A DNA stretch of 64,000 bases, from NCBI GenBank assembly GCA_027488835.1, contig JAIYAW010000004.1, forward strand, positions 1 to 64,000, in the 5' to 3' direction. This DNA is from Bacteroidota bacterium (lineage in GTDB: Bacteria > Bacteroidota > Bacteroidia > NS11-12g > UBA955). Below are positions 1 to 64,000 of the stretch, in pieces. Both the position numbers and the translations under genes were made by a program. The notes under the pieces are model-generated. The model saw nothing but the letters and a program-made list of their open reading frames with translations, did not search any database and was not told the DNA's origin. How positions within the stretch are numbered: the first letter of the stretch is position 1; the number at the start of each line of letters is the position of its first letter.

Positions 1-52
1 ACTCTTTTAGTATACTGGCAATTTGTTGCGGACTGAATTGTTTTGTTTTCAT
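1..52 (-). mobile_element. IS3-type transposase OrfA, N-terminal fragment at window edge
   Basis: Read on the minus strand, an ATG at 52 opens a frame that runs off the window after 17 codons: MKTKQFSPQQIASILKE. This resembles the start of IS3-family OrfA proteins (helix-turn-helix of the transposase_8 type, with a K/R-F-x-x-x-Q-I-x-x-I-L-K-E pattern). The element would therefore extend leftwards out of the window. Its end on this side should lie a short distance upstream of the ATG; a GC-richer patch around 94-112 (read on the minus strand, TCCCC followed by AAAATTAGGACT) may be the terminal repeat, but I cannot prove it. The call rests on only 17 residues. Confidence 0.55.
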
Positions 53-111
53 TTTTATTAGGTAAATTTATTTGTTTTTGTCTATTAACAAATAGTCCTA
101 ATTTTGGGGAA

Positions 112-399
112 GCTTACATTCGATTTAAAAAGCCGAGTCTCAAAACCAAAATTATTAATAAAATTTCTGTGGCATTAGGTTTTGGAATTCAAACTTCATC
201 ATACAGGGAGAAATTAAGTAGGAAATTCAAACACGATTTTTTAATAGGATCTTCCGGTCCATTCGGAAATGATTTGGATGGAGAATGGTTGAATTATGAT
301 TCAGCAAGGGCATGTCTTTTGAAGCATAGGAATGACTATTTTAAATTACAAAACTCAATAAGCTACGGGTTTTGGTGTGATTGGCATGCTACAAAATAG
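112..399 (+). pseudogene. Possible gene remnant next to the IS end
   Basis: An open frame continues from inside the putative IS end to a stop at 399, giving about 95 residues outside the element. The composition looks protein-like (charged central part, ending WCDWHATK), but I recognise no domain. The only available start (TTG at 43) lies inside the transposon end, so the natural 5' part was probably lost or displaced by the insertion. It could also be a chance frame. The next gene is on the opposite strand and ends at 412, only 12 bp away. Confidence 0.3.
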
Positions 400-411
400 A
401 TTCAAAAACAA

Positions 412-1533
412 TTAATATTCAACCCTTACCAACTTCATGTTTTGCCACCTTACTATATTTAAATTGGCATTTTGCAAACCTTCGCTGTCTTGTTTGAAGG
501 CTACTTTAAAATGATTACATAAGCCTTGATAACTATTTTGTTCAATCAACTTCTTGATATCATTTTTGTTTTGTGACGCGTTTTTGGCAAAAAACATAAA
601 TTGATCATAGCCCTGAAAAGAAAAAACACTCGGTTCAGTGTAAAACTTAGCGCGATACTTTCCAATGAAATCTTTCACAGCTTGGTCACTGTAATCAATA
701 AATTGGGGAGTTAGAATATGGACTTTACATTGTTCCCAAAGTTTACCATTTATAGAACTAAAATCCATCCATTGGGTAAACCCATATGCAGAAATGTCAT
801 ACAAACCTGTTGTGTCATTTATCGCATTCAAACTAATATTTACTTTACTTTCTTCATTAATGCAAAGTATAATATGATTGGGTTTATTCGCTACCAAAAA
901 TTTCCCCAAATCGTTTATTTTACTAATGTCTAGATAAGAAAAGGAAGCATTTGAAAAACTGCCTTGTAATTGCTTAGCCCTAGCTCCAAAAACCTTATCA
1001 CTAGGGTCCTTATCCTGAATGATGATGATATTAGGGTTTTTACTTTGGTTGTTTATATACCCAAGCGCATAATCAGCATAGTATGTCAAATCGGGATTTG
1101 CAGAAATGATATATGGGTCATTCACCTTAGTTTTAGTAAAAGTAAATAGTGGCGAAATATGATATTTTTGTTTAACAGCTGAAAAAGACTTCATAGCCAT
1201 TTGGGCTTCTTTGGTGACAGGTCCAATGATTAAGTCAGCTTCTACAATTTCCTTTTTCTTTAAAATCTTAATAAAAACATTCGAATCTTTCTCCGTATCA
1301 TAGCTTGAGATGCTTAAGCTAATACCTGATGCTACTAGCGTGTCTGCGGCTAATAAAGCACCCTGATAATACTCTCTACAAGCATTTCCCAAATCTGAAT
1401 TTTTGGTGTTTGGCTTTTGGTTTATTTGTTTGCTGCAAAACGGCATAATCACAGCCACTTTGGTTTGGGAATAGGTATTAGTGACCAGCAATAAAATGCA
1501 AATGAAAGATAATATCCAATGTTTTTGTTTCAT
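412..1533 (-). CDS. Periplasmic ligand-binding-fold protein
   Basis: 373 residues. Residues 1-22 form a signal peptide (hydrophobic ICILLLV core, cleavage likely after TYS, before QTK). The mature part resembles the type 1 periplasmic binding fold (Peripla_BP_6 / leucine-binding type): VAVIMPF strand, a YYQGALLAADTL helix, then DLIIGPVTKEAQ, where the ligand loop is expected. In Bacteroidota this fold is common in proteins carrying LysM domains; none is visible here. It starts 20 bp downstream of guaA and is probably cotranscribed with it. No ABC transporter partner is adjacent, so a sensory or envelope role is as likely as solute uptake. The ligand is unknown. Confidence 0.7.
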   Translation of the reverse strand: MKQKHWILSFICILLLVTNTYSQTKVAVIMPFCSKQINQKPNTKNSDLGNACREYYQGALLAADTLVASGISLSISSYDTEKDSNVFIKILKKKEIVEADLIIGPVTKEAQMAMKSFSAVKQKYHISPLFTFTKTKVNDPYIISANPDLTYYADYALGYINNQSKNPNIIIIQDKDPSDKVFGARAKQLQGSFSNASFSYLDISKINDLGKFLVANKPNHIILCINEESKVNISLNAINDTTGLYDISAYGFTQWMDFSSINGKLWEQCKVHILTPQFIDYSDQAVKDFIGKYRAKFYTEPSVFSFQGYDQFMFFAKNASQNKNDIKKLIEQNSYQGLCNHFKVAFKQDSEGLQNANLNIVRWQNMKLVRVEY

Positions 1534-1553
1534 ATATTAAAGTCTTTGGGGAC

Positions 1554-3080
1554 TTATTCCCATTCAATAGTTGCAGGTGGCTTACTGCTAATATCATATA
1601 CCACTCTATTGATACCACGCACTTCATTGATTATTCTATTTGATACCAATCCAAGAAACTCATGTGGCAAATGGCTAAAATCGGCTGTCATACCATCTAC
1701 AGAAGTTACCGCTCTCAAGCAAACCACATTTTCATACGTACGTTCATCACCCATAACACCAACCGATTGCACAGGTAAGAAAATCACCCCTGCTTGCCAC
1801 ACACCATTATATAAACCTTTGTCTTTCAGCTCAGAGATAAAGATATCATCAGCTAACTGCAATATATTAACTTTCTCGGCTGTTATATCTCCTAATATTC
1901 TGATAGCTAATCCTGGTCCTGGAAATGGATGACGACCCAAAATAATAGGTTCAATTCCAAGGGATGAACCAACATTTCTTACTTCATCCTTGAATAACAT
2001 GCGCAAAGGTTCTACAATTTTAAAATCCATCTTCTCGGGCAATCCACCCACATTATGATGTGATTTTATGGTTGCGGAAGGGCCTTTGACACTAACACTT
2101 TCTATTACATCAGGGTAAATGGTGCCTTGTGCCAACCATTTCACATCCTTCAATTTTTTTGCTTCAGCTTCAAATACTTCGATAAAAACGCGACCAATTA
2201 TTTTACGTTTGGTTTCAGGATCAGAAACACCAGTTAATTCGTCTAAAAATAATTTAGCTGCATCAACACCAATAACATGTAGGCCCATTTTCTTATATGC
2301 CTCAAGTACTGCAGTGTATTCTCCTTTTCTCAACAACCCATTATCAATAAAAATACCTGTTAGGTTTTCACCAATGGCATTTTTAAGTAATACGGCTGCA
2401 ACACTTGAATCAACGCCACCCGACAAACCTATGATAACTTTATCATCACCAAGTTTTGCCTTAAGTTCTTCAGTAGTAGTTTCAATAAAATGTTTTGGCG
2501 TCCAATTTTGACTCAGTCCTGCAACATTTTTGATAAAATTCTCGAGTAAAGTTTTACCATCTGTACTATGTGTTACTTCTGGATGAAATTGGATTGCGTA
2601 AGTTGGCTCCCCTTCGATCTTAAAAGCAGCAACTTTCACACTCTCAGTACTAGCAATAATTTTAAAAATACTAGGTATATCTTGAATGGTATCTCCGTGA
2701 CTCATCCAAACTTGAGAATTTAGGTGGATATTTTTAAACAACACATCATCATCAATATAATTCAATAAAGCACGACCATACTCTCTAATGGTTGAAGGAA
2801 CCACATAACCACCATTTTGATGGGCTAACATTTGGGCACCATAACATACTCCTAATATAGGTAATTTGCCTCTCCATTGTGATAAATCAATGCTCGGTAA
2901 AATGCCATCATTCACTGAATATGGACTTCCTGAAAGGATTATTGCTTTTACATTTTGTGAGTTTTGTGGTAAATGTGTACAAGGGTAAATTTCGGAATAC
3001 ACATTCAATTCCCTTAATCTGCGGGCGATTAGCTGTGTGTATTGCGAACCAAAATCGATGATATAAACTTTTTCTTCCAT
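1554..3080 (-). CDS. guaA: GMP synthase (glutamine-hydrolysing)
   Basis: 508 residues, the usual bacterial length. It converts XMP to GMP with ATP and glutamine-derived ammonia, the last step of guanine nucleotide synthesis, in the cytoplasm. The N-terminal class I amidotransferase domain (1-190) has the nucleophile Cys79 in GVCYGAQ and the His/Glu pair in FHPEVTHS. The ATP pyrophosphatase domain follows with the P-loop [12 protein letters not shown]. The C-terminal dimerisation domain ends in the family signature PPATIEWE. The start is ATG at 3080. Upstream, TATCTTCG (one base off the TAnnTTTG consensus) sits 8 nt before the ATG and may be the -7 box. It leads a two-gene unit with the binding-fold protein downstream. 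Confidence 0.97.
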
Positions 3081-3284
3081 AAAGCGTGCGAAGATAGTTT
3101 TTTCAATACATTTGTATTAAGCGATTTCTTCAATTCTCAAGAATTTATTCAACCTAAATTATTTCAATAAAAACAGCTTTCAATTTATTAAAAAAACCTG
3201 ATAAAAATTTATCTAGAGTTAGGTGTATTGTTTAACTTTATAGCTTATTATTGCCCAAACTATTAACGAAAACAATTTCTCTTT

Positions 3285-4427
3285 ATGAATTTTGAACAAT
3301 CTGAAAATCAGAAAATGGTTGCCCAAATGGCACGAGACTTTGCCGAAAAACACATCCGTCCTTATGTTATGGAGTGGGATGAAGCTCAGCATTTTCCAAA
3401 AGAAACCATGCAAGAAATGGGTAAGCTTGGTTTACTAGGCGTTCTAGTACCTGAAGAATATGGCGGAGCTGGTTTAGGGTATAACGAGTACATTACTGCC
3501 ATTATCGAAATTACCAAAGTATGCAGTTCTGTGGGTTTAAGCATGGCTGCTCACAATAGTTTATGCACAGGTCATATTTTGCAATTTGGCAACGAGGAAC
3601 AAAAGAAAAAATGGTTACCCAAATTGGCAACTGGTGAGTGGATTGGTGCATGGGGATTAACTGAAGCCAATACAGGTAGTGATGCCATGCGTATGCAATG
3701 TGTAGCAAAACAAGATGGAAATGATTGGGTTTTAAATGGTAGCAAAAACTGGATTACCCATGGTATTACCGGTGATGTGGCTGTGGTTTTAGCCCGAACA
3801 GGTGAGTTATTGGATAGCAATGGCATTACTGCCTTTGTGGTTGAGCGAGGAACCAAAGGATTTAAAGGTGGTAAAAAGGAAAATAAACTTGGAATGCGTG
3901 CCAGCGAAACCGCTGAAATGATTTTTGAAGATTGTCGCATACCTTCCGAAAATATATTGGGTAAAGTGGGAGACGGATTTAAGCAAGCCATGAAAATATT
4001 AGATGGTGGCAGAATTTCTATAGCTTCTCTATCAATTGGAATTGCAAAAGGAAGCTATGAAGCTGCTTTGAAATACTCAAAAGAACGCCATCAATTTGGT
4101 CAGCCTATTGCAAATTTCCAGGCAATTGGATTTAAGTTGGCAGATATGGCTACCAGAATAGAAGCATCGGAATTACTAACCTACCAAGCAGCTGATTTAA
4201 AGATGAGACACCTTCCTATGACCAAAGAAAGTGCTATGGCCAAATATTATGCATCTGAGGTTTGTGTTTGGGCAGCAAGTGAGGCCATACAAATTTTTGG
4301 TGGCTATGGTTATACCAAGGACTTCCCAGTTGAGAAGTTCTATAGGGATTCTAAACTTTGTACAATTGGAGAAGGAACAAGCGAGATTCAAAAGTTGGTA
4401 ATTTCAAGAAGTGTATTAAAAGACTAA
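3285..4427 (+). CDS. Acyl-CoA dehydrogenase
   Basis: 380 residues, the standard length for short- or medium-chain acyl-CoA dehydrogenases. These FAD enzymes oxidise acyl-CoA to trans-2-enoyl-CoA in beta-oxidation or branched-chain amino acid breakdown and pass electrons to ETF. Signatures: [14 protein letters not shown] (FAD/substrate loop), [12 protein letters not shown], and [19 protein letters not shown], the usual C-terminal ACAD signature. The catalytic glutamate is expected in IGEGTSEIQ near the C-terminus, and it is present. The gene stands alone, is convergent with rnhB and ends at a strong shared terminator. Chain-length specificity cannot be read from the sequence; butyryl-CoA-like is my best guess. 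Confidence 0.93.
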
Positions 4428-4447
4428 TTAATCAAATTTATTTTATG

Positions 4448-4475
4448 AAGCCCCCAAGAAATCGGGGGCTTTTTT
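4448..4475. terminator. Bidirectional rho-independent terminator
   Basis: AAGCCCCC and GGGGGCTT form an 8-bp GC-rich stem with an 8-nt loop, followed by a T run on the plus strand. It lies between the convergent acyl-CoA dehydrogenase and rnhB genes and can serve both. Confidence 0.9.
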
Positions 4476-4497
4476 ATAGTACTGCTATGCCCTCAAT

Positions 4498-5097
4498 TTA
4501 AAATAAGGCTAGTTGCTTTTTCTGCAAAGTGAAACTAAGTCTATGGTAGGGTGTAATGCCATGCTTTGCTATGGCATCGCGATGCTCTTGGGTTGGATAG
4601 GCTTTATTTCTATCCCAGCCATACTCAGGGTATGACTCATGCAACTTCATCATAAAATCATCCCTATAGGTTTTAGCCAATATAGATGCAGCGGCAATAC
4701 TTTGCATTTTGGAATCACCTTTCACAATGCACAGGTGCTTAACATTAAAATATGGAATGAACCTATTCCCATCTATCAGCAGTAATTTTGGCCTTATTCT
4801 AAGACCATCTATCGCCAGGTGCATAGACAAAAACGAAGCTTTTAAAATGTTCACTTCATCTATTTGTTTGTTATCGTAGGAAGCAACTGCAAAACATAGC
4901 GCCTTCTCTTCAATCTCAAATCGCAAATTTTGACGCTGCTTTTCATTTAGCTTTTTCGAATCATCCAAACCTTTGATATTTTTTTTCGCATCTAAAACGA
5001 CCGCTGCTGCAAACACAGGTCCTGCTAAACAGCCTCTGCCTGCCTCATCACATCCAGCTTCTAATACTTCTTTCTGATAAAATTTTTGTAAGGCCAA
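4498..5097 (-). CDS. rnhB: Ribonuclease HII
   Basis: 199 residues, normal for RNase HII, which cleaves the RNA strand of RNA-DNA hybrids and single ribonucleotides in DNA. The hallmark CDEAGRG gives the acidic pair Asp17-Glu18. DDSKKL, LLIDGN (third acidic residue) and the later AAASILAKTYRD helix are all present. The only in-frame start is TTG at 5097: the frame upstream has no ATG or GTG before a stop, and the sequence matches the family from the first residues. The gene is probably monocistronic. Confidence 0.96.
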   Translation of the reverse strand: MALQKFYQKEVLEAGCDEAGRGCLAGPVFAAAVVLDAKKNIKGLDDSKKLNEKQRQNLRFEIEEKALCFAVASYDNKQIDEVNILKASFLSMHLAIDGLRIRPKLLLIDGNRFIPYFNVKHLCIVKGDSKMQSIAAASILAKTYRDDFMMKLHESYPEYGWDRNKAYPTQEHRDAIAKHGITPYHRLSFTLQKKQLALF

Positions 5098-5169
5098 GAC
5101 AAACGATTTCTTTATGCAAGCATATCATTTTTATTTGTGTTTTAAAAGGATTTGATAAGTTAAAAGGAA

Positions 5170-5214
5170 CCCTATGAGGTATGAAGATGGGCAACCATCC
5201 TCATACTAATAGGG
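5170..5214 (-). terminator. Long GNRA-capped stem-loop, probable terminator
   Basis: A 45-nt imperfect hairpin: CCCTAT/ATAGGG, a small internal loop, GTATGA/TCATAC, one mismatch, GATGG/CCATC, closed on the plus strand by the tetraloop GCAA. Read on the minus strand it begins 19 nt after the stop of the S24-type regulator and is followed by TTCCTTTT, so a weak intrinsic terminator for that gene is the simplest explanation. Confidence 0.5.
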
Positions 5215-5232
5215 CCGTAATCAATCAAATTA

Positions 5233-6054
5233 TTAATTGCTTGTATTTCTCAAGCTCTTAATTTCGTTTTCAAGGCTTAGCAGCCTATGCATAATATTGT
5301 TATCCTCACCAGCTTGTGCATCTGGAAGTTCATTGCTAAAATAATTAATGAATTTCCATACTTCTCTCACTTCTCCAATTCCAACTTCATATGGCTTAAA
5401 TAAGGGATTTAGTGAAATCAATTGTAGTTTCCTCGCTTTATTAATATTATTATGAATAATCTTAAAAACAGCTCCCTCCTCTTGGGTAATTACAATATAA
5501 CCTTGACCGCTTTTTATATCCTCCCAATTAAGAACATATTCACCAATCACATAAGAGCCATGCTTGATAGGTAGCATCGAATCTCCATCAATTTGAAAGG
5601 CTCTGTATTTTCTTTCTGGTGATAAAAATGGCAATTGAAAAGTAGGTAATGATGCAATAAATTCAGGATCACTATAGCCCGCTGCATAACCCGCTTTGGC
5701 TTTAAATGGAACCAATTCAATATTGTCGCGATTAAACTTATCAATAGTCCCTGTAAGGATTCGTAGTTTCGAACCTTTAATAAAGTCCTTTTCTTCTTCT
5801 AGGTGGCGAATCTGCAATTCAGACAAAGTATTCAAATTTTGCTTGATCAAATAATCAATACCAATATTGAAATAATCCGAAAGTTTTAATAAGAACTCGA
5901 TGGGCGGATTTTGGGTAATTCCATTTTCATAACTGTTTAGTTTAGCCCGACTAACTGTCAATTCGTTAGCTAGGATCTCCTGACTTAACTTCTTACGATT
6001 GCGTAATGCCCGGATATTTGTTCCTAAATAAGTAACTATAGATTCCCCCATCAT
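5233..6054 (-). CDS. XRE-type regulator with S24 peptidase-like domain
   Basis: 273 residues. Residues about 6-65 are a Cro/cI helix-turn-helix (RALRNRKKLSQEILANELTV followed by RAKLNSYENG). The second half is a LexA/cI-like S24 domain: FQIDGDSMLPI contains the Ser nucleophile, and AVFKIIHN supplies a candidate Lys general base. Such proteins repress stress or prophage genes; in Bacteroidota many are chromosomal and unlinked to phages, and no phage genes are seen here. A second ATG lies 3 nt further in. The AT-rich upstream region contains GTTATTTT and its complement AAAATAAC 22 bp apart (6063-6100), a possible autoregulatory site. The target genes are unknown. Confidence 0.8.
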   Translation of the reverse strand: MMGESIVTYLGTNIRALRNRKKLSQEILANELTVSRAKLNSYENGITQNPPIEFLLKLSDYFNIGIDYLIKQNLNTLSELQIRHLEEEKDFIKGSKLRILTGTIDKFNRDNIELVPFKAKAGYAAGYSDPEFIASLPTFQLPFLSPERKYRAFQIDGDSMLPIKHGSYVIGEYVLNWEDIKSGQGYIVITQEEGAVFKIIHNNINKARKLQLISLNPLFKPYEVGIGEVREVWKFINYFSNELPDAQAGEDNNIMHRLLSLENEIKSLRNTSN

Positions 6055-6167
6055 TTGTATCTGTTATTTTCGATGACAAAATAATGTTAATAAAAATAAC
6101 AAAACAAATCTTAGATAGTATAATTAACAAACTATTCTACAACAAATTAATTGACAATACTTTAAAA

Positions 6168-7373
6168 TTAATTATTGGGCGTATATTCATACACTACTTG
6201 ATAAGGCATTTTCCTTAATTCGGATGAAATTTGTCCTAAACTAAGCGATTCGTATTGAGGCGTGGGCTCACATACAGAATACTTCCTTCCCTTGTAAACA
6301 ACAGGTCTGCCAATAGGTTTATCAAAGGATATGGCTATAGTAACATGGGTAGGATATAGCAAGGTAATCATAGGCAAATTATAAATCTCTTTAACAAGAT
6401 AAAAAAATAAACCTACCCTGTCATCGCAATCACTATGATCGCTGAGCAAGGTAAGCTCTGGAGACAATCTTTTTTCTTTACCATAATTTTCTTGGTCATT
6501 TTCGTATGAAAATGCATATCGTGTAAAATGCATTAAATATTCCACACCTTCTTTTTGATTCATCCCCTGCAAATTTGTTTTCAAAGTATTGATTAATGAA
6601 CTATAGGTCGTTTTACTTAAAGGAATATTGAAGTAAGAAGCAAAGTCGACCACTGGATAGTTAGCAAAAACGGCTTTCAGCTGCGGGTTGATTTTGATTT
6701 TAAACTCATAAGCATTTTCGTGATAATCAAAATGAATGTCCTTTTCAGTATAAGCACTTAATTTAAAATCAGGCAATTGCGATATTTTATATGAAAACAC
6801 ATTAATAGCTTTATCAATCGGGATTTCAACCTCAAAGACGGTTTGATTATTAAAATCCGTTTGCTTATAGTCGTGTCGATTTAAGCAAACATATTGCTGA
6901 TTGTTCTTTATATAAAACGGAATATCATAAATATTTTCATCACTTCTAACATAAAACAGCAATTGTTGCTCGCTTATTGCCAGGTGCACATCATAACCAC
7001 TTTGGGCCATAATAAACCATTTATATAATGTATATCTGTAATAATTATCTTCTTTGGGGCTTATTTCTTGTGCCGTTTTTCGAACAAGCTGGTAATAGAA
7101 CCAATCATCTAGTTTGTGTGTAAATTTATAGTTTAATAATGCCTGGATAGTAGAATTAAAATCACTCAAAGCGATGTTAAGATAAAAATCTTTAATGTTT
7201 TGCTCAGAAATGATGCTTGAAAATGGTATGTTAAATGAATGTTCAACTGGGACTTCAATACTATCACTGTAAAAATCGATGCTTACTTCTTGCCTATTCC
7301 ATTGCGCGTAACTCTCATGGGCATGAAAAATCATCCAAAAAGGTATAAATAAAATAAGTAGCCTGATTTTCAA
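6168..7373 (-). CDS. Secreted transglutaminase-like protein
   Basis: 401 residues. The N-terminus is a signal peptide (LLILFIPFWMIFHAHESYA, then QW). The last third looks like a transglutaminase-like cysteine fold: SDCDDRVGLFFYLVKE puts a Cys at the start of a helix, LYPTHVTIAI supplies the His, and CEPTPQY the acidic partner. The first two thirds show beta-rich sequence without a motif I know. The reading frame begins with TTG at 7373; no ATG fits before the signal peptide. It is expected to act in the periplasm or on the surface; the substrate is unknown. It is the nearest gene upstream of the S24-type regulator on the same strand, with 113 bp between them. Confidence 0.65.
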   Translation of the reverse strand: MKIRLLILFIPFWMIFHAHESYAQWNRQEVSIDFYSDSIEVPVEHSFNIPFSSIISEQNIKDFYLNIALSDFNSTIQALLNYKFTHKLDDWFYYQLVRKTAQEISPKEDNYYRYTLYKWFIMAQSGYDVHLAISEQQLLFYVRSDENIYDIPFYIKNNQQYVCLNRHDYKQTDFNNQTVFEVEIPIDKAINVFSYKISQLPDFKLSAYTEKDIHFDYHENAYEFKIKINPQLKAVFANYPVVDFASYFNIPLSKTTYSSLINTLKTNLQGMNQKEGVEYLMHFTRYAFSYENDQENYGKEKRLSPELTLLSDHSDCDDRVGLFFYLVKEIYNLPMITLLYPTHVTIAISFDKPIGRPVVYKGRKYSVCEPTPQYESLSLGQISSELRKMPYQVVYEYTPNN

Positions 7374-7579
7374 TGTGTCGAATTAATTGCATAACAAATA
7401 TAATAAAATTTAACAATTTGGTAACATTGGAAGTATATTTATTAAGAATTATTAAAAAGTTTGCGAATTTAGACTGCCGTTTTGACAACCAAGGTTATCA
7501 TCTGATTTTAACAAAGTCAAATGCTTATTAATATCGATTAGGCTTATTTGTTATTTATCAATTAATTGAATAGTAAAAT

Positions 7580-8056
7580 CTATTGCTTTAATTTAGATAC
7601 AATGCTATTTTCAATGGACTCTATTTTTCGAGTCAATTGTGCTTGCTTTTGACCCATTGATGAAAGATTTTGACTCAAAGTATGTAAATATGATACCTCA
7701 TCATAAAGAATTTTATGGTAGTTCAATACCTGATAAACGTTTTCCTGAAGGCTTGCTAATTCAATAGAAACTAGCTTCAGTTGCTCTAATTCAGCAGATA
7801 TATCTATGTTTTTTTGCTTCTCTCGCTTCAAATCACCTGTACCTATAAGCAACCAGTCCGGATTTAGGTCCTTAAAATGTGTTAAAATTCTTTGGATCAT
7901 ATCCAATCCAGGTTTATTTCTACCACTACTGATATGGGTTAATATAGATAATGAAATACCTAATTCTAAAGCAAATTGACTCTTGGTGTAGCCATATACA
8001 TCAAGCAAATGCATTACACGTTTGTTTATATCTTCAATCATTTGATTATTAATCAT
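7580..8056 (-). CDS. XRE-type regulator with C-terminal coiled coil
   Basis: 158 residues from ATG at 8056 (a TTG nine bases upstream is less likely). Residues about 5-65 are a helix-turn-helix: GYTKSQFALELGISLSILTH is the core, followed by ISSGRNKPGLDMIQRILTHF and DWLLIGTGD, which is typical of Bacteroidota XRE regulators. The rest is a heptad-rich helix (SAELEQLKLVSIELASLQEN onward), probably for dimerisation. Several ACAAATGT sites upstream, one a palindromic pair, suggest self-regulation. Its neighbours do not show what else it controls. Confidence 0.8.
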   Translation of the reverse strand: MINNQMIEDINKRVMHLLDVYGYTKSQFALELGISLSILTHISSGRNKPGLDMIQRILTHFKDLNPDWLLIGTGDLKREKQKNIDISAELEQLKLVSIELASLQENVYQVLNYHKILYDEVSYLHTLSQNLSSMGQKQAQLTRKIESIENSIVSKLKQ

Positions 8057-8061
8057 ATAGC

Positions 8062-8144
8062 ACAAATGTCAAACCAGCCGTTTTACAAATCTGTACCTTA
8101 TTCGAACACAAATGTAAAGCATAAACATTTGTAAATACAAATGT
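8062..8144. promoter_or_regulatory. Repeated ACAAATGT sites, putative operator
   Basis: ACAAATGT occurs at 8062-8069 and 8108-8115, and as an inverted pair at 8125-8132 and 8137-8144 (ACATTTGT, 4-bp gap, ACAAATGT). A partial copy, ACAAATCTGT, begins at 8085. The starts at 8062, 8085 and 8108 are 23 bp apart. The site at 8108 overlaps TACATTTG on the minus strand, a good -7 box for the XRE gene. This layout fits an operator bound by the gene's own product, which is an inference. Confidence 0.5.
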
Positions 8145-8743
8145 GAAATCGATTACATTCCTACTTATAAAGTAAAGATGCGGCTTGTGTAACCTAAAAT
8201 ACTGATTATTAATATTTTATATATTATGAAAAATAAGCAAAATACAATTGTATAATTAGATTTTGATTCTATTTACAATTGGAAATACAGTGCAGATTCA
8301 AAATAATATCGAATAAGCATGACAAAAAAGCACAGCCCTATCCTACCCTATTTTCTTTGCAATAAAATCTAACATCAGTTATAATATCGTTTTTCGTGAG
8401 AATTGATTATTCCGAAAATCTATAGTAGAATTTAATTCTAGTCCATTCTGAGCAATCACCTAGAGGAGTTAAAAGACTTCAAAACTTATTTTTAAAAATG
8501 GAGATTCCTTATTGATTATTAATATACACCTATTTCTAAGGTGCTATTTAATTTAACGAGTCAAAGATTCATTGATTTTGTTGTAGCGTTCTCGATAAGG
8601 ATAAATCATTTAGTGGGTATATTAAGATGCCTACATGGCTCCAAGTTGGCTTACTTTGTTTTTCAGAATGGAATGTTATTTACATAATGATGGCCTTGGG
8701 TCCAATTGGGCATTATAATTCCTATTTTTATCATTTATAGAAA
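8145..8743. other. Intergenic stretch without recognisable gene
   Basis: About 600 bp, AT-rich, with stops in all frames. I see no tRNA, convincing small gene or terminator. A short inverted repeat around CAATTG (about 8249-8281) is the only structure noticed. Confidence 0.5.
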
Positions 8744-9319
8744 CTAAAAAATAGTACCCGTACCATAGATTAAGCCTGCAGTATTTACACCAAAAGCATA
8801 GGTAGTACCCAGGTACATCACAAAATTCTCACCTTTACGAATTCTTAATCGTGCTGCTAGAAACGGAGCTGCCCACATATTACCATTTTGGTCCTTTCCA
8901 AGACTAAACATAGGCCCTAGTTCCATTTCCATATTGGATTTAGAAACTATTTCAAAATTGAATATTCTAAATTGAACACCCGTTCCGAATGAGACAGAGG
9001 CTTGCTCGCTTTTGATTTGGTTATCGACTATAAATTGCTTTGCGCCAACAGGAATATTGCAAAAAACTGGTATTTTAACTTTGTTTAATGTACGGAACTC
9101 AGCAAACAAAAGAATAGAACTTGTCGGTATAACTATTGCTGATTTGGTTAATAGGTCTGTCTGGTCACTATTTGAGATAAAAAGCAAAGATTGTCCAAAA
9201 CTGAATTCAAAATGACCTTTTCTAACTTTTGACTGTGTGCTATCTTGTGATACTGCATCAGAAACTATGAATAGTTGAATAAACAACAATAAAAACAACA
9301 ATCTACTAATATATTTCAT
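8744..9319 (-). CDS. Small outer-membrane beta-barrel-like protein
   Basis: 191 residues with a signal peptide (LLFLLLFIQLFIVSDAVSQ, cleavage near VSQ). The mature sequence alternates polar and hydrophobic residues in short strands separated by turns (FEFSFGQSLLFI, SVSFGTGVQFRIF, FVMYLGTTYAFG) and ends in an aromatic residue (GTGTIF), all typical of a small outer-membrane barrel. I recognise no named family. It stands alone between two gene-free stretches, so its role cannot be inferred. Confidence 0.6.
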   Translation of the reverse strand: MKYISRLLFLLLFIQLFIVSDAVSQDSTQSKVRKGHFEFSFGQSLLFISNSDQTDLLTKSAIVIPTSSILLFAEFRTLNKVKIPVFCNIPVGAKQFIVDNQIKSEQASVSFGTGVQFRIFNFEIVSKSNMEMELGPMFSLGKDQNGNMWAAPFLAARLRIRKGENFVMYLGTTYAFGVNTAGLIYGTGTIF

Positions 9320-9829
9320 AAAGCCAAATTAGTTTTAATCTACAAAAAATCAAATTTATTTTGAAAGTTCAGGAGAAACAGTCAATTAAAATTTCATACT
9401 TTTATTACATGTCAATTATCTTTAATCTCCAATGAAGTTTATCCTAATTAGATGTATAAAAACAGTATCCACATTAATATTTCTAATTAAATCACTAATT
9501 ATAGCAACCATAATGATAGTATCTTTTGGTGCAAAGGTTATTTAAATAGGCAAGCCCATAGCGGCAATAAATGTTTGGCTAGTAAAGTGTAAAAATGGAA
9601 CTAATTGTAGTTGGAGGTTGCAGCTTTCAAAAGTAATCCTTGATTTTTCAGTGCCCGTTTAATACTATTCATTTTTACCCAAAACCCAAATAAATAGAGG
9701 GTAAATCATTTTTGCAGTATGTTTGATTAAATAGGTGCTCGAGCATTAAAACAAGAATGAATAAATCTTGTTGCTATTTTTCAAGATTGTAAGAATAAAC
9801 TACATTTGAAACTTGCATAAACTTAGCTA
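9320..9829. other. Intergenic region upstream of ispG
   Basis: 510 bp with no gene I can support. TACATTTG at 9801-9808 fits a -7 promoter box for ispG, whose ATG is 21 nt further on; a -33 box at the usual distance is not obvious. Nothing else is seen. Confidence 0.45.
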
Positions 9830-11818
9830 ATGAACATAGAGCATTTAAACAATACTTTAGGCTTTTGTGATAGCCTTTTGAATTATAAAAGAAGAAAAAC
9901 TTTAACTGTTAGTGTAGGGGGTATCATGCTTGGCAGCGAGCATCCTATTTTACCTCAAAGTATGACCACTACTGACACGATGGATACTTTGGGATCGGTG
10001 GAGCAAATAATTCGTATGGTTGATGCAGGTTGTCAGCTGGTGCGACTAACTGCACCAAGTATGAATGAAGCTCAAAATCTAGCTGAGATAAAAAAAGAGT
10101 TGCATAAGCGAGGGGTAAACGTTCCTTTGGTGGCTGATATTCATTTTACCCCAAATGCAGCTGAATTGGCTGCTAGAATTGTCGAGAAAGTTCGAGTAAA
10201 TCCGGGAAACTATGCTGATAAAAAGAAATTTGACTTGATTGAATATTCAGATTCAGATTATCAGGAGGAGCTAGATAGAATTAGAGAAAAGTTTACACCA
10301 TTGGTAAGAATTTGTAAGGAATATGGAACTGCCATGCGAATAGGAACTAATCACGGTAGTTTAAGTGACAGGATCATGAGTCGCTATGGAGACACTCCCC
10401 TTGGTATGGTTGAAAGTGCGATGGAATTTTTGAGGATTTGTGAAGATGAAAACTATGATAATATCGTACTTTCAATGAAGTCATCAAACCCACAGGTAAT
10501 GGTGCAAGCATATAGGCTTTTGGTTAAAACTATGAAAAATGGTTTAACAAAACGCATCATGCCAAATGGAATTGATTTGACCGGTGCTTATCCATTGCAT
10601 TTAGGAGTGACGGAAGCAGGAGATGGGGATGACGGAAGAATAAAATCTGCATTGGGAATAGGCACTCTGCTTGAAGATGGCATAGGCGATACAGTTAGGG
10701 TCTCTTTGACTGAAGATCCGGAATTTGAGGTGCCTGTAGCTAAGAAACTAATTGCTCGCTATCAAAAACAAGCCAAAACAATTTCCAAACAAGCCGAAAA
10801 TTATCACACACAATTTAACCCTTTTTCTTACTCAAAAAGAGAAAGTAACGAAATCTTCAATATAGGACAAAGTCAAGTACCACGTGTAATTACTAACTAT
10901 GCGACATTTGAAAAAGTAAATCCTGAAGACCTAAAAGCAATTGGTCATTTGTATGATAACAATTTAGACAAATGGCATATGAGTGATATGGGTGCTGATT
11001 TTATTTATCTTGGGAAAACAAAGGTCGACTTTATGTTGCCTATGGGACTGAAAGCCATTTATGATATTGAAACTTGGAATTTGGTTTCGGATAAAAGCAA
11101 CGCTTTTCCGCTCTTTCATTCAAGCGAGTTTTTAGCTGAATATACGTCTTCTTCAAAAAGCTTAAATTTTGTAAAAGCCAATACTAATGACCTTGATGAA
11201 ACCTTTTTAATCAAACTTAGCAAGCATAAAAACTTTGTTTTGGTGCTTCAAAGTGAAGAAAACAAGCCAATGCGTGATTTGAGGTACGCTTTTTTAAAAT
11301 TACAATCACAACAAATAAGCAATCCCGTAATCATTAACGCTATTTATCAGGAAGATGAGGAGCATTTCATGCTTTTTGCTTCAACAGATATTGGAGCCCT
11401 ATTAATAGATGGCTTTGGCGATGGCTTGTTAGTCGAGGCAGCAGAAGTTTCTTTAAATAGGATTAATGAAATTTGTTTTGGTATTTTACAAGCTGCAAGA
11501 ACTCGCATATCAAAAACAGAATATATAAGTTGTCCAAGTTGCGGTCGCACATTGTTCGACTTGCAAGAAACTACAGCCATGATTAGGAAGAGAACTGATC
11601 ATCTAAAAGGGATAAAAATTGCTATCATGGGATGTATTGTTAATGGTCCGGGCGAAATGGCTGACGCTGATTATGGTTATGTAGGAAGCGGTGTGGGTAA
11701 AATTACACTGTACAAAGGCAAAGAGGTGGTGAAGCGAAACATACCAAGCGAAAATGCTGTAAATGAACTAATAGACCTAATTAGAGATAACGGTGATTGG
11801 GTGGAAACTTCGCTGTAG
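9830..11818 (+). CDS. ispG: 4-hydroxy-3-methylbut-2-enyl diphosphate synthase, long form
   Basis: 662 residues. IspG makes HMBPP from methylerythritol cyclodiphosphate, the penultimate step of the MEP isoprenoid pathway, using a [4Fe-4S] cluster. The TIM-barrel half carries HPILPQSMTTTDT and VPLVADIHFTPNAA. The cluster half carries CPSCGRTLFDLQ and MGCIVNGPGEMADADYGYVG, which supplies the three Cys and the Glu ligand. The extra central domain (about residues 330-550), absent from the ~370-residue E. coli type, marks the form found in Bacteroidota, Chlamydiae and plants. The start is ATG at 9830, since the conserved sequence begins soon after. Confidence 0.96.
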   Translation: MNIEHLNNTLGFCDSLLNYKRRKTLTVSVGGIMLGSEHPILPQSMTTTDTMDTLGSVEQIIRMVDAGCQLVRLTAPSMNEAQNLAEIKKELHKRGVNVPLVADIHFTPNAAELAARIVEKVRVNPGNYADKKKFDLIEYSDSDYQEELDRIREKFTPLVRICKEYGTAMRIGTNHGSLSDRIMSRYGDTPLGMVESAMEFLRICEDENYDNIVLSMKSSNPQVMVQAYRLLVKTMKNGLTKRIMPNGIDLTGAYPLHLGVTEAGDGDDGRIKSALGIGTLLEDGIGDTVRVSLTEDPEFEVPVAKKLIARYQKQAKTISKQAENYHTQFNPFSYSKRESNEIFNIGQSQVPRVITNYATFEKVNPEDLKAIGHLYDNNLDKWHMSDMGADFIYLGKTKVDFMLPMGLKAIYDIETWNLVSDKSNAFPLFHSSEFLAEYTSSSKSLNFVKANTNDLDETFLIKLSKHKNFVLVLQSEENKPMRDLRYAFLKLQSQQISNPVIINAIYQEDEEHFMLFASTDIGALLIDGFGDGLLVEAAEVSLNRINEICFGILQAARTRISKTEYISCPSCGRTLFDLQETTAMIRKRTDHLKGIKIAIMGCIVNGPGEMADADYGYVGSGVGKITLYKGKEVVKRNIPSENAVNELIDLIRDNGDWVETSL

Positions 11819-11907
11819 TCTTCTTTTTAGGTAAATTTTCTCGCAAAGCCGACAAATGTTACAAAAACATTGACTTTGGACTATATTGCATCGTCATTTG
11901 TCTTACT

Positions 11908-14900
11908 ATGAATAAAAGAATACTTTATCTATTTTTATTTATTTTCCCTTTGTGGACTGCTGCTCAAAATTGTGCTATACAAGTTAGTAATACAGTCGTT
12001 TGTCTAGGTAATGCCGTTTCTTTTACAGTTACCTATAATGCTGGATTAACCGTTCAAAGTTTCAATTGGAATTTTGGAGATGCTACCGTTGGGACAGTTT
12101 CACTTAATAACTCTCACTTATATTTAACACCTGGAATTTATACACCTACCCTCCGAATTGTTTTCACGAATGCTCAAACCTGCGATATATCAGCCCCTAC
12201 CATTACCGTATTTAGAAAACCAAATGCTAAATTTAATCTAACTACGCCCAAAACACAATGCAATAAGGACAATCAGATTTGTATAAAGGATGTTTCAACT
12301 AAAGGTCTTAATAGTCTCGGCATTAAAAGTAGATTGATTTTATGGGATGATGGAACTTTCATAAACACGGCAGATCTATCAAATGCTGACTATTGTCACA
12401 GTTATACCAATCCATTTGGTCGAAAGTATACAATAGTTTTAGAAATTACCGACAGTAATAATTGCATTAGTCGAGTAGAGAAAACCGACTCAGTTACTAT
12501 ATATACAGCCATGCAACCTGTGGGTTTTAATCTGAGCTCGACCAATAAGTGTGACACCACGTTCGCTAACTTTGTTAATACTAGTCAATTTCCTCAAAGT
12601 CAAGCAAAAAAAATATATTGGGATTTTGGTGATGGTAGTATCGATTCTTCTGGGGCAAAATGGACGAACCTAAAACATACTTATGCGAAAACGGGTAAAT
12701 TTATACCTAAACTTACTATCGTTAATTTTGATGGTTGTTCACTCGCGGTTGAGGGCTCTCAAATTAAAAACGTTAAACTAAGTAATAAAATCAACATATC
12801 GAATTCAAGTAAATGTTATAGCAATATTAACTACTTATTTTCTCCAGATAGTCCAGATGTTGATGTAAATTATACATGGATTGTTTTTAATCAAAATGAC
12901 AATGTGCTTGAAACCGTAAATGGTCAAACTTATAGTATAAGCAATTCCAATAAAATTAAATTTTCATGTGGTAAATATAAAATCCGACTTTTAATGAGTT
13001 ATAAAGCATGCTCTAAAAGTTTGGATACTGTATTCGATGTGCTTGGACCTATTTCAAAAATCTATGATGGAAACAAACCTCCTCAAAATTTAAATCAATG
13101 CAACGCAAATGATACGGTATTTGTAATAAGTCCAAACCTTGACGGATCTTGTTATTATAACAACGCCATTAAAAGATTATGGGACTTTGGAGATCCATTT
13201 GCACCAGCTTGCACACTTGACACAAAAAACAATATTAATATTGGTCTTAATTGCAGATATTCAAAAGATTCAATTCAAGTAAAACACCTTTACAACGCAA
13301 CTAAAGACCAATGCTATAAAATATCCTTAACTTTAAGTGATGTTAATACAGGCTGCAAGAGTTTGGATACTGTAAATGTTAGCTTAACACCACCGAATGC
13401 AAAACCAGGACCACTTGAAACGCCAAAACGAAAGGGGTTGATTTGGACGGGGAAAGCATGCATAGGTTCACCTATACTATATGATTTTACAGAAACACTG
13501 CCCACATGCTCTCGAAATGCAACATGGATAAAGGCTGATTCAGCGGATTCCCAAGGTAATTGGCAAATAGTTGATTCAACAAAATTTACCTTTCCAATTA
13601 CCTATACAAAAATCACTGATCCTAAAGGATGGGTTACAGTTGGGTTAATTATTAAAAATGGTAGCTGCTACGATACAGCATGGTATCATAATCTAATTAA
13701 TATTATTGAGATTAAGCCTGCAATTAATGTAAATGTGCTTGGTACTTGCCAACCCTATACTTTAAAACTAAATGCAAGAGATAGTATTCAAGATAGCCTT
13801 ACCCAAGCCCTATGGTACATAGATGGGAATTTAATTTCTAATCAACTTTTCGCCAAAACCGATTCAATCATTAAGCCTTGCTCGAAGCTTGTGCCAAGTC
13901 AAGGTCAGTATAATCTTTCTCTTCAATTGATTAATAGAAAAACTTGCGTTGAAAGATTTGACACCACTATTAACCTAGGTTTTCAAAAATCAATTAACTA
14001 CTCTAAGTCTATCTTGTGTTTGGGAGATTCAATTCAGTTGCTCGACTCAATCAATTACTTTGATTCAAAGGTCAATTTTTGGGGAGATACTAGCAGGGCA
14101 TCACGCGGGAAGGAAAAAATGTGGTGGCAAATAAATAATAGTGGATTTGTTTACACAGGAGGTAAACCAAAATTCCTTTTAAACAAGGTTGGAAATTATA
14201 CTGTAACTTTAGTGGCAAAGGACAGTTTAAATTGCATTGACACCCTTGTAAAATATGAACAATTGAAAATAGTGGATTTAAAAGCATCTATAAAAAATAT
14301 GCAACAATTGTATGTGTGTGCCCCAAAAGTAGCCTTGTTTTCTGATTCAAGTTATGTATTAGACTCTTCTGCCCAATATGGTGATGCACCTTACGCTAGC
14401 ATTATCAAAAAAACATGGAATTTTGGAGATAATAAAGATGACGCATTTGTAGATGAGCCCATACATGAATATACTGCCAACGGTAAGTATAAAGCCTATC
14501 TTGCCATTGAGGCTGATAATGGTTGCTTAGATACGGCATATATGGATATTGAATTAAAAGGTCCAAACCCTTCATTTGGAATTTTAAAGGGAGATACATT
14601 TGGTTGCAATCCTGTTAGCATAACACTTAAAAATACTACTGGCAGACAAATTGACGATTGGATATGGACGGCAAGAGGCCCTATAAACTCAGTCATATCC
14701 ACTCAAAAAGATACCAATGTAACTTTTGTATTTACGCAAGCTGGTGTTTATAAGCTTCGATTATATGGTAGTGAAAATGTCTTTAACCCTGTTACAGGAA
14801 ACTTCCAAAATTGCGTTGCTTCATACCCAGATTCACTAAATCCAAACTCTCCTGAGTTTAATGTGAGGGTGGTGGATAGACCTTATTTGAGCTTCACTGC

Positions 14901-15687
14901 ACCCGATACTGTTTGTGTAAACGAGAGTTTCAATGTGGTTTCTACTCTTGATCCTGTATATGGCAGTTATTCCTTGGATTTTGGAGATAATAATTCTCGA
15001 TTTGCAGATACATCAGAGAAAACAATCACAACTAGTTATGGTAAGCCCGGTTCTTTTATAATTAAGTTGTTTGGGAATACCTCTCAAAAAATATCTTGTA
15101 TTGATACGCCTAGCAAAACTGTTTATGTGCAAAGCGTAAAAGCAGATTTTAGCATTGATGAAAGTAAAAATCCAATATTTAAATTTAATAACTTAAGCAT
15201 AGGCGCAACTGAGTTCAATTGGAATTTTGGCGCAGCACAAGCGGGCAATCAAAATACTTCAAAAGATGAAAATCCAAATTTTGATTACAGCAGTTATTTA
15301 AGTTCAACGGATAGTGTAAAAATATGCTTGGCAGTTGCCAGTTCGAGAGATTGCAAAGACACCATCTGCAAGAAAATTTATCCATTCAGCAAAGGTGTTA
15401 AAATTTATAATGTATTCAGCCCCGATGGTGATGGTAAAAATGATGCCTTAGATTTTGACCTAAAGGGAATAGGCAAGTACGAATTATTTGTATATAACCG
15501 TTGGGGCGATTTGGTTTTTGAATCCAGCAAAGATGGGATTGGAAATGATGGAAATAATTGGAATGGAAAAGTCCAAAACACAGGAGCTGAATGCGCTACC
15601 GGAACATATTTCTATATTTTTAAATATAGATTTTTAGGGCAAAATTCAGATAACCAAGAACGCGGAACCATTACTTTAATCAGGTAA
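11908..15687 (+). CDS. Large PKD-repeat surface protein with T9SS type B sorting domain
   Basis: 1259 residues from ATG at 11908, chosen because a signal peptide follows at once (LYLFLFIFPLWTAAQ). The frame is open further upstream into ispG, but that part is not signal-like. At least six PKD-like modules can be seen by their core W-x-F-G-D pattern (FNWNFGDA, IYWDFGDGS, RLWDFGDP, KTWNFGDN, YSLDFGDN and a variant FNWNFGAA), with many paired cysteines between them. The C-terminal 90 residues (VFSPDGDGKNDALDF, ELFVYNRWGDLVFESS, CATGTYFYIF) are the gliding-motility-type C-terminal domain used for type IX secretion and surface attachment. The likely role is adhesion or polymer binding; the ligand is unknown. 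Confidence 0.88.
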   Translation: MNKRILYLFLFIFPLWTAAQNCAIQVSNTVVCLGNAVSFTVTYNAGLTVQSFNWNFGDATVGTVSLNNSHLYLTPGIYTPTLRIVFTNAQTCDISAPTITVFRKPNAKFNLTTPKTQCNKDNQICIKDVSTKGLNSLGIKSRLILWDDGTFINTADLSNADYCHSYTNPFGRKYTIVLEITDSNNCISRVEKTDSVTIYTAMQPVGFNLSSTNKCDTTFANFVNTSQFPQSQAKKIYWDFGDGSIDSSGAKWTNLKHTYAKTGKFIPKLTIVNFDGCSLAVEGSQIKNVKLSNKINISNSSKCYSNINYLFSPDSPDVDVNYTWIVFNQNDNVLETVNGQTYSISNSNKIKFSCGKYKIRLLMSYKACSKSLDTVFDVLGPISKIYDGNKPPQNLNQCNANDTVFVISPNLDGSCYYNNAIKRLWDFGDPFAPACTLDTKNNINIGLNCRYSKDSIQVKHLYNATKDQCYKISLTLSDVNTGCKSLDTVNVSLTPPNAKPGPLETPKRKGLIWTGKACIGSPILYDFTETLPTCSRNATWIKADSADSQGNWQIVDSTKFTFPITYTKITDPKGWVTVGLIIKNGSCYDTAWYHNLINIIEIKPAINVNVLGTCQPYTLKLNARDSIQDSLTQALWYIDGNLISNQLFAKTDSIIKPCSKLVPSQGQYNLSLQLINRKTCVERFDTTINLGFQKSINYSKSILCLGDSIQLLDSINYFDSKVNFWGDTSRASRGKEKMWWQINNSGFVYTGGKPKFLLNKVGNYTVTLVAKDSLNCIDTLVKYEQLKIVDLKASIKNMQQLYVCAPKVALFSDSSYVLDSSAQYGDAPYASIIKKTWNFGDNKDDAFVDEPIHEYTANGKYKAYLAIEADNGCLDTAYMDIELKGPNPSFGILKGDTFGCNPVSITLKNTTGRQIDDWIWTARGPINSVISTQKDTNVTFVFTQAGVYKLRLYGSENVFNPVTGNFQNCVASYPDSLNPNSPEFNVRVVDRPYLSFTAPDTVCVNESFNVVSTLDPVYGSYSLDFGDNNSRFADTSEKTITTSYGKPGSFIIKLFGNTSQKISCIDTPSKTVYVQSVKADFSIDESKNPIFKFNNLSIGATEFNWNFGAAQAGNQNTSKDENPNFDYSSYLSSTDSVKICLAVASSRDCKDTICKKIYPFSKGVKIYNVFSPDGDGKNDALDFDLKGIGKYELFVYNRWGDLVFESSKDGIGNDGNNWNGKVQNTGAECATGTYFYIFKYRFLGQNSDNQERGTITLIR

Positions 15688-15726
15688 GGCAAAACAAATT
15701 GGGTACAAACTATGTATTGATAAGTA

Positions 15727-16281
15727 ATGACATTTAAAATATATACCAAAACAGGCGACAAAGGAGAGACATCACTAATAGGTGGTGTGCGTGTGCCTAA
15801 ATACCATTTAAGAATAGAAAGCTACGGAACCATTGATGAATTAAACTCTTATATAGGTTTGGTTAAGGATAGTTTACCATTAAGCCATGCCCTCGCTACA
15901 CTAAATGAAATTCAAGATAGGTTATTTACCATAGGTAGTTTATTGGCAAGCGATCCGGAAAAATCTAAAATGAAGATTCCTGATTTGCATCAAAGTGATA
16001 TTGAATTACTCGAATTTGAAATGGATAAAATGGATGCTGAACTTCCGGAATTGAAAAGTTTCATTTTACCAGGTGGACATACTGTTGCATCTTATTGCCA
16101 CATAGCAAGATGTGTTTGCCGCAGAGCAGAGCGCTTGGTGGTGCATTTATCAAATGAAACTGAGGTGCCCGAAATTGTTCAAATCTATTTGAATCGTTTG
16201 AGCGACTATCTATTCATTCTTAGCCGCAAAATCATTTATGATTTCAAAGCAAGTGAGATTGAATGGAAGCCTAGAATGTAG
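15727..16281 (+). CDS. Cob(I)alamin adenosyltransferase, PduO type
   Basis: 184 residues, a normal length. It transfers the adenosyl group of ATP to cob(I)alamin to make adenosylcobalamin. The N-terminal KIYTKTGDKGETSLIGG is the ATP-binding signature; YGTIDELNSYIG, CRRAERLV and LNRLSDYLFILSR are the other conserved blocks. The product is the cofactor of methylmalonyl-CoA mutase, whose catalytic subunit is encoded at 43.4-44.9 kb, so the two should work together although they are not linked. It follows the PKD protein by 39 bp and is convergent with the DUF4403 lipoprotein (2-bp gap). Confidence 0.95.
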   Translation: MTFKIYTKTGDKGETSLIGGVRVPKYHLRIESYGTIDELNSYIGLVKDSLPLSHALATLNEIQDRLFTIGSLLASDPEKSKMKIPDLHQSDIELLEFEMDKMDAELPELKSFILPGGHTVASYCHIARCVCRRAERLVVHLSNETEVPEIVQIYLNRLSDYLFILSRKIIYDFKASEIEWKPRM

Positions 16282-16283
16282 TT

Positions 16284-17702
16284 TTAAAATCCGTTGAGCG
16301 AAACTTTCAATGTACCTTCGGTAGTAATATTGATGTTTAAATTGTTTGGTGTAATGTAAATACCAGCGGGCTCAATGCTGCTGATTGTACCACTCAAATC
16401 TAAATAGTCTAACCACTTTTTATTGATAGCATCATTGGCCGATTTTTTCGCATCATTTAGTTGTGTCGCAATCGAGAACACCATCTGTTTTTCCAAGCTC
16501 TCACGGAATTTTTTAGAGTTTAATAGCCAGGTCGCACTCTTCAATAAAATATCGCGGGTTTTGATTTCAAAATCGAATTGTTTCACCTCTAAACTTTTGG
16601 TGCTAGCGTTGTAATTTGGAACACCGACAGCATAAATAATTCCTTTTATACCCTTCCCTATTTTCCCTTTTGACACTTTACCATCCACATCCAAGGCTAT
16701 CATAATTTTGTTTCCATAAGGGAAAGCTTTTGCTTCTTTAATATTGATTTTATATTCATCTCCTTCAAGCAATATGGGCTTTTCAACAAATTGTTGGGCT
16801 AATTTTTCATTGATTTGATCGAAGGATATGTTAGCAGACAAGTTGATTTTTACTTGGTCATTAAAACTATTTGTTTGTCGCAATGGTGGCAGAGTGGTTA
16901 AAAAGGAATCATTCTTTGGCTTGTAACCCGAAACCAATTCTATCATAGTATTAATACCCAACTTAAGCAGCATTTCTTCGTTAGTATAAGTAATGGGAGT
17001 GATAAAAACATTCTTCGGGTTGATGAGAAGCCATGCTTTGTGAATTGAATCGAGAAGAATTGGTTCAGATAAATTTTTATAAGCATCCCCTACCATCTTT
17101 TTAATATCAATGCTTTTGGCTGCTTCTTGGTCAATTTTTAAAGCCATTTTATTCACTTGGCCTTGAATGACACTTCCAAATAAATCAGGTAGGTTTAGCG
17201 AGGTAAAACCAAGGTTAATTACAGGCAAATCATCCCAAGATATTTTGCCTTTGCTGTTTAGCTTTAAGTTCCAATCCCTATCAATGGATGGTGTGGTATT
17301 AAAAACCACTGTGAGATTTAGTGATTGATTAATGGGCTTTTCAATGGCGCCAAATGCTTTTAGGTTATATACAAAATCAATGTGCAAAGGTGCCGTAATG
17401 CTGATGCCATCGGCAGAAGTATTTACAATAAAATCATTTCTTTTTAGGACGGTAAGTTTTAAATTATCATTGCCATTGTCGTCAAACTTGTCGTCTTTAT
17501 AAATTTCTATTTGTATTTTCTTATTGATGGATGTGGCCATTCCTCTGGTGCTAATTTGAATGGGCAAACCAATAAAAGAATTTTGTTTAACAGGTGCTAC
17601 ATAGGCCACATCAATGGGTTTAGGAGCTTGAATTACTTGGGTTTTACAAGCAAATAGTGCTGTTAAAAGTATGAAGGAAAGTAATAAGGGAATATTTTTC
17701 AT
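16284..17702 (-). CDS. DUF4403 family lipoprotein
   Basis: 472 residues. The N-terminus is a lipoprotein signal with lipobox LFAC, so the protein should be membrane-anchored in the periplasm or at the surface. The block IEIYKDDKFDDNGNDNLKLT near residue 65 and the repeated long beta-helical segments fit the DUF4403 family of Bacteroidota, whose function is unknown. The upstream sequence has TATATTTG 8 nt before the ATG, so the mRNA probably has only a few untranslated bases. ccmB ends 105 bp upstream on the same strand. Confidence 0.75.
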   Translation of the reverse strand: MKNIPLLLSFILLTALFACKTQVIQAPKPIDVAYVAPVKQNSFIGLPIQISTRGMATSINKKIQIEIYKDDKFDDNGNDNLKLTVLKRNDFIVNTSADGISITAPLHIDFVYNLKAFGAIEKPINQSLNLTVVFNTTPSIDRDWNLKLNSKGKISWDDLPVINLGFTSLNLPDLFGSVIQGQVNKMALKIDQEAAKSIDIKKMVGDAYKNLSEPILLDSIHKAWLLINPKNVFITPITYTNEEMLLKLGINTMIELVSGYKPKNDSFLTTLPPLRQTNSFNDQVKINLSANISFDQINEKLAQQFVEKPILLEGDEYKINIKEAKAFPYGNKIMIALDVDGKVSKGKIGKGIKGIIYAVGVPNYNASTKSLEVKQFDFEIKTRDILLKSATWLLNSKKFRESLEKQMVFSIATQLNDAKKSANDAINKKWLDYLDLSGTISSIEPAGIYITPNNLNINITTEGTLKVSLNGF

Positions 17703-17807
17703 TGCGCCTACAAATATATTTTTTTATGGCAAGCTATTAGGCTGAATCATCTCAGATTTAACTTCTCAACCTCATTAACAATTCTTCATTCCTAATTGAT
17801 AATTAAC

Positions 17808-18458
17808 TTACTCCTTCCACAAAAATGGAAAAAGGATATAGGCCAAGGCAACAATCATAATATTGATCATCATCAATACCCCTATGTCTTCGTACAATAA
17901 ACTTGTATCCAAGCCGTCCATGGCTTTTTTGCAGGCTTTCACCAATACAAGTAACAAGGGCACAATGATGGGAAAACTCAATACAGGCATGAGCAGGTGG
18001 CTATTATTGGCTTTAGAAGCAATGGCAGAAAGCATGGTGAAAGTAGATGAAAAGCCAACGCTACCAAGCAAAACGCAAATTGAATAAAACAACAAATCTT
18101 GAACTGGATTACCCATAAGAAGCACGTATACAGATAAACAAGCAATGGCTAAGAGGATGTTCAAAACGGCATTGTATATCACTTTAGCGGCTATCATTTG
18201 CTGAGGCTTAACAATATTGTGGTAGTATAGATTCTTGCCTTTGCCTTCTACAATAAAACTTTTTGAGACAGCATTAACGGAGGCAAACAACATGATGAGC
18301 CAAAAAATAGCATTCCATGAAGGGCCATTTAGCATTTTGGCACTCAGGTAAACAATAAACACAGCCGAAAAAACATATATCAAAATGCCATTTAAAGCAT
18401 AGCGCTGTCGCCACTCTATGGTGAGATCCTTTTTAATTAAACTGGCAATAGGCTTCAT
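17808..18458 (-). CDS. ccmB: Heme exporter / cytochrome c maturation protein B
   Basis: 216 residues from ATG at 18458; a GTG two codons upstream is possible. CcmB is the membrane subunit of the CcmAB(C) complex for cytochrome c maturation. Six hydrophobic segments are seen, with the family opening ASLIKKDLTIEWRQRYALNG and the cytoplasmic stretch FIVEGKGKNLYYHNIVKPQQ after TM2. The other ccm genes are not adjacent. Its start codon and upstream region form the left part of a 146-bp sequence repeated at 21056-21201, so a copy of its 5' flank lies beyond the hipBST locus. Confidence 0.9.
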   Translation of the reverse strand: MKPIASLIKKDLTIEWRQRYALNGILIYVFSAVFIVYLSAKMLNGPSWNAIFWLIMLFASVNAVSKSFIVEGKGKNLYYHNIVKPQQMIAAKVIYNAVLNILLAIACLSVYVLLMGNPVQDLLFYSICVLLGSVGFSSTFTMLSAIASKANNSHLLMPVLSFPIIVPLLLVLVKACKKAMDGLDTSLLYEDIGVLMMINIMIVALAYILFPFLWKE

Positions 18459-18602
18459 TTCCACCTCACAAAGATATTAGGAAAATCTAAAATGAAGGAA
18501 ATTGACGAATAAAATATAGTGATAATTGCCTATGGATGGTGTTTAGCGTAGCGTCACCAACCATATAAATAGCGTTTGGAGATAACACCAACCGCAGGCA
18601 AA
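18457..18602. repeat. 146-bp direct repeat, copy A (with cloverleaf-like unit A)
   Basis: Matches 21056-21201 at 140 of 146 positions by eye. The first 78 bp are identical; all six differences fall in the palindromic part. The right half (18526-18601) is a 76-bp unit with outer stem TTGCCT/AGGCAA and two inner hairpins. It starts at the ccmB initiation codon and ends 2 bp from the hipT stop codon. Confidence 0.9.
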
Positions 18603-18604
18603 TG

Positions 18605-19549
18605 TTACTTGTTTATTCTTTCAAATCTTTCTGTTACTATTTGTTTGTATTGATTTTTAAAATCATCTGTCATGAAACTATTTTCTATTTGTTCCATCCA
18701 TTTCGATTTTGCTTTTTCCATTTTAATAAAAATATTTTCCTGCTGTTTTACGTCCAGTTTTAAAGTATTCATAGCAGTTACAAAATCTTGTTTTTTTAAT
18801 TTCTTCTTTTTACCATTTAAATACAGAGCCATTTCTTCATCATCTGCTGGATTTACCAATACAGTGTTTACTAAATCATAAGCTGGTGATAATACCATTC
18901 CCAAACCTGGTTGCTCTAATAATGAAAAGTTTTTCAGGTGCATATCTGCATTGCCTGTTAGAAATGAAAATAATACCAATTCAAAGAAATTCACTACATC
19001 CAAACCCGATGTAACAGAATATTTTTGAATAGCTTTTGCAATTTGCTCATAGCTGCCATGGTACTTATCTTCTGTGAGTCGTTCTGTTAATTGGCACATG
19101 TCTTCCATGCCAAGCTTACCTTTTTTAACTCTGTCAATACGTTTTGTTACATAAGCCAGATTGCCAGAAGTTAAACGAACAAGACTATGCGGAGCTGTTT
19201 TTATTTTTGCTATGCTTGCTAAATGCATTGTTACATCTTCAACTTCCGGCAACTGTTGATATGATGGAGTAGGCGGTTTTAAAATGTATCCACCCCAAAG
19301 TCCCACAATGCTAAATCTTTTGCCTTTTCCCTCTTGTTTATTGTTGGTTATGTGAAGCGATAACTTGGCTTGCACACCTGTTACTGCCGTTTGGGCTTGT
19401 ATTACTTCTTTGGCCAATGGTTCCAAATCTACTTCTGAATATGGTAATTCAGGAGGTGTGGGCTGTCCAAATATTTTTTTTGAACAAGTGCCGTGAAAAT
19501 CAAATTCATTTTCGGCCAATGGTAGGTAGCAAAATAAACATCTAGTCAT
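18605..19549 (-). CDS. hipT: HipT-like toxin: HipA-family kinase lacking the N-terminal subdomain
   Basis: 314 residues. HipA/HipT kinases phosphorylate aminoacyl-tRNA synthetases and stop translation. Visible motifs: a Cys motif at the N-terminus (CLFC at 4-7, Cys22), the Gly-rich loop VTGVQAK (56-62), the ATP-binding Lys91 in YILKPP, the catalytic loop NADMHLKN with Asp202 and Asn207, and the metal-binding Asp225 in PAYDL. The small N-terminal subdomain of full-length HipA is missing and is encoded by the preceding gene, as in HipBST systems. The start overlaps the hipS stop by 4 nt (ATGA), so translation is coupled. HipT of E. coli O127 targets TrpRS; the target here is unknown. Confidence 0.85.
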   Translation of the reverse strand: MTRCLFCYLPLAENEFDFHGTCSKKIFGQPTPPELPYSEVDLEPLAKEVIQAQTAVTGVQAKLSLHITNNKQEGKGKRFSIVGLWGGYILKPPTPSYQQLPEVEDVTMHLASIAKIKTAPHSLVRLTSGNLAYVTKRIDRVKKGKLGMEDMCQLTERLTEDKYHGSYEQIAKAIQKYSVTSGLDVVNFFELVLFSFLTGNADMHLKNFSLLEQPGLGMVLSPAYDLVNTVLVNPADDEEMALYLNGKKKKLKKQDFVTAMNTLKLDVKQQENIFIKMEKAKSKWMEQIENSFMTDDFKNQYKQIVTERFERINK

Positions 19550-19878
19550 GGCTTATCCTCCTCTTTTAATTCTTCTACACTCACTGCTCCAATGCAATCT
19601 TTGCAGCAAGCTAGAAGTAAGCCCATACGGTCTCTTGGATTTAATTTCCAATTTTTCACGGCTATATCCAACAACCAACCTTCGGGTATTAAACCATCAA
19701 AAAATGGAAATAATATATTAGATGTATAAATAGCCTCTTGCAAGGGCAGCGTTAAACTTACCGGTTTTGCATCTATTTGGTTTAAATAGGCTTTGGCATA
19801 TTCAAAATGATACCCTTTATCATCTTGCGTTAGCCAGCCTGCCATCTGTGTGTCTATTTTTATAATTGCCTTTCTCAT
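19546..19878 (-). CDS. hipS: HipS-like protein: stand-alone HipA N-terminal subdomain
   Basis: 110 residues matching the HipA N-terminal region (couple_hipA type): AGWLTQDDKGYHFEYAKAYL, the strand-turn PVSLTLPL, FPFFDGLIPEGWLLD and DRMGLLLACCKDCIGAV are the usual conserved blocks. In the HipBST system this small protein, not HipB, is the main antitoxin that holds the kinase inactive. The stop of hipB and the start of hipS overlap in TAATG; the stop of hipS overlaps the start of hipT. Because all three frames overlap, the split is a designed three-gene arrangement rather than a recent frameshift of one hipA gene. Confidence 0.85.
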   Translation of the reverse strand: MRKAIIKIDTQMAGWLTQDDKGYHFEYAKAYLNQIDAKPVSLTLPLQEAIYTSNILFPFFDGLIPEGWLLDIAVKNWKLNPRDRMGLLLACCKDCIGAVSVEELKEEDKP

Positions 19879-20084
19879 TATTCATTTTCTTTTTTAGCAG
19901 GCACGGCCCCAACTTCATAACTAAATAAACGTAGTACCTGATTTACCTTGTCTATGCGTAAACTTTGCTTTCCTTGTTCTAATTCACGAACAAATCGTAA
20001 GCCCACACCTGCCTTTTCAGCTAACTCAGGCTGGGTTAGGTTTACTGATTTTCGCTTCTCTTTTACAAAACTTGCTAATTTCAT
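19878..20084 (-). CDS. hipB: HipB-like antitoxin / repressor (XRE family)
   Basis: 68 residues from ATG at 20084; the frame is open seven codons upstream, but that part overlaps operator 1. A single Cro/cI helix-turn-helix fills the protein: VKEKRKSVNLTQPELAEKAG, then VGLRFVRELEQGKQSL and DKVNQVLRLFSYEVGAV. It resembles the short HipB/YddM-type repressors. As in hipBA operons it should bind the palindromes directly upstream and repress the locus together with the other components. The C-terminus is very short. Confidence 0.85.
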   Translation of the reverse strand: MKLASFVKEKRKSVNLTQPELAEKAGVGLRFVRELEQGKQSLRIDKVNQVLRLFSYEVGAVPAKKENE

Positions 20085-20086
20085 TT

Positions 20087-20225
20087 TATACCCTTTAAGG
20101 TGCAAATATAGTTTATATTCTTTAAATTATACCCATTAGGGTGTAAATTACTTCAAAAATAATTTATTATACCTTTTCGGGTGTAACAACTAAATAAATA
20201 GTCAAAATATACCCTTAAGGGTATA
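20087..20225 (-). promoter_or_regulatory. Four-operator control region of hipBST
   Basis: Four 18-bp sites of the form TATACCC-n4-GGGTGTA: 20087-20104 (TATACCCTTTAAGGTGCA), 20128-20145 (TATACCCATTAGGGTGTA), 20168-20185 (TATACCTTTTCGGGTGTA) and 20208-20225 (TATACCCTTAAGGGTATA, a perfect palindrome). Spacing is 41, 40 and 40 bp, about four helical turns. A -7 box, TATATTTG on the minus strand (20110-20103), lies between sites 1 and 2; site 1 covers the expected transcription start and site 2 the -33 region. This is a strong layout for cooperative repression, analogous to the multiple operators of E. coli hipBA. Confidence 0.85.
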
Positions 20226-20239
20226 TTTTAAAAGTGTGT

Positions 20240-20383
20240 TTAAACTCTATCTTTTGCTATATCGTAATACATCAACAATTGCTCATCTTCCAACAAAATA
20301 TTTTGCGGAATCATATCGCCAAGTGCTACGATGGCTTTGAAATCTTTTTGTTCCCAAATATTTTTGAAACCTTTGCCTATGGT
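20240..20383 (-). pseudogene. C-terminal remnant of an unidentified gene
   Basis: A minus-strand frame without start codon reads about 43 residues from the edge of repeat C to a TAA at 20240-20242. It contains GFKNIWEQKDFKAIVALGDM and ends NILLEDEQLLMYYDIAKDRV. The sequence is clearly protein-like. Upstream the frame meets a stop inside the palindromic repeat. It looks like the 3' end of a gene whose body was lost when the repeat or cassette was joined here. I cannot name the family. Confidence 0.55.
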
Positions 20384-20454
20384 TGGTGTTTAGCGTAGCG
20401 TAGCGTCACCAACCATATAAGTAGCGTTTGGTGATAACACCAACCGCAGGCAAA
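20372..20454. repeat. Cloverleaf-like repeat, copy C
   Basis: Third copy of the palindromic unit found in repeats A and B: TTTGCCT at the left pairs with AGGCAAA at the right. Inside are ATGGTTGGTG/CACCAACCAT and CGTTTGGTG/CACCAACCG (one mismatch). It has one extra TAGCG in the first loop (three units rather than two). The 70-bp leader seen in copies A and B is absent. Confidence 0.85.
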
Positions 20455-20493
20455 TAAAAAAAGGCTCCAGATTTTTATCTGGAGCCTTTTTTT
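20455..20493 (-). terminator. Strong rho-independent terminator
   Basis: AAAAGGCTCCAGAT and ATCTGGAGCCTTTT form a long stem with a short T-rich loop and A/T runs on both sides. It lies 20 bp after the stop of the lipoprotein gene on the minus strand and abuts repeat C. Confidence 0.9.
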
Positions 20494-20512
20494 ATTTGAA
20501 GTGCCGATTCAG

Positions 20513-21010
20513 TTAAGGACTCACTAATTTCCCTGACCATTTTTGCGTAGAATTTTTTACAGCAATATTTTTAAAAGTATAAACATATTTATTATCGCTT
20601 ATTGCAACATCTACCGTACCTGATATTGCCATTGTATTGAAAAACGCAAGCGCTTCATTTGGTAAAAGCGTGTGTGAGCAGGTATCACAGAGATTGTATA
20701 TGTTATAAGTTCCTACCACTGGCACTGTAGCCGGGAAATTAGAACTTCCTGTTTTTATTAGTATAATATTGGAAGAGGCTGCTGCTTGTATCGTATAACC
20801 TGTACTATCACCTTGTACACCAAAAAAAGTAATGTTTGCATTCAAAATTGGACCTCCTATATACCCTGTCGTATTATTTGTAAAAACGGTGGTTGTATCA
20901 ATGTTCGGCTTTACGACAGTAGTTGCAGCGGGCTCCTCTTTTTTACAACTAGTACAAACCAGCATTAAAGAAATAATTATAGCAAATGGTGTTAATTTGA
21001 AAAGTTTCAT
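20513..21010 (-). CDS. Small lipoprotein, unknown function
   Basis: 165 residues with signal peptide and lipobox (LVCTSCKKEE), so it is lipid-anchored. The mature part is rich in Thr, Asn and Val with beta-strand character (ITFFGVQGDSTGYTIQAAAS; VDVAISDNKYVYTFKNIAVK) and a Cys pair in CDTCSH. I recognise no family. It has its own terminator and lies with hipBST between the two 146-bp direct repeats, so it may travel with that locus. Confidence 0.7.
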   Translation of the reverse strand: MKLFKLTPFAIIISLMLVCTSCKKEEPAATTVVKPNIDTTTVFTNNTTGYIGGPILNANITFFGVQGDSTGYTIQAAASSNIILIKTGSSNFPATVPVVGTYNIYNLCDTCSHTLLPNEALAFFNTMAISGTVDVAISDNKYVYTFKNIAVKNSTQKWSGKLVSP

Positions 21011-21055
21011 AATTTATTAGATTGGACTTTATGCAAAAAAAGTCATTTAATTGAT

Positions 21056-21201
21056 ATTTCCACCTCACAAAGATATTAGGAAAATCTAAAATGAAGGAAA
21101 TTGACGAATAAAATATAGTGATAATTGCCTATGGTCGGTGTTTAGCGTAGCGTCACCAAACATATAAGTAGCGTTTGGTGATAACACCAATCGCAGGCAA
21201 A
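21056..21201. repeat. 146-bp direct repeat, copy B (with cloverleaf-like unit B)
   Basis: Same orientation and length as copy A (18457-18602). The first 78 bp, which in copy A include the start and 5' flank of ccmB, are identical, but no ccmB gene follows here. The palindromic unit spans 21125-21200. Its right end shares bases with the attC-like site that follows. Confidence 0.9.
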
Positions 21202-21243
21202 CACGAAACACCGCCTTTTGGGTAGGTGCTGTTATGTGCTGCC
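21196..21243 (-). repeat. Short attC-like hairpin 0, downstream of the esterase pair
   Basis: On the minus strand it reads GGCAGCACATAACAGCACC, a loop, then GGCGGTGTTTCGTGTTTGCC. The ends pair imperfectly (GGCA/TGCC, CAC/GTG, CACC/GGTG). ACATAAC resembles an integron inverse core (RYYYAAC, one mismatch). It starts right after the stop codon of the first esterase gene. The evidence for an attC function is weak on its own; position and family resemblance to the next two sites support it. Confidence 0.4.
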
Positions 21244-21250
21244 CTTATTA

Positions 21251-22402
21251 TCATTCTTTTATAAGTTTAATGGTTCTGTCGTCTATTTTGAGAAAGTATA
21301 AACCACGAGTCAACTCTGAAAAATCTCTCTGTTCAATGTATTTACCCGTCCACATGACTTGACCAAAATAATTAATTAGTGTGAAAAATTCTTTTCCAGT
21401 CGTGTTAGTTAGGTTGATTTTGTCTGAAAATGGATTCGGAAATGCTTTGATGGCTTCTTTAGTTTCGTTTAAGTCGTTAATTCCAGTTGTCAAGCAGCCT
21501 AATGTATAATTCTGAAAAAAAAACCAAAGTAAATCAGTCGCACTAATTTGAGTTGAAACAGGATTGTTGTTCGGATTTCCGCCTGGCCAACTATGACTAC
21601 CGTCAGTGGTGGCATAATGATGAAATTCTACATTACATGAACAGTTATGTATTTTAATGAAGTCGTAATTCGTTCCATTGCCATTTATAATTGTGTCTCT
21701 TGATTGGCAATTGTTTTTCTGTGACCATATATTCATTGTACTGTCCTGTGATGGGAAAAATATAGTTGTCAAAGGAGGAGCACCACCCATACCACCATTG
21801 TAAAATACAATCGGGTCAACTTTTGAATGAAAATTAATTATAGGTATTTTGTTTGTTGGATTACAAGGAAAATACATTTGAGAGCATGCATTGGGTGCAA
21901 TAGCCGCAAAACGATGGCTTAATTCGCAAGCTAATCTATAGCAGAGCATACCGCCATTTGAAGAACCTGTTGCGTAAACTCGGGTCGTGTCAATTGGATA
22001 ATTTGAGAACAAAGTATCTAATAAATTATCGATGAAGCCAACATCATCAACATTTTGATTCATTGCAGGTGGACAACAATTACCGGCATTCCAAGACCGA
22101 TTTTGATTGAAAACTCTTCCTTCGGGATAGACAACAATAAAACCAGAACTGTCAGCCTTTTCAGAAAGTTTACTCTGATATGCAAACACTGTCCAACCCT
22201 GTGAGCTTGTCGCTGCCTGTTGGCCTCCGTGAAAACCTAGTATTAATGGATAATTTGTGTTTGAACTATATCCAAGTGGTAAATGTATATTATATTTTCT
22301 CCAAACGTTGCCAACGTTTATGCTGTCGTAAATATCTGTTTGTCCGAAGCAACAAGTCAGCATAATAAAGTTCAAACAGATTAGTAACAATATTCTTTTC
22401 AT
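21251..22402 (-). CDS. Secreted PHB-depolymerase-like esterase with T9SS type A sorting domain
   Basis: 383 residues. A signal peptide (LLICLNFIMLTCCFG) is followed by an alpha/beta hydrolase of the LpqC / PHB depolymerase type: PLILGFHGGQ (oxyanion region), VVYPEG, SWNAGNCC, VDDVGFIDNLLD, the nucleophile elbow ATGSSNGGM, and a likely catalytic His in GSHSWPGG. Feruloyl and acetylxylan esterases share this fold, so the substrate may be a plant polysaccharide ester. The last 70 residues (AFPNPFSDKINL to RTIKLIKE) form a type A T9SS sorting domain. Its ATG overlaps the stop of the upstream paralogue (TAATG). Confidence 0.85.
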   Translation of the reverse strand: MKRILLLICLNFIMLTCCFGQTDIYDSINVGNVWRKYNIHLPLGYSSNTNYPLILGFHGGQQAATSSQGWTVFAYQSKLSEKADSSGFIVVYPEGRVFNQNRSWNAGNCCPPAMNQNVDDVGFIDNLLDTLFSNYPIDTTRVYATGSSNGGMLCYRLACELSHRFAAIAPNACSQMYFPCNPTNKIPIINFHSKVDPIVFYNGGMGGAPPLTTIFFPSQDSTMNIWSQKNNCQSRDTIINGNGTNYDFIKIHNCSCNVEFHHYATTDGSHSWPGGNPNNNPVSTQISATDLLWFFFQNYTLGCLTTGINDLNETKEAIKAFPNPFSDKINLTNTTGKEFFTLINYFGQVMWTGKYIEQRDFSELTRGLYFLKIDDRTIKLIKE

Positions 22403-23532
22403 TATTTAACTAGTTTAATTGTCCTATTGTCAATTTTCAGGAAATAAAGACCATTTGTTAAGTATGAAAAATTCTGCTGTTCAATATTTTTACCTGTCCA
22501 AATAACTTGACCAAAATAATTAATAAGCGTGAAATTTTCATTTCCAGTCGTGTTAGTCAGATTGATTTTGTTTGTGAATGGATTTGGGAATGCCTCTATT
22601 TTAATATTTGTTTCGTTAAAATTTTCAATACCAGTAGTTAAACAGCTTGTTGTATAATTCTGAAAAAATTGCCACATTAAATATGTTGCACTAAATTGAT
22701 TGCTAACAGTTACCGTTCCTGAAGAAAGCCCTCCAGACCAAGAATGTTCCCCGTCATAACTTACATATTGTTCTATTATTGCGTTACATGAACAATTTGA
22801 ATATTTAAAATGATCATATTGGTTTGTGTTATGGAATAAGGTGTCTTTCAAAATGCCACAAGAATAATTTGAGCTTATAATATTAAACATGCTGTCTTGC
22901 GGTGGAAAATATGTTCCAGTTGAACCAATTGTTACGCCTCCAAAATATTTTACATTCTGGTCTTGATAAGAATGAAAACTAATTATTGGGATAGATCTTG
23001 CAGGATTCCAAGGATAATACATTAGATTACCTGCAACTGGTGCAATAGCGGCAAAGCGATTTGTTAACTGGTTCGCAAGTCGATAACACAACAATGCACC
23101 ATTTGAAAAACCTGTCGCATATACACGAGTTGTATCTATTGGTCTGTTTGCAAATAAATTACTTAGTAAAGAATTTACAAATCCAACATCGTCTATATTT
23201 TGTGTTGTTGATGGGGCGCAACAACCTCCTGCGTTCCAAGTTCTATTTCCTGCAATTTTTACTCCTTCGGGATATACAACAATAAAACCTGCAGTATCTG
23301 ATTTTTGAGATAAACGAGATTGATATTGAATGGATTGATAACCTAATAGACCACCACCGTGAAATGCTAAAACTAATGGGTAGTTGTTCGAAGTATTATA
23401 TCCTGTTGGAAGATGAGTTAAAAAAGTTCTCCAACGACCTCCAACAAAAATACTGTCATAAATATTTGTTTGAGCAAAAGCCAAATTGGATAGTGAAATC
23501 AACAAAATGAATTGTAAAAATTTTTTTTTCAT
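22402..23532 (-). CDS. Secreted PHB-depolymerase-like esterase, paralogue
   Basis: 376 residues, colinear with and similar to the downstream gene over its whole length: signal peptide (LQFILLISLSNLAFA), LVLAFHGGG, VVYPEG, TWNAGGCC, VDDVGFVNSLL, nucleophile motif ATGFSNGAL, GEHSWSGG, and the same T9SS domain (AFPNPFTNKINLTNTTGNE). The two genes are a tandem duplication that has diverged in the substrate region. They form a one-base-overlapping operon. The two nucleophile motifs differ (SSNGG versus FSNGA), as do the residues before the catalytic His. Confidence 0.85.
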   Translation of the reverse strand: MKKKFLQFILLISLSNLAFAQTNIYDSIFVGGRWRTFLTHLPTGYNTSNNYPLVLAFHGGGLLGYQSIQYQSRLSQKSDTAGFIVVYPEGVKIAGNRTWNAGGCCAPSTTQNIDDVGFVNSLLSNLFANRPIDTTRVYATGFSNGALLCYRLANQLTNRFAAIAPVAGNLMYYPWNPARSIPIISFHSYQDQNVKYFGGVTIGSTGTYFPPQDSMFNIISSNYSCGILKDTLFHNTNQYDHFKYSNCSCNAIIEQYVSYDGEHSWSGGLSSGTVTVSNQFSATYLMWQFFQNYTTSCLTTGIENFNETNIKIEAFPNPFTNKINLTNTTGNENFTLINYFGQVIWTGKNIEQQNFSYLTNGLYFLKIDNRTIKLVK

Positions 23533-23593
23533 GTCTATTTATTTCTTTGGACTTGTTTTTCTTTTATTGGTTTAATTCCTCTTTAAGGGTTGC

Positions 23594-23725
23594 ATTTAAC
23601 GGTCCGCGGCTTTGCGCTGCGCGGGTTTCAGAGCTCTAATGTATTAAAAGTAACGGAAACTTCCAAGCAACTTGATGACTTTTTGAAACACAAAACCCCG
23701 CGTTGCGCAAAACCGCTGTTAGCGG
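23594..23725 (-). repeat. attC-like inverted-repeat site I
   Basis: About 132 bp with complementary ends: on the plus strand TTTGCGC and GCGCGGGTTT pair with AAAACCCCGCG and GCGCAAA, flanked by TAAC and GTTA. On the minus strand the 3' end is GTTAAAT, which fits the integron core consensus GTTRRRY; the other end, CGCTAAC, is a partial match to RYYYAAC. The apical part carries ACGGAAACTTCCAA (23653-23666), also seen in site II. It directly follows the 116-residue gene. Confidence 0.55.
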
Positions 23726-23762
23726 AAGGGCATTTCATTTTAATCCTATAACATTTCAAGAC

Positions 23763-24113
23763 CTAAGTAATTAAATTTTCATCTAATATTCTGAATGCAT
23801 CTATCAAAGTTTTACTATTAAGGCCCTCATTGAAACTTGTTTCTAAGTAATCCATTATCCATTTCTCTGGAATAAATTTTGAATTCGTTAATTTAATTTG
23901 ATGATAAACATGCGGGATAAATAAAGTAAATCTTTCTTTACTTTCAGAAAAATCACTATTTACAGCCCAAACAGTAGCGTTTTCGGGAAAAACAAGCATT
24001 GCATAAGGATAAAGTTCTCTGTTGTTACCTTCGTTGTCAATATGAGTAATAGAAATGCATTCAGAAATTGATTTTTCAATAATCTTTATATAATCCTTGT
24101 ATTTCTGTTCCAT
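23763..24113 (-). CDS. Hypothetical protein in a cassette-like setting
   Basis: 116 residues, cytoplasmic, no signal peptide or membrane segment. Predicted mixed alpha/beta: an N-terminal helix (YKDYIKIIEKSISECISI), strands (YAMLVFPENATVWAV; RFTLFIPHVYHQ) and a C-terminal helical part. I recognise no family. It lies alone between attC-like sites I and II, the usual arrangement of a small unknown gene in an integron cassette. Confidence 0.65.
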   Translation of the reverse strand: MEQKYKDYIKIIEKSISECISITHIDNEGNNRELYPYAMLVFPENATVWAVNSDFSESKERFTLFIPHVYHQIKLTNSKFIPEKWIMDYLETSFNEGLNSKTLIDAFRILDENLIT

Positions 24114-24224
24114 TCTAAAGTGATTTATTTTATGAAGTTACGAAATCCGTTAAATATTGTTTATAGTGTTCAATGACAAAAATAATTGATTGTGAGTTTT
24201 TATTGATTGGAAAAAATCGCCTTT

Positions 24225-24363
24225 CCGCTAACGATTTGCATGCTAGCGATGGGCGCGATACCGAAGCACTGAACTGCAAACCTATTACAAATTTATAAAA
24301 GAAATACGAACTTCCAAATTAGCACTGAACCAGCGGCTATCGCTAGCATGCTGATATAAGCAG
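24225..24363 (-). repeat. attC-like inverted-repeat site II
   Basis: Perfect 13-bp inverted repeat GCATGCTAGCGAT (24238-24250) and ATCGCTAGCATGC (24339-24351), extended with mismatches by GGGCGC/GCGGCT. CGCTAAC lies just outside on the left. AGCACTGAAC is present twice as a direct repeat (24265-24274, 24321-24330). The motif ACGAACTTCCAA (24306-24317) is shared with site I. It follows the acyltransferase-like gene on the minus strand. Confidence 0.55.
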
Positions 24364-24390
24364 TGGTTCTTTCTGCCGCCTCGTATATTC

Positions 24391-25500
24391 TCATTCTGTC
24401 TGTTTTATTTTGTTCTTATTTTGTCTAAATATTATGAATTCGTTTATAAAGTGTGATATAAACGTGAATGTCAAAATTAATAAAATAATGGTGTCGTAAG
24501 AGCTTTGGTTAATACCGAAAAAAGCAATGCTCCAAATGATAATTATCCATTGAGCAAAGTAAATGTTTGTCACTCCATTGCTCCACTTAAAAAGTAAGTC
24601 AAAAAACTTGTTCTGAGGTACTTTGTCTAGAATTAATTTATTAATGTAAAGCCAAAAGACTACAAAGCCGCACATAAATATCATTCCACCTTGTCGGCTA
24701 TGATAGTAGTCGTTGAAATGATAATCTACGTTTGAATATGAAATAGCAACTCCAATAACCAGAACTAAAATGCCAATTATTCCAAAGTATTTAAAAGTCG
24801 TACTTTGGTCTTTTGAGTTTTTTATTGTGTCGCCAAGAAACATACCTAGTAGTGGAAACGATAGCCAAGGAAATACAGGAAAAGCAATTTTATTTGCGAT
24901 AAAGCTAAATTCAATTGGTTGGTCTCCCCAAAACAGTTCTAAAATTTGGTCTATTACTGGTATGTTTAGGTTTAAGCCCCAAAGAAATGGTGAAAGCATA
25001 CTAATCAGAAATGCAGTAAATAGTATTATATACTTGTTGATTTTAAACTCTTGAATAAGTGCCATAATCATTAATGCAATTCCAGCAAATTGTAAAATGT
25101 CAACTATGGTTAAAATAGTGTATTCATTTATTTTTTCTAAAGGGAATGTTTTTGCAATATCCATTTCTAATTGAGTAGAAAGAGTGAATGGAATGAAACC
25201 TCTTAGGATGTTTAGAATGTAGCCTGACAAAAATATTTTAAAGCCACGTAATAATCTTGGCTTCAATTCTGATTTCCTTGAATAGATAAATGAAAATCCC
25301 ATCAAAGTCATAAAAACTGGTGCGGCTGGCGGACCTCCGAAAAACTCTATAATTTGTCCGAATACCGAGTTTTTTACTTCTTCACTTGCAAATACCTCAA
25401 GTGTATGAACAGCAATCATAAAAAATACTGCCAAACCCCGTGCAAGGTCTATGGACAAAAGTCTGTTGTTAGGGTTTGTCGTTGTCATATTTGAAGTCAT
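24391..25500 (-). CDS. Multi-spanning membrane protein, DUF1624 / acyltransferase-like
   Basis: 369 residues with about ten hydrophobic segments. The start RLLSIDLARGLAVFFMIAVH, an Arg-x-x-x-x-Asp-x-x-Arg-Gly motif followed by a His, is typical of the heparan-alpha-glucosaminide N-acetyltransferase-like / DUF1624 and DUF418 families, which probably acylate sugars at the membrane. FGGPPAAPVFMTLMGFSFIY and FPLLGMFLGD also fit. The Crp-type regulator lies 58 bp upstream on the same strand and could control it. The substrate is unknown. Confidence 0.72.
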   Translation of the reverse strand: MTSNMTTTNPNNRLLSIDLARGLAVFFMIAVHTLEVFASEEVKNSVFGQIIEFFGGPPAAPVFMTLMGFSFIYSRKSELKPRLLRGFKIFLSGYILNILRGFIPFTLSTQLEMDIAKTFPLEKINEYTILTIVDILQFAGIALMIMALIQEFKINKYIILFTAFLISMLSPFLWGLNLNIPVIDQILELFWGDQPIEFSFIANKIAFPVFPWLSFPLLGMFLGDTIKNSKDQSTTFKYFGIIGILVLVIGVAISYSNVDYHFNDYYHSRQGGMIFMCGFVVFWLYINKLILDKVPQNKFFDLLFKWSNGVTNIYFAQWIIIIWSIAFFGINQSSYDTIILLILTFTFISHFINEFIIFRQNKNKIKQTE

Positions 25501-25558
25501 TTTAAGACTACAAAAATGCCGTACTTAAAAATGATTTCATTTGACATATATCACAAAA

Positions 25559-26128
25559 TCATTTTGCTCTCAAACGACTCAATGTTTCTCGCGTAATACC
25601 AAGAAAAGAAGCGATATATGTTAAAGGGATGCGTTGTAGAAGTTGTGGTTGTTTGTCAACTAATGTCAGGTATTTATCAATTGAATTCATCATCTGCGAA
25701 AAGTAAATCTTGTCCTCTAAAAACAGGGCGTACTCTTCAATTATTGCATTGATAAAATTGGCTATCTGAATATTAGATAACATTAAAGGTTTTATCTTTT
25801 TAATATTGATTGCAATTAGGGTACTATTTTCAACTAGCTCCATTGTTTCTCTTGAAGGATTGTCATTAAAATTTTGTAACGACCCTACCATATCATTTTC
25901 TAAAGCAAACCAAGTATTCACTTCTATTCCATCCTTTAAATAGAAACTTCTCACAGCACCCTTGATTACAAAATAAGCAAAGTCGTGTCGTTGATTTTCA
26001 TTGATGAGTACGTGCTTTTTGTTCAAATTTAAGATTGACAAATAAATGCAGATTTCTGCTTTTGTCCCGTCGCTTAATGGCAGATTCTTAGAAAAATGAT
26101 TTAAAAAGGGTTGGAATAAGATGTCCAT
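25559..26128 (-). CDS. Crp/Fnr family transcription regulator
   Basis: 189 residues, normal for Bacteroidota Crp-like regulators. An N-terminal cyclic-nucleotide-type beta-roll (HDFAYFVIKGAVRSFYLKDG) is followed by a long dimerisation helix and a C-terminal winged helix (RIPLTYIASFLGITRETLSRL). No Fe-S Cys motif of Fnr is seen, so the effector is unknown. A -7 box TATCTTTG (26157-26150, minus strand) lies 21 nt before the ATG. It is followed by the membrane protein gene, a likely target. Confidence 0.88.
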   Translation of the reverse strand: MDILFQPFLNHFSKNLPLSDGTKAEICIYLSILNLNKKHVLINENQRHDFAYFVIKGAVRSFYLKDGIEVNTWFALENDMVGSLQNFNDNPSRETMELVENSTLIAINIKKIKPLMLSNIQIANFINAIIEEYALFLEDKIYFSQMMNSIDKYLTLVDKQPQLLQRIPLTYIASFLGITRETLSRLRAK

Positions 26129-26236
26129 TCTTTTGAGTATTGTGAATTACAAAGATATTGAGTTGTATTTTTTCATAAAACCCATATTCTTGAAATATAA
26201 AAAGATGCAACTAGCATAACTCACTGAAAGACAAAG

Positions 26237-26261
26237 AAAAAGCCATCATTTCTGATGGCTT
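26237..26261 (-). terminator. Terminator of tRNA-Asn
   Basis: AGCCATCA and TGATGGCT form an 8-bp stem with a 4-nt loop (26241-26260). On the minus strand it is followed by TTTTTC. It lies 9 nt beyond the tRNA 3' end. Confidence 0.8.
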
Positions 26262-26269
26262 GTCCAGTG

Positions 26270-26346
26270 TGGCTCCCTGAGCTGGACTCGAACCAGCGAC
26301 CTATTGATTAACAGTCAATTGCTCTAACCAGCTGAGCTATCAAGGA
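26270..26346 (-). tRNA. tRNA-Asn (GTT)
   Basis: 77 nt including an encoded CCA end. On the minus strand the acceptor stem is TCCTTGA/TCAGGGA, the D-arm AGCTCAGCTGGTTAGAGC and the anticodon loop CTGTTAA with anticodon GTT. The T-arm is CTGGTTCGAGTCCAG. It is a single tRNA with its own terminator. Confidence 0.96.
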
Positions 26347-26457
26347 ATCTGTTACCCTTTTTAAAGGAATGCAAAAATAGTATTATTCTTCACATAAATC
26401 AATACCTTTGTGAAAAATATTTAAAAAAGTTTCTAAAAAAATTAAAAATATATATTC

Positions 26458-27381
26458 ATGAGTTTGTTAGTAATTGGTTCTGTGGCATTTGACGCAATCG
26501 ACACCCCCTTCGGGTCTACTGGAAAAATTGTGGGAGGCGCCGCTTCGTACATCGCTTTGGCTACTTCTCTCCTCCATAAACACGTTGGTTTGGTGGCTGT
26601 AGTTGGCGAAGATTTTGATTTTGACTTTATCAAATCCCTCAATAATAGAAATGTAGATACAACCGGACTACAAATTAAAAAAGGTGAAAAGTCTTTCTTC
26701 TGGCACGGAAAATATCATATGGACATGAATTCTCGTGATACATTGGTAACCGAGTTGAACGTGTTGGCCGATTTCGACCCAATTATCCCTCAAAATTGGT
26801 CAAATCCAGAATATGTAATGCTTGGCAATTTAAGTCCTCAAGTGCAATTGACTACCCTAAACCGTTTGACTGAAAAACCTAAATTGGTGGTGCTTGATAC
26901 CATGAATTTTTGGATGGACATTGCCTTAGATGATTTAAAAGCGGTATTGACAAAAGTGGATGTCCTTACAATCAATGACGAAGAAGCCCGTCAATTAAGT
27001 GGTGAATATAGTTTGGTGAAAGCTGCGCGTGTGATTCGCGAAATGGGACCACAAACCTTGATCATTAAAAAAGGCGAACACGGTGCATTATTGTTTGGTG
27101 AAAATAATCAAACCTTTTTCTGTCCTGCGTTGCCATTGGAAGATGTTTTTGATCCAACAGGTGCGGGAGATACTTTTGCTGGTGGATTTATTGGTTTCTT
27201 GGCTTCTGCGGGAAGAACAGATTTTGAAGCAATGAAAACGGCCATCATATACGGTAGCGCCATGGCTAGTTTCTGCGTTGAGCAATTTGGAACTACCAAG
27301 TTGGCTTCAATCACCAAATCCGACCTTAATGCGCGTTTGGAGCAATTCAAGTCGCTTATGGGATATGAAATAATTGATTAA
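26458..27381 (+). CDS. PfkB family sugar kinase
   Basis: 307 residues. The ribokinase/PfkB fold is shown by the N-terminal VIGSVAFDAIDTPFG, the Gly-rich GGAASYIALA motif and the C-terminal signature DPTGAGDTFAGGF, in which the Asp is the catalytic base. It phosphorylates a sugar or nucleoside in the cytoplasm; the N-terminal lid motif differs from ribokinase, and the substrate cannot be read. TACCTTTG (26403-26410) is a fair -7 box 48 nt before the ATG. It is monocistronic and ends at a terminator shared with the convergent amylase gene. Confidence 0.9.
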   Translation: MSLLVIGSVAFDAIDTPFGSTGKIVGGAASYIALATSLLHKHVGLVAVVGEDFDFDFIKSLNNRNVDTTGLQIKKGEKSFFWHGKYHMDMNSRDTLVTELNVLADFDPIIPQNWSNPEYVMLGNLSPQVQLTTLNRLTEKPKLVVLDTMNFWMDIALDDLKAVLTKVDVLTINDEEARQLSGEYSLVKAARVIREMGPQTLIIKKGEHGALLFGENNQTFFCPALPLEDVFDPTGAGDTFAGGFIGFLASAGRTDFEAMKTAIIYGSAMASFCVEQFGTTKLASITKSDLNARLEQFKSLMGYEIID

Positions 27382-27404
27382 GAAATAATACTCAAATGAA
27401 ATCA

Positions 27405-27432
27405 AAAAAGGCTACTCTAGGGTAGCCTTTAT
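27405..27432. terminator. Bidirectional terminator
   Basis: AAAGGCTAC and GTAGCCTTT pair around a 6-nt loop, with an A run on the left and Ts on the right. It lies between the convergent PfkB kinase and alpha-amylase genes. Confidence 0.85.
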
Positions 27433-27455
27433 TGCGTTTAATATGTTTATGGAAT

Positions 27456-29372
27456 TTATTTAATGAGTTCGTAAATATTTGAAGATTCAGCTTCAACACT
27501 CAATGTTGTTCCCAATGGAGAAATTTCACCTGTGATTACATTCTTTAATTTCGAATATCCTTTTGTTACCTCCATAAATCTAGACATGTTTACGTCTGTC
27601 TTTTCTTTGTTTTGGCTGTAGATACATAAAACGGCATCGTTTTCAAGGTGCCTTGCATAGGCATAAATGCCATTGATTCCGGTGAACTGTGTTGTTTTGC
27701 CCTCAGAAATTGCCTTTTGTGTTTGTCTGTATTTTGCCAAAGTTTTGATGAATGTAAATGCTTCATTTTCCTTGGGAGTTCTGTCTTCAGGTTTGAACTT
27801 GTTTTTTTCATCGGATGGCCATCCTCCCGGGAAATCAAAGCGAACATAAGCATCACTTTCTTTGGTACTACCTGTCATTAAAATTTCTGTTCCATAATAA
27901 ATACAAGGCAATCCCCTTAACGTGAGCAGCATCATTTGGCTGCGTTTCCAAGCATTGAAATCCTCATTTACAACCGTGTAAATTCTTGACAAATCATGGT
28001 TGTCTAAAAAGGTGCAGTTTTTATTCGGATCTTGATATAAATAATCATCAATCAGGGTTAAGTATAACTTGTTTAGTCCCTCAGTCCAACCAAAAGGCTT
28101 GTTTCCTGTTTCTTGCATCGCCCAACAAAGCACAAAATCGGTTATTCCTGGCAACTGGTTTTTCTCAAAACCTTTGATGTTGTTTTTTGTAAATGCGGCT
28201 TGCACTGCGCTAGTTTGAACCCAGGTTTCACCGTAAATAGTGAATTTGGGATATTCAGATAGAATCATTTCACACAAGTGATTCATGTAGTTTTGGTCGG
28301 GATAAGGGTAGGTGTCTATTCTGTATCCAGATAAACCGGCGGTTTCTATCCACCACAAATACAATTGGTCTAGGTACTTTGCAATGTGCGTATTTTTTTG
28401 ATTATAGTCAGGCATGGTTTTTACAAATGCGCCGTCAAAATTTAGATTTTTTTCTTGAATCGATGCATAAGGGTCCATGACAGTTGTTGCCCTAAAATTG
28501 GTTTGAATAAACGAATCTCTGTAGTTAAACCACCCCGTATCGTAGTTATTGTACATCCAATGGTTGTTTCCTGCGTGATTTGGGATGATGTCCATAACCA
28601 TTTTAAGGCCGTGTTTTTTCATTTCTTGATTGAGGGATATGTACTCGGCATTGCTTCCAAAACGTGGATCAATTTTGTAATGATCGGTAACGGCATAACC
28701 GTGAAAGCTCTCTTCGGCTTGGTCGTTTTCTTGAACGGGATTTAGCCATAGTGTAGTAATACCCATGTCCTTCAAATAATGAATTTTACTTTTGATACCA
28801 GCCAAGTCCCCACCGTGTCTTTTTTTCAAAGCGCTTCGGTCAACGGGTTCATTGAATTGCATCAAGGCATTGTCGTTTGTTTTGTCGCCATTGCAAAATC
28901 TATCTGGAAAAATCAGATAGGTAACATCTGCGGAAGTAATGGGTGCAAATAAATTGGCGGTACGGCTTTTTAATTCATAATTGAAGGCAAAGTCTTTGAT
29001 ATATCTATTCGGATTTTTATCAATACTGGTTGCAATAAATGTAAGTATCCCTGGTTTTGTTTTGGGGGATATTTTGAGGTTGACATAGGCGATGTGTCTG
29101 TTGGCTGATTTATTCACCGATAGAAATTCGACACCCTCGTATGGTTGCAATGAAAGATTGAACAGATCAATATTTTCAGCGTGAAGTATAATTTCTAGGG
29201 AAGTATCTTTAAATCCTATAAACCAAGAGGGTGGGGTAATTTGGTATATGTCTTTCCTAGGTTGAACTTTTGATTGTAAGGGTAAAGTTTGTGATGCTGT
29301 TTGAGAAAATACGGGAACGCTAGTAAATACTGCAGCAATAGCTGCTAAAGGAATGATGAATAAACTTTTCAC
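27456..29372 (-). CDS. Secreted alpha-amylase family enzyme (GH13, cyclomaltodextrinase-like)
   Basis: 638 residues from a GTG at 29372, chosen because TAAGG precedes it and a signal peptide follows at once (SLFIIPLAAIAAVFTSVPVF, cut near FSQ). An N-terminal beta-sandwich like that of cyclomaltodextrinases (about 35-130) precedes the GH13 barrel: VTYLIFPDRFCNGD, MVMDIIPNHAGNNH, YRIDTYPY (nucleophile Asp), YGETWVQ (acid Glu) and FLDNHDLSR (third Asp) are the conserved regions. It should break down maltodextrins or cyclodextrins in the periplasm. It is divergent from the CBM-like T9SS protein, with which it shares a 92-bp promoter region. Confidence 0.92.
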   Translation of the reverse strand: MKSLFIIPLAAIAAVFTSVPVFSQTASQTLPLQSKVQPRKDIYQITPPSWFIGFKDTSLEIILHAENIDLFNLSLQPYEGVEFLSVNKSANRHIAYVNLKISPKTKPGILTFIATSIDKNPNRYIKDFAFNYELKSRTANLFAPITSADVTYLIFPDRFCNGDKTNDNALMQFNEPVDRSALKKRHGGDLAGIKSKIHYLKDMGITTLWLNPVQENDQAEESFHGYAVTDHYKIDPRFGSNAEYISLNQEMKKHGLKMVMDIIPNHAGNNHWMYNNYDTGWFNYRDSFIQTNFRATTVMDPYASIQEKNLNFDGAFVKTMPDYNQKNTHIAKYLDQLYLWWIETAGLSGYRIDTYPYPDQNYMNHLCEMILSEYPKFTIYGETWVQTSAVQAAFTKNNIKGFEKNQLPGITDFVLCWAMQETGNKPFGWTEGLNKLYLTLIDDYLYQDPNKNCTFLDNHDLSRIYTVVNEDFNAWKRSQMMLLTLRGLPCIYYGTEILMTGSTKESDAYVRFDFPGGWPSDEKNKFKPEDRTPKENEAFTFIKTLAKYRQTQKAISEGKTTQFTGINGIYAYARHLENDAVLCIYSQNKEKTDVNMSRFMEVTKGYSKLKNVITGEISPLGTTLSVEAESSNIYELIK

Positions 29373-29406
29373 CTTACAAAGTAACCTAATTTTTTTGATA
29401 TAGTTA

Positions 29407-29436
29407 TTGTCATAATGACACTTTTGTATATATTTG
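29407..29436 (+). promoter_or_regulatory. Bacteroidota-type promoter with overlapping palindrome
   Basis: TTG at 29407-29409, 19 nt, then TATATTTG at 29429-29436, a textbook match to the TTG-n17-19-TAnnTTTG consensus, 28 nt before the ATG of the CBM-like gene. A perfect 13-bp palindrome, TGTCATAATGACA (29408-29420), overlaps the -33 box and lies between the divergent amylase and CBM-like genes, so a regulator could control both. Confidence 0.75.
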
Positions 29437-29464
29437 CAATACATAAACCTAAAAATAACACATC

Positions 29465-31120
29465 ATGAAAAAATTATTACTCATTGCGTTAATGGTATCT
29501 GGAATAACAGGTGCATTCGCTCAAACAAGAAAGGTGAAGTTTAGTGTTGATATGACTGGTAAAACAGTTAGCAACAATGGAGTTCACGTGGCTGGAAACT
29601 TTCAAAATTGGAAGCCAGGAAACACAGCAATGACTCAAGTTGGGTCGTCTAACATTTATACAGTTGTTGATACTGTGGCTGTAAATTCTGTAGTAGAATT
29701 TAAATTTATCAACGGTAACGATTGGCCAGATGGCGAATCAATTCCTGATTTTTCAAAAAAGGGAAATTCAATGAATGGTGGTGATAACGGTAACCGTTGG
29801 GCATTCGTAGGTGCAGGTTCTGACACTTTGGATTTAGGTGCAATTGTATTTGGTGGAACTGCTCCAGCTGGTAAATATGCAATTAGATTGGCTGTTGATA
29901 TGGCAAAGGAAGCTTCTGTAAGTTCAAATGGAGTTAGTGTTGCAGGTTCTTTCCAAGGATGGTCTCCAGGAAAAACAAGAATGACAAATTTGTTTTCTGC
30001 AGATAACAAAATATATGAAGTTATCATTTTTGATACTGCTGGAACTTATGCTTACAAATTCATCAATGGCGATGCATGGAAAGATGCTGAAAGTGTACCA
30101 TCTGCTTGTGGATTTGGTAACGATGTAAATCGCAATATTACCATTGGTTCAAAGGATGAAACTTTGAAAGTATGTTTTGCATCATGCTCTGCATGTCCTT
30201 CTCGTCCTATTCCAACTTACAAAGTAACATTCCAAGTAGATATGTCTACTAGCTGTGATTTTGATACTGTTGACATTGCTGGTGGCAAAATCAATGGTTG
30301 GGGTGGTGGAACCTACTTGAACAAAGGCGCAAATGGCATTTGGTCACTTACATTGACTTTAGATTCTGGTGAAATTCAATATAAATATAGAAAATTAAAA
30401 GCGGGTAGTCCTTCTTGGGAAGGTGTAGCTAACCGTGTGATTGTTCCTAATTCAGATACAACATTGGCTTTACATTGCTTTGATAGAAACACAATATGTA
30501 CTCCAATTCCATCAGCTTCTGATATCACTTTCAAAGTTGATTTGACAAATGAAATCATTGCTGATTCAGTATTTGTAATTGGTAGTTTCACAACGCCACA
30601 ATGGCAACCGGGTAAAATCAAAATGACAGTGGATCCAACAAATTCAAACTATTATTCTGCAACAGTTACTAAAATGTGTCCAGGTGTATTTAATTACAAA
30701 TTCTGTAATGGTGATCCGAATACAGTAGGTGAAGATTTTCCTGATACTACACAACGTTCTTGCGTTACTGCAAACGGTATTGGTGGATTTAACCGTGGTT
30801 ATACCAGAACAAGTGCATCTCCAGTAGAATTATTCAGTGTTTATAACACTTGTCAACTTGGTGGAACTACTTCAGTTTCTCGTTTGACTTCTGAAGTTAC
30901 TATTGCTCCAAACCCAGCTGTTGGTTCATTCAACGTATCTTTGGCAGGTAGCAAAATTTCTAAAGTTGTTATCACTTCATTAGATGGTAGAATTGTTCGT
31001 AGCTTGAGCGCGAACGAAGCAACTATCAATGTAAACGTAAATGGTTTGAATGGTGTTTACTTGGTAAATATCGTTGATAACATTGGTCGTACTGCAACCA
31101 AGAAAATTGTTTTACAATAA
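29465..31120 (+). CDS. Secreted protein with four starch-binding-like modules and T9SS domain
   Basis: 551 residues with a signal peptide (LLLIALMVSGITGAFA). Four Ig-like repeats of about 100 residues each open with a V-x-F-x-V-D-M pattern (VKFSVDMTGK, IRLAVDMAKE, VTFQVDMSTS, ITFKVDLTNE) and contain GNFQNWKPG / GSFQGWSPG / GSFTTPQWQPG and YKFINGD motifs. These resemble CBM20/CBM48-type glucan-binding domains. The last 70 residues (IAPNPAVGSFNVSL to ATKKIVLQ) are a T9SS type A sorting domain. With the divergent amylase it probably binds starch-like polymers at the cell surface. It ends at a strong terminator. Confidence 0.82.
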   Translation: MKKLLLIALMVSGITGAFAQTRKVKFSVDMTGKTVSNNGVHVAGNFQNWKPGNTAMTQVGSSNIYTVVDTVAVNSVVEFKFINGNDWPDGESIPDFSKKGNSMNGGDNGNRWAFVGAGSDTLDLGAIVFGGTAPAGKYAIRLAVDMAKEASVSSNGVSVAGSFQGWSPGKTRMTNLFSADNKIYEVIIFDTAGTYAYKFINGDAWKDAESVPSACGFGNDVNRNITIGSKDETLKVCFASCSACPSRPIPTYKVTFQVDMSTSCDFDTVDIAGGKINGWGGGTYLNKGANGIWSLTLTLDSGEIQYKYRKLKAGSPSWEGVANRVIVPNSDTTLALHCFDRNTICTPIPSASDITFKVDLTNEIIADSVFVIGSFTTPQWQPGKIKMTVDPTNSNYYSATVTKMCPGVFNYKFCNGDPNTVGEDFPDTTQRSCVTANGIGGFNRGYTRTSASPVELFSVYNTCQLGGTTSVSRLTSEVTIAPNPAVGSFNVSLAGSKISKVVITSLDGRIVRSLSANEATINVNVNGLNGVYLVNIVDNIGRTATKKIVLQ

Positions 31121-31142
31121 TTAATTTTCTTTTTATATAAAA

Positions 31143-31170
31143 CAAAAAACCACCTTCGGGTGGTTTTTTG
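31143..31170. terminator. TTCG-capped terminator
   Basis: AAAACCACC and GGTGGTTTT pair around a TTCG loop, with A and T runs on either side. It serves the CBM-like gene and, on the other strand, the fur-purA-FAH operon. Confidence 0.92.
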
Positions 31171-31205
31171 TTTTATATCATTGTTGAGTTTTTGAAATAA
31201 AAATC

Positions 31206-31814
31206 TTACCCTACCAAGAAATTAAACATTTCTTGGTTTTCAATGAAGCCGATCAAGCGGTCTTGTGATTTCACTGAACCAACACCAGCTGGTGTTCCGG
31301 TGTAAATGTAATCGCCAATTTTTAACGTGAAATATTGTGAAACATGGGCAATGATTTCATTAATTTTATGAATCATTTGTTGTGTATTTCCGCGCTGTAC
31401 CACTTCGCCGTTTTTTTCTAATCTAAAATTCAAATCAGTTAAATTTAAACCTTCTATAGATATGAACGGTGCAATCACTGCCGATGAATCGAAGCCCTTG
31501 GCTTTCTCCCAAGGCAATCCTTTTGATTTTAAATTGGATTGCACATCTCTAGCCGTGAAATCTAAACCAAGGCTTATTTCGTCGTAATAGTCTTTTGCAA
31601 ATTGCAAAGGAATGCATTTGCCCATTTTCTTGATTTTTACCACCAATTCAACCTCGTGATGTACATCAGAGGTAAAATCGGGAATAAAAAAAGGAGCGTT
31701 GTTCCTTAATAAAGCAGTATCGGGTTTAATGAAAATAACAGGTTCATCGGGAATGTCGTTATTGAGCTCATGAATATGCTCAACATAGTTTCTTCCAATG
31801 CACACTATTTTCAT
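31206..31814 (-). CDS. Fumarylacetoacetate hydrolase family protein
   Basis: 202 residues, the compact FAH-fold form (like YcgM). KIVCIGRNYVEHIHEL, PVIFIKPDTAL, the metal-binding HHEVELVVKI, GLDFTARDVQ, LPWEKAKGFDSSAVIAP and YIYTGTPAGVG are the family blocks. Members hydrolyse or decarboxylate acylpyruvates or oxaloacetate with a divalent metal. It follows purA by 9 bp and is probably the last gene of the fur-purA operon; no aromatic degradation genes are linked, so oxaloacetate decarboxylase or acylpyruvase activity is most likely. Confidence 0.9.
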   Translation of the reverse strand: MKIVCIGRNYVEHIHELNNDIPDEPVIFIKPDTALLRNNAPFFIPDFTSDVHHEVELVVKIKKMGKCIPLQFAKDYYDEISLGLDFTARDVQSNLKSKGLPWEKAKGFDSSAVIAPFISIEGLNLTDLNFRLEKNGEVVQRGNTQQMIHKINEIIAHVSQYFTLKIGDYIYTGTPAGVGSVKSQDRLIGFIENQEMFNFLVG

Positions 31815-31823
31815 AGCAATGAG

Positions 31824-33089
31824 TTATCTAGTTAAAGTTTCGTCTCTACCTGGTCCCATTGAAATGACACCAATTTTGGCTCCAATATAGCTTTCTACAA
31901 AAGCCACATAATCTTGGAAAGATTGGTCCATTTTTTCAAAACCGCCATGCAATTGAATGTCTTCACTCCATCCCTCAAAATCATTGTAAACAGGGGTAAT
32001 ATCTGCACTACAAAGATTTGCTGGCACTTGGTCTGTATTATTTCCGTTGATGGTATATGCAGTTGCTGCAGAAATGCTTTCAAGGCCATTAAGCACGTCG
32101 CCTTTCATCATAATTAACTCATCAACGCCATTCAGCATACAAGTGTATTTCAAGGCCACCAAATCTAACCAACCAGTTCTGCGTTTGCGACCTGTAGTTG
32201 CACCAAATTCGTTTCCTTTTTGGCGTAAAAACTCACCCAATTCGTTATCCAATTCAGTAGGGAAAGGTCCAGAGCCAACTCTTGTGCAATAGGCTTTGAA
32301 AATACCGTAAACTTTGCCAATATATTTTGGAGCAACTCCCAATCCAGTGCAAACGCCACCTGTTAGTGTGTTGCTTGAAGTAACAAATGGGTATGTTCCA
32401 AATTCAACGTCGAGCATACTCCCTTGCGCCCCTTCTGCAAGAATTTTCTTGCCTTCTTGAATGCATTGGTGAATAAAGTATTCGCTGTTGATTAATTGGT
32501 GTGTTTTTAAAAATTCAAGTGCAGAGAAGAACAATTCTTCTTCTTTTGCTAGATCGAAATCTGAAAATCCTAAAAATTCAATTTGTTTCAAATGATCTTC
32601 AACTGTTTTTCTGTAACGTTCGTTGAAGTCAGCTTCTAAAATGTCACCGACGCGCAAACCAGATCTTCCAATTTTGTCTCGGTAGGTAGGTCCAATTCCT
32701 CTCAAAGTGCTACCAATTTTGGCATCGCCTTTTGCATTTTCAGATGCGGCATCTAAAATTCTGTGTGTAGGAAGAATTAAATGTGCTTTTTGAGAAATAA
32801 GCAAGCGGTCTTTATAATCAGGGCATTCATTTATAATGCGACCAATTTCTTCGCGCAAACGAACTGGATCAATTACAACACCATTGCCTATTAGGTTAAT
32901 GGTTTCTTTTCTAAAGATACCCGATGGAATGGTATTCAAAACGAACTTTTTCCCTTCAAATTCTAAAGAATGTCCAGCATTTGGTCCACCTTGGAAACGA
33001 GCAACTACTTGATAGTTTGGAGTAAGGTAGTCGGCAATCTTTCCTTTGCCTTCGTCGCCCCATTGAAGACCTAAAATTACATCAATCAT
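31824..33089 (-). CDS. purA: Adenylosuccinate synthetase
   Basis: 421 residues. PurA joins IMP and aspartate with GTP, the first committed step from IMP to AMP. GLQWGDEGKGKIADYL is the GTP-binding P-loop region with the catalytic Asp, followed by the NAGHS motif. GSTLRGIGPTYRDK, EGAQGSMLDVEFGTYPFVTSS and GRKRRTGWLDLVALKY are the other signatures. It lies 21 bp downstream of fur on the same strand. Confidence 0.97.
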   Translation of the reverse strand: MIDVILGLQWGDEGKGKIADYLTPNYQVVARFQGGPNAGHSLEFEGKKFVLNTIPSGIFRKETINLIGNGVVIDPVRLREEIGRIINECPDYKDRLLISQKAHLILPTHRILDAASENAKGDAKIGSTLRGIGPTYRDKIGRSGLRVGDILEADFNERYRKTVEDHLKQIEFLGFSDFDLAKEEELFFSALEFLKTHQLINSEYFIHQCIQEGKKILAEGAQGSMLDVEFGTYPFVTSSNTLTGGVCTGLGVAPKYIGKVYGIFKAYCTRVGSGPFPTELDNELGEFLRQKGNEFGATTGRKRRTGWLDLVALKYTCMLNGVDELIMMKGDVLNGLESISAATAYTINGNNTDQVPANLCSADITPVYNDFEGWSEDIQLHGGFEKMDQSFQDYVAFVESYIGAKIGVISMGPGRDETLTR

Positions 33090-33110
33090 TTTATAAATAA
33101 ATAGCTATTA

Positions 33111-33599
33111 TTATTGAATTTTGTTACATTGAATACATTGTCCTTCATCGTCAACCAATGGATCTCCATACAAATGAAGAGAGTGGTGACTTACCTCGAA
33201 CTTTAATAAATTACCCATTGTTGAACTAATTTGTTGCACCCTTGGATCGCAAAACTCCATCACTTTTTTGCATTTGTTGCAAATTAAATGATCGTGTTGT
33301 TTGTATCCGAAAGCTTGTTCAAAGTGGGATGTGTTTTGACCAAATTGGTGTTTTTTTACCAATCCTGAATCTACCAATAAATCGAGCGTATTGTATACCG
33401 TTGCGCGACTTACATGGTAGTTTCGAGATTTCATTTTGATATAAAGTTGGTCAACATCAAAGTGTTCTTTGTTTGAATAGATTTCGTCGAGAATAGCGTA
33501 ACGTTCAGGCGTTTTTCGTTGCTTGTTTACCTCCAAATATTGGGTAAACAAATCACGAACTTCGTCTTTTATTTTTGCTATTCTTGGGTCGGTTTTCAT
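33111..33599 (-). CDS. fur: Fur family metal-dependent regulator
   Basis: 162 residues. The winged helix (TPERYAILDEIYSNKEHFDV, then SRATVYNTLDLLVDSGLVKK) is followed by the metal-binding domain: FGYKQHDHLICNKC gives HxHDH-type ligands and the first CxxC, and CIQC near the C-terminus the second, which form the structural zinc site. Fur and PerR types cannot be told apart safely by eye; Fur is the default. A -7 box TAAATTTG (33629-33622, minus strand) lies 22 nt before the ATG. It leads an operon with purA, a linkage that could tie purine synthesis to metal status. Confidence 0.92.
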   Translation of the reverse strand: MKTDPRIAKIKDEVRDLFTQYLEVNKQRKTPERYAILDEIYSNKEHFDVDQLYIKMKSRNYHVSRATVYNTLDLLVDSGLVKKHQFGQNTSHFEQAFGYKQHDHLICNKCKKVMEFCDPRVQQISSTMGNLLKFEVSHHSLHLYGDPLVDDEGQCIQCNKIQ

Positions 33600-33667
33600 A
33601 AGTTTTATGATGCGAACACTACAAATTTAAGTGGATGATTTAAATAACTATTAACAATTTACCCCAA

Positions 33668-34063
33668 TTACTTTTTTGCCGCTTTGATTGGCATTTTGAT
33701 TTTTTTGGCATTTGGGTAAAATTTGCGAATTTCGCTCATGGCATCATCGGCCTCATTCGAGTTATTGTAGGATCCCACGTAAATTTTGAAATTGGGTTCA
33801 TCGTAAACCACATGTGCAATGAAATTGTCGCCAAAGTGTTCTTGTGCTTCCGATTGGATTTTAGAAGCATCGCTTCTTGATGAGGTCATGCCAATAAAAA
33901 TGCGGTAACCTTGCACCAAAACATCGGCATTTTTACGCCTTTGAATGCGAGAATTTTCTAATCGCTCCACTTCATCTTCTACAACTAAAGTTACTTTTCC
34001 TTGAGCAAAACTAACGTTTGGCAACAAGTATAAACCTAAAATGAGTGCAGCGAATTTAAACAT
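33668..34063 (-). CDS. SPOR-domain secreted protein
   Basis: 131 residues from ATG at 34063, where a signal peptide begins (FKFAALILGLYLLPNVSFAQ); an ATG ten codons upstream is possible. The mature part ends with a SPOR-type domain of about 75 residues (YRIFIGMTSSRSDASKIQSE, FKIYVGSYNNSNEADDAMSE, FYPNAKKIKMPI). SPOR domains bind denuded peptidoglycan at division sites. Here the domain is alone after a short linker. The gene is divergent from gpmI, with 58 bp between the starts. Confidence 0.8.
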   Translation of the reverse strand: MFKFAALILGLYLLPNVSFAQGKVTLVVEDEVERLENSRIQRRKNADVLVQGYRIFIGMTSSRSDASKIQSEAQEHFGDNFIAHVVYDEPNFKIYVGSYNNSNEADDAMSEIRKFYPNAKKIKMPIKAAKK

Positions 34064-34109
34064 TACTGCAAATATCGTTATTTTTCGTGTCATCTCGAAT
34101 TTGCTTTTG

Positions 34110-34124
34110 TATTTTTGTATCATG
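34110..34124 (+). promoter_or_regulatory. -7 box directly before the gpmI start
   Basis: TATTTTTG (34110-34117), then TATC, then ATG at 34122. Transcription from such a box normally begins a few bases after the final G, that is at or next to the A of the start codon, so a leaderless mRNA is expected. No clear -33 TTG is seen. Confidence 0.6.
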
Positions 34125-35636
34125 ATTCAAAAAGTTGCCCTTGTAATACTCGATGGATGGGGAATTGGAAACCATACCAAATCTGATGCGGTATTCAATG
34201 CAAAAACCACATTTACAGATTCACTTTCTGTGGGTTATTCAAATGCAACACTGCGAACCGATGGAGAAAATGTTGGTTTGCCAGTAGGACAAATGGGAAA
34301 CAGCGAAGTGGGTCACATGAATATTGGTGCAGGAAGAATTGTTTGGCAAATGTTGGCCAAAATCAATAAGGCGTTTAACGATGAATCTATAAAATCTAAT
34401 CCTACCCTCATTGAGGCAATGAATAAAGCCAAATCAACCGGTAAAAAATTGCATTTTATTGGCTTGCTTTCTGATGGTGGCGTGCATGCCCATATTCAAC
34501 ATTTGATTGGACTTTGTAAGATTGCCAATGAGTTTGGTGTCCCACATACTTTCATTCATGCTTTTTTAGATGGAAGAGATACCGATCCACACAGTGGAAT
34601 TAAGTACCTTTCTGAATTAAATAACGCAATTGAAAATACCAAAACCAAATTGAGCTCTGTGGTTGGTCGATATTATGCAATGGACAGAGATTCTCGTTGG
34701 GAAAGGGTTCAAAAGGCCTATGACGTAATGGTAAACAACCAAGGTGAATACACGGAAAATGTCCTTCAATCCATTAAAAATAAATATGATGAAGGTATCA
34801 CCGATGAGTTTATGTCGCCAATTCGTTGCTTAAAAGATTCTGAGGGACAAATTGAAGACGGAGATATTGTACTTTGTTTCAATTACAGAACAGACCGTGG
34901 TCGACAAATAACCCGGGTTTTGAGTCAGGAAGATTTTCATGAGTTTAACATGCATAAATTGAATTTGCACTATTATACCATGACCATTTATGATGAAAAA
35001 TATAAAATTGATGGGGCATTGTTTCATAACGAAAACTTGGTATTAACGCTAGGTGAGGTGATTCAAAATGCGGGAGCAACCCAATTAAGGGCTGCTGAAA
35101 CTGAGAAATATCCCCACGTAACATTTTTCTTTTCTGGGGGACGGGAGGAGCCATTTAATGGTGAAACCCGAATCATGGCGAATTCGCCAAAGGTAGCAAC
35201 CTACGATTTACAACCAGAAATGAGCGCTGAAGAATTGGCAAATTCTGCCATTGAATTTATTCAAAAAGAGCAACCGGATTTTGTGTGTTTGAATTTTGCA
35301 AATGCCGATATGGTTGGTCATACAGGGGTTTATTCCGCCATTATCAAAGCTGTTGAAACTGCAGATTCGTGTTTAGAGAAATTGGTTGATGCGTTAAAAC
35401 CTTTAGGGTATCAATTTATTGTAATTGCCGATCATGGAAATGCCGACTTCGCAATTAACGACGATGGAACTCCGAATACGGCACATACAACAAATCCAGT
35501 ACCTGTTTGGTTAATCACCGACAATAAATCCTTGAAAATTGAAAGTGGTATTTTGGCTGATGTTGCACCGTCAATTTTGAAATTAATGGGAATTTCGGTT
35601 CCTGCAGAAATGACAGGTAAAAATTTAATTGCATGA
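34122..35636 (+). CDS. gpmI: Phosphoglycerate mutase, cofactor-independent
   Basis: 504 residues from ATG at 34122, where the family sequence begins (QKVALVILDGWGIG). It interconverts 3- and 2-phosphoglycerate in glycolysis with two Mn ions. MGNSEVGHMNIGAGR holds the Ser that carries the phosphate; HAFLDGRDTDPHSG, FNYRTDRGRQI, NFANADMVGHTG and VIADHGNAD are metal and substrate motifs. It leads a unit with a lipoprotein, an aldehyde dehydrogenase and a methyltransferase, the first three joined by 4-nt overlaps. Confidence 0.97.
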   Translation: MIQKVALVILDGWGIGNHTKSDAVFNAKTTFTDSLSVGYSNATLRTDGENVGLPVGQMGNSEVGHMNIGAGRIVWQMLAKINKAFNDESIKSNPTLIEAMNKAKSTGKKLHFIGLLSDGGVHAHIQHLIGLCKIANEFGVPHTFIHAFLDGRDTDPHSGIKYLSELNNAIENTKTKLSSVVGRYYAMDRDSRWERVQKAYDVMVNNQGEYTENVLQSIKNKYDEGITDEFMSPIRCLKDSEGQIEDGDIVLCFNYRTDRGRQITRVLSQEDFHEFNMHKLNLHYYTMTIYDEKYKIDGALFHNENLVLTLGEVIQNAGATQLRAAETEKYPHVTFFFSGGREEPFNGETRIMANSPKVATYDLQPEMSAEELANSAIEFIQKEQPDFVCLNFANADMVGHTGVYSAIIKAVETADSCLEKLVDALKPLGYQFIVIADHGNADFAINDDGTPNTAHTTNPVPVWLITDNKSLKIESGILADVAPSILKLMGISVPAEMTGKNLIA

Positions 35637-36196
35637 AAAAGAATATAATTTATTTGATAGGATTTGTTTTTCTTGTTGGTGCTTGTGATTCAAGTGATCA
35701 GAAAAACGAAAAAGTAAAGTACACCGATTTGTGGCAGATTTACATGTCTAACCAAATTGATACACTCACCAAAGTAAACCCAAGATTAATCAAAACCATC
35801 AACCAAGGCGAGGAAGTGGAAACGTTGAAAATGGATTCTGTGAATTGGGCAAATGAATTGGGAGGCTTTTTGAATATTGACTTTGGTAAGGAAAGTGCCA
35901 AAAATAAATATTCGTTAAGTACCGATTCTTCGGGTAAAATTTCAATGATTGGTTTTTTTGCAAAAGATACCAATGTGTATATTCAATCATTTGAAGTCAC
36001 AAGAATCAATGGCAAAATTGATCTGCTTCAATGGAGAACAAAAACCAGGAGTTTTTTAATTGACAGGGATCAAGTTTTGGCTTATCAACCAGGAAAAGGA
36101 TTCCGCATTCAAATCAATGAAAACAGCCTTTGGGCTTCACCTAAAAATATTGAAATTTTTGGGGATATTCAAAACAAAGCATTTTTAGAAAGATGA
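35633..36196 (+). CDS. Lipoprotein, unknown function
   Basis: 187 residues with a short signal peptide and lipobox (LVGACDSS). The mature protein has an N-terminal helical part and a beta-rich C-terminal half (VYIQSFEVTRINGKIDLLQW, RSFLIDRDQVLAYQPGKGFR). No family recognised. It overlaps gpmI and the aldehyde dehydrogenase by 4 nt each (ATGA), so it is translated with them. Confidence 0.75.
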   Translation: MKKNIIYLIGFVFLVGACDSSDQKNEKVKYTDLWQIYMSNQIDTLTKVNPRLIKTINQGEEVETLKMDSVNWANELGGFLNIDFGKESAKNKYSLSTDSSGKISMIGFFAKDTNVYIQSFEVTRINGKIDLLQWRTKTRSFLIDRDQVLAYQPGKGFRIQINENSLWASPKNIEIFGDIQNKAFLER

Positions 36197-37623
36197 AATT
36201 AAGCAACTTTATCAATGGAGCATTTGTTGCTCCTGTAAATGGTCAATATTTAGATAATTTTCAACCTGCAACAGGATTGAAATATGGTGAAATTCCAGAT
36301 TCAGAGGAAGCCGATGTTGTTTTGGCGGTTGAAGCAGCAAGAAAGGCGCAACCCGCTTGGAGCAATACTCCAGCTGAAGAGAAGTTTAAAATCATGAACC
36401 GCATTGCTGAATTAATCGATGCAAAACGAGAAGAGTTGGCAACAGCGGAAAGCATGGATCAAGGGAAACCATTTTGGCTTGCAAAAAATGAAATGAATAG
36501 GGCAGCTCAAAATTTTAGGTTTTTTGCTACAGCCACCATGCAATTTGCCAGTGAAAGCCATGCAATGGAAGACAAGGCAATTAATTATACCTTGCGTCAA
36601 CCAATTGGTGTAGTTGGGTGTATTAGTCCTTGGAACTTGCCTTTGTATTTATTTTCATGGAAAATAGCTCCAGCAATTGCTGCCGGCAATGCGGTGGTAG
36701 CGAAGCCAAGCGAATTTACTCCTGTTACCGCGTATATGCTCTGTGAAATTTGCAATGAAGCAGGTTTACCCCCTGGTGTTTTGAACGTGGTTCATGGATT
36801 GGGTGGGAAAGCTGGACAAGCCATTGTTGAATCTGAATTTACCAAAGCAATATCTTTTACTGGTGGAACAGCAACCGGAAAACATTTGGCAAGAACCGCA
36901 GCCCCAATGTTTAAAAAGTTGAGCTTGGAATTGGGTGGTAAAAATCCGAATATCATTTTTGCCGATGCCGATTTAGAAAAAGCCATCAAAACCACAGTGA
37001 ATAGTTCATTTATGAACCAAGGTGAAATTTGTTTGTGTGGAAGTCGTGTGTTTGTGCAACGAAGTGTATACAATGAGGTTCGCGATAAATTGGTTGCTCA
37101 CGTTAATAACCTTACTATTGGCAATCCCCTCGATGAAAATAGAATTGGAGCCATTGTTTCCAAACCTCATTTTGAAAAGGTTTTGTCATATATAGAACTT
37201 GCAAAAGAAGAAGGTGGCGTGATATTAACGGGAGGAAAATCTGTTCAACCTGAAGGATTTGAAACTGGTTGGTATATCGCACCAACCATTATTGAAAATT
37301 TACCCTTCCATTGCAGATCCAATACTGAAGAAATCTTTGGACCCGTTATTAGCATTACTCCCTTTGATACTGAGGAAGAAGTGCTCATGATGGCAAACGC
37401 AACTGAATATGGACTAGCGGCAACAATTTGGACAACAAACCTAAATACGGCGCATCAAATGGCAAACAAATTGCAAATGGGCATTGTTTGGGTGAACTGT
37501 TGGTTGTTAAGAGATTTGCGCACACCATTTGGTGGTACTAAAAGTTCTGGCGTGGGAAGAGAAGGTGGTTGGGAAGCCATGAAGTTTTTTACTGAACCTA
37601 AAAATGTGTGTATCGCACTCTAA
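36193..37623 (+). CDS. Aldehyde dehydrogenase (2-hydroxymuconic / 2-aminomuconic semialdehyde type)
   Basis: 476 residues. NAD(P)-dependent ALDH fold: ISPWNLPLYLFSWKIAPAIA, VAKPSEFTPVTAYML, FTGGTATGKH (nucleotide loop), LELGGKNPNIIF with the general base Glu, and QGEICLCGSR with the catalytic Cys. The CLCGSR variant, TPFGGTKSSGVGREGGWEAM and overall length resemble the ALDH8 group that oxidises muconic semialdehydes in aromatic or tryptophan breakdown. No other gene of those pathways is adjacent, so the substrate is uncertain. Confidence 0.85.
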   Translation: MKLSNFINGAFVAPVNGQYLDNFQPATGLKYGEIPDSEEADVVLAVEAARKAQPAWSNTPAEEKFKIMNRIAELIDAKREELATAESMDQGKPFWLAKNEMNRAAQNFRFFATATMQFASESHAMEDKAINYTLRQPIGVVGCISPWNLPLYLFSWKIAPAIAAGNAVVAKPSEFTPVTAYMLCEICNEAGLPPGVLNVVHGLGGKAGQAIVESEFTKAISFTGGTATGKHLARTAAPMFKKLSLELGGKNPNIIFADADLEKAIKTTVNSSFMNQGEICLCGSRVFVQRSVYNEVRDKLVAHVNNLTIGNPLDENRIGAIVSKPHFEKVLSYIELAKEEGGVILTGGKSVQPEGFETGWYIAPTIIENLPFHCRSNTEEIFGPVISITPFDTEEEVLMMANATEYGLAATIWTTNLNTAHQMANKLQMGIVWVNCWLLRDLRTPFGGTKSSGVGREGGWEAMKFFTEPKNVCIAL

Positions 37624-37626
37624 AAG

Positions 37627-38241
37627 ATGAATAAAGAATTTTGGGATGAAAGATATGCCAATAGCGAGTATGCTTATGGCGAGTCGCCTAATGTTTTTAT
37701 TGAAGAAATACTTCCAATATACCCAATTGGAAAAATACTTTTTCCCGCAGATGGAGAGGGTAGGAATTCCGTTTACGCAGCTAAATTGGGTTGGACGGTT
37801 TCGTCGTTCGATTTAAGTGATACAGGAAAGCAAAAGGCTATGGACTTGGCAACTGCAAATGATGTTGTATTAGATTACCAAGTTTGTGGCGCCGACGAAG
37901 TGCATTATGAACTTGAAAGCTTCGATGCAATTGCCTTTGTGTTTGCTCACTTTCCAGCCAATGTGAAACAACAATATAATAAAAAAATGTTGGATTTCCT
38001 AAAGTCGGGTGGACTAGTGTTTTTTGAAGCATTTAGCAAAAGCCATATTGAATACCAGAAAAAATATCCCTCAATAGGAGGACCTAAAGAATTGGATATG
38101 CTTTTTTCAATTGAAGAAATTCAGGAAACTTTTGCAAACTTTGAGGTGATTACACTTGAAGAAGTTGAAGAGGAAATGAATGAAGGCCCATTCCATCAAG
38201 GAGTTGGTTCTGTAATTCGTTTTGTAGGACGTAAAAAATAA
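37627..38241 (+). CDS. SAM-dependent methyltransferase, TehB-like
   Basis: 204 residues. FWDERYANSEYAYGESPNVF is the opening typical of the TehB/thiopurine-like class I methyltransferases. The SAM site is ILFPADGEGRNSVYAAKLGW with the acidic residue in VSSFDLSDTG. FDAIAFVFAHFP is motif II. It follows the aldehyde dehydrogenase by 3 bp and closes that operon. The methyl acceptor is unknown; small thiols or oxyanions are the usual substrates of this group. Confidence 0.82.
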   Translation: MNKEFWDERYANSEYAYGESPNVFIEEILPIYPIGKILFPADGEGRNSVYAAKLGWTVSSFDLSDTGKQKAMDLATANDVVLDYQVCGADEVHYELESFDAIAFVFAHFPANVKQQYNKKMLDFLKSGGLVFFEAFSKSHIEYQKKYPSIGGPKELDMLFSIEEIQETFANFEVITLEEVEEEMNEGPFHQGVGSVIRFVGRKK

Positions 38242-38289
38242 AGTGAATAAGGGTTAGGTTGCGGTCAACTGTTTTCTGACATTTCGCCG

Positions 38290-38304
38290 TATTTTTGCAG
38301 AATG
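38290..38304 (+). promoter_or_regulatory. -7 box directly before the thiL start
   Basis: TATTTTTG (38290-38297), then CAGA, then ATG at 38302. Same 4-nt spacing as at gpmI, aspS, the A-type carrier gene and gcvT; a leaderless start is expected. Confidence 0.6.
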
Positions 38305-39351
38305 TTTGAAAATACCGAAAGAACTGAACTTTCTGCCTTGGGCGAATTTGGCTTAATATCTCATTTGTCTAAACACTTTACGAGTAAAAACGAATCAACC
38401 GTTTTAGGAATTGGTGACGATGCCGCAATTGTAAAATTGGGCAACGAAATGATGGCTATTTCAACTGATAGTTATATTGAAGGTGTGCATTTCGATTTGA
38501 TGTTTCATCCTCTAAAACATTTGGGTTACAAAGCGGTTGCTGCTACGGTGAGCGACATTTGTGCCATGAATGCAATTCCTACCCAAATTTTGGTTGCAAT
38601 TGGTTTAAGCAATCGTTTTTCATTGGAAGCAGTTGAAGAATTGTACGAAGGAATGCGTTTGGCTTGTGAAAAATACAATGTTGATTTAATAGGGGGAGAT
38701 ACTTCTTCGTCGCGTTCTGGATTGGTATTGAACTTAACTGCCATGGGTAAGGTAGATGAATCTAAATTGACGTTACGAAAAGGGGCCAAAGCAAACGATT
38801 TGTTGGTGGTAACCGGCGATTTGGGCGGAGCTTATATGGGATTGCAAATTTTGGAGCGAGAAAAAAAGGTATTTTTAGAACATCCTAAAATGCAACCAGA
38901 TTTGGAAACCTACGATTATATTGTGGGTCGTCAATTGAAAGCAGAGGCAAGGGTTGACGTAATTCAAATTTTAGATGAATTGAAGATTGTTCCTACCAGT
39001 ATGATGGATGTGAGCGATGGCGTTGCATCAGAATTATTCCATTTGGGACAAGCATCGGGGGTTGGGTTTGATATTTACGAAGAGAAATTACCCATTGATC
39101 CTCAAACCATTGATGCAGCCTTGGAATTTGATTTAAATCCGAGTATCATGGCTTTGAATGGCGGTGAAGATTATGAATTGTTGTTCACCATTAAACAGGA
39201 AGATTTTGATAAAATCAAAAACAATCCAGATTTTACTGTGATTGGCCATGCCACTGAAGTGGTAAATAGTTATAGATTAAATACCAAAGCGGGTAATTCA
39301 TTTGAAATTAAAGCGCAAGGTTGGGAGCATTTTTCTTCAGATAATAAATAA
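38302..39351 (+). CDS. thiL: Thiamine-monophosphate kinase
   Basis: 349 residues. ThiL phosphorylates thiamine monophosphate to the active diphosphate. GIGDDAAIV with the metal-binding Asp pair, STDSYIEGVHFDL, KAVAATVSDICAMNA, GGDTSSS, VTGDLGGAYMGL, MMDVSDGVASELFHLG and GGEDYELLFTI are all family signatures. It has its own promoter box 4 nt upstream of the ATG and is followed by aspS after 18 bp, again with its own box. Confidence 0.96.
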   Translation: MFENTERTELSALGEFGLISHLSKHFTSKNESTVLGIGDDAAIVKLGNEMMAISTDSYIEGVHFDLMFHPLKHLGYKAVAATVSDICAMNAIPTQILVAIGLSNRFSLEAVEELYEGMRLACEKYNVDLIGGDTSSSRSGLVLNLTAMGKVDESKLTLRKGAKANDLLVVTGDLGGAYMGLQILEREKKVFLEHPKMQPDLETYDYIVGRQLKAEARVDVIQILDELKIVPTSMMDVSDGVASELFHLGQASGVGFDIYEEKLPIDPQTIDAALEFDLNPSIMALNGGEDYELLFTIKQEDFDKIKNNPDFTVIGHATEVVNSYRLNTKAGNSFEIKAQGWEHFSSDNK

Positions 39352-39357
39352 TCAACG

Positions 39358-39372
39358 TATTTTTGTAAAATG
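39358..39372 (+). promoter_or_regulatory. -7 box directly before the aspS start
   Basis: TATTTTTG (39358-39365), then TAAA, then ATG at 39370. It lies in the 18-bp gap after thiL, so aspS can be transcribed separately as a leaderless mRNA. Confidence 0.6.
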
Positions 39373-41124
39373 TATCGTTCGCATACTTGTGGTGAATTAA
39401 GAGTTTCTCATGTTGGAGAAACAGTAACTTTGGCAGGTTGGGTTGCCAAATCTCGTGTAATGGGAAGCAGCATGGCTTTTGTGGATATCCGCGATCGTTA
39501 TGGCATAACCCAATTGGCATTTAACGAGGCTTATAGCAAAGAATTATTGGAAAAAGCAAGTACTTTGGGTCGTGAATTTGTAATTCAAGCTACGGGTAAA
39601 GTTGCCGAAAGAAGTGCTAAAAATGGCCAATTAGAAACGGGCGATATTGAAATAGTGGTTGAATCTTTAACCATTTTAAATGAATCTAAAACTCCTCCGT
39701 TTACCATTGAAGCGGAAACAGACGGTGGCGACGATATTCGCATGCAATACCGATATTTAGATTTAAGGAGGGACGTAGTTCGTAAGAATTTAGAATTGCG
39801 TCACAACTTGGCTCAATCTATCCGTGCATATTTGTCTAATCAGCAGTTTTTAGAAGTAGAAACACCTGTTCTTATTAAAAGCACTCCAGAAGGAGCGCGC
39901 GACTTTGTGGTTCCAAGTAGAATGAACAAAGGTCAGTGGTATGCGCTACCTCAAAGCCCACAAACCTTTAAGCAATTGCTGATGGTGAGTGGTTTTGATA
40001 GGTACTTTCAAATTGTTAAATGCTTTAGAGATGAAGATTTACGTGCCGATAGACAACCTGAGTTCACCCAAATAGATTGTGAAATGAGCTTTGTAGAAAG
40101 AGAAGACATTATTCAAACTTTTGAGGGAATGATGAAACAACTTTTTGCGGATGTAAAAGGAATTACTTTTGGCGATTTTCCAAGAATGAGTTATGCCGAT
40201 GCCATGAAATATTATGGTTCTGACAAACCAGATATTCGTTTTGGAATGCCTTTCGTAGAATTAAAAGCACCAGGAAATTCTTTGGATGTAGTTTCAGGTA
40301 AAGATTTTGTTGTTTTTGACAATGCAGAAGCTGTAGTTGGTATTTGCGCTACTGGCGCTGCTGTTTATACCCGTAAACAAATTGATGCGTTAATTGAGTA
40401 TGTAAAACGTCCTCAAATTGGTGCAACCGGTATTATCTATTGCCGAGTTGAAGCAGATGGCAGTTTGAAGTCGTCTGTAGATAAATTCTACGATGCCGAT
40501 GCATTGTTGAAATGGAAAGAGGCAATGAATGCCCAACCTGGCGATTTGATGTTAATTATGGCCGGTGGATTAGATAAAACCAGAAAGCAATTGAACGAAC
40601 TTCGTTTGTTTGTAGGTTCTGATCTTGGTTTAAGAAATCCTCATGATTTCAAACCATTGTGGGTGGTTGATTTTCCGCTGTTAGAGTGGGATGAAGATCA
40701 TAACCGTTTCCATGCAATGCACCATCCATTTACAAGTCCTTTGCCTGAAGACAGAGAATTGATGACATATGATCCGGGTAAAGTGAGAGCAAATGCCTAC
40801 GATTTGGTTATCAACGGTGTTGAAATTGGGGGTGGTTCAATTCGTATTTTTGATAAACAATTACAATCGGAAATGTTTGACTTGTTAGGGTTTACCAAAG
40901 AAGATGCACAATATCAGTTTGGATTCTTGATGAATGCATTTGAATATGGTGCTCCTCCCCATGGTGGATTGGCATTGGGTTTTGATCGTTTGTGCAGTAT
41001 GTTAGGTTGCAGCGACAGCATCAGAGACTTTATTGCATTCCCTAAAAACAACAGCGGAAGAGATGTGATGATAGATGCGCCAAGCACGCTGTCGGCGGCT
41101 CAGTTGAAGGAGTTGGAGTTATAA
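39370..41124 (+). CDS. aspS: Aspartyl-tRNA synthetase
   Basis: 584 residues. Class II synthetase: N-terminal OB-fold anticodon domain ([20 protein letters not shown]), motif 1 in the [20 protein letters not shown] region, motif 2 [20 protein letters not shown] and motif 3 [14 protein letters not shown]. The GAD insertion domain (about 290-410) of bacterial AspRS is present. Directly downstream is an array of GTTTATAA repeats. Confidence 0.97.
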
Positions 41125-41128
41125 TTCT

Positions 41129-41275
41129 AAGGTTTATAAAGGTTTATGAGGGTTTATAAGCGTTTATAAATGATGGGTTAGGAATTTGATAAAGCTGTGA
41201 ACATGATTATGTATTCTATTAAGGGTTTATAAAGGTTTATAAGCGATTATAAGCGTTTTCCCGATAGCTATCGGG
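41129..41275. repeat. GTTTATAA-rich repeat cluster and CCCGATAGCTATCGGG palindrome
   Basis: Two blocks (about 41131-41169 and 41223-41256) of short tandem units built on GGTTTATAA / GCGTTTATAA, followed by the perfect 16-bp palindrome CCCGATAGCTATCGGG (41260-41275). A related GTTTATAA array follows the ABC permease gene at 47224. It fills the gap between aspS and the convergent diacylglycerol kinase gene; no coding sequence is seen. Confidence 0.8.
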
Positions 41276-41291
41276 AGGTTGGGTTTGGAAT

Positions 41292-41669
41292 TTATAAACT
41301 AAAAGCGGCGATGATGCGGGGTAGTAAAATGTACAATCCTACGATGATAGAAACAACACTGGCACAAAAGGTGGCCCCTGCGGCTATGTCTTTCGATTGA
41401 CCAACTCCCACGTGTAAATCTGGATGCAATGTGTCTAATGCTTTTTCTAACGCTGTATTTAGTCCCTCAGAAACCAACATTAAGCCAATGGCAAGCCACA
41501 GAATGGCCCATTCGAAACGGGTTAGATGTTGCCCGAAGTATCCAAGTCCAAATCCCGTAATTAAAGTTAAAGCCATGCAAACTAAAATGATTTGGAAATT
41601 ACGCTCAGTTTTTGCGAGTAGAATGACACCTTTTAAGGCGTATTTGAAAGATTTATAAAAACGAAACAT
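41292..41669 (-). CDS. Diacylglycerol / undecaprenol kinase family protein
   Basis: 125 residues with three transmembrane helices. Signatures of the DagK family: FKYALKGVILLAKTERNFQI at the N-terminus and the catalytic EGLNTALEKALDTL, followed by SKDIAAGATF. In bacteria of this type it usually phosphorylates undecaprenol to recycle the lipid carrier for the cell wall. It is alone on the minus strand, downstream of the dnaA terminator. Confidence 0.93.
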   Translation of the reverse strand: MFRFYKSFKYALKGVILLAKTERNFQIILVCMALTLITGFGLGYFGQHLTRFEWAILWLAIGLMLVSEGLNTALEKALDTLHPDLHVGVGQSKDIAAGATFCASVVSIIVGLYILLPRIIAAFSL

Positions 41670-41710
41670 GAATTATATTGAAGTATCAAAGATGCGATTT
41701 CGTTTTTAAA

Positions 41711-41738
41711 TAAAAAAGGCTCCAATTGGGAGCCTTTT
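41711..41738 (-). terminator. Terminator of dnaA
   Basis: AAAAGGCTCC and GGAGCCTTTT pair around a 5-nt loop. On the minus strand it lies 20 bp after the dnaA stop and ends in a T run. Confidence 0.9.
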
Positions 41739-41757
41739 CACATTTATAATGTTATTC

Positions 41758-43197
41758 TTAGAATGTATTGATTTTGATACGTTTTTCAATTTCTTCAACG
41801 TCGTGACGGAACTTTTTATCGGTTTCGATAAGGTCGTTCACGGTTTGACAAGCATGAATAACTGTACTGTGATCACGTCCCCCAAAGAAAATACCGATAT
41901 TCTTCAAAGAAGCTTTGGTAAGATCTTTCGTAAAGTACATGGCAATTTGACGTGCTTGTACAATTTCACGTTTTCTGGTTTTCGATTTAACTGCTTCAAC
42001 AGGAATGTTGTAGAAGTCGCAAACCAATTTTTGAATGTAATCAATGCTAATTTCACGGGTTGAATTTTTTACAAAATTCTTCACGATCTGTTTCGCAAGG
42101 TTAAGATCTAATTGTTTTCTGGTTAAAGAACCTTGTGCCAATAATGAAATTAACGCACCTTCAAGTTCTCTTACGTTGGTATCAATGTTATGTGCCAAGT
42201 ATTCGACTACGTCTTTGTGCAACGTAATTCCATCTTGGTACATTTTGTTTTCAAGGATTGAAACACGGGTATCGAAATCAGGACCGTTAAGGTCGGCAGA
42301 CAATCCCCATTTGAAACGGCTCAACAAACGCTCATCCATATTTTTCAAATCTTTCGGAGGACGATCGCAGGTCAAGATAATTTGTTTTCCATTTTGGTGT
42401 AAGTGATTGAAAATTTGGAAGAAAACTTCCTGAGTTCTTTCTTTCTTTGCAAAGAATTGAACGTCGTCAACAATCAAAACATCTAAATATTGATAAAAAT
42501 TCACAAATTGGTTGTTGTTACCCTGTTTTGCTGAATCAATAAATTGATTGATAAATTTTTCAGCACTTACAAAAACTACAACTTTTTGTTTGTGGGTTTG
42601 TTTGATTAAATTACCGATGGCGTGAGCCAAATGTGTTTTTCCCAATCCGCAACCTCCAAATACCATCAAAGGGTTAAAGGCGGTCCCTCCTGGTTTTTGT
42701 GCAATTGCCAATCCTGCGTTTCTAGCAAGTTTGTTACAATCACCTTCAACGAAATTGTCGAAAGTGTAACGTGGATTCAATTGGCTATCGATATTCATCC
42801 TTTTTAAGCCAGGAATAATGAATGGATTTTTAATAGGAGAATCTAAGTTAATAGGCATTCCCAATTCATTGTTCACTTGTTTCGATGAATTACCGGTAGG
42901 CAAGTTGATAGTAAATGGTTGTTGATCAACTCCTGAAGCTGTTTCAACAATAATGTTGTATTCTAACTTAGCCGTTGGGCCAATAATCTTTTTTAAAGTC
43001 TTGTGTAAAAGTTGAACATAATGTTCTTCGAGCCATTCATAGAAAAATTGACTTGGTACTTGAATTGTGAGTACTTTATTAGACATTTTAACTGGCTTGA
43101 TAGGTTCAAACCAAGTCTTGAAACTTTGTGGGTTAACGTTGTCTTTAAAAATTTTTAAGCAGTCTTGCCAAATTATTTCATGTGCCTTTTTTTCCAT
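41758..43197 (-). CDS. dnaA: Chromosomal replication initiator DnaA
   Basis: 479 residues. Domain I (EIIWQDCLKIFKDNVNPQSF to about 80) binds partner proteins. The AAA+ domain has FNPLMVFGGCGLGKTHLAHA (Walker A, with Cys where most have Val), VLIVDDVQFF (Walker B) and sensor motifs RLLSRFKWGL. Domain IV has the DNA-binding GGRDHSTVIHACQTV. The gene is single, with its own terminator. The AT-rich 200 bp upstream holds only imperfect DnaA boxes. Confidence 0.97.
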   Translation of the reverse strand: MEKKAHEIIWQDCLKIFKDNVNPQSFKTWFEPIKPVKMSNKVLTIQVPSQFFYEWLEEHYVQLLHKTLKKIIGPTAKLEYNIIVETASGVDQQPFTINLPTGNSSKQVNNELGMPINLDSPIKNPFIIPGLKRMNIDSQLNPRYTFDNFVEGDCNKLARNAGLAIAQKPGGTAFNPLMVFGGCGLGKTHLAHAIGNLIKQTHKQKVVVFVSAEKFINQFIDSAKQGNNNQFVNFYQYLDVLIVDDVQFFAKKERTQEVFFQIFNHLHQNGKQIILTCDRPPKDLKNMDERLLSRFKWGLSADLNGPDFDTRVSILENKMYQDGITLHKDVVEYLAHNIDTNVRELEGALISLLAQGSLTRKQLDLNLAKQIVKNFVKNSTREISIDYIQKLVCDFYNIPVEAVKSKTRKREIVQARQIAMYFTKDLTKASLKNIGIFFGGRDHSTVIHACQTVNDLIETDKKFRHDVEEIEKRIKINTF

Positions 43198-43405
43198 AAA
43201 TGAAGTTTTTTCTCTAATTGTATTTTAAGTTGTTAATAAGGTGTAGTTAACTTATTGAAACACAATAACTGATTGATATTGTATTCCATGTTGTAAAGAA
43301 AAAGAATTAATTCACATTATACTAATTTTTTTTACTTGTTTTTTAATTATTTTTTGTGTAAGAAGTAAAAAAAATTCGTAAATGGTTACATCTTTTGAGA
43401 TAAAT

Positions 43406-44944
43406 CTAGGCAAATTCACCAAATTCACTTCTCAAAATATCTGCAATTTCGCCAAGGGTGGCATATTGCTCTACAGCGTCCAATATATAAGGCATTAAAT
43501 TGTCGTGACCTGAGCAAGCAGCTTTGAGCTTTTCCAGTGATTCTGATACCATTTTATTGTTTCTTTTCGCTTTAAGTTGATTGATTTTTTGAGTTTGGGT
43601 ATCCCTTATACTGTCATTTATTTTGAAACTTGGAGGTGATGCAACTTCTTCAACTTGAAATTGATTCACACCAACAACAATAGAGTCTTTCTTTTCAACC
43701 ACTTTTTGGTAAATATAACTGCTATTGGCAATTTGATCCTGTATCCATCCATTTTCAACAGCTGAAACTGCGCCTCCCATTTCTGAAATCTGATCCATTA
43801 ATTTTAACGCCTCCGCTTCAATTGCATTCGTGAGCTCTTCAACGAAGTAACTTCCCCCAAGAGGATCAACAGTATTTGCAATGCCGCTTTCAAATCCAAT
43901 AATTTGTTGGGTTCTCAATGCAGTTCTTGCCGCTTTTTCCGTAGGTAAATTCAACGCTTCATCAAATCCATTGGTATGTAAGCTTTGGGTTCCGCCTAAA
44001 ACTGCTGCCATTGCTTGAATGGTAACCCTGCTAATATTATTCTCTGGTTGTTGAGCCGTAAGTGTTGATCCACCCGTTTGTGTGTGGAAACGCAACATCA
44101 TTGCTTCGTTTGTTTTTGCACCAAGCGATTTCATTGTGTTTGCCCATATTCTTCTTGCTGCCCTAAATTTTGCAATTTCTTCAAAGAAATCATTATGGGC
44201 ATTAAAGAAAAAGGAAAGTCTTTTTCCAAATACATCAATATCTAATCCTTTTGCCAAAGCGCTTTCAACATAAGCTTTTCCGTTTGCCAATGTAAATGCC
44301 AATTCTTGTGCTGCCGTACTTCCCGCTTCTCGAATATGATAGCCACTAATACTTATGGTATTCCAACGAGGTAATTCTTTACTGCACCATTCAAAAATGT
44401 CAGTAATAATTCTCATGCTTGGTCTAACCGGATAGATATAAGTACCTCTCGCAGCGTATTCTTTCAAAATATCGTTTTGAATGGTACCGCCCACCTTTGT
44501 TAAATCGGCATTTTGCTTTTTTGCTAATGCTACATACATTGCCAACAATGTGCTTGCCGTGGCGTTGATTGTCATGCTCGTGGTTACATTCTCAAGGGTA
44601 ATTCCTTTGAAAAGTAATTCCATGTCCTCCAATGAATCAATAGCAACCCCCACTTTTCCAACTTCACCTTCACTCATTGCGTGGTCACTGTCGTAACCAA
44701 TTTGTGTAGGTAAGTCAAAAGCTACAGATAAACCTGTAGTTCCTTGGTTCAATAAATAGTGATAGCGGGTATTGCTTTCCTCAGCAGTGCTGAAACCTGC
44801 ATATTGACGCATGGTCCACAATCTGCCTCGGTACATATCTTTTCTCACCCCTCTTGTAAATGGAAATTCACCGGCATTTTCTGCCATTCCTGAAGGACTA
44901 TTGTAAATTTCTTTTATTTCAATTCCGCTACTTGTCTTTTTCAT
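43406..44944 (-). CDS. Methylmalonyl-CoA mutase, catalytic subunit without B12 domain
   Basis: 512 residues from ATG at 44944, 1 nt after the stop of the upstream gene. It rearranges methylmalonyl-CoA and succinyl-CoA with adenosylcobalamin. The TIM barrel is complete: [68 protein letters not shown] and [14 protein letters not shown]. Tyr in RQYAGFST and Arg in EYAARGTY match the methylmalonyl-CoA-specific residues (Tyr89/Arg207 of the Propionibacterium enzyme) rather than the Phe/Gln of isobutyryl-CoA mutase. The C-terminal cobalamin-binding domain (DxHxxG) is absent, so it needs a separate B12 subunit encoded elsewhere. Confidence 0.9.
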
Positions 44945-44945
44945 C

Positions 44946-45491
44946 TTAACCAAAAATAAGTTCAATTTCGTTCTTAATCATACGCAATCCTTTTTCGTGA
45001 GGAATTTCTCCTTTTTCTTGAAGGGCATTGATCAATGCAACACAATAATCGCTGGCAGTTCCATTCGGATCAACGGTTCTTTCAACTTGCTGCAACATGA
45101 TCATAGTTTGTTCTTTCACTATCTTTATCATATTCCAAGTTTGTTCACTTACATAAACTTGTTGCGATAAATTATAGTTAAATTCTTCTTGTATTGCTTT
45201 CATTGCCAATATTTTAAATTCGGCAGGAGTAGTATTTGGATTGCCATAAGTTTGAATGAGGGTAGGGATACTCGTTCTTTCCAAAAGAATTGACAAACGT
45301 TCATAGGCTTGCAATTTTAATTTGCCCAATGCTTCATTGTTGTTTTTGAGGGACTCAATCTTTACCATTTGAATAATGGTTTGGGTATGTGCCTTAAACA
45401 TTGACTTTGCAAACATGATAATAATGATTGTTATTGCCAATATGAAACTTGTGGCATAGAGTATATAGTTGAATATTTCAGGGTTCTTCAT
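44946..45491 (-). CDS. Membrane-anchored protein of unknown function
   Basis: 181 residues from ATG at 45491; the frame is open further upstream but from a GTG without support. One N-terminal transmembrane helix ([19 protein letters not shown]) is followed by a helical cytoplasmic part ([53 protein letters not shown]). It is of a type common next to mutase genes in Bacteroidota, function unknown. TATCTTTG lies 11 nt before the ATG. It is cotranscribed with the mutase gene (1-nt gap). Confidence 0.72.
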
Positions 45492-45565
45492 AATCTTTTC
45501 GACAAAGATAATGGCTTTGTCCGACAAGTCTATATTGAAAACGACCACTTATACAAGATTTTCGC

Positions 45566-45580
45566 TAAATTTGTAATATG
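45566..45580 (+). promoter_or_regulatory. -7 box directly before the A-type carrier gene
   Basis: TAAATTTG (45566-45573), then TAAT, then ATG at 45578. Leaderless start expected. It is back to back with the promoter of the divergent membrane-anchored protein gene. Confidence 0.6.
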
Positions 45581-45946
45581 GAAAATGCAACTATTGAAAC
45601 CCCTGTAGCTATAGAAAAACCACCAATTGGATTTACAAATTCTGCCTTGGAGGAATTGCATCGTTTGAATGATAATTTAGAATTAAAAGATGACGCCGTT
45701 TTGCGCATTGGCGTTAAAGGTGGTGGTTGTTCAGGTATGAGTTATTTGCTTGCCTTTGATAAAAAAGAAGAAGGTGACAATTTGTATTCTCTTGATGGTA
45801 TTCCAGTTGTAATGAACAAAGCACATGTAATGTACGTTATCGGAATGGAAATTGATTGGGAAAATGGATTGGCAAATCGTGGATTCTCTTTTAATAATCC
45901 CAATGCTTCCTCAACTTGTGGTTGTGGACAGTCGTTCTCTGCCTGA
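45578..45946 (+). CDS. A-type iron-sulfur carrier (IscA/ErpA family)
   Basis: 122 residues. A-type carriers hold and deliver Fe-S clusters to apoproteins. The three conserved Cys are in GVKGGGCSGMSYLL and STCGCGQSF near the C-terminus. The middle part (DGIPVVMNKAHVMYVIGMEI) matches the fold. It precedes an ABC permease gene by 36 bp. Fe-S clients in this window include IspG. Confidence 0.93.
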   Translation: MENATIETPVAIEKPPIGFTNSALEELHRLNDNLELKDDAVLRIGVKGGGCSGMSYLLAFDKKEEGDNLYSLDGIPVVMNKAHVMYVIGMEIDWENGLANRGFSFNNPNASSTCGCGQSFSA

Positions 45947-45982
45947 TTCAAATTGAATTTCTCCGATTCCTAATTCTGACAA

Positions 45983-47224
45983 TTGTCTCTTTTTATTGAA
46001 AATATCCGCCAAGGAATTGGGTCTCTCAAATCTCACCGATTAAGGGCAGTTATTACATCTTCTATTATTGCAATTGGTATCACAGCGTTGGTGGGAATTT
46101 TAACTTCCATTGATGCCATGAACAATGCCATTTCTAAAACAATGAGCCGAATGGGTTCTCAGAGTTTTACCATTAGCAATAGACTTAGGGTAGAACGTTT
46201 TGGAGTGCCCGCAGATTTTCCAAATATTCATTACGACCAAGCACACCAATTTGAAGATTACTTTGGAAATAAATTTCCAGTGTCTATCGCATTAAATGCA
46301 TCTTTCAATAGCAAAGTAAAATGCAATCATTTGGAAACCAATCCCAATGTAAAAGTAATCGGCATTGAAGAAGATTATTTAAAAACATCAAATTACGAAA
46401 TTGACGCGGGTAGAAATTTTACCCCTAATGATATCCGTATGAATTTGCCACTTGCAATCATTGGGTATGACATTCGCAACGATTTATTCAAAGGTTCCGA
46501 TATACCTGGAAGGAGCATTGGTGAAATTATTTCTATTGATGGAAAGCCATTTAAGGTGGTTGGTGAATTGCAGAAAAAAGGTTCCAGTATGGGAATGTCT
46601 GGCGGCGATAGGTTGGTTTATATTCCCATACATAATGCACGACAATCATTTGCATCGGTTACCGACAATTGTACCATTACCATACAGGTTGACAATGTTC
46701 AAGAACTGGATGCCGAAATGAATGAGTCGTATACGTTAATGCGAAGAATTAGATTACTCAAACCAGCAGATACCGATGACTTTTCAATTGTAAAGAGTGA
46801 TGCCTTGGCAAAAGATGCCAAAGAAAACATGGCCATGGTTTCTGGTGTGGGAACGCTTATTGGAATTATTACTTTATTGGGTGCTGCAGTGAGTTTGATG
46901 AATATCATGCTTGTTTCTGTTACCGAACGTACCCGTGAAATCGGTTTGAGAAAAGCTTTGGGCGCTACTTCTATCAATATCCGCAACCAATTTTTAATTG
47001 AAGCCATCATTATTTGTCAGCTTGGCGGTATTGGGGGAATTATTCTCGGATTGCTTTTGGGTAATCTGGTAGCTTTAGGCTTGGGCAGCGGATTTATTGC
47101 TCCCTGGACTTGGATCATTATGGCCTTTGTGGTCTGTATTATCGTTGGACTTTTGGCAGGACTTTATCCGGCAAACAAAGCATCGAAGTTAGATCCGATT
47201 GAGGCGTTGAGGCATGAGGGGTAG
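45983..47224 (+). CDS. MacB/FtsX-type ABC transporter permease
   Basis: 413 residues from a TTG at 45983; no ATG is available before the first conserved part. An N-terminal helix (AVITSSIIAIGITALVGILT), a periplasmic MacB_PCD domain (about 45-255) and three C-terminal helices (MVSGVGTLIGIITLLGAAVS; LGGIGGIILGLLLGNLVALG; WIIMAFVVCIIVGLLAGLYP) with the FtsX signature TERTREIGLRKALGAT. It should work with an ATPase encoded elsewhere, in export or lipoprotein handling. TAATTCTG (one mismatch to TAnnTTTG) lies exactly 4 nt before the TTG, which supports this start. Confidence 0.9.
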   Translation: MSLFIENIRQGIGSLKSHRLRAVITSSIIAIGITALVGILTSIDAMNNAISKTMSRMGSQSFTISNRLRVERFGVPADFPNIHYDQAHQFEDYFGNKFPVSIALNASFNSKVKCNHLETNPNVKVIGIEEDYLKTSNYEIDAGRNFTPNDIRMNLPLAIIGYDIRNDLFKGSDIPGRSIGEIISIDGKPFKVVGELQKKGSSMGMSGGDRLVYIPIHNARQSFASVTDNCTITIQVDNVQELDAEMNESYTLMRRIRLLKPADTDDFSIVKSDALAKDAKENMAMVSGVGTLIGIITLLGAAVSLMNIMLVSVTERTREIGLRKALGATSINIRNQFLIEAIIICQLGGIGGIILGLLLGNLVALGLGSGFIAPWTWIIMAFVVCIIVGLLAGLYPANKASKLDPIEALRHEG

Positions 47225-47316
47225 GTAATTGGAAGGTTTATAAGGGTTTATGAAAGTTTATAAGCGTTTATAAAGGTTGATTTTGTACTCACTCATTTTT
47301 ATCTTAGAAATAAACA
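47224..47316. repeat. 93-bp direct repeat, copy 1
   Basis: Identical to 47345-47437 except one base (A at 47308 versus T at 47429); period 121 bp. It begins with GTAATTGGAAGG, then a GTTTATAA array, then an unrelated stretch ending in TAAACA. Copy 1 starts at the last base of the permease stop codon. Confidence 0.93.
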
Positions 47317-47344
47317 GTGAAACGTAAACTATTTAGATTAGTCG

Positions 47345-47437
47345 GGTAATTGGAAGGTTTATAAGGGTTTATGAAAGTTTATAAGCGTTTATAAAGGTTG
47401 ATTTTGTACTCACTCATTTTTATCTTAGTAATAAACA
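47345..47437. repeat. 93-bp direct repeat, copy 2
   Basis: Second copy of the unit at 47224-47316. The 28 bp between the copies (47317-47344) are not repeated after copy 2. Confidence 0.93.
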
Positions 47438-47569
47438 AGAAAGGCCAAAAGGGGATTAGATAACCTAACAGTCATTTATTAAGAACTTTAAATTTTTAAA
47501 AATCTAAACGCATGGCAATTAGTCTAAACTCCAAAGGAGTCTATGCGCACGAAGTGCATCTAAACCTTT
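47438..47569. other. Intergenic tail with two small hairpins
   Basis: Between the repeats and the next gene. ACTCCAAAGGAGT and TGCGCACGAAGTGCA form small stem-loops near 47528-47558 and may end transcription of the minus-strand gene. No gene seen. Confidence 0.4.
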
Positions 47570-48397
47570 TTATAATAATCCACTGACAATCAAATGCTTG
47601 GCAATATCTTGGGCTTCGAATGCAAGTCTTACTGACACAGTTGAGCTAATGCCGTTGAATGTACTCATTACGGAGTAAACTACTGGGGCTGCTCCGTTTC
47701 CTTTGGCTTGGGCAATTAAACGACCGTCGGTGCTGAAAATATTGATTTGACATTCTCCAGAACCTTTGGTTTCGGTGTAAGTGCCAATAATTTTATTGTC
47801 TTGCTGAATGTTGCCATTGAAGGTGAAAATTGGCGCATTTGTGTTGCGAGCCACTTTTGCGGGAGGAGTGTTGTTTCCAATTTGAACATTTGTATTTCCA
47901 ATTTTAATGCGAGTACCGTCTGAAATTACAATTGAATTCATGCCTGGAGCATTTCGAGGATCGGGATAATCATTCAGGAATTTACGAACTGCATTGTTAT
48001 CCAAAAGTCCATTTACAAATAGGTTGTTTTTGATAAGTGTCTTTTCAAGTCCCTCCCTAAAAAAAGCCTTTTCTTCCGTGCTTACAAATGTAAATTGGGT
48101 ATAGCTCATGTTTTGGGTATTCTGCATTTCCTGGGCAGATTTAAATAAAATCCAAATGGCATCATTGCCATTTAAATCTTTGATGGTGCCATTCATGATG
48201 GTTCCCAAAAACTTATTCTGTGCTTTTACAATACAATAAGGTTTTCCCATATAGAATAGCGTGTCTTGACTAATCACCCCTTTTTCTTTCTTGAGGGATT
48301 TTTCTATTGCCTCTTGGTGTTTTAACAATTCCTTTTCTGTCATTTGGGCATTTAACGCAGTACTTGATAAGAAGAGTAGTATAAAAATGTTTTTCAT
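47570..48397 (-). CDS. Secreted hypothetical protein
   Basis: 275 residues from ATG at 48397, where a signal peptide begins (NIFILLFLSSTALNAQ); the frame is open for 55 more codons upstream without a signal. An N-terminal helical Lys/Glu-rich stretch (TEKELLKHQEAIEKSLKKEK) is followed by a beta-rich part (GTRIKIGNTNVQIGNNTPPA; INIFSTDGRLIAQAKGNGAA). No family recognised. It is single, with a gap to gcvT on the same strand that holds a terminator. Confidence 0.65.
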   Translation of the reverse strand: MKNIFILLFLSSTALNAQMTEKELLKHQEAIEKSLKKEKGVISQDTLFYMGKPYCIVKAQNKFLGTIMNGTIKDLNGNDAIWILFKSAQEMQNTQNMSYTQFTFVSTEEKAFFREGLEKTLIKNNLFVNGLLDNNAVRKFLNDYPDPRNAPGMNSIVISDGTRIKIGNTNVQIGNNTPPAKVARNTNAPIFTFNGNIQQDNKIIGTYTETKGSGECQINIFSTDGRLIAQAKGNGAAPVVYSVMSTFNGISSTVSVRLAFEAQDIAKHLIVSGLL

Positions 48398-48561
48398 TTG
48401 GTTTGATCTATTTTGTTTAACAATGTGGTTTTGTAATGAGTTAATTTTTAAATATAGGGAAACAAAATTAAGGGAAATAATAATGAAAATACAAGGCCGT
48501 CGATTCAATTTCGTCAAGTAATGTTTTGTATTTGTAACGTTTAAACAAAAAAGTAGCTGCA

Positions 48562-48593
48562 AAAAAAAAGCATTCCATTTGGAATGCCTTTTT
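48562..48593 (-). terminator. Terminator of gcvT
   Basis: GGCATTCC and GGAATGC pair around AAAT; on the minus strand a run of nine T follows. It lies 19 bp after the gcvT stop. Confidence 0.9.
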
Positions 48594-48611
48594 ATATTGA
48601 GTTTTAATTTT

Positions 48612-49706
48612 TTATAGGAAAGGAATTTTGCAAACTTCAGCTTTCAAAAGTTTGCCTCTTACTTCTATGTAAATTTCACTACCAGTTGCAGCATGCGCCG
48701 AAGCTACATAACCCAAACCAATTGCTTTGTTTAATGAAGGACTCATGGTTCCACTTGTAACTTCACCAATTACAGTGCCATCTGCAGTGCAAATAGGGTA
48801 GTGCTGACGTGGAATACCTCTGTCAACCAAAGTGAAACCTACTAACTTTTTAGTTGGTTTGTTTTCTTTAATAGCCAAATGATGTTCGCTCATTGTAAAT
48901 GGATGATTGAATTTGGTAATCCAACCCAATCCAGCTTCAATTGGAGAAGTTGTATCGTCAATATCGTTGCCATATAAGCAGAAACCTTTTTCCAAACGGA
49001 GTGTATCTCTAGCACCTAATCCCACAGGAATAATGTCGAATTCTGCACCCGCTTCAAAAACAGCATCCCACAATTTTTGTGCATCGTCGTTTTGACTGTA
49101 TAACTCAAATCCACCAGCACCTGTGTAACCTGTATTTGAAATGATAATATTTAACCCAGCCAATTGTCCCTCAACAAAATGATAGTAAGGAATATCAGAT
49201 AAGTTTACGTCTGTTAATTTTTGTAACGCTTTGATTGCATTAGGACCTTGAATGGCCAATAATGAAAAATCATCACTAACGTTGTTTACTGTAGCGCCAA
49301 AATTTTCGTTGTTTTTGTTGATCCATGCCAAATCTTTTTCAATGTTAGAAGCATTGATAACCAATAGAAACTTTTCTTGGTTGTATTTGTAAACCAATAA
49401 ATCATCTACAATACCACCTTGATCGTTCGGCAAGCAAGAATATTGAATGCGGCCATCGTATAAACTACTTACATCATTTGAAGTGATGTATTCAACCAAA
49501 TCGTAAGCTTTAGGACCGGTAATATAAACTTCACCCATGTGGCTAACATCAAATACACCCATGCTGTTTCTTACAGCCAAATGTTCTTGAATCAAATTGG
49601 TGTATAAAACAGGCATATTATATCCCGCAAAAGGAACCATTTTAGCACCTAAAGACTCATGTAGAGCAGTTAGTGCAGTACGTTTTAGTGACATAGCATC
49701 TGACAT
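48612..49706 (-). CDS. gcvT: Glycine cleavage system T protein (aminomethyltransferase)
   Basis: 364 residues. GcvT moves the methylene group of the aminomethyl-lipoyl H protein to tetrahydrofolate, releasing ammonia. MVPFAGYNMPVLY, GVFDVSHMGEVYITGP, NDQGGIVDDLLVYK, LLAIQGPNA, GYTGAGGFELY and LGARDTLRLEKGFCLYGNDI are the family blocks. The other gcv genes are not here. TACCTTTG ends 4 nt before the ATG. Confidence 0.96.
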   Translation of the reverse strand: MSDAMSLKRTALTALHESLGAKMVPFAGYNMPVLYTNLIQEHLAVRNSMGVFDVSHMGEVYITGPKAYDLVEYITSNDVSSLYDGRIQYSCLPNDQGGIVDDLLVYKYNQEKFLLVINASNIEKDLAWINKNNENFGATVNNVSDDFSLLAIQGPNAIKALQKLTDVNLSDIPYYHFVEGQLAGLNIIISNTGYTGAGGFELYSQNDDAQKLWDAVFEAGAEFDIIPVGLGARDTLRLEKGFCLYGNDIDDTTSPIEAGLGWITKFNHPFTMSEHHLAIKENKPTKKLVGFTLVDRGIPRQHYPICTADGTVIGEVTSGTMSPSLNKAIGLGYVASAHAATGSEIYIEVRGKLLKAEVCKIPFL

Positions 49707-49718
49707 ATTACAAAGGTA
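49704..49718 (-). promoter_or_regulatory. -7 box directly before the gcvT start
   Basis: On the minus strand: TACCTTTG (49718-49711), TAAT, ATG at 49706. Same 4-nt spacing as at gpmI, thiL, aspS and the A-type carrier gene. Confidence 0.6.
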
Positions 49719-49775
49719 CGAAAAAGTTTAGATATTCGCAGAATTCCTCGTTTGGAGAGTTCTTTGACTTTGGAA

Positions 49776-50348
49776 TTAGCTGCTAATAACAAAGGGGAAA
49801 TCAACTTCTACATCAGTTTCGCCTGGATCGCAGGTTCCGTTTTTAATGTTAGGTTGGTGTTTTAATCGCAACTTTACAGATCCGATATCGGTTCGGTTCA
49901 TTTTCCACATTGTTTCCAATCCTAATTCTAAGCCATTTTTATCTTTATCGGTCCTTGTAATTGTTATGCCAGCATTTGGCGGCATTGTCATTGAATTTAT
50001 ATCAAAGCACAAAAGGTGATTTTCTCCCTCATCTTTGATTTCTTGGTTGATGTCATGAAAAGAGGTTGCATTGTGGTTGGTATAAAATCTTGTAAGTCCA
50101 ACATACGTTTTGCCTTGTTTAAGGTTCAAAGTGTCGGGCATGTTGGGATTGTTGCCACCAATTCCATCCATGTCACTCCATACCGTGAATAGCGTATCTT
50201 TCGATATGCTATCTATCAGAAGTATCTCAACTTTGGTAATGAGTTCGTTTTCATCTTTGTGTTGATGGTCGTCGTGTTTGCTGCAACTGTTTATGGCAAA
50301 AAGCAAAGGGGCCATTAATAATGAGAGTGTCAAATGTTTATTTTTCAT
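49776..50348 (-). CDS. His-rich lipoprotein next to a TonB receptor
   Basis: 190 residues. The signal ends in a lipobox (AINSCSKH); the mature N-terminus KHDDHQHKDEN is rich in His and acidic residues and may bind a divalent metal. The body is a beta-sandwich-like sequence (LITKVEILLIDSISKDTLFT; LNLKQGKTYVGLTRFYTN). Similar small lipoproteins often follow TonB receptor genes in Bacteroidota. It starts 3 bp after the receptor gene, so they are one operon. Confidence 0.75.
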   Translation of the reverse strand: MKNKHLTLSLLMAPLLFAINSCSKHDDHQHKDENELITKVEILLIDSISKDTLFTVWSDMDGIGGNNPNMPDTLNLKQGKTYVGLTRFYTNHNATSFHDINQEIKDEGENHLLCFDINSMTMPPNAGITITRTDKDKNGLELGLETMWKMNRTDIGSVKLRLKHQPNIKNGTCDPGETDVEVDFPFVISS

Positions 50349-50351
50349 GAT

Positions 50352-52715
50352 TTATAATGTTTTATCTGTTGTAATTTCTTGATTGTCGGAATGTTTGCTG
50401 TGGTGATGGAAATGGTATATTAACTGCACTCCAAAATTTCTCCCGGGCATGGGTGTGAAATATCGAAACCGATCTAAATAGTCGCGGTAAACCGTATTTG
50501 CTAAATTATCAATGCTCAAAATCATTGTAAAAGATTTAGATTTTCCAAATTTAGGAAGTTTTACACTCAATCCCCAAAGTTGAAATGTTGGGGGTGGTTG
50601 AGAAAAATCAGTTCCAGCAGTATAAAAAGGTTGTTTAAATTGAACTTTGTGATTGATAGAAAGCGTAAATTGTTGTCCTATAAAATCGAGGGTGTTGTGC
50701 AAAGAAGGACAAGGAATTAGGGGAGGATAATGATTGTTAGACAAAATTGAAGCATACAGAATATTGCCTTTTGAAATCAACTGAATTTTTTGTCTATTTT
50801 TAAATTGCCATGAAGATTCTAAAACCAATTCAGCTCCTGCATAAAACGTCGGCAATTGCCTATACTCGAAAGCTGGGAATGCGCCTCTCACTGTAAGAAT
50901 GGGTTGTGGCAATGGAAATAAGTGAATGAAGTTTTGCGATAATTGCGAAAACCCATTAAAAATAATTTTGCAAAATCCACCAAGTTTTGTGTTATAACTC
51001 GAAATTGATTGACTGGGGTAAATTAAATATTCGAAACTTAGATTGATTTTTTGACCACTTTCTGGTTTTAAATTTGGATTCCCTGCCTCGTAGGATGCAC
51101 TTCCATGATGTACGCCTTTGCTGTAAAGTTCATTTAAGCCGGGTGCCCGCCAAATTTGCAAAATATCAATTCGCGTGGTTTTCCACGTTAAAGAATATCC
51201 CCCAGAAAAACCATAAATATTATCGTTGAATTTGCTTTTGTAATTATGAAACCAATGATTTCCGGTTCTTTGAATAAAGTCTATGCGTCCAATAAACGCA
51301 TGTTGTGTTTCGTGGTTATTTTGTTTTACTTCAATTTTAGAGTAAACAGATTCTTGAGCGGATTTGTATTCTGGTATAAAATAGTACCCGTCAAAGGTTT
51401 GATTTTGATAAGTTAATTGAATGCCATTTTTTATTTTGAAATACTTTAATATCAATGGTTTTTCAATTTTCAAAGTAGTACTTTGTTGAAAAATATCGAG
51501 TTGAGGGAAATTGATGGTTGGATTGCGATGTGGATCGTATTCTTGCCTTAAGTTCTGCTGGTAATTGAGTTGAACTTTCACTCCGTTTGTTCTGTTTGAT
51601 GACCATTCGCCTTGAACATGAAATTGTTGCGTTTCTTGTCTTGGTTTTTCAATATTGTAGCTTGGATTTTCTATCGTTCGAAGCGGTTTATTGCTATTTA
51701 AAGCTTGTTGAAGATCTGTTAAATTACCAATGTGGCTGCCGAGGTATATTCCAGACGCAAATTGGTAGAATCCAGTATGAAATTTCAGTGATCCAAGCTT
51801 TAAGTGAATTGTTTGGCCGCCGGCAATCATCAGTTCTTGGGATGCTGTATTTGCCAAAATCCCTAATGGCGTTGCGTAATCTCTTGAAACTTGGGCCAAA
51901 TATTTGATATAAGTGCCGTTATTTTTACCTGAGTTTTTCTCTATTTTTTTTGAGGGACTTTGACCGAATTGTATGATTCCATTTGCTTGAATTACACCGC
52001 CGTTTGTTTGGTATGAAAGTCTTTGTTTACTATCAACTTCATGTTGTTGAAAGGAATGATGATTTTCAACGGAAATAGCACCGCCCCAAGCGTCGGATGC
52101 TTCTGCAATGGCATCTACGCCTCGAATCAAAGTAATTCTTTCTGTTCCTGTTGCTCCCAACTCAGGCGAATGATCCAATCCCCAACTTTGTCCTTGTAAA
52201 CGCATCCCATCCATTAAAATAGGAACCCTTAAGCCAATCATTCCTTGGAGTATGGGTTTTGAGATGGTTCTTCCTGTGGTGATTAATTGAATGTTTGGAA
52301 TATTCTGAATGGCAGCAGCGAACGATTGAATGGATTTGGATTCAGTGTTGGCAATCATACTGAGCTGAACATTAGGAACCTGAATAATCACCGAATTCTC
52401 ATGTGGATTTGTGGTTAAAACAATTTCATACGGAATGGGTTTGGCAATGTTTAACTGATAATGTTCATGTACATTTGGTGTTTGAATTTCAATTTCAACC
52501 AACGAATCGCATAGTTTTTCAAAGTGTACTTGTCCCAATTCATTGGAATGCTCTAGGCGGTGTTCTTTCTCAAGGAAGACTTCTGCATTGATTACAGGTT
52601 TTTCATTTTGGGTTATATTTATGTCCAAACGAAAGTTGCACGGTTTCTTTTGAGCCACCGCAACAGAGATATGCAATATGAAAATCCCCAGCAGGGAAAT
52701 GTGTTTTTTGTTCAT
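50352..52715 (-). CDS. TonB-dependent outer-membrane receptor
   Basis: 787 residues from ATG at 52715, where a signal peptide begins (ISLLGIFILHISVAVA). An N-terminal carboxypeptidase-like beta domain (VINAEVFLEKEHRLEHSNEL) is followed by a plug (IQNIPNIQLITTGRTISKPI, DGMRLQGQSWGLDHSPELGA, ITLIRGVDAIAEASDAWGGA) and a barrel ending in MPGRNFGVQLIYHFHHHSKH. The plug and barrel resemble metal or siderophore receptors. The His-rich neighbours on both sides suggest a divalent metal such as zinc or copper as cargo; this is inference. Confidence 0.9.
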   Translation of the reverse strand: MNKKHISLLGIFILHISVAVAQKKPCNFRLDINITQNEKPVINAEVFLEKEHRLEHSNELGQVHFEKLCDSLVEIEIQTPNVHEHYQLNIAKPIPYEIVLTTNPHENSVIIQVPNVQLSMIANTESKSIQSFAAAIQNIPNIQLITTGRTISKPILQGMIGLRVPILMDGMRLQGQSWGLDHSPELGATGTERITLIRGVDAIAEASDAWGGAISVENHHSFQQHEVDSKQRLSYQTNGGVIQANGIIQFGQSPSKKIEKNSGKNNGTYIKYLAQVSRDYATPLGILANTASQELMIAGGQTIHLKLGSLKFHTGFYQFASGIYLGSHIGNLTDLQQALNSNKPLRTIENPSYNIEKPRQETQQFHVQGEWSSNRTNGVKVQLNYQQNLRQEYDPHRNPTINFPQLDIFQQSTTLKIEKPLILKYFKIKNGIQLTYQNQTFDGYYFIPEYKSAQESVYSKIEVKQNNHETQHAFIGRIDFIQRTGNHWFHNYKSKFNDNIYGFSGGYSLTWKTTRIDILQIWRAPGLNELYSKGVHHGSASYEAGNPNLKPESGQKINLSFEYLIYPSQSISSYNTKLGGFCKIIFNGFSQLSQNFIHLFPLPQPILTVRGAFPAFEYRQLPTFYAGAELVLESSWQFKNRQKIQLISKGNILYASILSNNHYPPLIPCPSLHNTLDFIGQQFTLSINHKVQFKQPFYTAGTDFSQPPPTFQLWGLSVKLPKFGKSKSFTMILSIDNLANTVYRDYLDRFRYFTPMPGRNFGVQLIYHFHHHSKHSDNQEITTDKTL

Positions 52716-52759
52716 AATTCTTGATTTATAATTAACCGCAGGAGCGGAAATTGGCGGGA

Positions 52760-53074
52760 TCAAGAAAAGAACGGGGGAGCCTTGTTGTTGGTTTGGGATA
52801 GAGAAATTTGTCCTTCTTGTACAAAATAATTCGCCCAGCCTAGAAATAGGTTTGTGGTATGAATTTGGTTTTTAAAAGTGGGTGCAAGAAGAACTGGGGC
52901 GTATTGAAAATCGCAAATTGTACAAATCTCCTTTAAAGAATGATTTGCAGTTTTAGCGGAAATTGTATGTTTATGAGTTAGTGAGGTATGGGCGTGCAGA
53001 TGCAGGCTATTGAATTGCACGGTTATAAAAACCAACAGCAATAAAACGCCAATATGAAATCTAGATTTAGACAA
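52760..53074 (-). CDS. Small His/Cys-containing membrane or secreted protein
   Basis: 104 residues with an N-terminal hydrophobic segment (GVLLLLVFITVQFNSLHLHA). It carries LHLHAHTSLTHKHT and a CTICDF motif, a pattern seen in small Bacteroidota proteins that precede metal-linked TonB receptors (DUF2946-like). The start is TTG at 53074, as no ATG is available; it lies 1 bp from the stop of the upstream gene. It is probably the leading partner of the TonB receptor operon, 44 bp before the receptor start. Confidence 0.65.
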   Translation of the reverse strand: MSKSRFHIGVLLLLVFITVQFNSLHLHAHTSLTHKHTISAKTANHSLKEICTICDFQYAPVLLAPTFKNQIHTTNLFLGWANYFVQEGQISLSQTNNKAPPFFS

Positions 53075-53075
53075 A

Positions 53076-53402
53076 TTAAGCCAAGGCTTGCATGTTGTTT
53101 GTCATTTCTCTCAATTCAGTGCGGTTGATTTCGTTTTCACATTTTGCACATAAACTCAAGAAATAGATGAAGTTTTCAGTTTCATCTTCAATGTCTTCAG
53201 CCAAATCAATGGTAAAAGAATCATTTGCCTCTAAATGTTGCCAAGCCAAACGAAGTGCTCTTGAAACCAAAGGATCTTCTTCTTTCAAGGCAAATTCTCT
53301 TGCATCTTGCAACAAAGAAATAATTTTGTCAGCAACGATTCCGTCTTTTTCTACAATAGTGATGGCTTTTTCAATTAAAGCATTTGCTTTTTCAGTACGC
53401 AT
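53076..53402 (-). CDS. Small all-helical hypothetical protein
   Basis: 108 residues from ATG at 53402 (a longer frame upstream has no support). Cytoplasmic, acidic, predicted helical: KANALIEKAITIVEKDGIVA, KIISLLQDAREFALKEEDPL, LAWQHLEANDSFTIDLAEDI. CAKCEN near the C-terminus has a CxxC. TATATTTG lies 8 nt before the ATG. No family recognised. Translation of the next gene may be coupled to it. Confidence 0.7.
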   Translation of the reverse strand: MRTEKANALIEKAITIVEKDGIVADKIISLLQDAREFALKEEDPLVSRALRLAWQHLEANDSFTIDLAEDIEDETENFIYFLSLCAKCENEINRTELREMTNNMQALA

Positions 53403-53452
53403 AATTAATGCAAATATACGAAAAAAAAGCAACTAAATAAATAGGCAATTGC

Positions 53453-54337
53453 CTATACTTTGGCTTTGGGAGTGAATCTTGTTGCTGTAAATACACCAAT
53501 TAAAACGGTCAATATCAATCCTACTTTGTACATTGAAATATGGTCTGTTTTTAAAGCAAATGCAATGATAGTTGCCAATAAAGGTTGCAAATAAATGTAT
53601 AAACCGGCCAATGTAGGTCCCGCTTTTTTTACACTGTATGCGTTTAATAAATATACCAAGAAGCTTGTAAATATGAGAATGTAAAATATTTTATACCAAA
53701 TATCTTGAGGGATGGTTGAAAAATTTATATTTATTAAAGGTAGTAAACCAATTGGGGTAATATAAAGCAATCCAAAGGTGAATGTCCATCGGTTTACTGT
53801 AATAGGACTATATACGGCAGTAAGTTTTTTAACTCTTACCAAATAAACGGCATAAAGCATTGCATTAATTGCAATCCAGAAATCACCCCACATGGTTTTT
53901 TCTGAAAATTTAGCTCCTTTTCCTGCAATGAGTAAAAACGAAGCAATTCCAGCAACAATAAATCCAATTGTAAAAGGGATATTCGGCCATTTCTTCACAC
54001 GGAAATGATCGAAGATGGCAACAAACAACGGCGTGAATAACATTAAAATTGCACCGTTAATGGGGTAGGTGCTTTCAAGTCCCTTAAAAAATAAAAACAT
54101 GTTGGCTGAAGTGCCAAAAAATCCACAAATTGCAAACTCTTTTAAATGTATTTTCCAATCTACTTTATCGGTTTTTTGAAACAGAGCAATAAGGTGGAAT
54201 AGAGAGGTGGCAAAAGCAATTCTCAAAAACACAAATGCTTCAGCCGAAAGATGATTCGGCATAATTTGACCGGCCCATGAAAATAAAATTGCGTAAAGTA
54301 GTGAAACAAAGAATAGGGCAACGTGCACTCTAATCAT
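53453..54337 (-). CDS. EamA / DMT-type transporter
   Basis: 294 residues with ten transmembrane helices in two EamA repeats. VFLRIAFATSLFHLIALF, INGAILMLFTPLFVAIFDHF and LAGLYIYLQPLLATIIAFAL are the characteristic helix 2, 4 and 9 regions. It is a drug/metabolite exporter of unknown substrate. Its start overlaps the stop of the TerB-DnaJ gene by 4 nt. Confidence 0.9.
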   Translation of the reverse strand: MIRVHVALFFVSLLYAILFSWAGQIMPNHLSAEAFVFLRIAFATSLFHLIALFQKTDKVDWKIHLKEFAICGFFGTSANMFLFFKGLESTYPINGAILMLFTPLFVAIFDHFRVKKWPNIPFTIGFIVAGIASFLLIAGKGAKFSEKTMWGDFWIAINAMLYAVYLVRVKKLTAVYSPITVNRWTFTFGLLYITPIGLLPLININFSTIPQDIWYKIFYILIFTSFLVYLLNAYSVKKAGPTLAGLYIYLQPLLATIIAFALKTDHISMYKVGLILTVLIGVFTATRFTPKAKV

Positions 54338-55086
54338 GACCAGCCGTTTTTCTTTTTGATATTATCGTAAGCTGCTTGAACCCTATGGAATTTTTCTTCG
54401 GCTTGCTTTTTCTCACTTTCGCTTAAATCGTTCAAGCGATCAGGGTGAAAACGCATTGCCAACTTTCGGTAAGCCTTTTTAACTTCTTCTTCGGTGGCAG
54501 ACTGACTAACGTCTAAAATTTTGTAATCAGAGTCGGCCGACGTTACGAACATGGCTTTCAACGACAAGTAATCTGGCGTACTAATTCCCAATTGAGAAGC
54601 CACTTGATCGATGAGGGACAATTCAGCCCTCGAAATATCTCCATCGGCACGAGATATTCTGAATAGAATATGAACCAGTTCAAGCCTAGGGCTATAACTC
54701 ATTCTGTTTCTTAAATTTCTACAAACTTCAGTTAAATTGTGGTTTTGCTGTAAATAGTCCCTCAAGCGAAGAAGCAATACTTTTGTTTCGGCTTCGCCAT
54801 ATGTGCGCAGCAGCATGGCTTTTACCATGTCGAGTTCGCTTTTAAGCGTTACCCCATCTGCACGCATGACTGCAGCAATTAGAATGAGAAGAGAATTTTT
54901 AAAGTCGGCAGGGTGATTTTGGTAGGATTGATTGCTGCTATATTGATTTGACTCATTACGAGGAGCTTTTTCTGATTCGCCATTTGAAATATAATCAACA
55001 TAAAACCCGATTAAAAAACCAATCACGGCTCCCACGCCGCCGCTAGACATATAGCCAATGATGGCGCCTATTATTTTAAAACTCAC
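54334..55086 (-). CDS. TerB-DnaJ co-chaperone (DjlA-like)
   Basis: 250 residues from a GTG at 55086. A Gly-rich N-terminal membrane segment (GAIIGYMSSGGVGAVIGFLI) is followed by a TerB-like helical domain (NSLLILIAAVMRADGVTLKS, IDQVASQLGIS) and a C-terminal J domain (ILDVSQSATEEEVKKAYRKL, with the HPD motif in MRFHPDRL). The order TM-TerB-J matches DjlA, a membrane-bound DnaK co-chaperone involved in envelope stress. It lies 6 bp after the DUF4340 gene and overlaps the EamA gene. Confidence 0.9.
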   Translation of the reverse strand: MSFKIIGAIIGYMSSGGVGAVIGFLIGFYVDYISNGESEKAPRNESNQYSSNQSYQNHPADFKNSLLILIAAVMRADGVTLKSELDMVKAMLLRTYGEAETKVLLLRLRDYLQQNHNLTEVCRNLRNRMSYSPRLELVHILFRISRADGDISRAELSLIDQVASQLGISTPDYLSLKAMFVTSADSDYKILDVSQSATEEEVKKAYRKLAMRFHPDRLNDLSESEKKQAEEKFHRVQAAYDNIKKKNGWS

Positions 55087-55092
55087 TGTATA

Positions 55093-56121
55093 TTATTGTA
55101 AAAAGTCGGACAATTTTTTCAAACGGTTTTTCAAAATTACATCTTGTGCCATCCAAATCAAAGGATCATTGGATGCTTTTACCCAATACAATTCTGTTGA
55201 AATTGTTTTCGCAGCTTCTCTATTGGCTTGCATTGCAATGGGCTCGGCGCTATTGGGAAGGGGATATGCTTGAATAATGATTTGTTTTTTGCTTTTCAAT
55301 GTATATGTAAAAAGCACATAAGGAGTACTCTTTAATATGGTATCTCTTTTTAACAAATCGGAGTTAATACCGGCAACTTGACCTGCCTCTCTAGAAAAAT
55401 CTTTACACAGTAATAAATATCCTGCAATTAAACCACGTTTGGCATTAACAGGTTTATTCTGTGAATTGAATAAGGTAAGTTCATCATTTTGTTGTAGAAT
55501 AGAAAATGATTCATTTGGGTTAAAAGGATAAAATACCGAGAGCTTTTCAATGTTCGAAGGTTCTTCGTTTATAAGGTATGGTGTGCGCCAAGAATTGATG
55601 TCGTTATTAAAGTAAGGAGTAACATAACCTTGAAAACCTGGAATTTCAACAACGCAGGGTCTATCGGTTTCAGGATAAAACATATAGGTTGCATCATTGG
55701 CTTGGGTGGAGTTACCAATATATATGGTATGAACTGGTTCGTTGTCTTTGTAAAAGGTAGCTTTGGTTCCATCAATCGTAAGTGCTCTGGTTGCAAATTT
55801 CTTTTCTTCGTTTGAAGTGGGTCTTTTAATTTTAAGTTTAGGCATGGCCCAATTGAGCAGTAAGTTCACGCTATTTGTATCTGCCACAAATCTATCGTTG
55901 TTATTCATTACGAACCAAACGCCGTCTATTTTTTGAAATTGGAGGGACGTTTTTTTGTCGTTATTAGGAGTAAAAACGAATTTGGTAATTTCGTTAGGAT
56001 TTTTTAGGGCAAAAAGGTCGGACTTCCAATCAGAGGTATGGTTCATATTTCGCCAAAGCGTGAAGAAAGCGATAATAGCAACAGCTGCGATGGCAATAGG
56101 TTTAAAATATTTAGGATTCAT
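55093..56121 (-). CDS. DUF4340 family membrane-anchored protein
   Basis: 342 residues from ATG at 56121; one N-terminal transmembrane helix (FKPIAIAAVAIIAFFTLW). The periplasmic part fits DUF4340: LFALKNPNEITKFVFTPNND, FQKIDGVWFVMNN, ALTIDGTKATFYKDNEPVHT and IYIGNSTQAND. DUF4340 proteins often accompany Gld-type ABC transporters, but none is here. TATTTTTG lies 18 nt before the ATG. It is the first gene of an operon with the TerB-DnaJ and EamA genes. Confidence 0.8.
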   Translation of the reverse strand: MNPKYFKPIAIAAVAIIAFFTLWRNMNHTSDWKSDLFALKNPNEITKFVFTPNNDKKTSLQFQKIDGVWFVMNNNDRFVADTNSVNLLLNWAMPKLKIKRPTSNEEKKFATRALTIDGTKATFYKDNEPVHTIYIGNSTQANDATYMFYPETDRPCVVEIPGFQGYVTPYFNNDINSWRTPYLINEEPSNIEKLSVFYPFNPNESFSILQQNDELTLFNSQNKPVNAKRGLIAGYLLLCKDFSREAGQVAGINSDLLKRDTILKSTPYVLFTYTLKSKKQIIIQAYPLPNSAEPIAMQANREAAKTISTELYWVKASNDPLIWMAQDVILKNRLKKLSDFLQ

Positions 56122-56221
56122 TATAATAAAAGAGTGTTGCAAAAATAAACGAAGTTGGGAGATTAAGTAGGGCGGGGATGAATAAAAAATCAAAAAATCT
56201 TAAATATTTTTTCAATTATGA

Positions 56222-56252
56222 TTTGAAAATGCAAAATAAAGTACTATTTTTG
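56222..56252 (+). promoter_or_regulatory. Promoter of the tRNA-tuf-ribosomal protein block
   Basis: TTTG at 56222-56225, 19 nt, then TATTTTTG at 56245-56252: a full match to the Bacteroidota -33/-7 consensus. Start expected near 56258, some 50 nt before the first tRNA. It is the best promoter in the window, as expected for stable RNA. Confidence 0.85.
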
Positions 56253-56307
56253 CAGTCCTTTAAGGAAAAGAACAACAGAATAGCGTTGTTTTTACGTTCT
56301 AAAACAT

Positions 56308-56380
56308 GCCACCATAGCTCAGCTGGTAGAGCAACTGATTTGTAATCAGTAGGTCGTTGGTTCGATCCCGACTGGTGGCT
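56308..56380 (+). tRNA. tRNA-Thr (TGT)
   Basis: 73 nt. Acceptor GCCACCA/TGGTGGC, D-arm AGCTCAGCTGGTAGAGC, anticodon loop TTTGTAA with anticodon TGT, T-arm GTTGGTTCGATCCCGAC. CCA is not encoded. Confidence 0.96.
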
Positions 56381-56431
56381 CGGAGCACTTACGTGCTAAG
56401 AGTTTACGTGTGAATGTAAGCTTTAAATTCT

Positions 56432-56514
56432 GGGGAAATACCAGAGCGGCCAAATGGGGCAGACTGTAAATCTGCTGACTTACGTCTACGGAGGTTCGAA
56501 TCCTTCTTTCCCCA
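56432..56514 (+). tRNA. tRNA-Tyr (GTA)
   Basis: 83 nt with a long variable arm, as expected for bacterial tRNA-Tyr. Acceptor GGGGAAA/TTTCCCC, anticodon loop CTGTAAA with anticodon GTA. CCA not encoded. Confidence 0.96.
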
Positions 56515-56542
56515 CTAGTAAACGTAAGTGTAACAGAATTAT

Positions 56543-56615
56543 GCGGGAGTAGCTCAGTTGGTAGAGCGACAGCCTTCCAAGCTGTAGGTCGCGGGTTCGA
56601 GCCTCGTCTCCCGCT
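56543..56615 (+). tRNA. tRNA-Gly (TCC)
   Basis: 73 nt. Acceptor GCGGGAG/CTCCCGC, anticodon loop CTTCCAA with anticodon TCC, T-loop GTTCGAG. CCA not encoded. Confidence 0.96.
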
Positions 56616-56654
56616 CAAACTAGTTTGTTAAGGTTTTCCCCTTGACAGGCAAAA

Positions 56655-56726
56655 GCCGATGTAGCTCAGGGGTAGAGCGTTTCCTTGGTAAGGAAAAGGT
56701 CAGGGGTTCAATTCCCCTCATTGGCT
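56655..56726 (+). tRNA. tRNA-Thr (GGT)
   Basis: 72 nt. Acceptor GCCGATG/CATTGGC, anticodon loop TTGGTAA with anticodon GGT, T-loop GTTCAAT. It lies 37 bp before tuf, the usual Bacteroidota order. Confidence 0.96.
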
Positions 56727-56763
56727 CAAACAAACTTTTAAAAAAACAAAAACAACAAACACT

Positions 56764-57948
56764 ATGGCAAAAGAAACATTTGACCGTTCCAAGCCGCACT
56801 TGAACATTGGTACCATTGGTCACGTTGATCACGGGAAGACTACCTTGACTGCGGCAATTACATCAGTATTAGCCAACGCTGGTTTTTCTGAAGCGCGTTC
56901 GTTCGATTCAATCGACTCTGCACCTGAAGAGAAAGAGCGTGGTATCACTATTAACACTGCACACGTTGAGTATCAGACGGCTAACCGTCACTATGCACAC
57001 GTAGATTGTCCAGGTCACGCCGATTATGTTAAAAACATGGTTACAGGTGCTGCCCAAATGGATGGCGCTATCTTGGTAGTTGCATCAACTGACGGTCCTA
57101 TGCCACAAACTCGCGAGCACATTTTGTTAGCTCGTCAGGTTGGTGTACCTCGTTTGGTTGTATTCATGAACAAAGTAGATATGGTTGACGATCCAGAATT
57201 GTTAGACCTAGTTGAAATGGAAATGCGTGAGTTATTAGAATTCTACGAATTCGATGCTGAAAACACTCCTATCATCCGTGGATCTGCATTGGGTGGTTTG
57301 AATGGTGACCAAAAATGGGTTGATACCATTCTTGAGTTGATGAACGCTGTAGATAATTGGATTCCAATTCCTCCACGTTTGGTTGACTTGCCATTCTTGA
57401 TGCCAGTTGAGGACGTATTCTCTATCACTGGTCGTGGTACTGTTGCAACAGGACGTATTGAGCGTGGTGTAATCAACGTACAAGATCCAGTAGAAATCAT
57501 TGGATTTGGTTCAACACTTACATCTACTTGTACTGGGGTTGAAATGTTCCGTAAATTGTTAGACCGTGGAGAAGCTGGTGACAACGCTGGTATCTTGTTA
57601 CGTGGTGTTGCAAAAGAGGACATTCGTCGTGGTATGGTAATTTGTGCTCCTAAATCTGTTCAACCGCATAAGAAGTTCAAAGCTGAAGTTTATGTATTGA
57701 GCAAAGAAGAAGGTGGACGTCATACTCCATTCTTTAACAAATATCGCCCACAATTCTATTTCCGTACAACTGACGTTACAGGTGAAATTACCTTAGCTGC
57801 TGGTACTGAAATGATTATGCCTGGTGATAACGTTTCTATTACAGTTGAGTTGATTCAACCAATTGCAATGGAGAAAGGCTTACGTTTCGCTATCCGTGAA
57901 GGTGGTAGAACTGTAGGTGCTGGTCAGGTAACTGAGATTATTGAATAA
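56764..57948 (+). CDS. tuf: Elongation factor Tu
   Basis: 394 residues. EF-Tu carries aminoacyl-tRNA to the ribosome as a GTP complex. [14 protein letters not shown] is G1, the [12 protein letters not shown] region is G3 and FMNKVDMV is G4. Switch I has [11 protein letters not shown]; domains 2 and 3 follow ([34 protein letters not shown]). It lies inside a tRNA cluster (four before, tRNA-Trp after), so it is processed from a common transcript. Confidence 0.98.
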
Positions 57949-57996
57949 TAGTTTAGAACTATAGAATAGAAGGGGTAACTCGTTATCCCTTCTTTT

Positions 57997-58067
57997 ACGA
58001 GCATAGTTCAATGGTAGAATAGAGGTCTCCAAAACCTTTGATCAGGGTTCGAATCCTTGTGCTCGTG
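57997..58067 (+). tRNA. tRNA-Trp (CCA)
   Basis: 71 nt. Acceptor ACGAGCA/TGCTCGT, discriminator G, anticodon loop CTCCAAA with anticodon CCA, T-loop GTTCGAA. It lies between tuf and secE, as usual in Bacteroidota. Confidence 0.96.
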
Positions 58068-58082
58068 CTAATAAAATGCGCA

Positions 58083-58280
58083 ATGTTTGGTAGAATTTCA
58101 AATTACTTCCGTGAGATAAAAGACGAATTGGTTAACAAGGTGTCTTGGCCTACATGGATTGAACTTAGAGAAAGCACGTGGATAGTAATCGTGGCATCTC
58201 TGATTTTTGCTATGGTGATCTGGGGTCTCGATAGCGGGCTAGGTGTAGTTTTAACCCAGTTCTACAATATTTTTAAATAA
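58083..58280 (+). CDS. secE: Preprotein translocase subunit SecE
   Basis: 65 residues from ATG at 58083; a longer frame runs back into tRNA-Trp and is not real. The single-helix short form: an amphipathic N-terminus (YFREIKDELVNKVSWPTWIE) then one transmembrane helix (IVIVASLIFAMVIWGLDSG). It completes the SecYEG channel. It is 5 bp before nusG. Confidence 0.95.
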   Translation: MFGRISNYFREIKDELVNKVSWPTWIELRESTWIVIVASLIFAMVIWGLDSGLGVVLTQFYNIFK

Positions 58281-58285
58281 AAAAA

Positions 58286-58837
58286 ATGACGAATTCAGAA
58301 GACAAACATAAGTGGTACGTAGTTCGTGCAATCACCGGACAAGAGAAAAAGGTGAAGCACAATGTAGAAGTTGAGCTTGAACGCGACAACAAACTTAGTT
58401 ATGTGCCTGAAATTCTCATTCCAACTGAAAAAGTTTACCAAGTTAAAAACGGTAAAAAAGTAATAAAGGAAAGAAATGCATTTCCTGGGTATATTTTAGT
58501 AAGAGCCGATTTTTCTGATCCGGAAATAATGCCTCTTATCAAAAGTGTTTCTGGAGTTGTTGGCTTTCTTGGGTCTAAAGATCAACCTGTTCCACTGCGC
58601 CCTAATGAATTGAGTCGTATTTTAGGTACTGCTGATGAATTAAGTACAGCGGAAGCAACCGACGAAGAACACTTCTTAGTAGGCGAGGCTGTAAAAGTGA
58701 TTGATGGTCCTTTCAATGACTTTGATGGAGTAATTGAAGAAATTAACGAAGAAAAGCGAAAACTTAAGGTGATGGTGAAAATCTTTGGAAGAAGAACACC
58801 ACTTGAGTTGAACTATAATCAAGTACAAAAATTATAA
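58286..58837 (+). CDS. nusG: Transcription antitermination factor NusG
   Basis: 183 residues. The NGN domain (KWYVVRAITGQEKKVKHNVE; PGYILVRADF; GVVGFLGS) is followed by a KOW domain (FLVGEAVKVIDGPFNDFDGV). NusG joins RNA polymerase to the ribosome or Rho. Standard position between secE and rplK. Confidence 0.97.
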   Translation: MTNSEDKHKWYVVRAITGQEKKVKHNVEVELERDNKLSYVPEILIPTEKVYQVKNGKKVIKERNAFPGYILVRADFSDPEIMPLIKSVSGVVGFLGSKDQPVPLRPNELSRILGTADELSTAEATDEEHFLVGEAVKVIDGPFNDFDGVIEEINEEKRKLKVMVKIFGRRTPLELNYNQVQKL

Positions 58838-58858
58838 TAATTGTAACGTAACAGTATA

Positions 58859-59296
58859 ATGGCAAAAGAAGTATCAGGTTTTGTAAGACTCCAAGTAAAG
58901 GGCGGGATGGCAAACCCAGCTCCACCGATTGGACCTGCATTGGGTTCTAAGGGTGTAAACATCATGGAGTTCTGCAAACAGTTTAATGCGCGCACGCAGG
59001 ACAAAATGGGTAAGGTATTACCGGTTGTTTTGACGGTTTATTCCGACAAATCATTCGATTTTATCATCAAAACCCCTCCAGTAGCAATTCAATTAGTTGA
59101 ATATGCGAAGATTCAAAAAGGTTCTGCAGAGCCGAACAGAAAAAAAGTTGGTTCAGTAACTTGGGATGAAGTTCGCACAATTGCCGGTGAGAAAATGCCC
59201 GATTTAAATTGTTTCACTGAAGAATCAGCTATGAAGTTGGTTGCTGGAACAGCAAGAAGTATGGGAATCACGGTAACAGGTGATGCACCATTTTAA
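58859..59296 (+). CDS. rplK: 50S ribosomal protein L11
   Basis: 145 residues. [20 protein letters not shown] is the family signature; the C-terminal half ([20 protein letters not shown]) binds the 23S rRNA GTPase centre. Confidence 0.98.
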
Positions 59297-59309
59297 TTAA
59301 AAAAGGATT

Positions 59310-60005
59310 ATGAAAGTTGGTAAAAAAAGAAAAGAAGCGCTAACCAAATTCGATATCACAAAGTCTTACTCATTGTTGGAAGCTTGTGATATCGTAAAAA
59401 AGATTACAAACACAAAATTCGATTCATCATTTGATATTGATGTAAGATTGGGTGTTGATCCTCGTCAGGCGAACCAAATGGTTCGTGGTGTAGCTAGTTT
59501 GCCACACGGTTTGGGTAAAACTGTTCGTGTGTTGGTTCTTTGTCCTCCAGATAAGGAGCAAGAAGCGAAAGATGCAGGAGCTGATTACGTAGGATTAGAT
59601 GACTACATTGAAAAAATTGCAGGTGGATGGACAGACGTAGATATTATCGTTGCTGTGCCTTCTGTAATGGCTAAATTAGGTCGTTTAGGTAAAGTATTAG
59701 GTCCAAGAAACTTAATGCCGAACCCAAAGAGTGGTACTGTAACCACTGAAGTTGGTAAAGCTGTAATTGAAGTTAAAGCTGGTAAAATTGACTTTAAAGT
59801 TGATAAAACTGGTATTATACACGCATCAGTTGGGAAAGTATCATTTGATGCTGACAAATTGAATGAAAATGCGCTAGAGTTAATAAATGTTTTATACCGT
59901 TTAAAGCCATCTGCAGCTAAAGGTACTTATTTTAAAAGTATCTTCGTTAGCAGTACAATGAGCCCAGGTGTGAATGTAGATGTTAAATCAATTTCAGGTA
60001 TCTAA
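59310..60005 (+). CDS. rplA: 50S ribosomal protein L1
   Basis: 231 residues. [39 protein letters not shown] and [19 protein letters not shown] are the L1 signatures. L1 usually represses its own operon by binding the mRNA leader. Confidence 0.98.
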
Positions 60006-60009
60006 GATT

Positions 60010-60528
60010 ATGAATAAGATAGAAAAACAAGCTATTGTTGCGGAATTGGTTGATTCTTTCAACGCAAACAACATAGTATATTTATGCGATACCGATGGAC
60101 TGTCTGCAAATGCAACAAACTCATTCCGTAGAATGTTATTTGAAAACGGAGTTCAAATGAGAATGGTGAAAAACACTTTGTTGAAATTGGCTATGGATCA
60201 ATCAGACAAAGATTTTGCGGAATTGCCAGAAGTATTAAAGGGAACCACATGTGTGATGTTTTCTGAAAATGCAAAAGCACCTGCAATTTCAATTAAAAAA
60301 TTCCGTAAGGCTACTGACAAACCTTTATTAAAAGGCGCTTGGATAGATCAAAGTGTATTTATTGGTGATAACCAATTGGTAGCTTTGGAGAATTTGAAGA
60401 GCAGAGAAGATCTTATTGGAGAAATCATTGGTTTGTTACAATCACCAGCAAAGAATGTTATTGGTGCATTGCAAGCTAATGCCGGTCAGAAGGTTGCCGG
60501 TTTGGTAAAAGCACTTTCAGAAAGATAA
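60010..60528 (+). CDS. rplJ: 50S ribosomal protein L10
   Basis: 172 residues from ATG at 60010, 4 bp after rplA; the frame open before it overlaps rplA. KQAIVAELVDSFNANNIVYL, FRRMLFENGVQMRMVKNTLL and SRVDL-type C-terminal helix binding L7/L12. It forms the stalk base with L7/L12. Confidence 0.97.
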   Translation: MNKIEKQAIVAELVDSFNANNIVYLCDTDGLSANATNSFRRMLFENGVQMRMVKNTLLKLAMDQSDKDFAELPEVLKGTTCVMFSENAKAPAISIKKFRKATDKPLLKGAWIDQSVFIGDNQLVALENLKSREDLIGEIIGLLQSPAKNVIGALQANAGQKVAGLVKALSER

Positions 60529-60572
60529 ATTAAATTAAATATTAAACAATAAAAAACTAAAAGAAATAAACA

Positions 60573-60950
60573 ATGGTAGATTTAAAAGAATTCGCGAATC
60601 AGTTGGTAAATCTCACTGTAAAAGAAGTTAACGAACTTGCTCAAATTTTGAAAGAAGAGCATGGTATTGAACCTGCTGCTGCTGCTGTTGCAGTTGCTGC
60701 TCCTGCTGCCGGTGACGGTGCTGGTGCTGCTGCTGAACAAACAGAGTTTGACGTTATCTTGAAAAACGCCGGAGCTGGCAAACTTCAAGTAGTTAAAGTT
60801 GTAAAAGACTTGACTGGCTTGGGCTTGAAAGAAGCGAAGGATTTAGTAGACGGTGCCCCTAAAGCTGTAAAAGAAAAAGTTTCTAAAGCAGAAGCTGAAG
60901 ACTTAGCAGCTAAATTGAAAGAAGCGGGTGCTGAAGTTGAAATTAAGTAA
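60573..60950 (+). CDS. rplL: 50S ribosomal protein L7/L12
   Basis: 125 residues. An N-terminal dimerisation helix ([20 protein letters not shown]), a flexible Ala/Gly hinge ([20 protein letters not shown]) and the factor-binding C-terminal domain ([40 protein letters not shown]). The stalk protein contacts EF-Tu and EF-G. Confidence 0.98.
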
Positions 60951-60970
60951 GACCTCCAACATTTAACACC

Positions 60971-60997
60971 AAAGCCCCCGGTTTTCCGTGGGGCTTT
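60971..60997 (+). terminator. rplL-rpoB intergenic hairpin, attenuator-like
   Basis: AAAGCCCC and GGGGCTTT pair around CCGGTTTTCCGT, but no T run follows (CGGCTG). It could be a partial terminator or a processing site that lowers rpoB expression relative to the ribosomal proteins, as known for the rplL-rpoB gap in other bacteria. Confidence 0.6.
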
Positions 60998-61046
60998 CGG
61001 CTGTTACTAGACTCACACCATTGTCAAACTAAAAAACACAAAAAAA

Positions 61047-64000
61047 TTGAGTACAAAATTGAACACTAGGGTTTCTTTCGGCAAGGTAAAACATGCCATT
61101 GAATATCCCGATTTCTTGGATGTTCAACTGAAATCATTCCAAGAATTTTTCCAGTTAGACACACCCGCAGATAAACGCGAAGGCGAAGGCTTATTCAAAG
61201 TGTTTCGCGAAAATTTTCCAATTACGGATACACGTAATATTTTCAATTTAGAATTTTTGGATTACTTCGTTGATCCACCAAGATACACCCTTCACGAGTG
61301 TATTGAGCGTGGTTTGACATATGCTGTTCCCCTAAAAGCAAAATTGAGATTGAGCTGTAATGACCCTGAACATGAAGATTTTGAAACTATCGTTCAAGAT
61401 GTTTATTTAGGAACATTACCTTACATGACGCCAAATGGTACTTTTATTATTAATGGTGCTGAACGTGTTATTGTAAGTCAATTGCACCGTTCTCCAGGTG
61501 TATTCTTTGGTCAAAGTATTCACTCAAATGGAACCAAACTCTTCTCAGCAAGGGTTATTCCGTTTAAAGGATCTTGGATTGAGTTTGCAACTGACGTAAA
61601 CGCAGTAATGTATGCTTACATTGATCGTAAGAAGAAATTCCCGGTTACCACGCTTTTACGTGCTATCGGTTTTGAAAGTGATAAAGATATTTTAGATATT
61701 TTTGGATTAAGCGAAGAAGTGAAAGTTTCTAAAGCTGGTCTAAAAAGAATTATAGGTCGTAAATTGGCCGCAAGGGTTTTACGCACTTGGATTGAAGATT
61801 TTGTTGATGAAGATACAGGTGAGGTTGTTTCTATTGAACGTAACGAAGTTATTTTGGAACGTGATACTGAAATCACTGAAGACCATATTGATGTTATCGT
61901 TGATGCAAATGTTAAATCTATCATCTTAAGTACTCAAGGTGAAGGTGACATTGATTACAACGTAATTTATAATACTTTACAAAAAGATACTTCTAACAAC
62001 GGTAAAGAAGCGTTAGAAGTAATCTATCGTCAATTGAGGAATGCAGATCCACCGGATGAAGAAACTGCTCGTGGAATTATTGAGCGTTTGTTCTTCTCGG
62101 ATAAGCGTTACGATTTAGGCGAAGTTGGCCGTTATAGAATTAACCAAAAATTGGAAATTAACACTCCAATGGATGTTAAAGTATTAACGAAAGACGACAT
62201 TATTTCAATTATCCGTTATTTGATAGAATTATACAACGGTTCAGAAATATTGGATGATATTGACCATTTAAGTAACCGTCGTGTTCGTACAGTTGGAGAA
62301 CAATTGTATGCACAATTTGGTGTTGGTTTGGCAAGAATGGCTCGTACCATTCGTGAGAAAATGAATATTCGTGATAATGAAGTTTTTACCCCACAAGATC
62401 TCGTAAATGCGAGAACATTATCATCTGTTATCAATTCTTTCTTCGGAACTAACCAACTTTCACAATTTTTAGATCAAATTAATCCACTTGCCGAAATTAC
62501 ACACAAACGTCGTTTGAGTGCACTTGGTCCTGGTGGTTTGAGCAGAGAACGTGCAGGTTTTGAAGTACGTGACGTACATTATACTCACTACGGTCGTTTA
62601 TGTACCATTGAAACTCCTGAGGGGCCTAACATTGGTTTGATTTCTTCGCTTTGTGTACATGCGAAAATCAACGGAATGGGATTCTTGGAAACTCCATATA
62701 GAGAAGTAGTTGACGGAAAAATTTCTGGTGTAATTACTTATTTAAGTGCAGAAGAGGAAGATGGCAAAACAATTGCTCAGGCCAATGCTGTATTAGATGA
62801 AAAAGGTAACTTTATTACTCCATATGTGAAAAGTAGAAAAGAAGGTGATTTTCCTTCAGTTCTTTCGTCACAATTGGATTATATGGATGTTGCCCCTAAC
62901 CAGATTGTATCTATTGCCGCATCATTGATTCCTTTCTTGGAGCATGATGATGCCAACCGTGCATTGATGGGATCGAACATGCAACGTCAAGCAGTTCCTC
63001 TGTTGAAGCCTGAGGCTCCAATTGTTGGTACTGGTTTGGAAGAAAAAGTTGCTAGAGATTCTCGCTCAATGATTAATGCGGAGGGAAATGGTGAAGTTGT
63101 TTCTGTTGATGCTCGTGAAATCACAATTCGTTATGATCACAATGATGATGATGATTTGGTAAGTTTCACAGGTGATACAAAATCTTATAGCTTAATAAAA
63201 TTCCGTAGAACAAACCAAAATTCATGTATCAATTTGCGTCCTTTGGTTCGCAAAGGTGATAAAGTGAAAAAAGGTCAAGTTATTTCTGAGGGATACGCTA
63301 CTCAAGGCGGTGAATTGGCTTTAGGAAGAAACTTGCAAGTAGCATATATGCCATGGCAGGGTTATAACTTTGAAGATGCGATTGTAATATCTGAAAAAGT
63401 TGTAAAAGACGATTGGTTTACTACTATTTATATTACTGAATACGAATTAGAAGTTCGTGATACTAAGCGCGGTGAAGAAGAATTAACCAATGATATTCCA
63501 AATGTGAGCGAAGAAATGACGCGTAACTTGGATGAAAATGGTTTGATTCGTATTGGTGCTGAAGTTAAAGAAGGCGATATTTTAATTGGTAAAATCACTC
63601 CTAAAGGAGAAACTGAACCTTCACCAGAAGAAAAATTGTTAAGAGCAATTTTTGGAGATAAAGCGGGTGACGTGAAAGATGCTTCTTTGAAAGCGCCTCC
63701 AGGTGCACAAGGAGTAGTAATTACTAAAAAATTATTCAGCAAAACGAAAAAAGATAAAGCAGTTCGTACATCTGATAAAGGCAAATTAAATCGCCTTGAA
63801 GAAGATCACAAAAAAGAACTTGCCGCGTTGAAAGACGAATTGGTAAAAAAATTATTCCAATTAGTGAATGGTAAAACTAGCCAAGGCGTTTACAATATGT
63901 ACAGTGAAGAATTGATTCCAAAAGGTACAAAATTCTCGCAAAAGAATTTGTTGAGTATTGATTATTCAAATGTGAACTATCACAATTGGTCATCTGACGA
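61047..64000 (+). CDS. rpoB: RNA polymerase beta subunit, 5' part
   Basis: 984 complete codons are in view; the gene continues past the right edge. It probably starts at TTG 61047 (then [20 protein letters not shown]); no ATG fits. Visible family motifs: [11 protein letters not shown], the rifampicin region [20 protein letters not shown] and [48 protein letters not shown] and [17 protein letters not shown]. The rifampicin-pocket residues visible (Gln in LSQF, Asp in LDQ, His-Lys-Arg-Arg, Ser in LSAL) are wild-type-like. Confidence 0.97.

What the first reader, a model, noticed from the sequence alone, without database searches (positions are those of the whole stretch)
20087..20225. Four palindromic operators spaced 40-41 bp before hipB
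Four sites of the form TATACCC-n4-GGGTGTA start at 20087, 20128, 20168 and 20208, intervals of 41, 40 and 40 bp, nearly four helical turns, so all face the same side of DNA. The outermost is a perfect 18-bp palindrome. The -7 box TATATTTG lies between sites 1 and 2. E. coli HipB also uses several operators (TATCC-n8-GGATA); the half-site here is related in look. The even spacing suggests cooperative binding or DNA wrapping.
Basis: partly seen in the sequence, partly recalled or inferred. Interest (0 to 1): 0.7.

Follow-up and report, generated by a model that had tools for sequence, protein, structure and literature searches.

The report
Evenly spaced hipBST operator array
Four copies of a short DNA palindrome, set 40-41 letters apart in front of a three-gene toxin-antitoxin operon, are almost certainly the docking sites of its own repressor HipB; the same evenly spaced array recurs in well over a hundred related bacteria, and its spacing comes in whole turns of the DNA helix.

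Summary
In detail: 18-bp sites at 20087, 20128, 20168 and 20208 lie 41/40/40 bp apart, and in the 2.49-Mb genome near-perfect copies occur only here. The operon behind them is not hipBA but a tripartite hipB-hipS-hipT (split HipA) of the Legionella HipBST type. In 104 Bacteroidota/Chlorobiota relatives, TATACCC-n4-GGGTATA arrays precede hipB, with nearly all spacings 40-42 bp. Spacer sequence is random; only its length is kept. Where HipB's recognition-helix residue 30 is Thr instead of Arg, the operator becomes TATATGY-n4-RCATATA, yet spacing stays 39-41. That covariation ties the sites to HipB. Exceptions are quantised: 51-52, 60-62 and 70-73 bp (the last with Legionella-type HipB). Best model: HipB (alone or as HipBST) occupies an in-phase operator ladder whose first site covers the -7 box, repressing its own operon, probably cooperatively. 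Binding and cooperativity are inferred, not shown. HipB operator arrays are known (E. coli, Legionella); these operator classes, the 40-bp ladder and the helical quantisation were not found in the literature held here.

The parts
20087..20104 (-). operator site 1 (TGCACCTTAAAGGGTATA on the minus strand), abuts the hipB start codon and overlaps the -7 box
   Evidence: same place in relatives
20128..20145 (-). operator site 2 (TACACCCTAATGGGTATA)
20168..20185 (-). operator site 3 (TACACCCGAAAAGGTATA)
20208..20225 (.). operator site 4, perfect 18-bp palindrome TATACCCTTAAGGGTATA
20103..20110 (-). Bacteroidota-type -7 box TATATTTG; overlaps site 1 by 2 bp; start point expected inside site 1 (inferred)
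   Evidence: sequence; the box starts 6 bp before site 1 in 57 of the 61 strict TAnnTTTG matches near site 1 in the Arg class
19878..20084 (-). hipB, 68-aa HTH repressor (ATG start); Arg30 is the second residue of the recognition helix
   Evidence: (TIGR03070)
19546..19878 (-). hipS, 110 aa, HipA N-terminal subdomain (Couple_hipA)
18605..19549 (-). hipT, 314 aa, HipA_C kinase toxin

Best explanation
The four palindromes are the operator ladder of a HipBST toxin-antitoxin operon. A HipB dimer, alone or carrying HipS and HipT, binds each 18-bp site. Arg30 of its recognition helix most likely reads the GGG of each half-site. The sites lie four helical turns apart (n x ~10.2 bp), so bound complexes line up on one side of the DNA and can contact each other or bend the DNA in phase. 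Occupancy of site 1 covers the -7 box and start point and shuts the operon off; sites 2-4 strengthen this. Falling HipB or a changed HipB:HipT ratio would release the promoter. Shown by sequence: sites, spacing, conservation, covariation, quantisation, promoter overlap. Inferred: binding, repression, contact between neighbours.
For: Sites restricted to this operon in the genome. 80 related loci: 159 of 160 successive spacings are 40-43 bp at >=11/14 match; shuffles give none. Arg30-class HipB, 104 loci, TATACCC-n4-GGGTATA; Thr class (GVALT[V/I]), 30 loci, TATATGY-n4-RCATATA at 39-41 bp; cross-matches at >=12/14 are zero both ways. Asn, His and Ser variants carry other sites, also 40-42 bp apart. 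Residue 30 changes only 4 times on the HipT tree. Spacer sequence is random (identity 0.36-0.39 against 0.34-0.36 shuffled) with length fixed at 22-23. The -7 box is 6 bp before site 1 in the Arg class and mostly 15-16 bp before it in the Thr class, about one turn, with spacing unchanged. Exceptions 51-52, 60-62, 70-73; fit 10.23n - 0.14. Consensus-free search gives the same. HipB(Lp) binds its evenly spaced operators in gel shifts (PMC10653801).
Against: No binding or expression data for this operon. The Thr class is a single clade, so operator-helix covariation rests on about four independent changes, and the Asn/His/Ser operators are AT-rich and weakly defined. Free B-DNA at 10.5 bp/turn would put 40.5 bp at 3.86 turns, so 'same face' needs about 10.2 bp/turn in the complex. 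E. coli HipBA spacings 28/39/28 are not whole multiples of 10.2. For Legionella the authors raise intermediate occupancy, in contrast to the cooperativity of E. coli HipB. The 5- and 6-turn groups are small.
Confidence: 0.85

Rival explanations
1. The sites are HipB operators but act independently; the even spacing is inherited and has no role beyond keeping sites clear of each other and of the promoter.
For: Loci share ancestry. Legionella HipB showed stepwise shifts and the authors raise intermediate occupancy (PMC10653801).
Against: Spacer sequence is fully randomised while length is held to within 1-2 bp; site 1 to ATG distance is free (0-85 bp); exceptions step by whole turns; spacing survives changes of operator sequence.
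Confidence: 0.12
2. The sites bind a different regulator encoded elsewhere, and hipBST is one of its targets.
For: Binding by HipB has not been measured here.
Against: No copies elsewhere in the genome above control; the array travels with hipBST across the phylum and on a Parabacteroides plasmid; operator sequence changes with HipB residue 30.
Confidence: 0.02
3. The palindromes act as RNA hairpins, terminators or attenuators.
For: Site 1 lies in the expected transcribed leader.
Against: Sites 2-4 lie upstream of the promoter; no Rfam family matches; phasing and covariation with the HTH helix have no meaning for RNA.
Confidence: 0.01

Closest known systems
HipBST of Legionella pneumophila (HipBST_Lp), PMC10653801
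   Same: hipB-hipS-hipT order; best solved-structure matches of all three proteins (8ezr/7vkb, 8ezt); several evenly spaced 18-nt operators in front of hipB, O1 on the promoter.
   Different: Three operators with 53-bp gaps (71 bp centre to centre) against four at 40-41; O1 lies 24 nt from the start codon, here site 1 ends 2 nt before it; HipB helix is GVGKT against GVGLRF.
HipBA of E. coli K-12
   Same: Four 18-bp palindromic operators in front of hipB beginning TAT and ending ATA; cooperative HipB binding, 70-degree bend (PMC3376134, PMC3920265).
   Different: Half-site TATCC-n8-GGATA; spacings 28/39/28, not even; unsplit HipA.
HipBST of E. coli O127:H6, PMC10627512
   Same: Tripartite module; HipB sufficient to repress its promoter.
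   Different: Belongs to a separate HipBST subclade (PMC10653801); more distant (7ab3, E 6e-16 for HipT); no operator array described in the text read.

Membership tests
HipBST (tripartite split-HipA toxin-antitoxin), Legionella type | Three adjacent genes hipB-hipS-hipT | tested here: met
   19878-20084, 19546-19878, 18605-19549, overlapping ends; Pfam HTH_3, Couple_hipA, HipA_C on separate proteins
HipBST (tripartite split-HipA toxin-antitoxin), Legionella type | Closest solved relatives are HipB(Lp), HipS(Lp), HipT(Lp) | tested here: met
   Best solved-structure matches: HipT 9e-45, HipB 4e-6, HipS 4e-17
HipBST (tripartite split-HipA toxin-antitoxin), Legionella type | Evenly spaced operators upstream of hipB | tested here: met
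   Four sites, 41/40/40 bp; the spacing differs from the 71 bp of Legionella
HipBST (tripartite split-HipA toxin-antitoxin), Legionella type | HipB binds the operators; HipS neutralises HipT; HipT is a kinase toxin | not testable with these tools
   Needs protein work
HipBA | One HipA protein holding N-terminal subdomain and kinase domain | tested here: not met
   The two are separate genes
HipBA | Operators TATCC-n8-GGATA | tested here: not met
   Half-site here is TATACCC

The most novel reading that the evidence does not exclude
Hip-family repressors build ladders whose rung spacing is quantised to whole turns (4, 5, 6 or 7) of DNA with about 10.2 bp per turn, close to the repeat of DNA wrapped on a protein surface, implying that arrays of HipB complexes wrap or coil the promoter DNA, with the number of turns set by the type of HipB complex.
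Probability: 0.3. Interest if true: 0.75.

Novelty: new variant of a known kind. Interest (0 to 1): 0.58.

Why it matters
It supplies operators for a large group of HipBST toxin-antitoxin modules in Bacteroidota and Chlorobiota for which none was found described, gives a simple recognition rule (residue 30 of HipB against the inner bases of the half-site), and turns the question of how HipB arrays cooperate into a clean test: spacing is kept in whole helical turns over deep divergence while the sequence between sites is random.

Tried and rejected
Chance explanation of the array: rejected by shuffles. A wider regulon: no extra sites above control in the own genome or genus. RNA element: no Rfam match. 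Rigid absolute distance instead of helical phase: first favoured because 40-43 dominated, then rejected when exceptions turned out to be 51-52, 60-62 and 70-73. A pattern AAGTGC-n6-GCACTT for other Hip families was in the wrong frame and was corrected to AGTGC-n8-GCACT. Integron reading of the flanking repeats: no integron integrase over the cut-off and no attC core seen. The key structural papers on E. coli and Shewanella HipBA were not held, so the E. coli spacing was measured from the genome.

Full report
OBSERVATION. On the minus strand, the strand of hipB, they read TATACCCTTAAGGGTATA, TACACCCGAAAAGGTATA, TACACCCTAATGGGTATA and TGCACCTTAAAGGGTATA. In the 2.49-Mb genome 0-1 mismatch matches occur only here; two-mismatch matches elsewhere do not exceed the reversed-pattern control. 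Among 14 genomes of the genus, other near-matches are at control level, except a pair 41 bp apart at the end of a contig in G012.

THE OPERON. Behind the sites lie hipB (68 aa from ATG), hipS (110 aa, Couple_hipA) and hipT (314 aa, HipA_C), with overlapping ends. Best solved relatives of all three are the Legionella HipBST proteins. So this is a split-HipA HipBST, not hipBA.

CONSERVATION. A scan of 84,980 genomes with the HipT profile gave 80 loci, nearly all with hipB-hipS-hipT. In front of hipB nearly all carry the same array. With sites scored against TATACCC-n4-GGGTATA (>=11 of 14), 159 of 160 successive spacings were 40-43 bp; shuffled regions gave no such spacing. The distance from the last site found to the start codon varied from 0 to 85 bp. 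Further loci from order, class and phylum extended this. Spacers between sites 2 and 3 are as unlike each other as shuffled sequence (0.39/0.36 against 0.36/0.34), while their length is 22-23 bp: selection keeps length, not sequence.

LINK TO HIPB. L020, in the same genus, has a different palindrome at the same 40-bp spacing. Its HipB has GVALTVV where the window has GVGLRFV. The predicted structure of HipB (mean pLDDT 85) places Arg30 second in the third helix (H29-37), and the alignment puts it opposite Gln29 of 434 repressor, which from general knowledge of that complex contacts bases. Across loci the class is clean: Arg30 goes with ACCC/GGGT, Thr30 with ATGY/RCAT; at >=12/14 neither consensus is found in the other class. 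Asn (L125, L127), His (L170, L201, L203) and Ser (L158) variants have other AT-rich palindromes, again 40-42 bp apart. On the HipT tree residue 30 needs four changes, so this is about four independent events, not 130.

PROMOTER. The -7 box TAnnTTTG starts 6 bp before site 1 in nearly all Arg-class loci with a strict box (57 of 61 matches; 43 of 104 loci have no strict match), and mostly 15-16 bp before it in the Thr class. The array can therefore slide by about one turn against the promoter without its own spacing changing. In the window the box shares two bases with site 1, and the start point is expected inside site 1 (from general knowledge of Bacteroidota promoters; not mapped).

QUANTISED SPACING. 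The few departures from 40-42 are not random. L192, L196 and L214 have 50-51 bp, L195 has 52. HipBs with the Legionella-type helix GVGKT have TTACYGY-n4-RCRGTAA sites 70-73 bp apart, with 61 in L213. This matches the 53-bp gaps (71 bp centre to centre with 18-nt operators) reported for Legionella (PMC10653801). A further Hip family with AGTGC-n8-GCACT pairs has 60-61. Over 179 loci no spacing fell between the groups (one outlier of 37 and one of 83 lie outside them), and the fit is spacing = 10.23n - 0.14 for n = 4-7, bootstrap slope 10.06-10.39 and intercept -0.90 to 0.72; the n = 5 and 6 groups there include a few weak sites (L037, L090). A search given no consensus at all found the same: 145 of 153 Arg-class loci at 39-42 and 4 at 51-52; 32 of 34 Thr-class at 39-40; 15 of 16 Legionella-type at 70-73; shuffles flat. 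Hence the sites lie on one face if DNA in the complex has about 10.2 bp per turn. With free-DNA 10.5 the offset would be about -50 degrees per step. E. coli hipBA (28/39/28) does not fall on this series.

MECHANISM. In E. coli HipB binds four operators cooperatively and bends its operator by 70 degrees (PMC3376134; PMC3920265); E. coli O127 HipB alone represses hipBST, and low leaky expression of hipBT or hipBST already represses while HipB alone must be abundant (PMC10627512); Legionella HipB binds each of its sites (PMC10653801). By extension HipB or HipBST fills the ladder here and represses by covering the -7 box at site 1. Phasing suggests contact between neighbouring complexes or in-phase bending; this step is inferred.

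NOVELTY. Operator arrays of HipB are known. I found no description of Bacteroidota HipBST operators, of the 40-bp ladder, of the recognition rule, or of spacing in whole turns, within a library limited to open licences.

Noticed in passing
18526-18602, 20373-20456, 21125-21201: A ~77-nt palindromic repeat able to fold into a branched hairpin (z -3.0 to -5.7), in three copies, the only ones in the genome and absent from 13 relatives; each follows the 3' end of a gene and two of them flank hipBST. No integron integrase above cut-off.
   Followed up: partly
18457-18602 and 21056-21201: 146-bp direct repeat, 96% identical, bounding hipBST plus a putative lipoprotein gene; suggests that this 2.6-kb stretch arrived or was duplicated as a unit.
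   Followed up: partly
21251-22402 and 22402-23532: Two adjacent paralogous secreted esterase-like genes, with 75-81% identical DNA blocks.
   Followed up: no
L220 (G012 contig C201, 2832-2890 in the contig): Two operator-like sites 41 bp apart near a contig end, with no hipB found in the 530 bases held: probably a truncated hip locus.
   Followed up: partly
L129, L132, L285, L288: Another Hip family (HipB helix GVGLRT or GVSLRS) has pairs of AGTGC-n8-GCACT palindromes 60-61 bp apart, six turns.
   Followed up: partly
L201, L203: His-class HipB (GIHF) with 17-bp palindromes TATAC-n7-GTATA, one base shorter than the usual frame, still 40 bp apart.
   Followed up: partly
18605-19549: In the HipT Gly-rich loop the residue before VTGVQ is Ala in the window, Ser in L018 and Thr in L020; it may correspond to the autophosphorylated Ser of HipA (not tested).
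   Followed up: no
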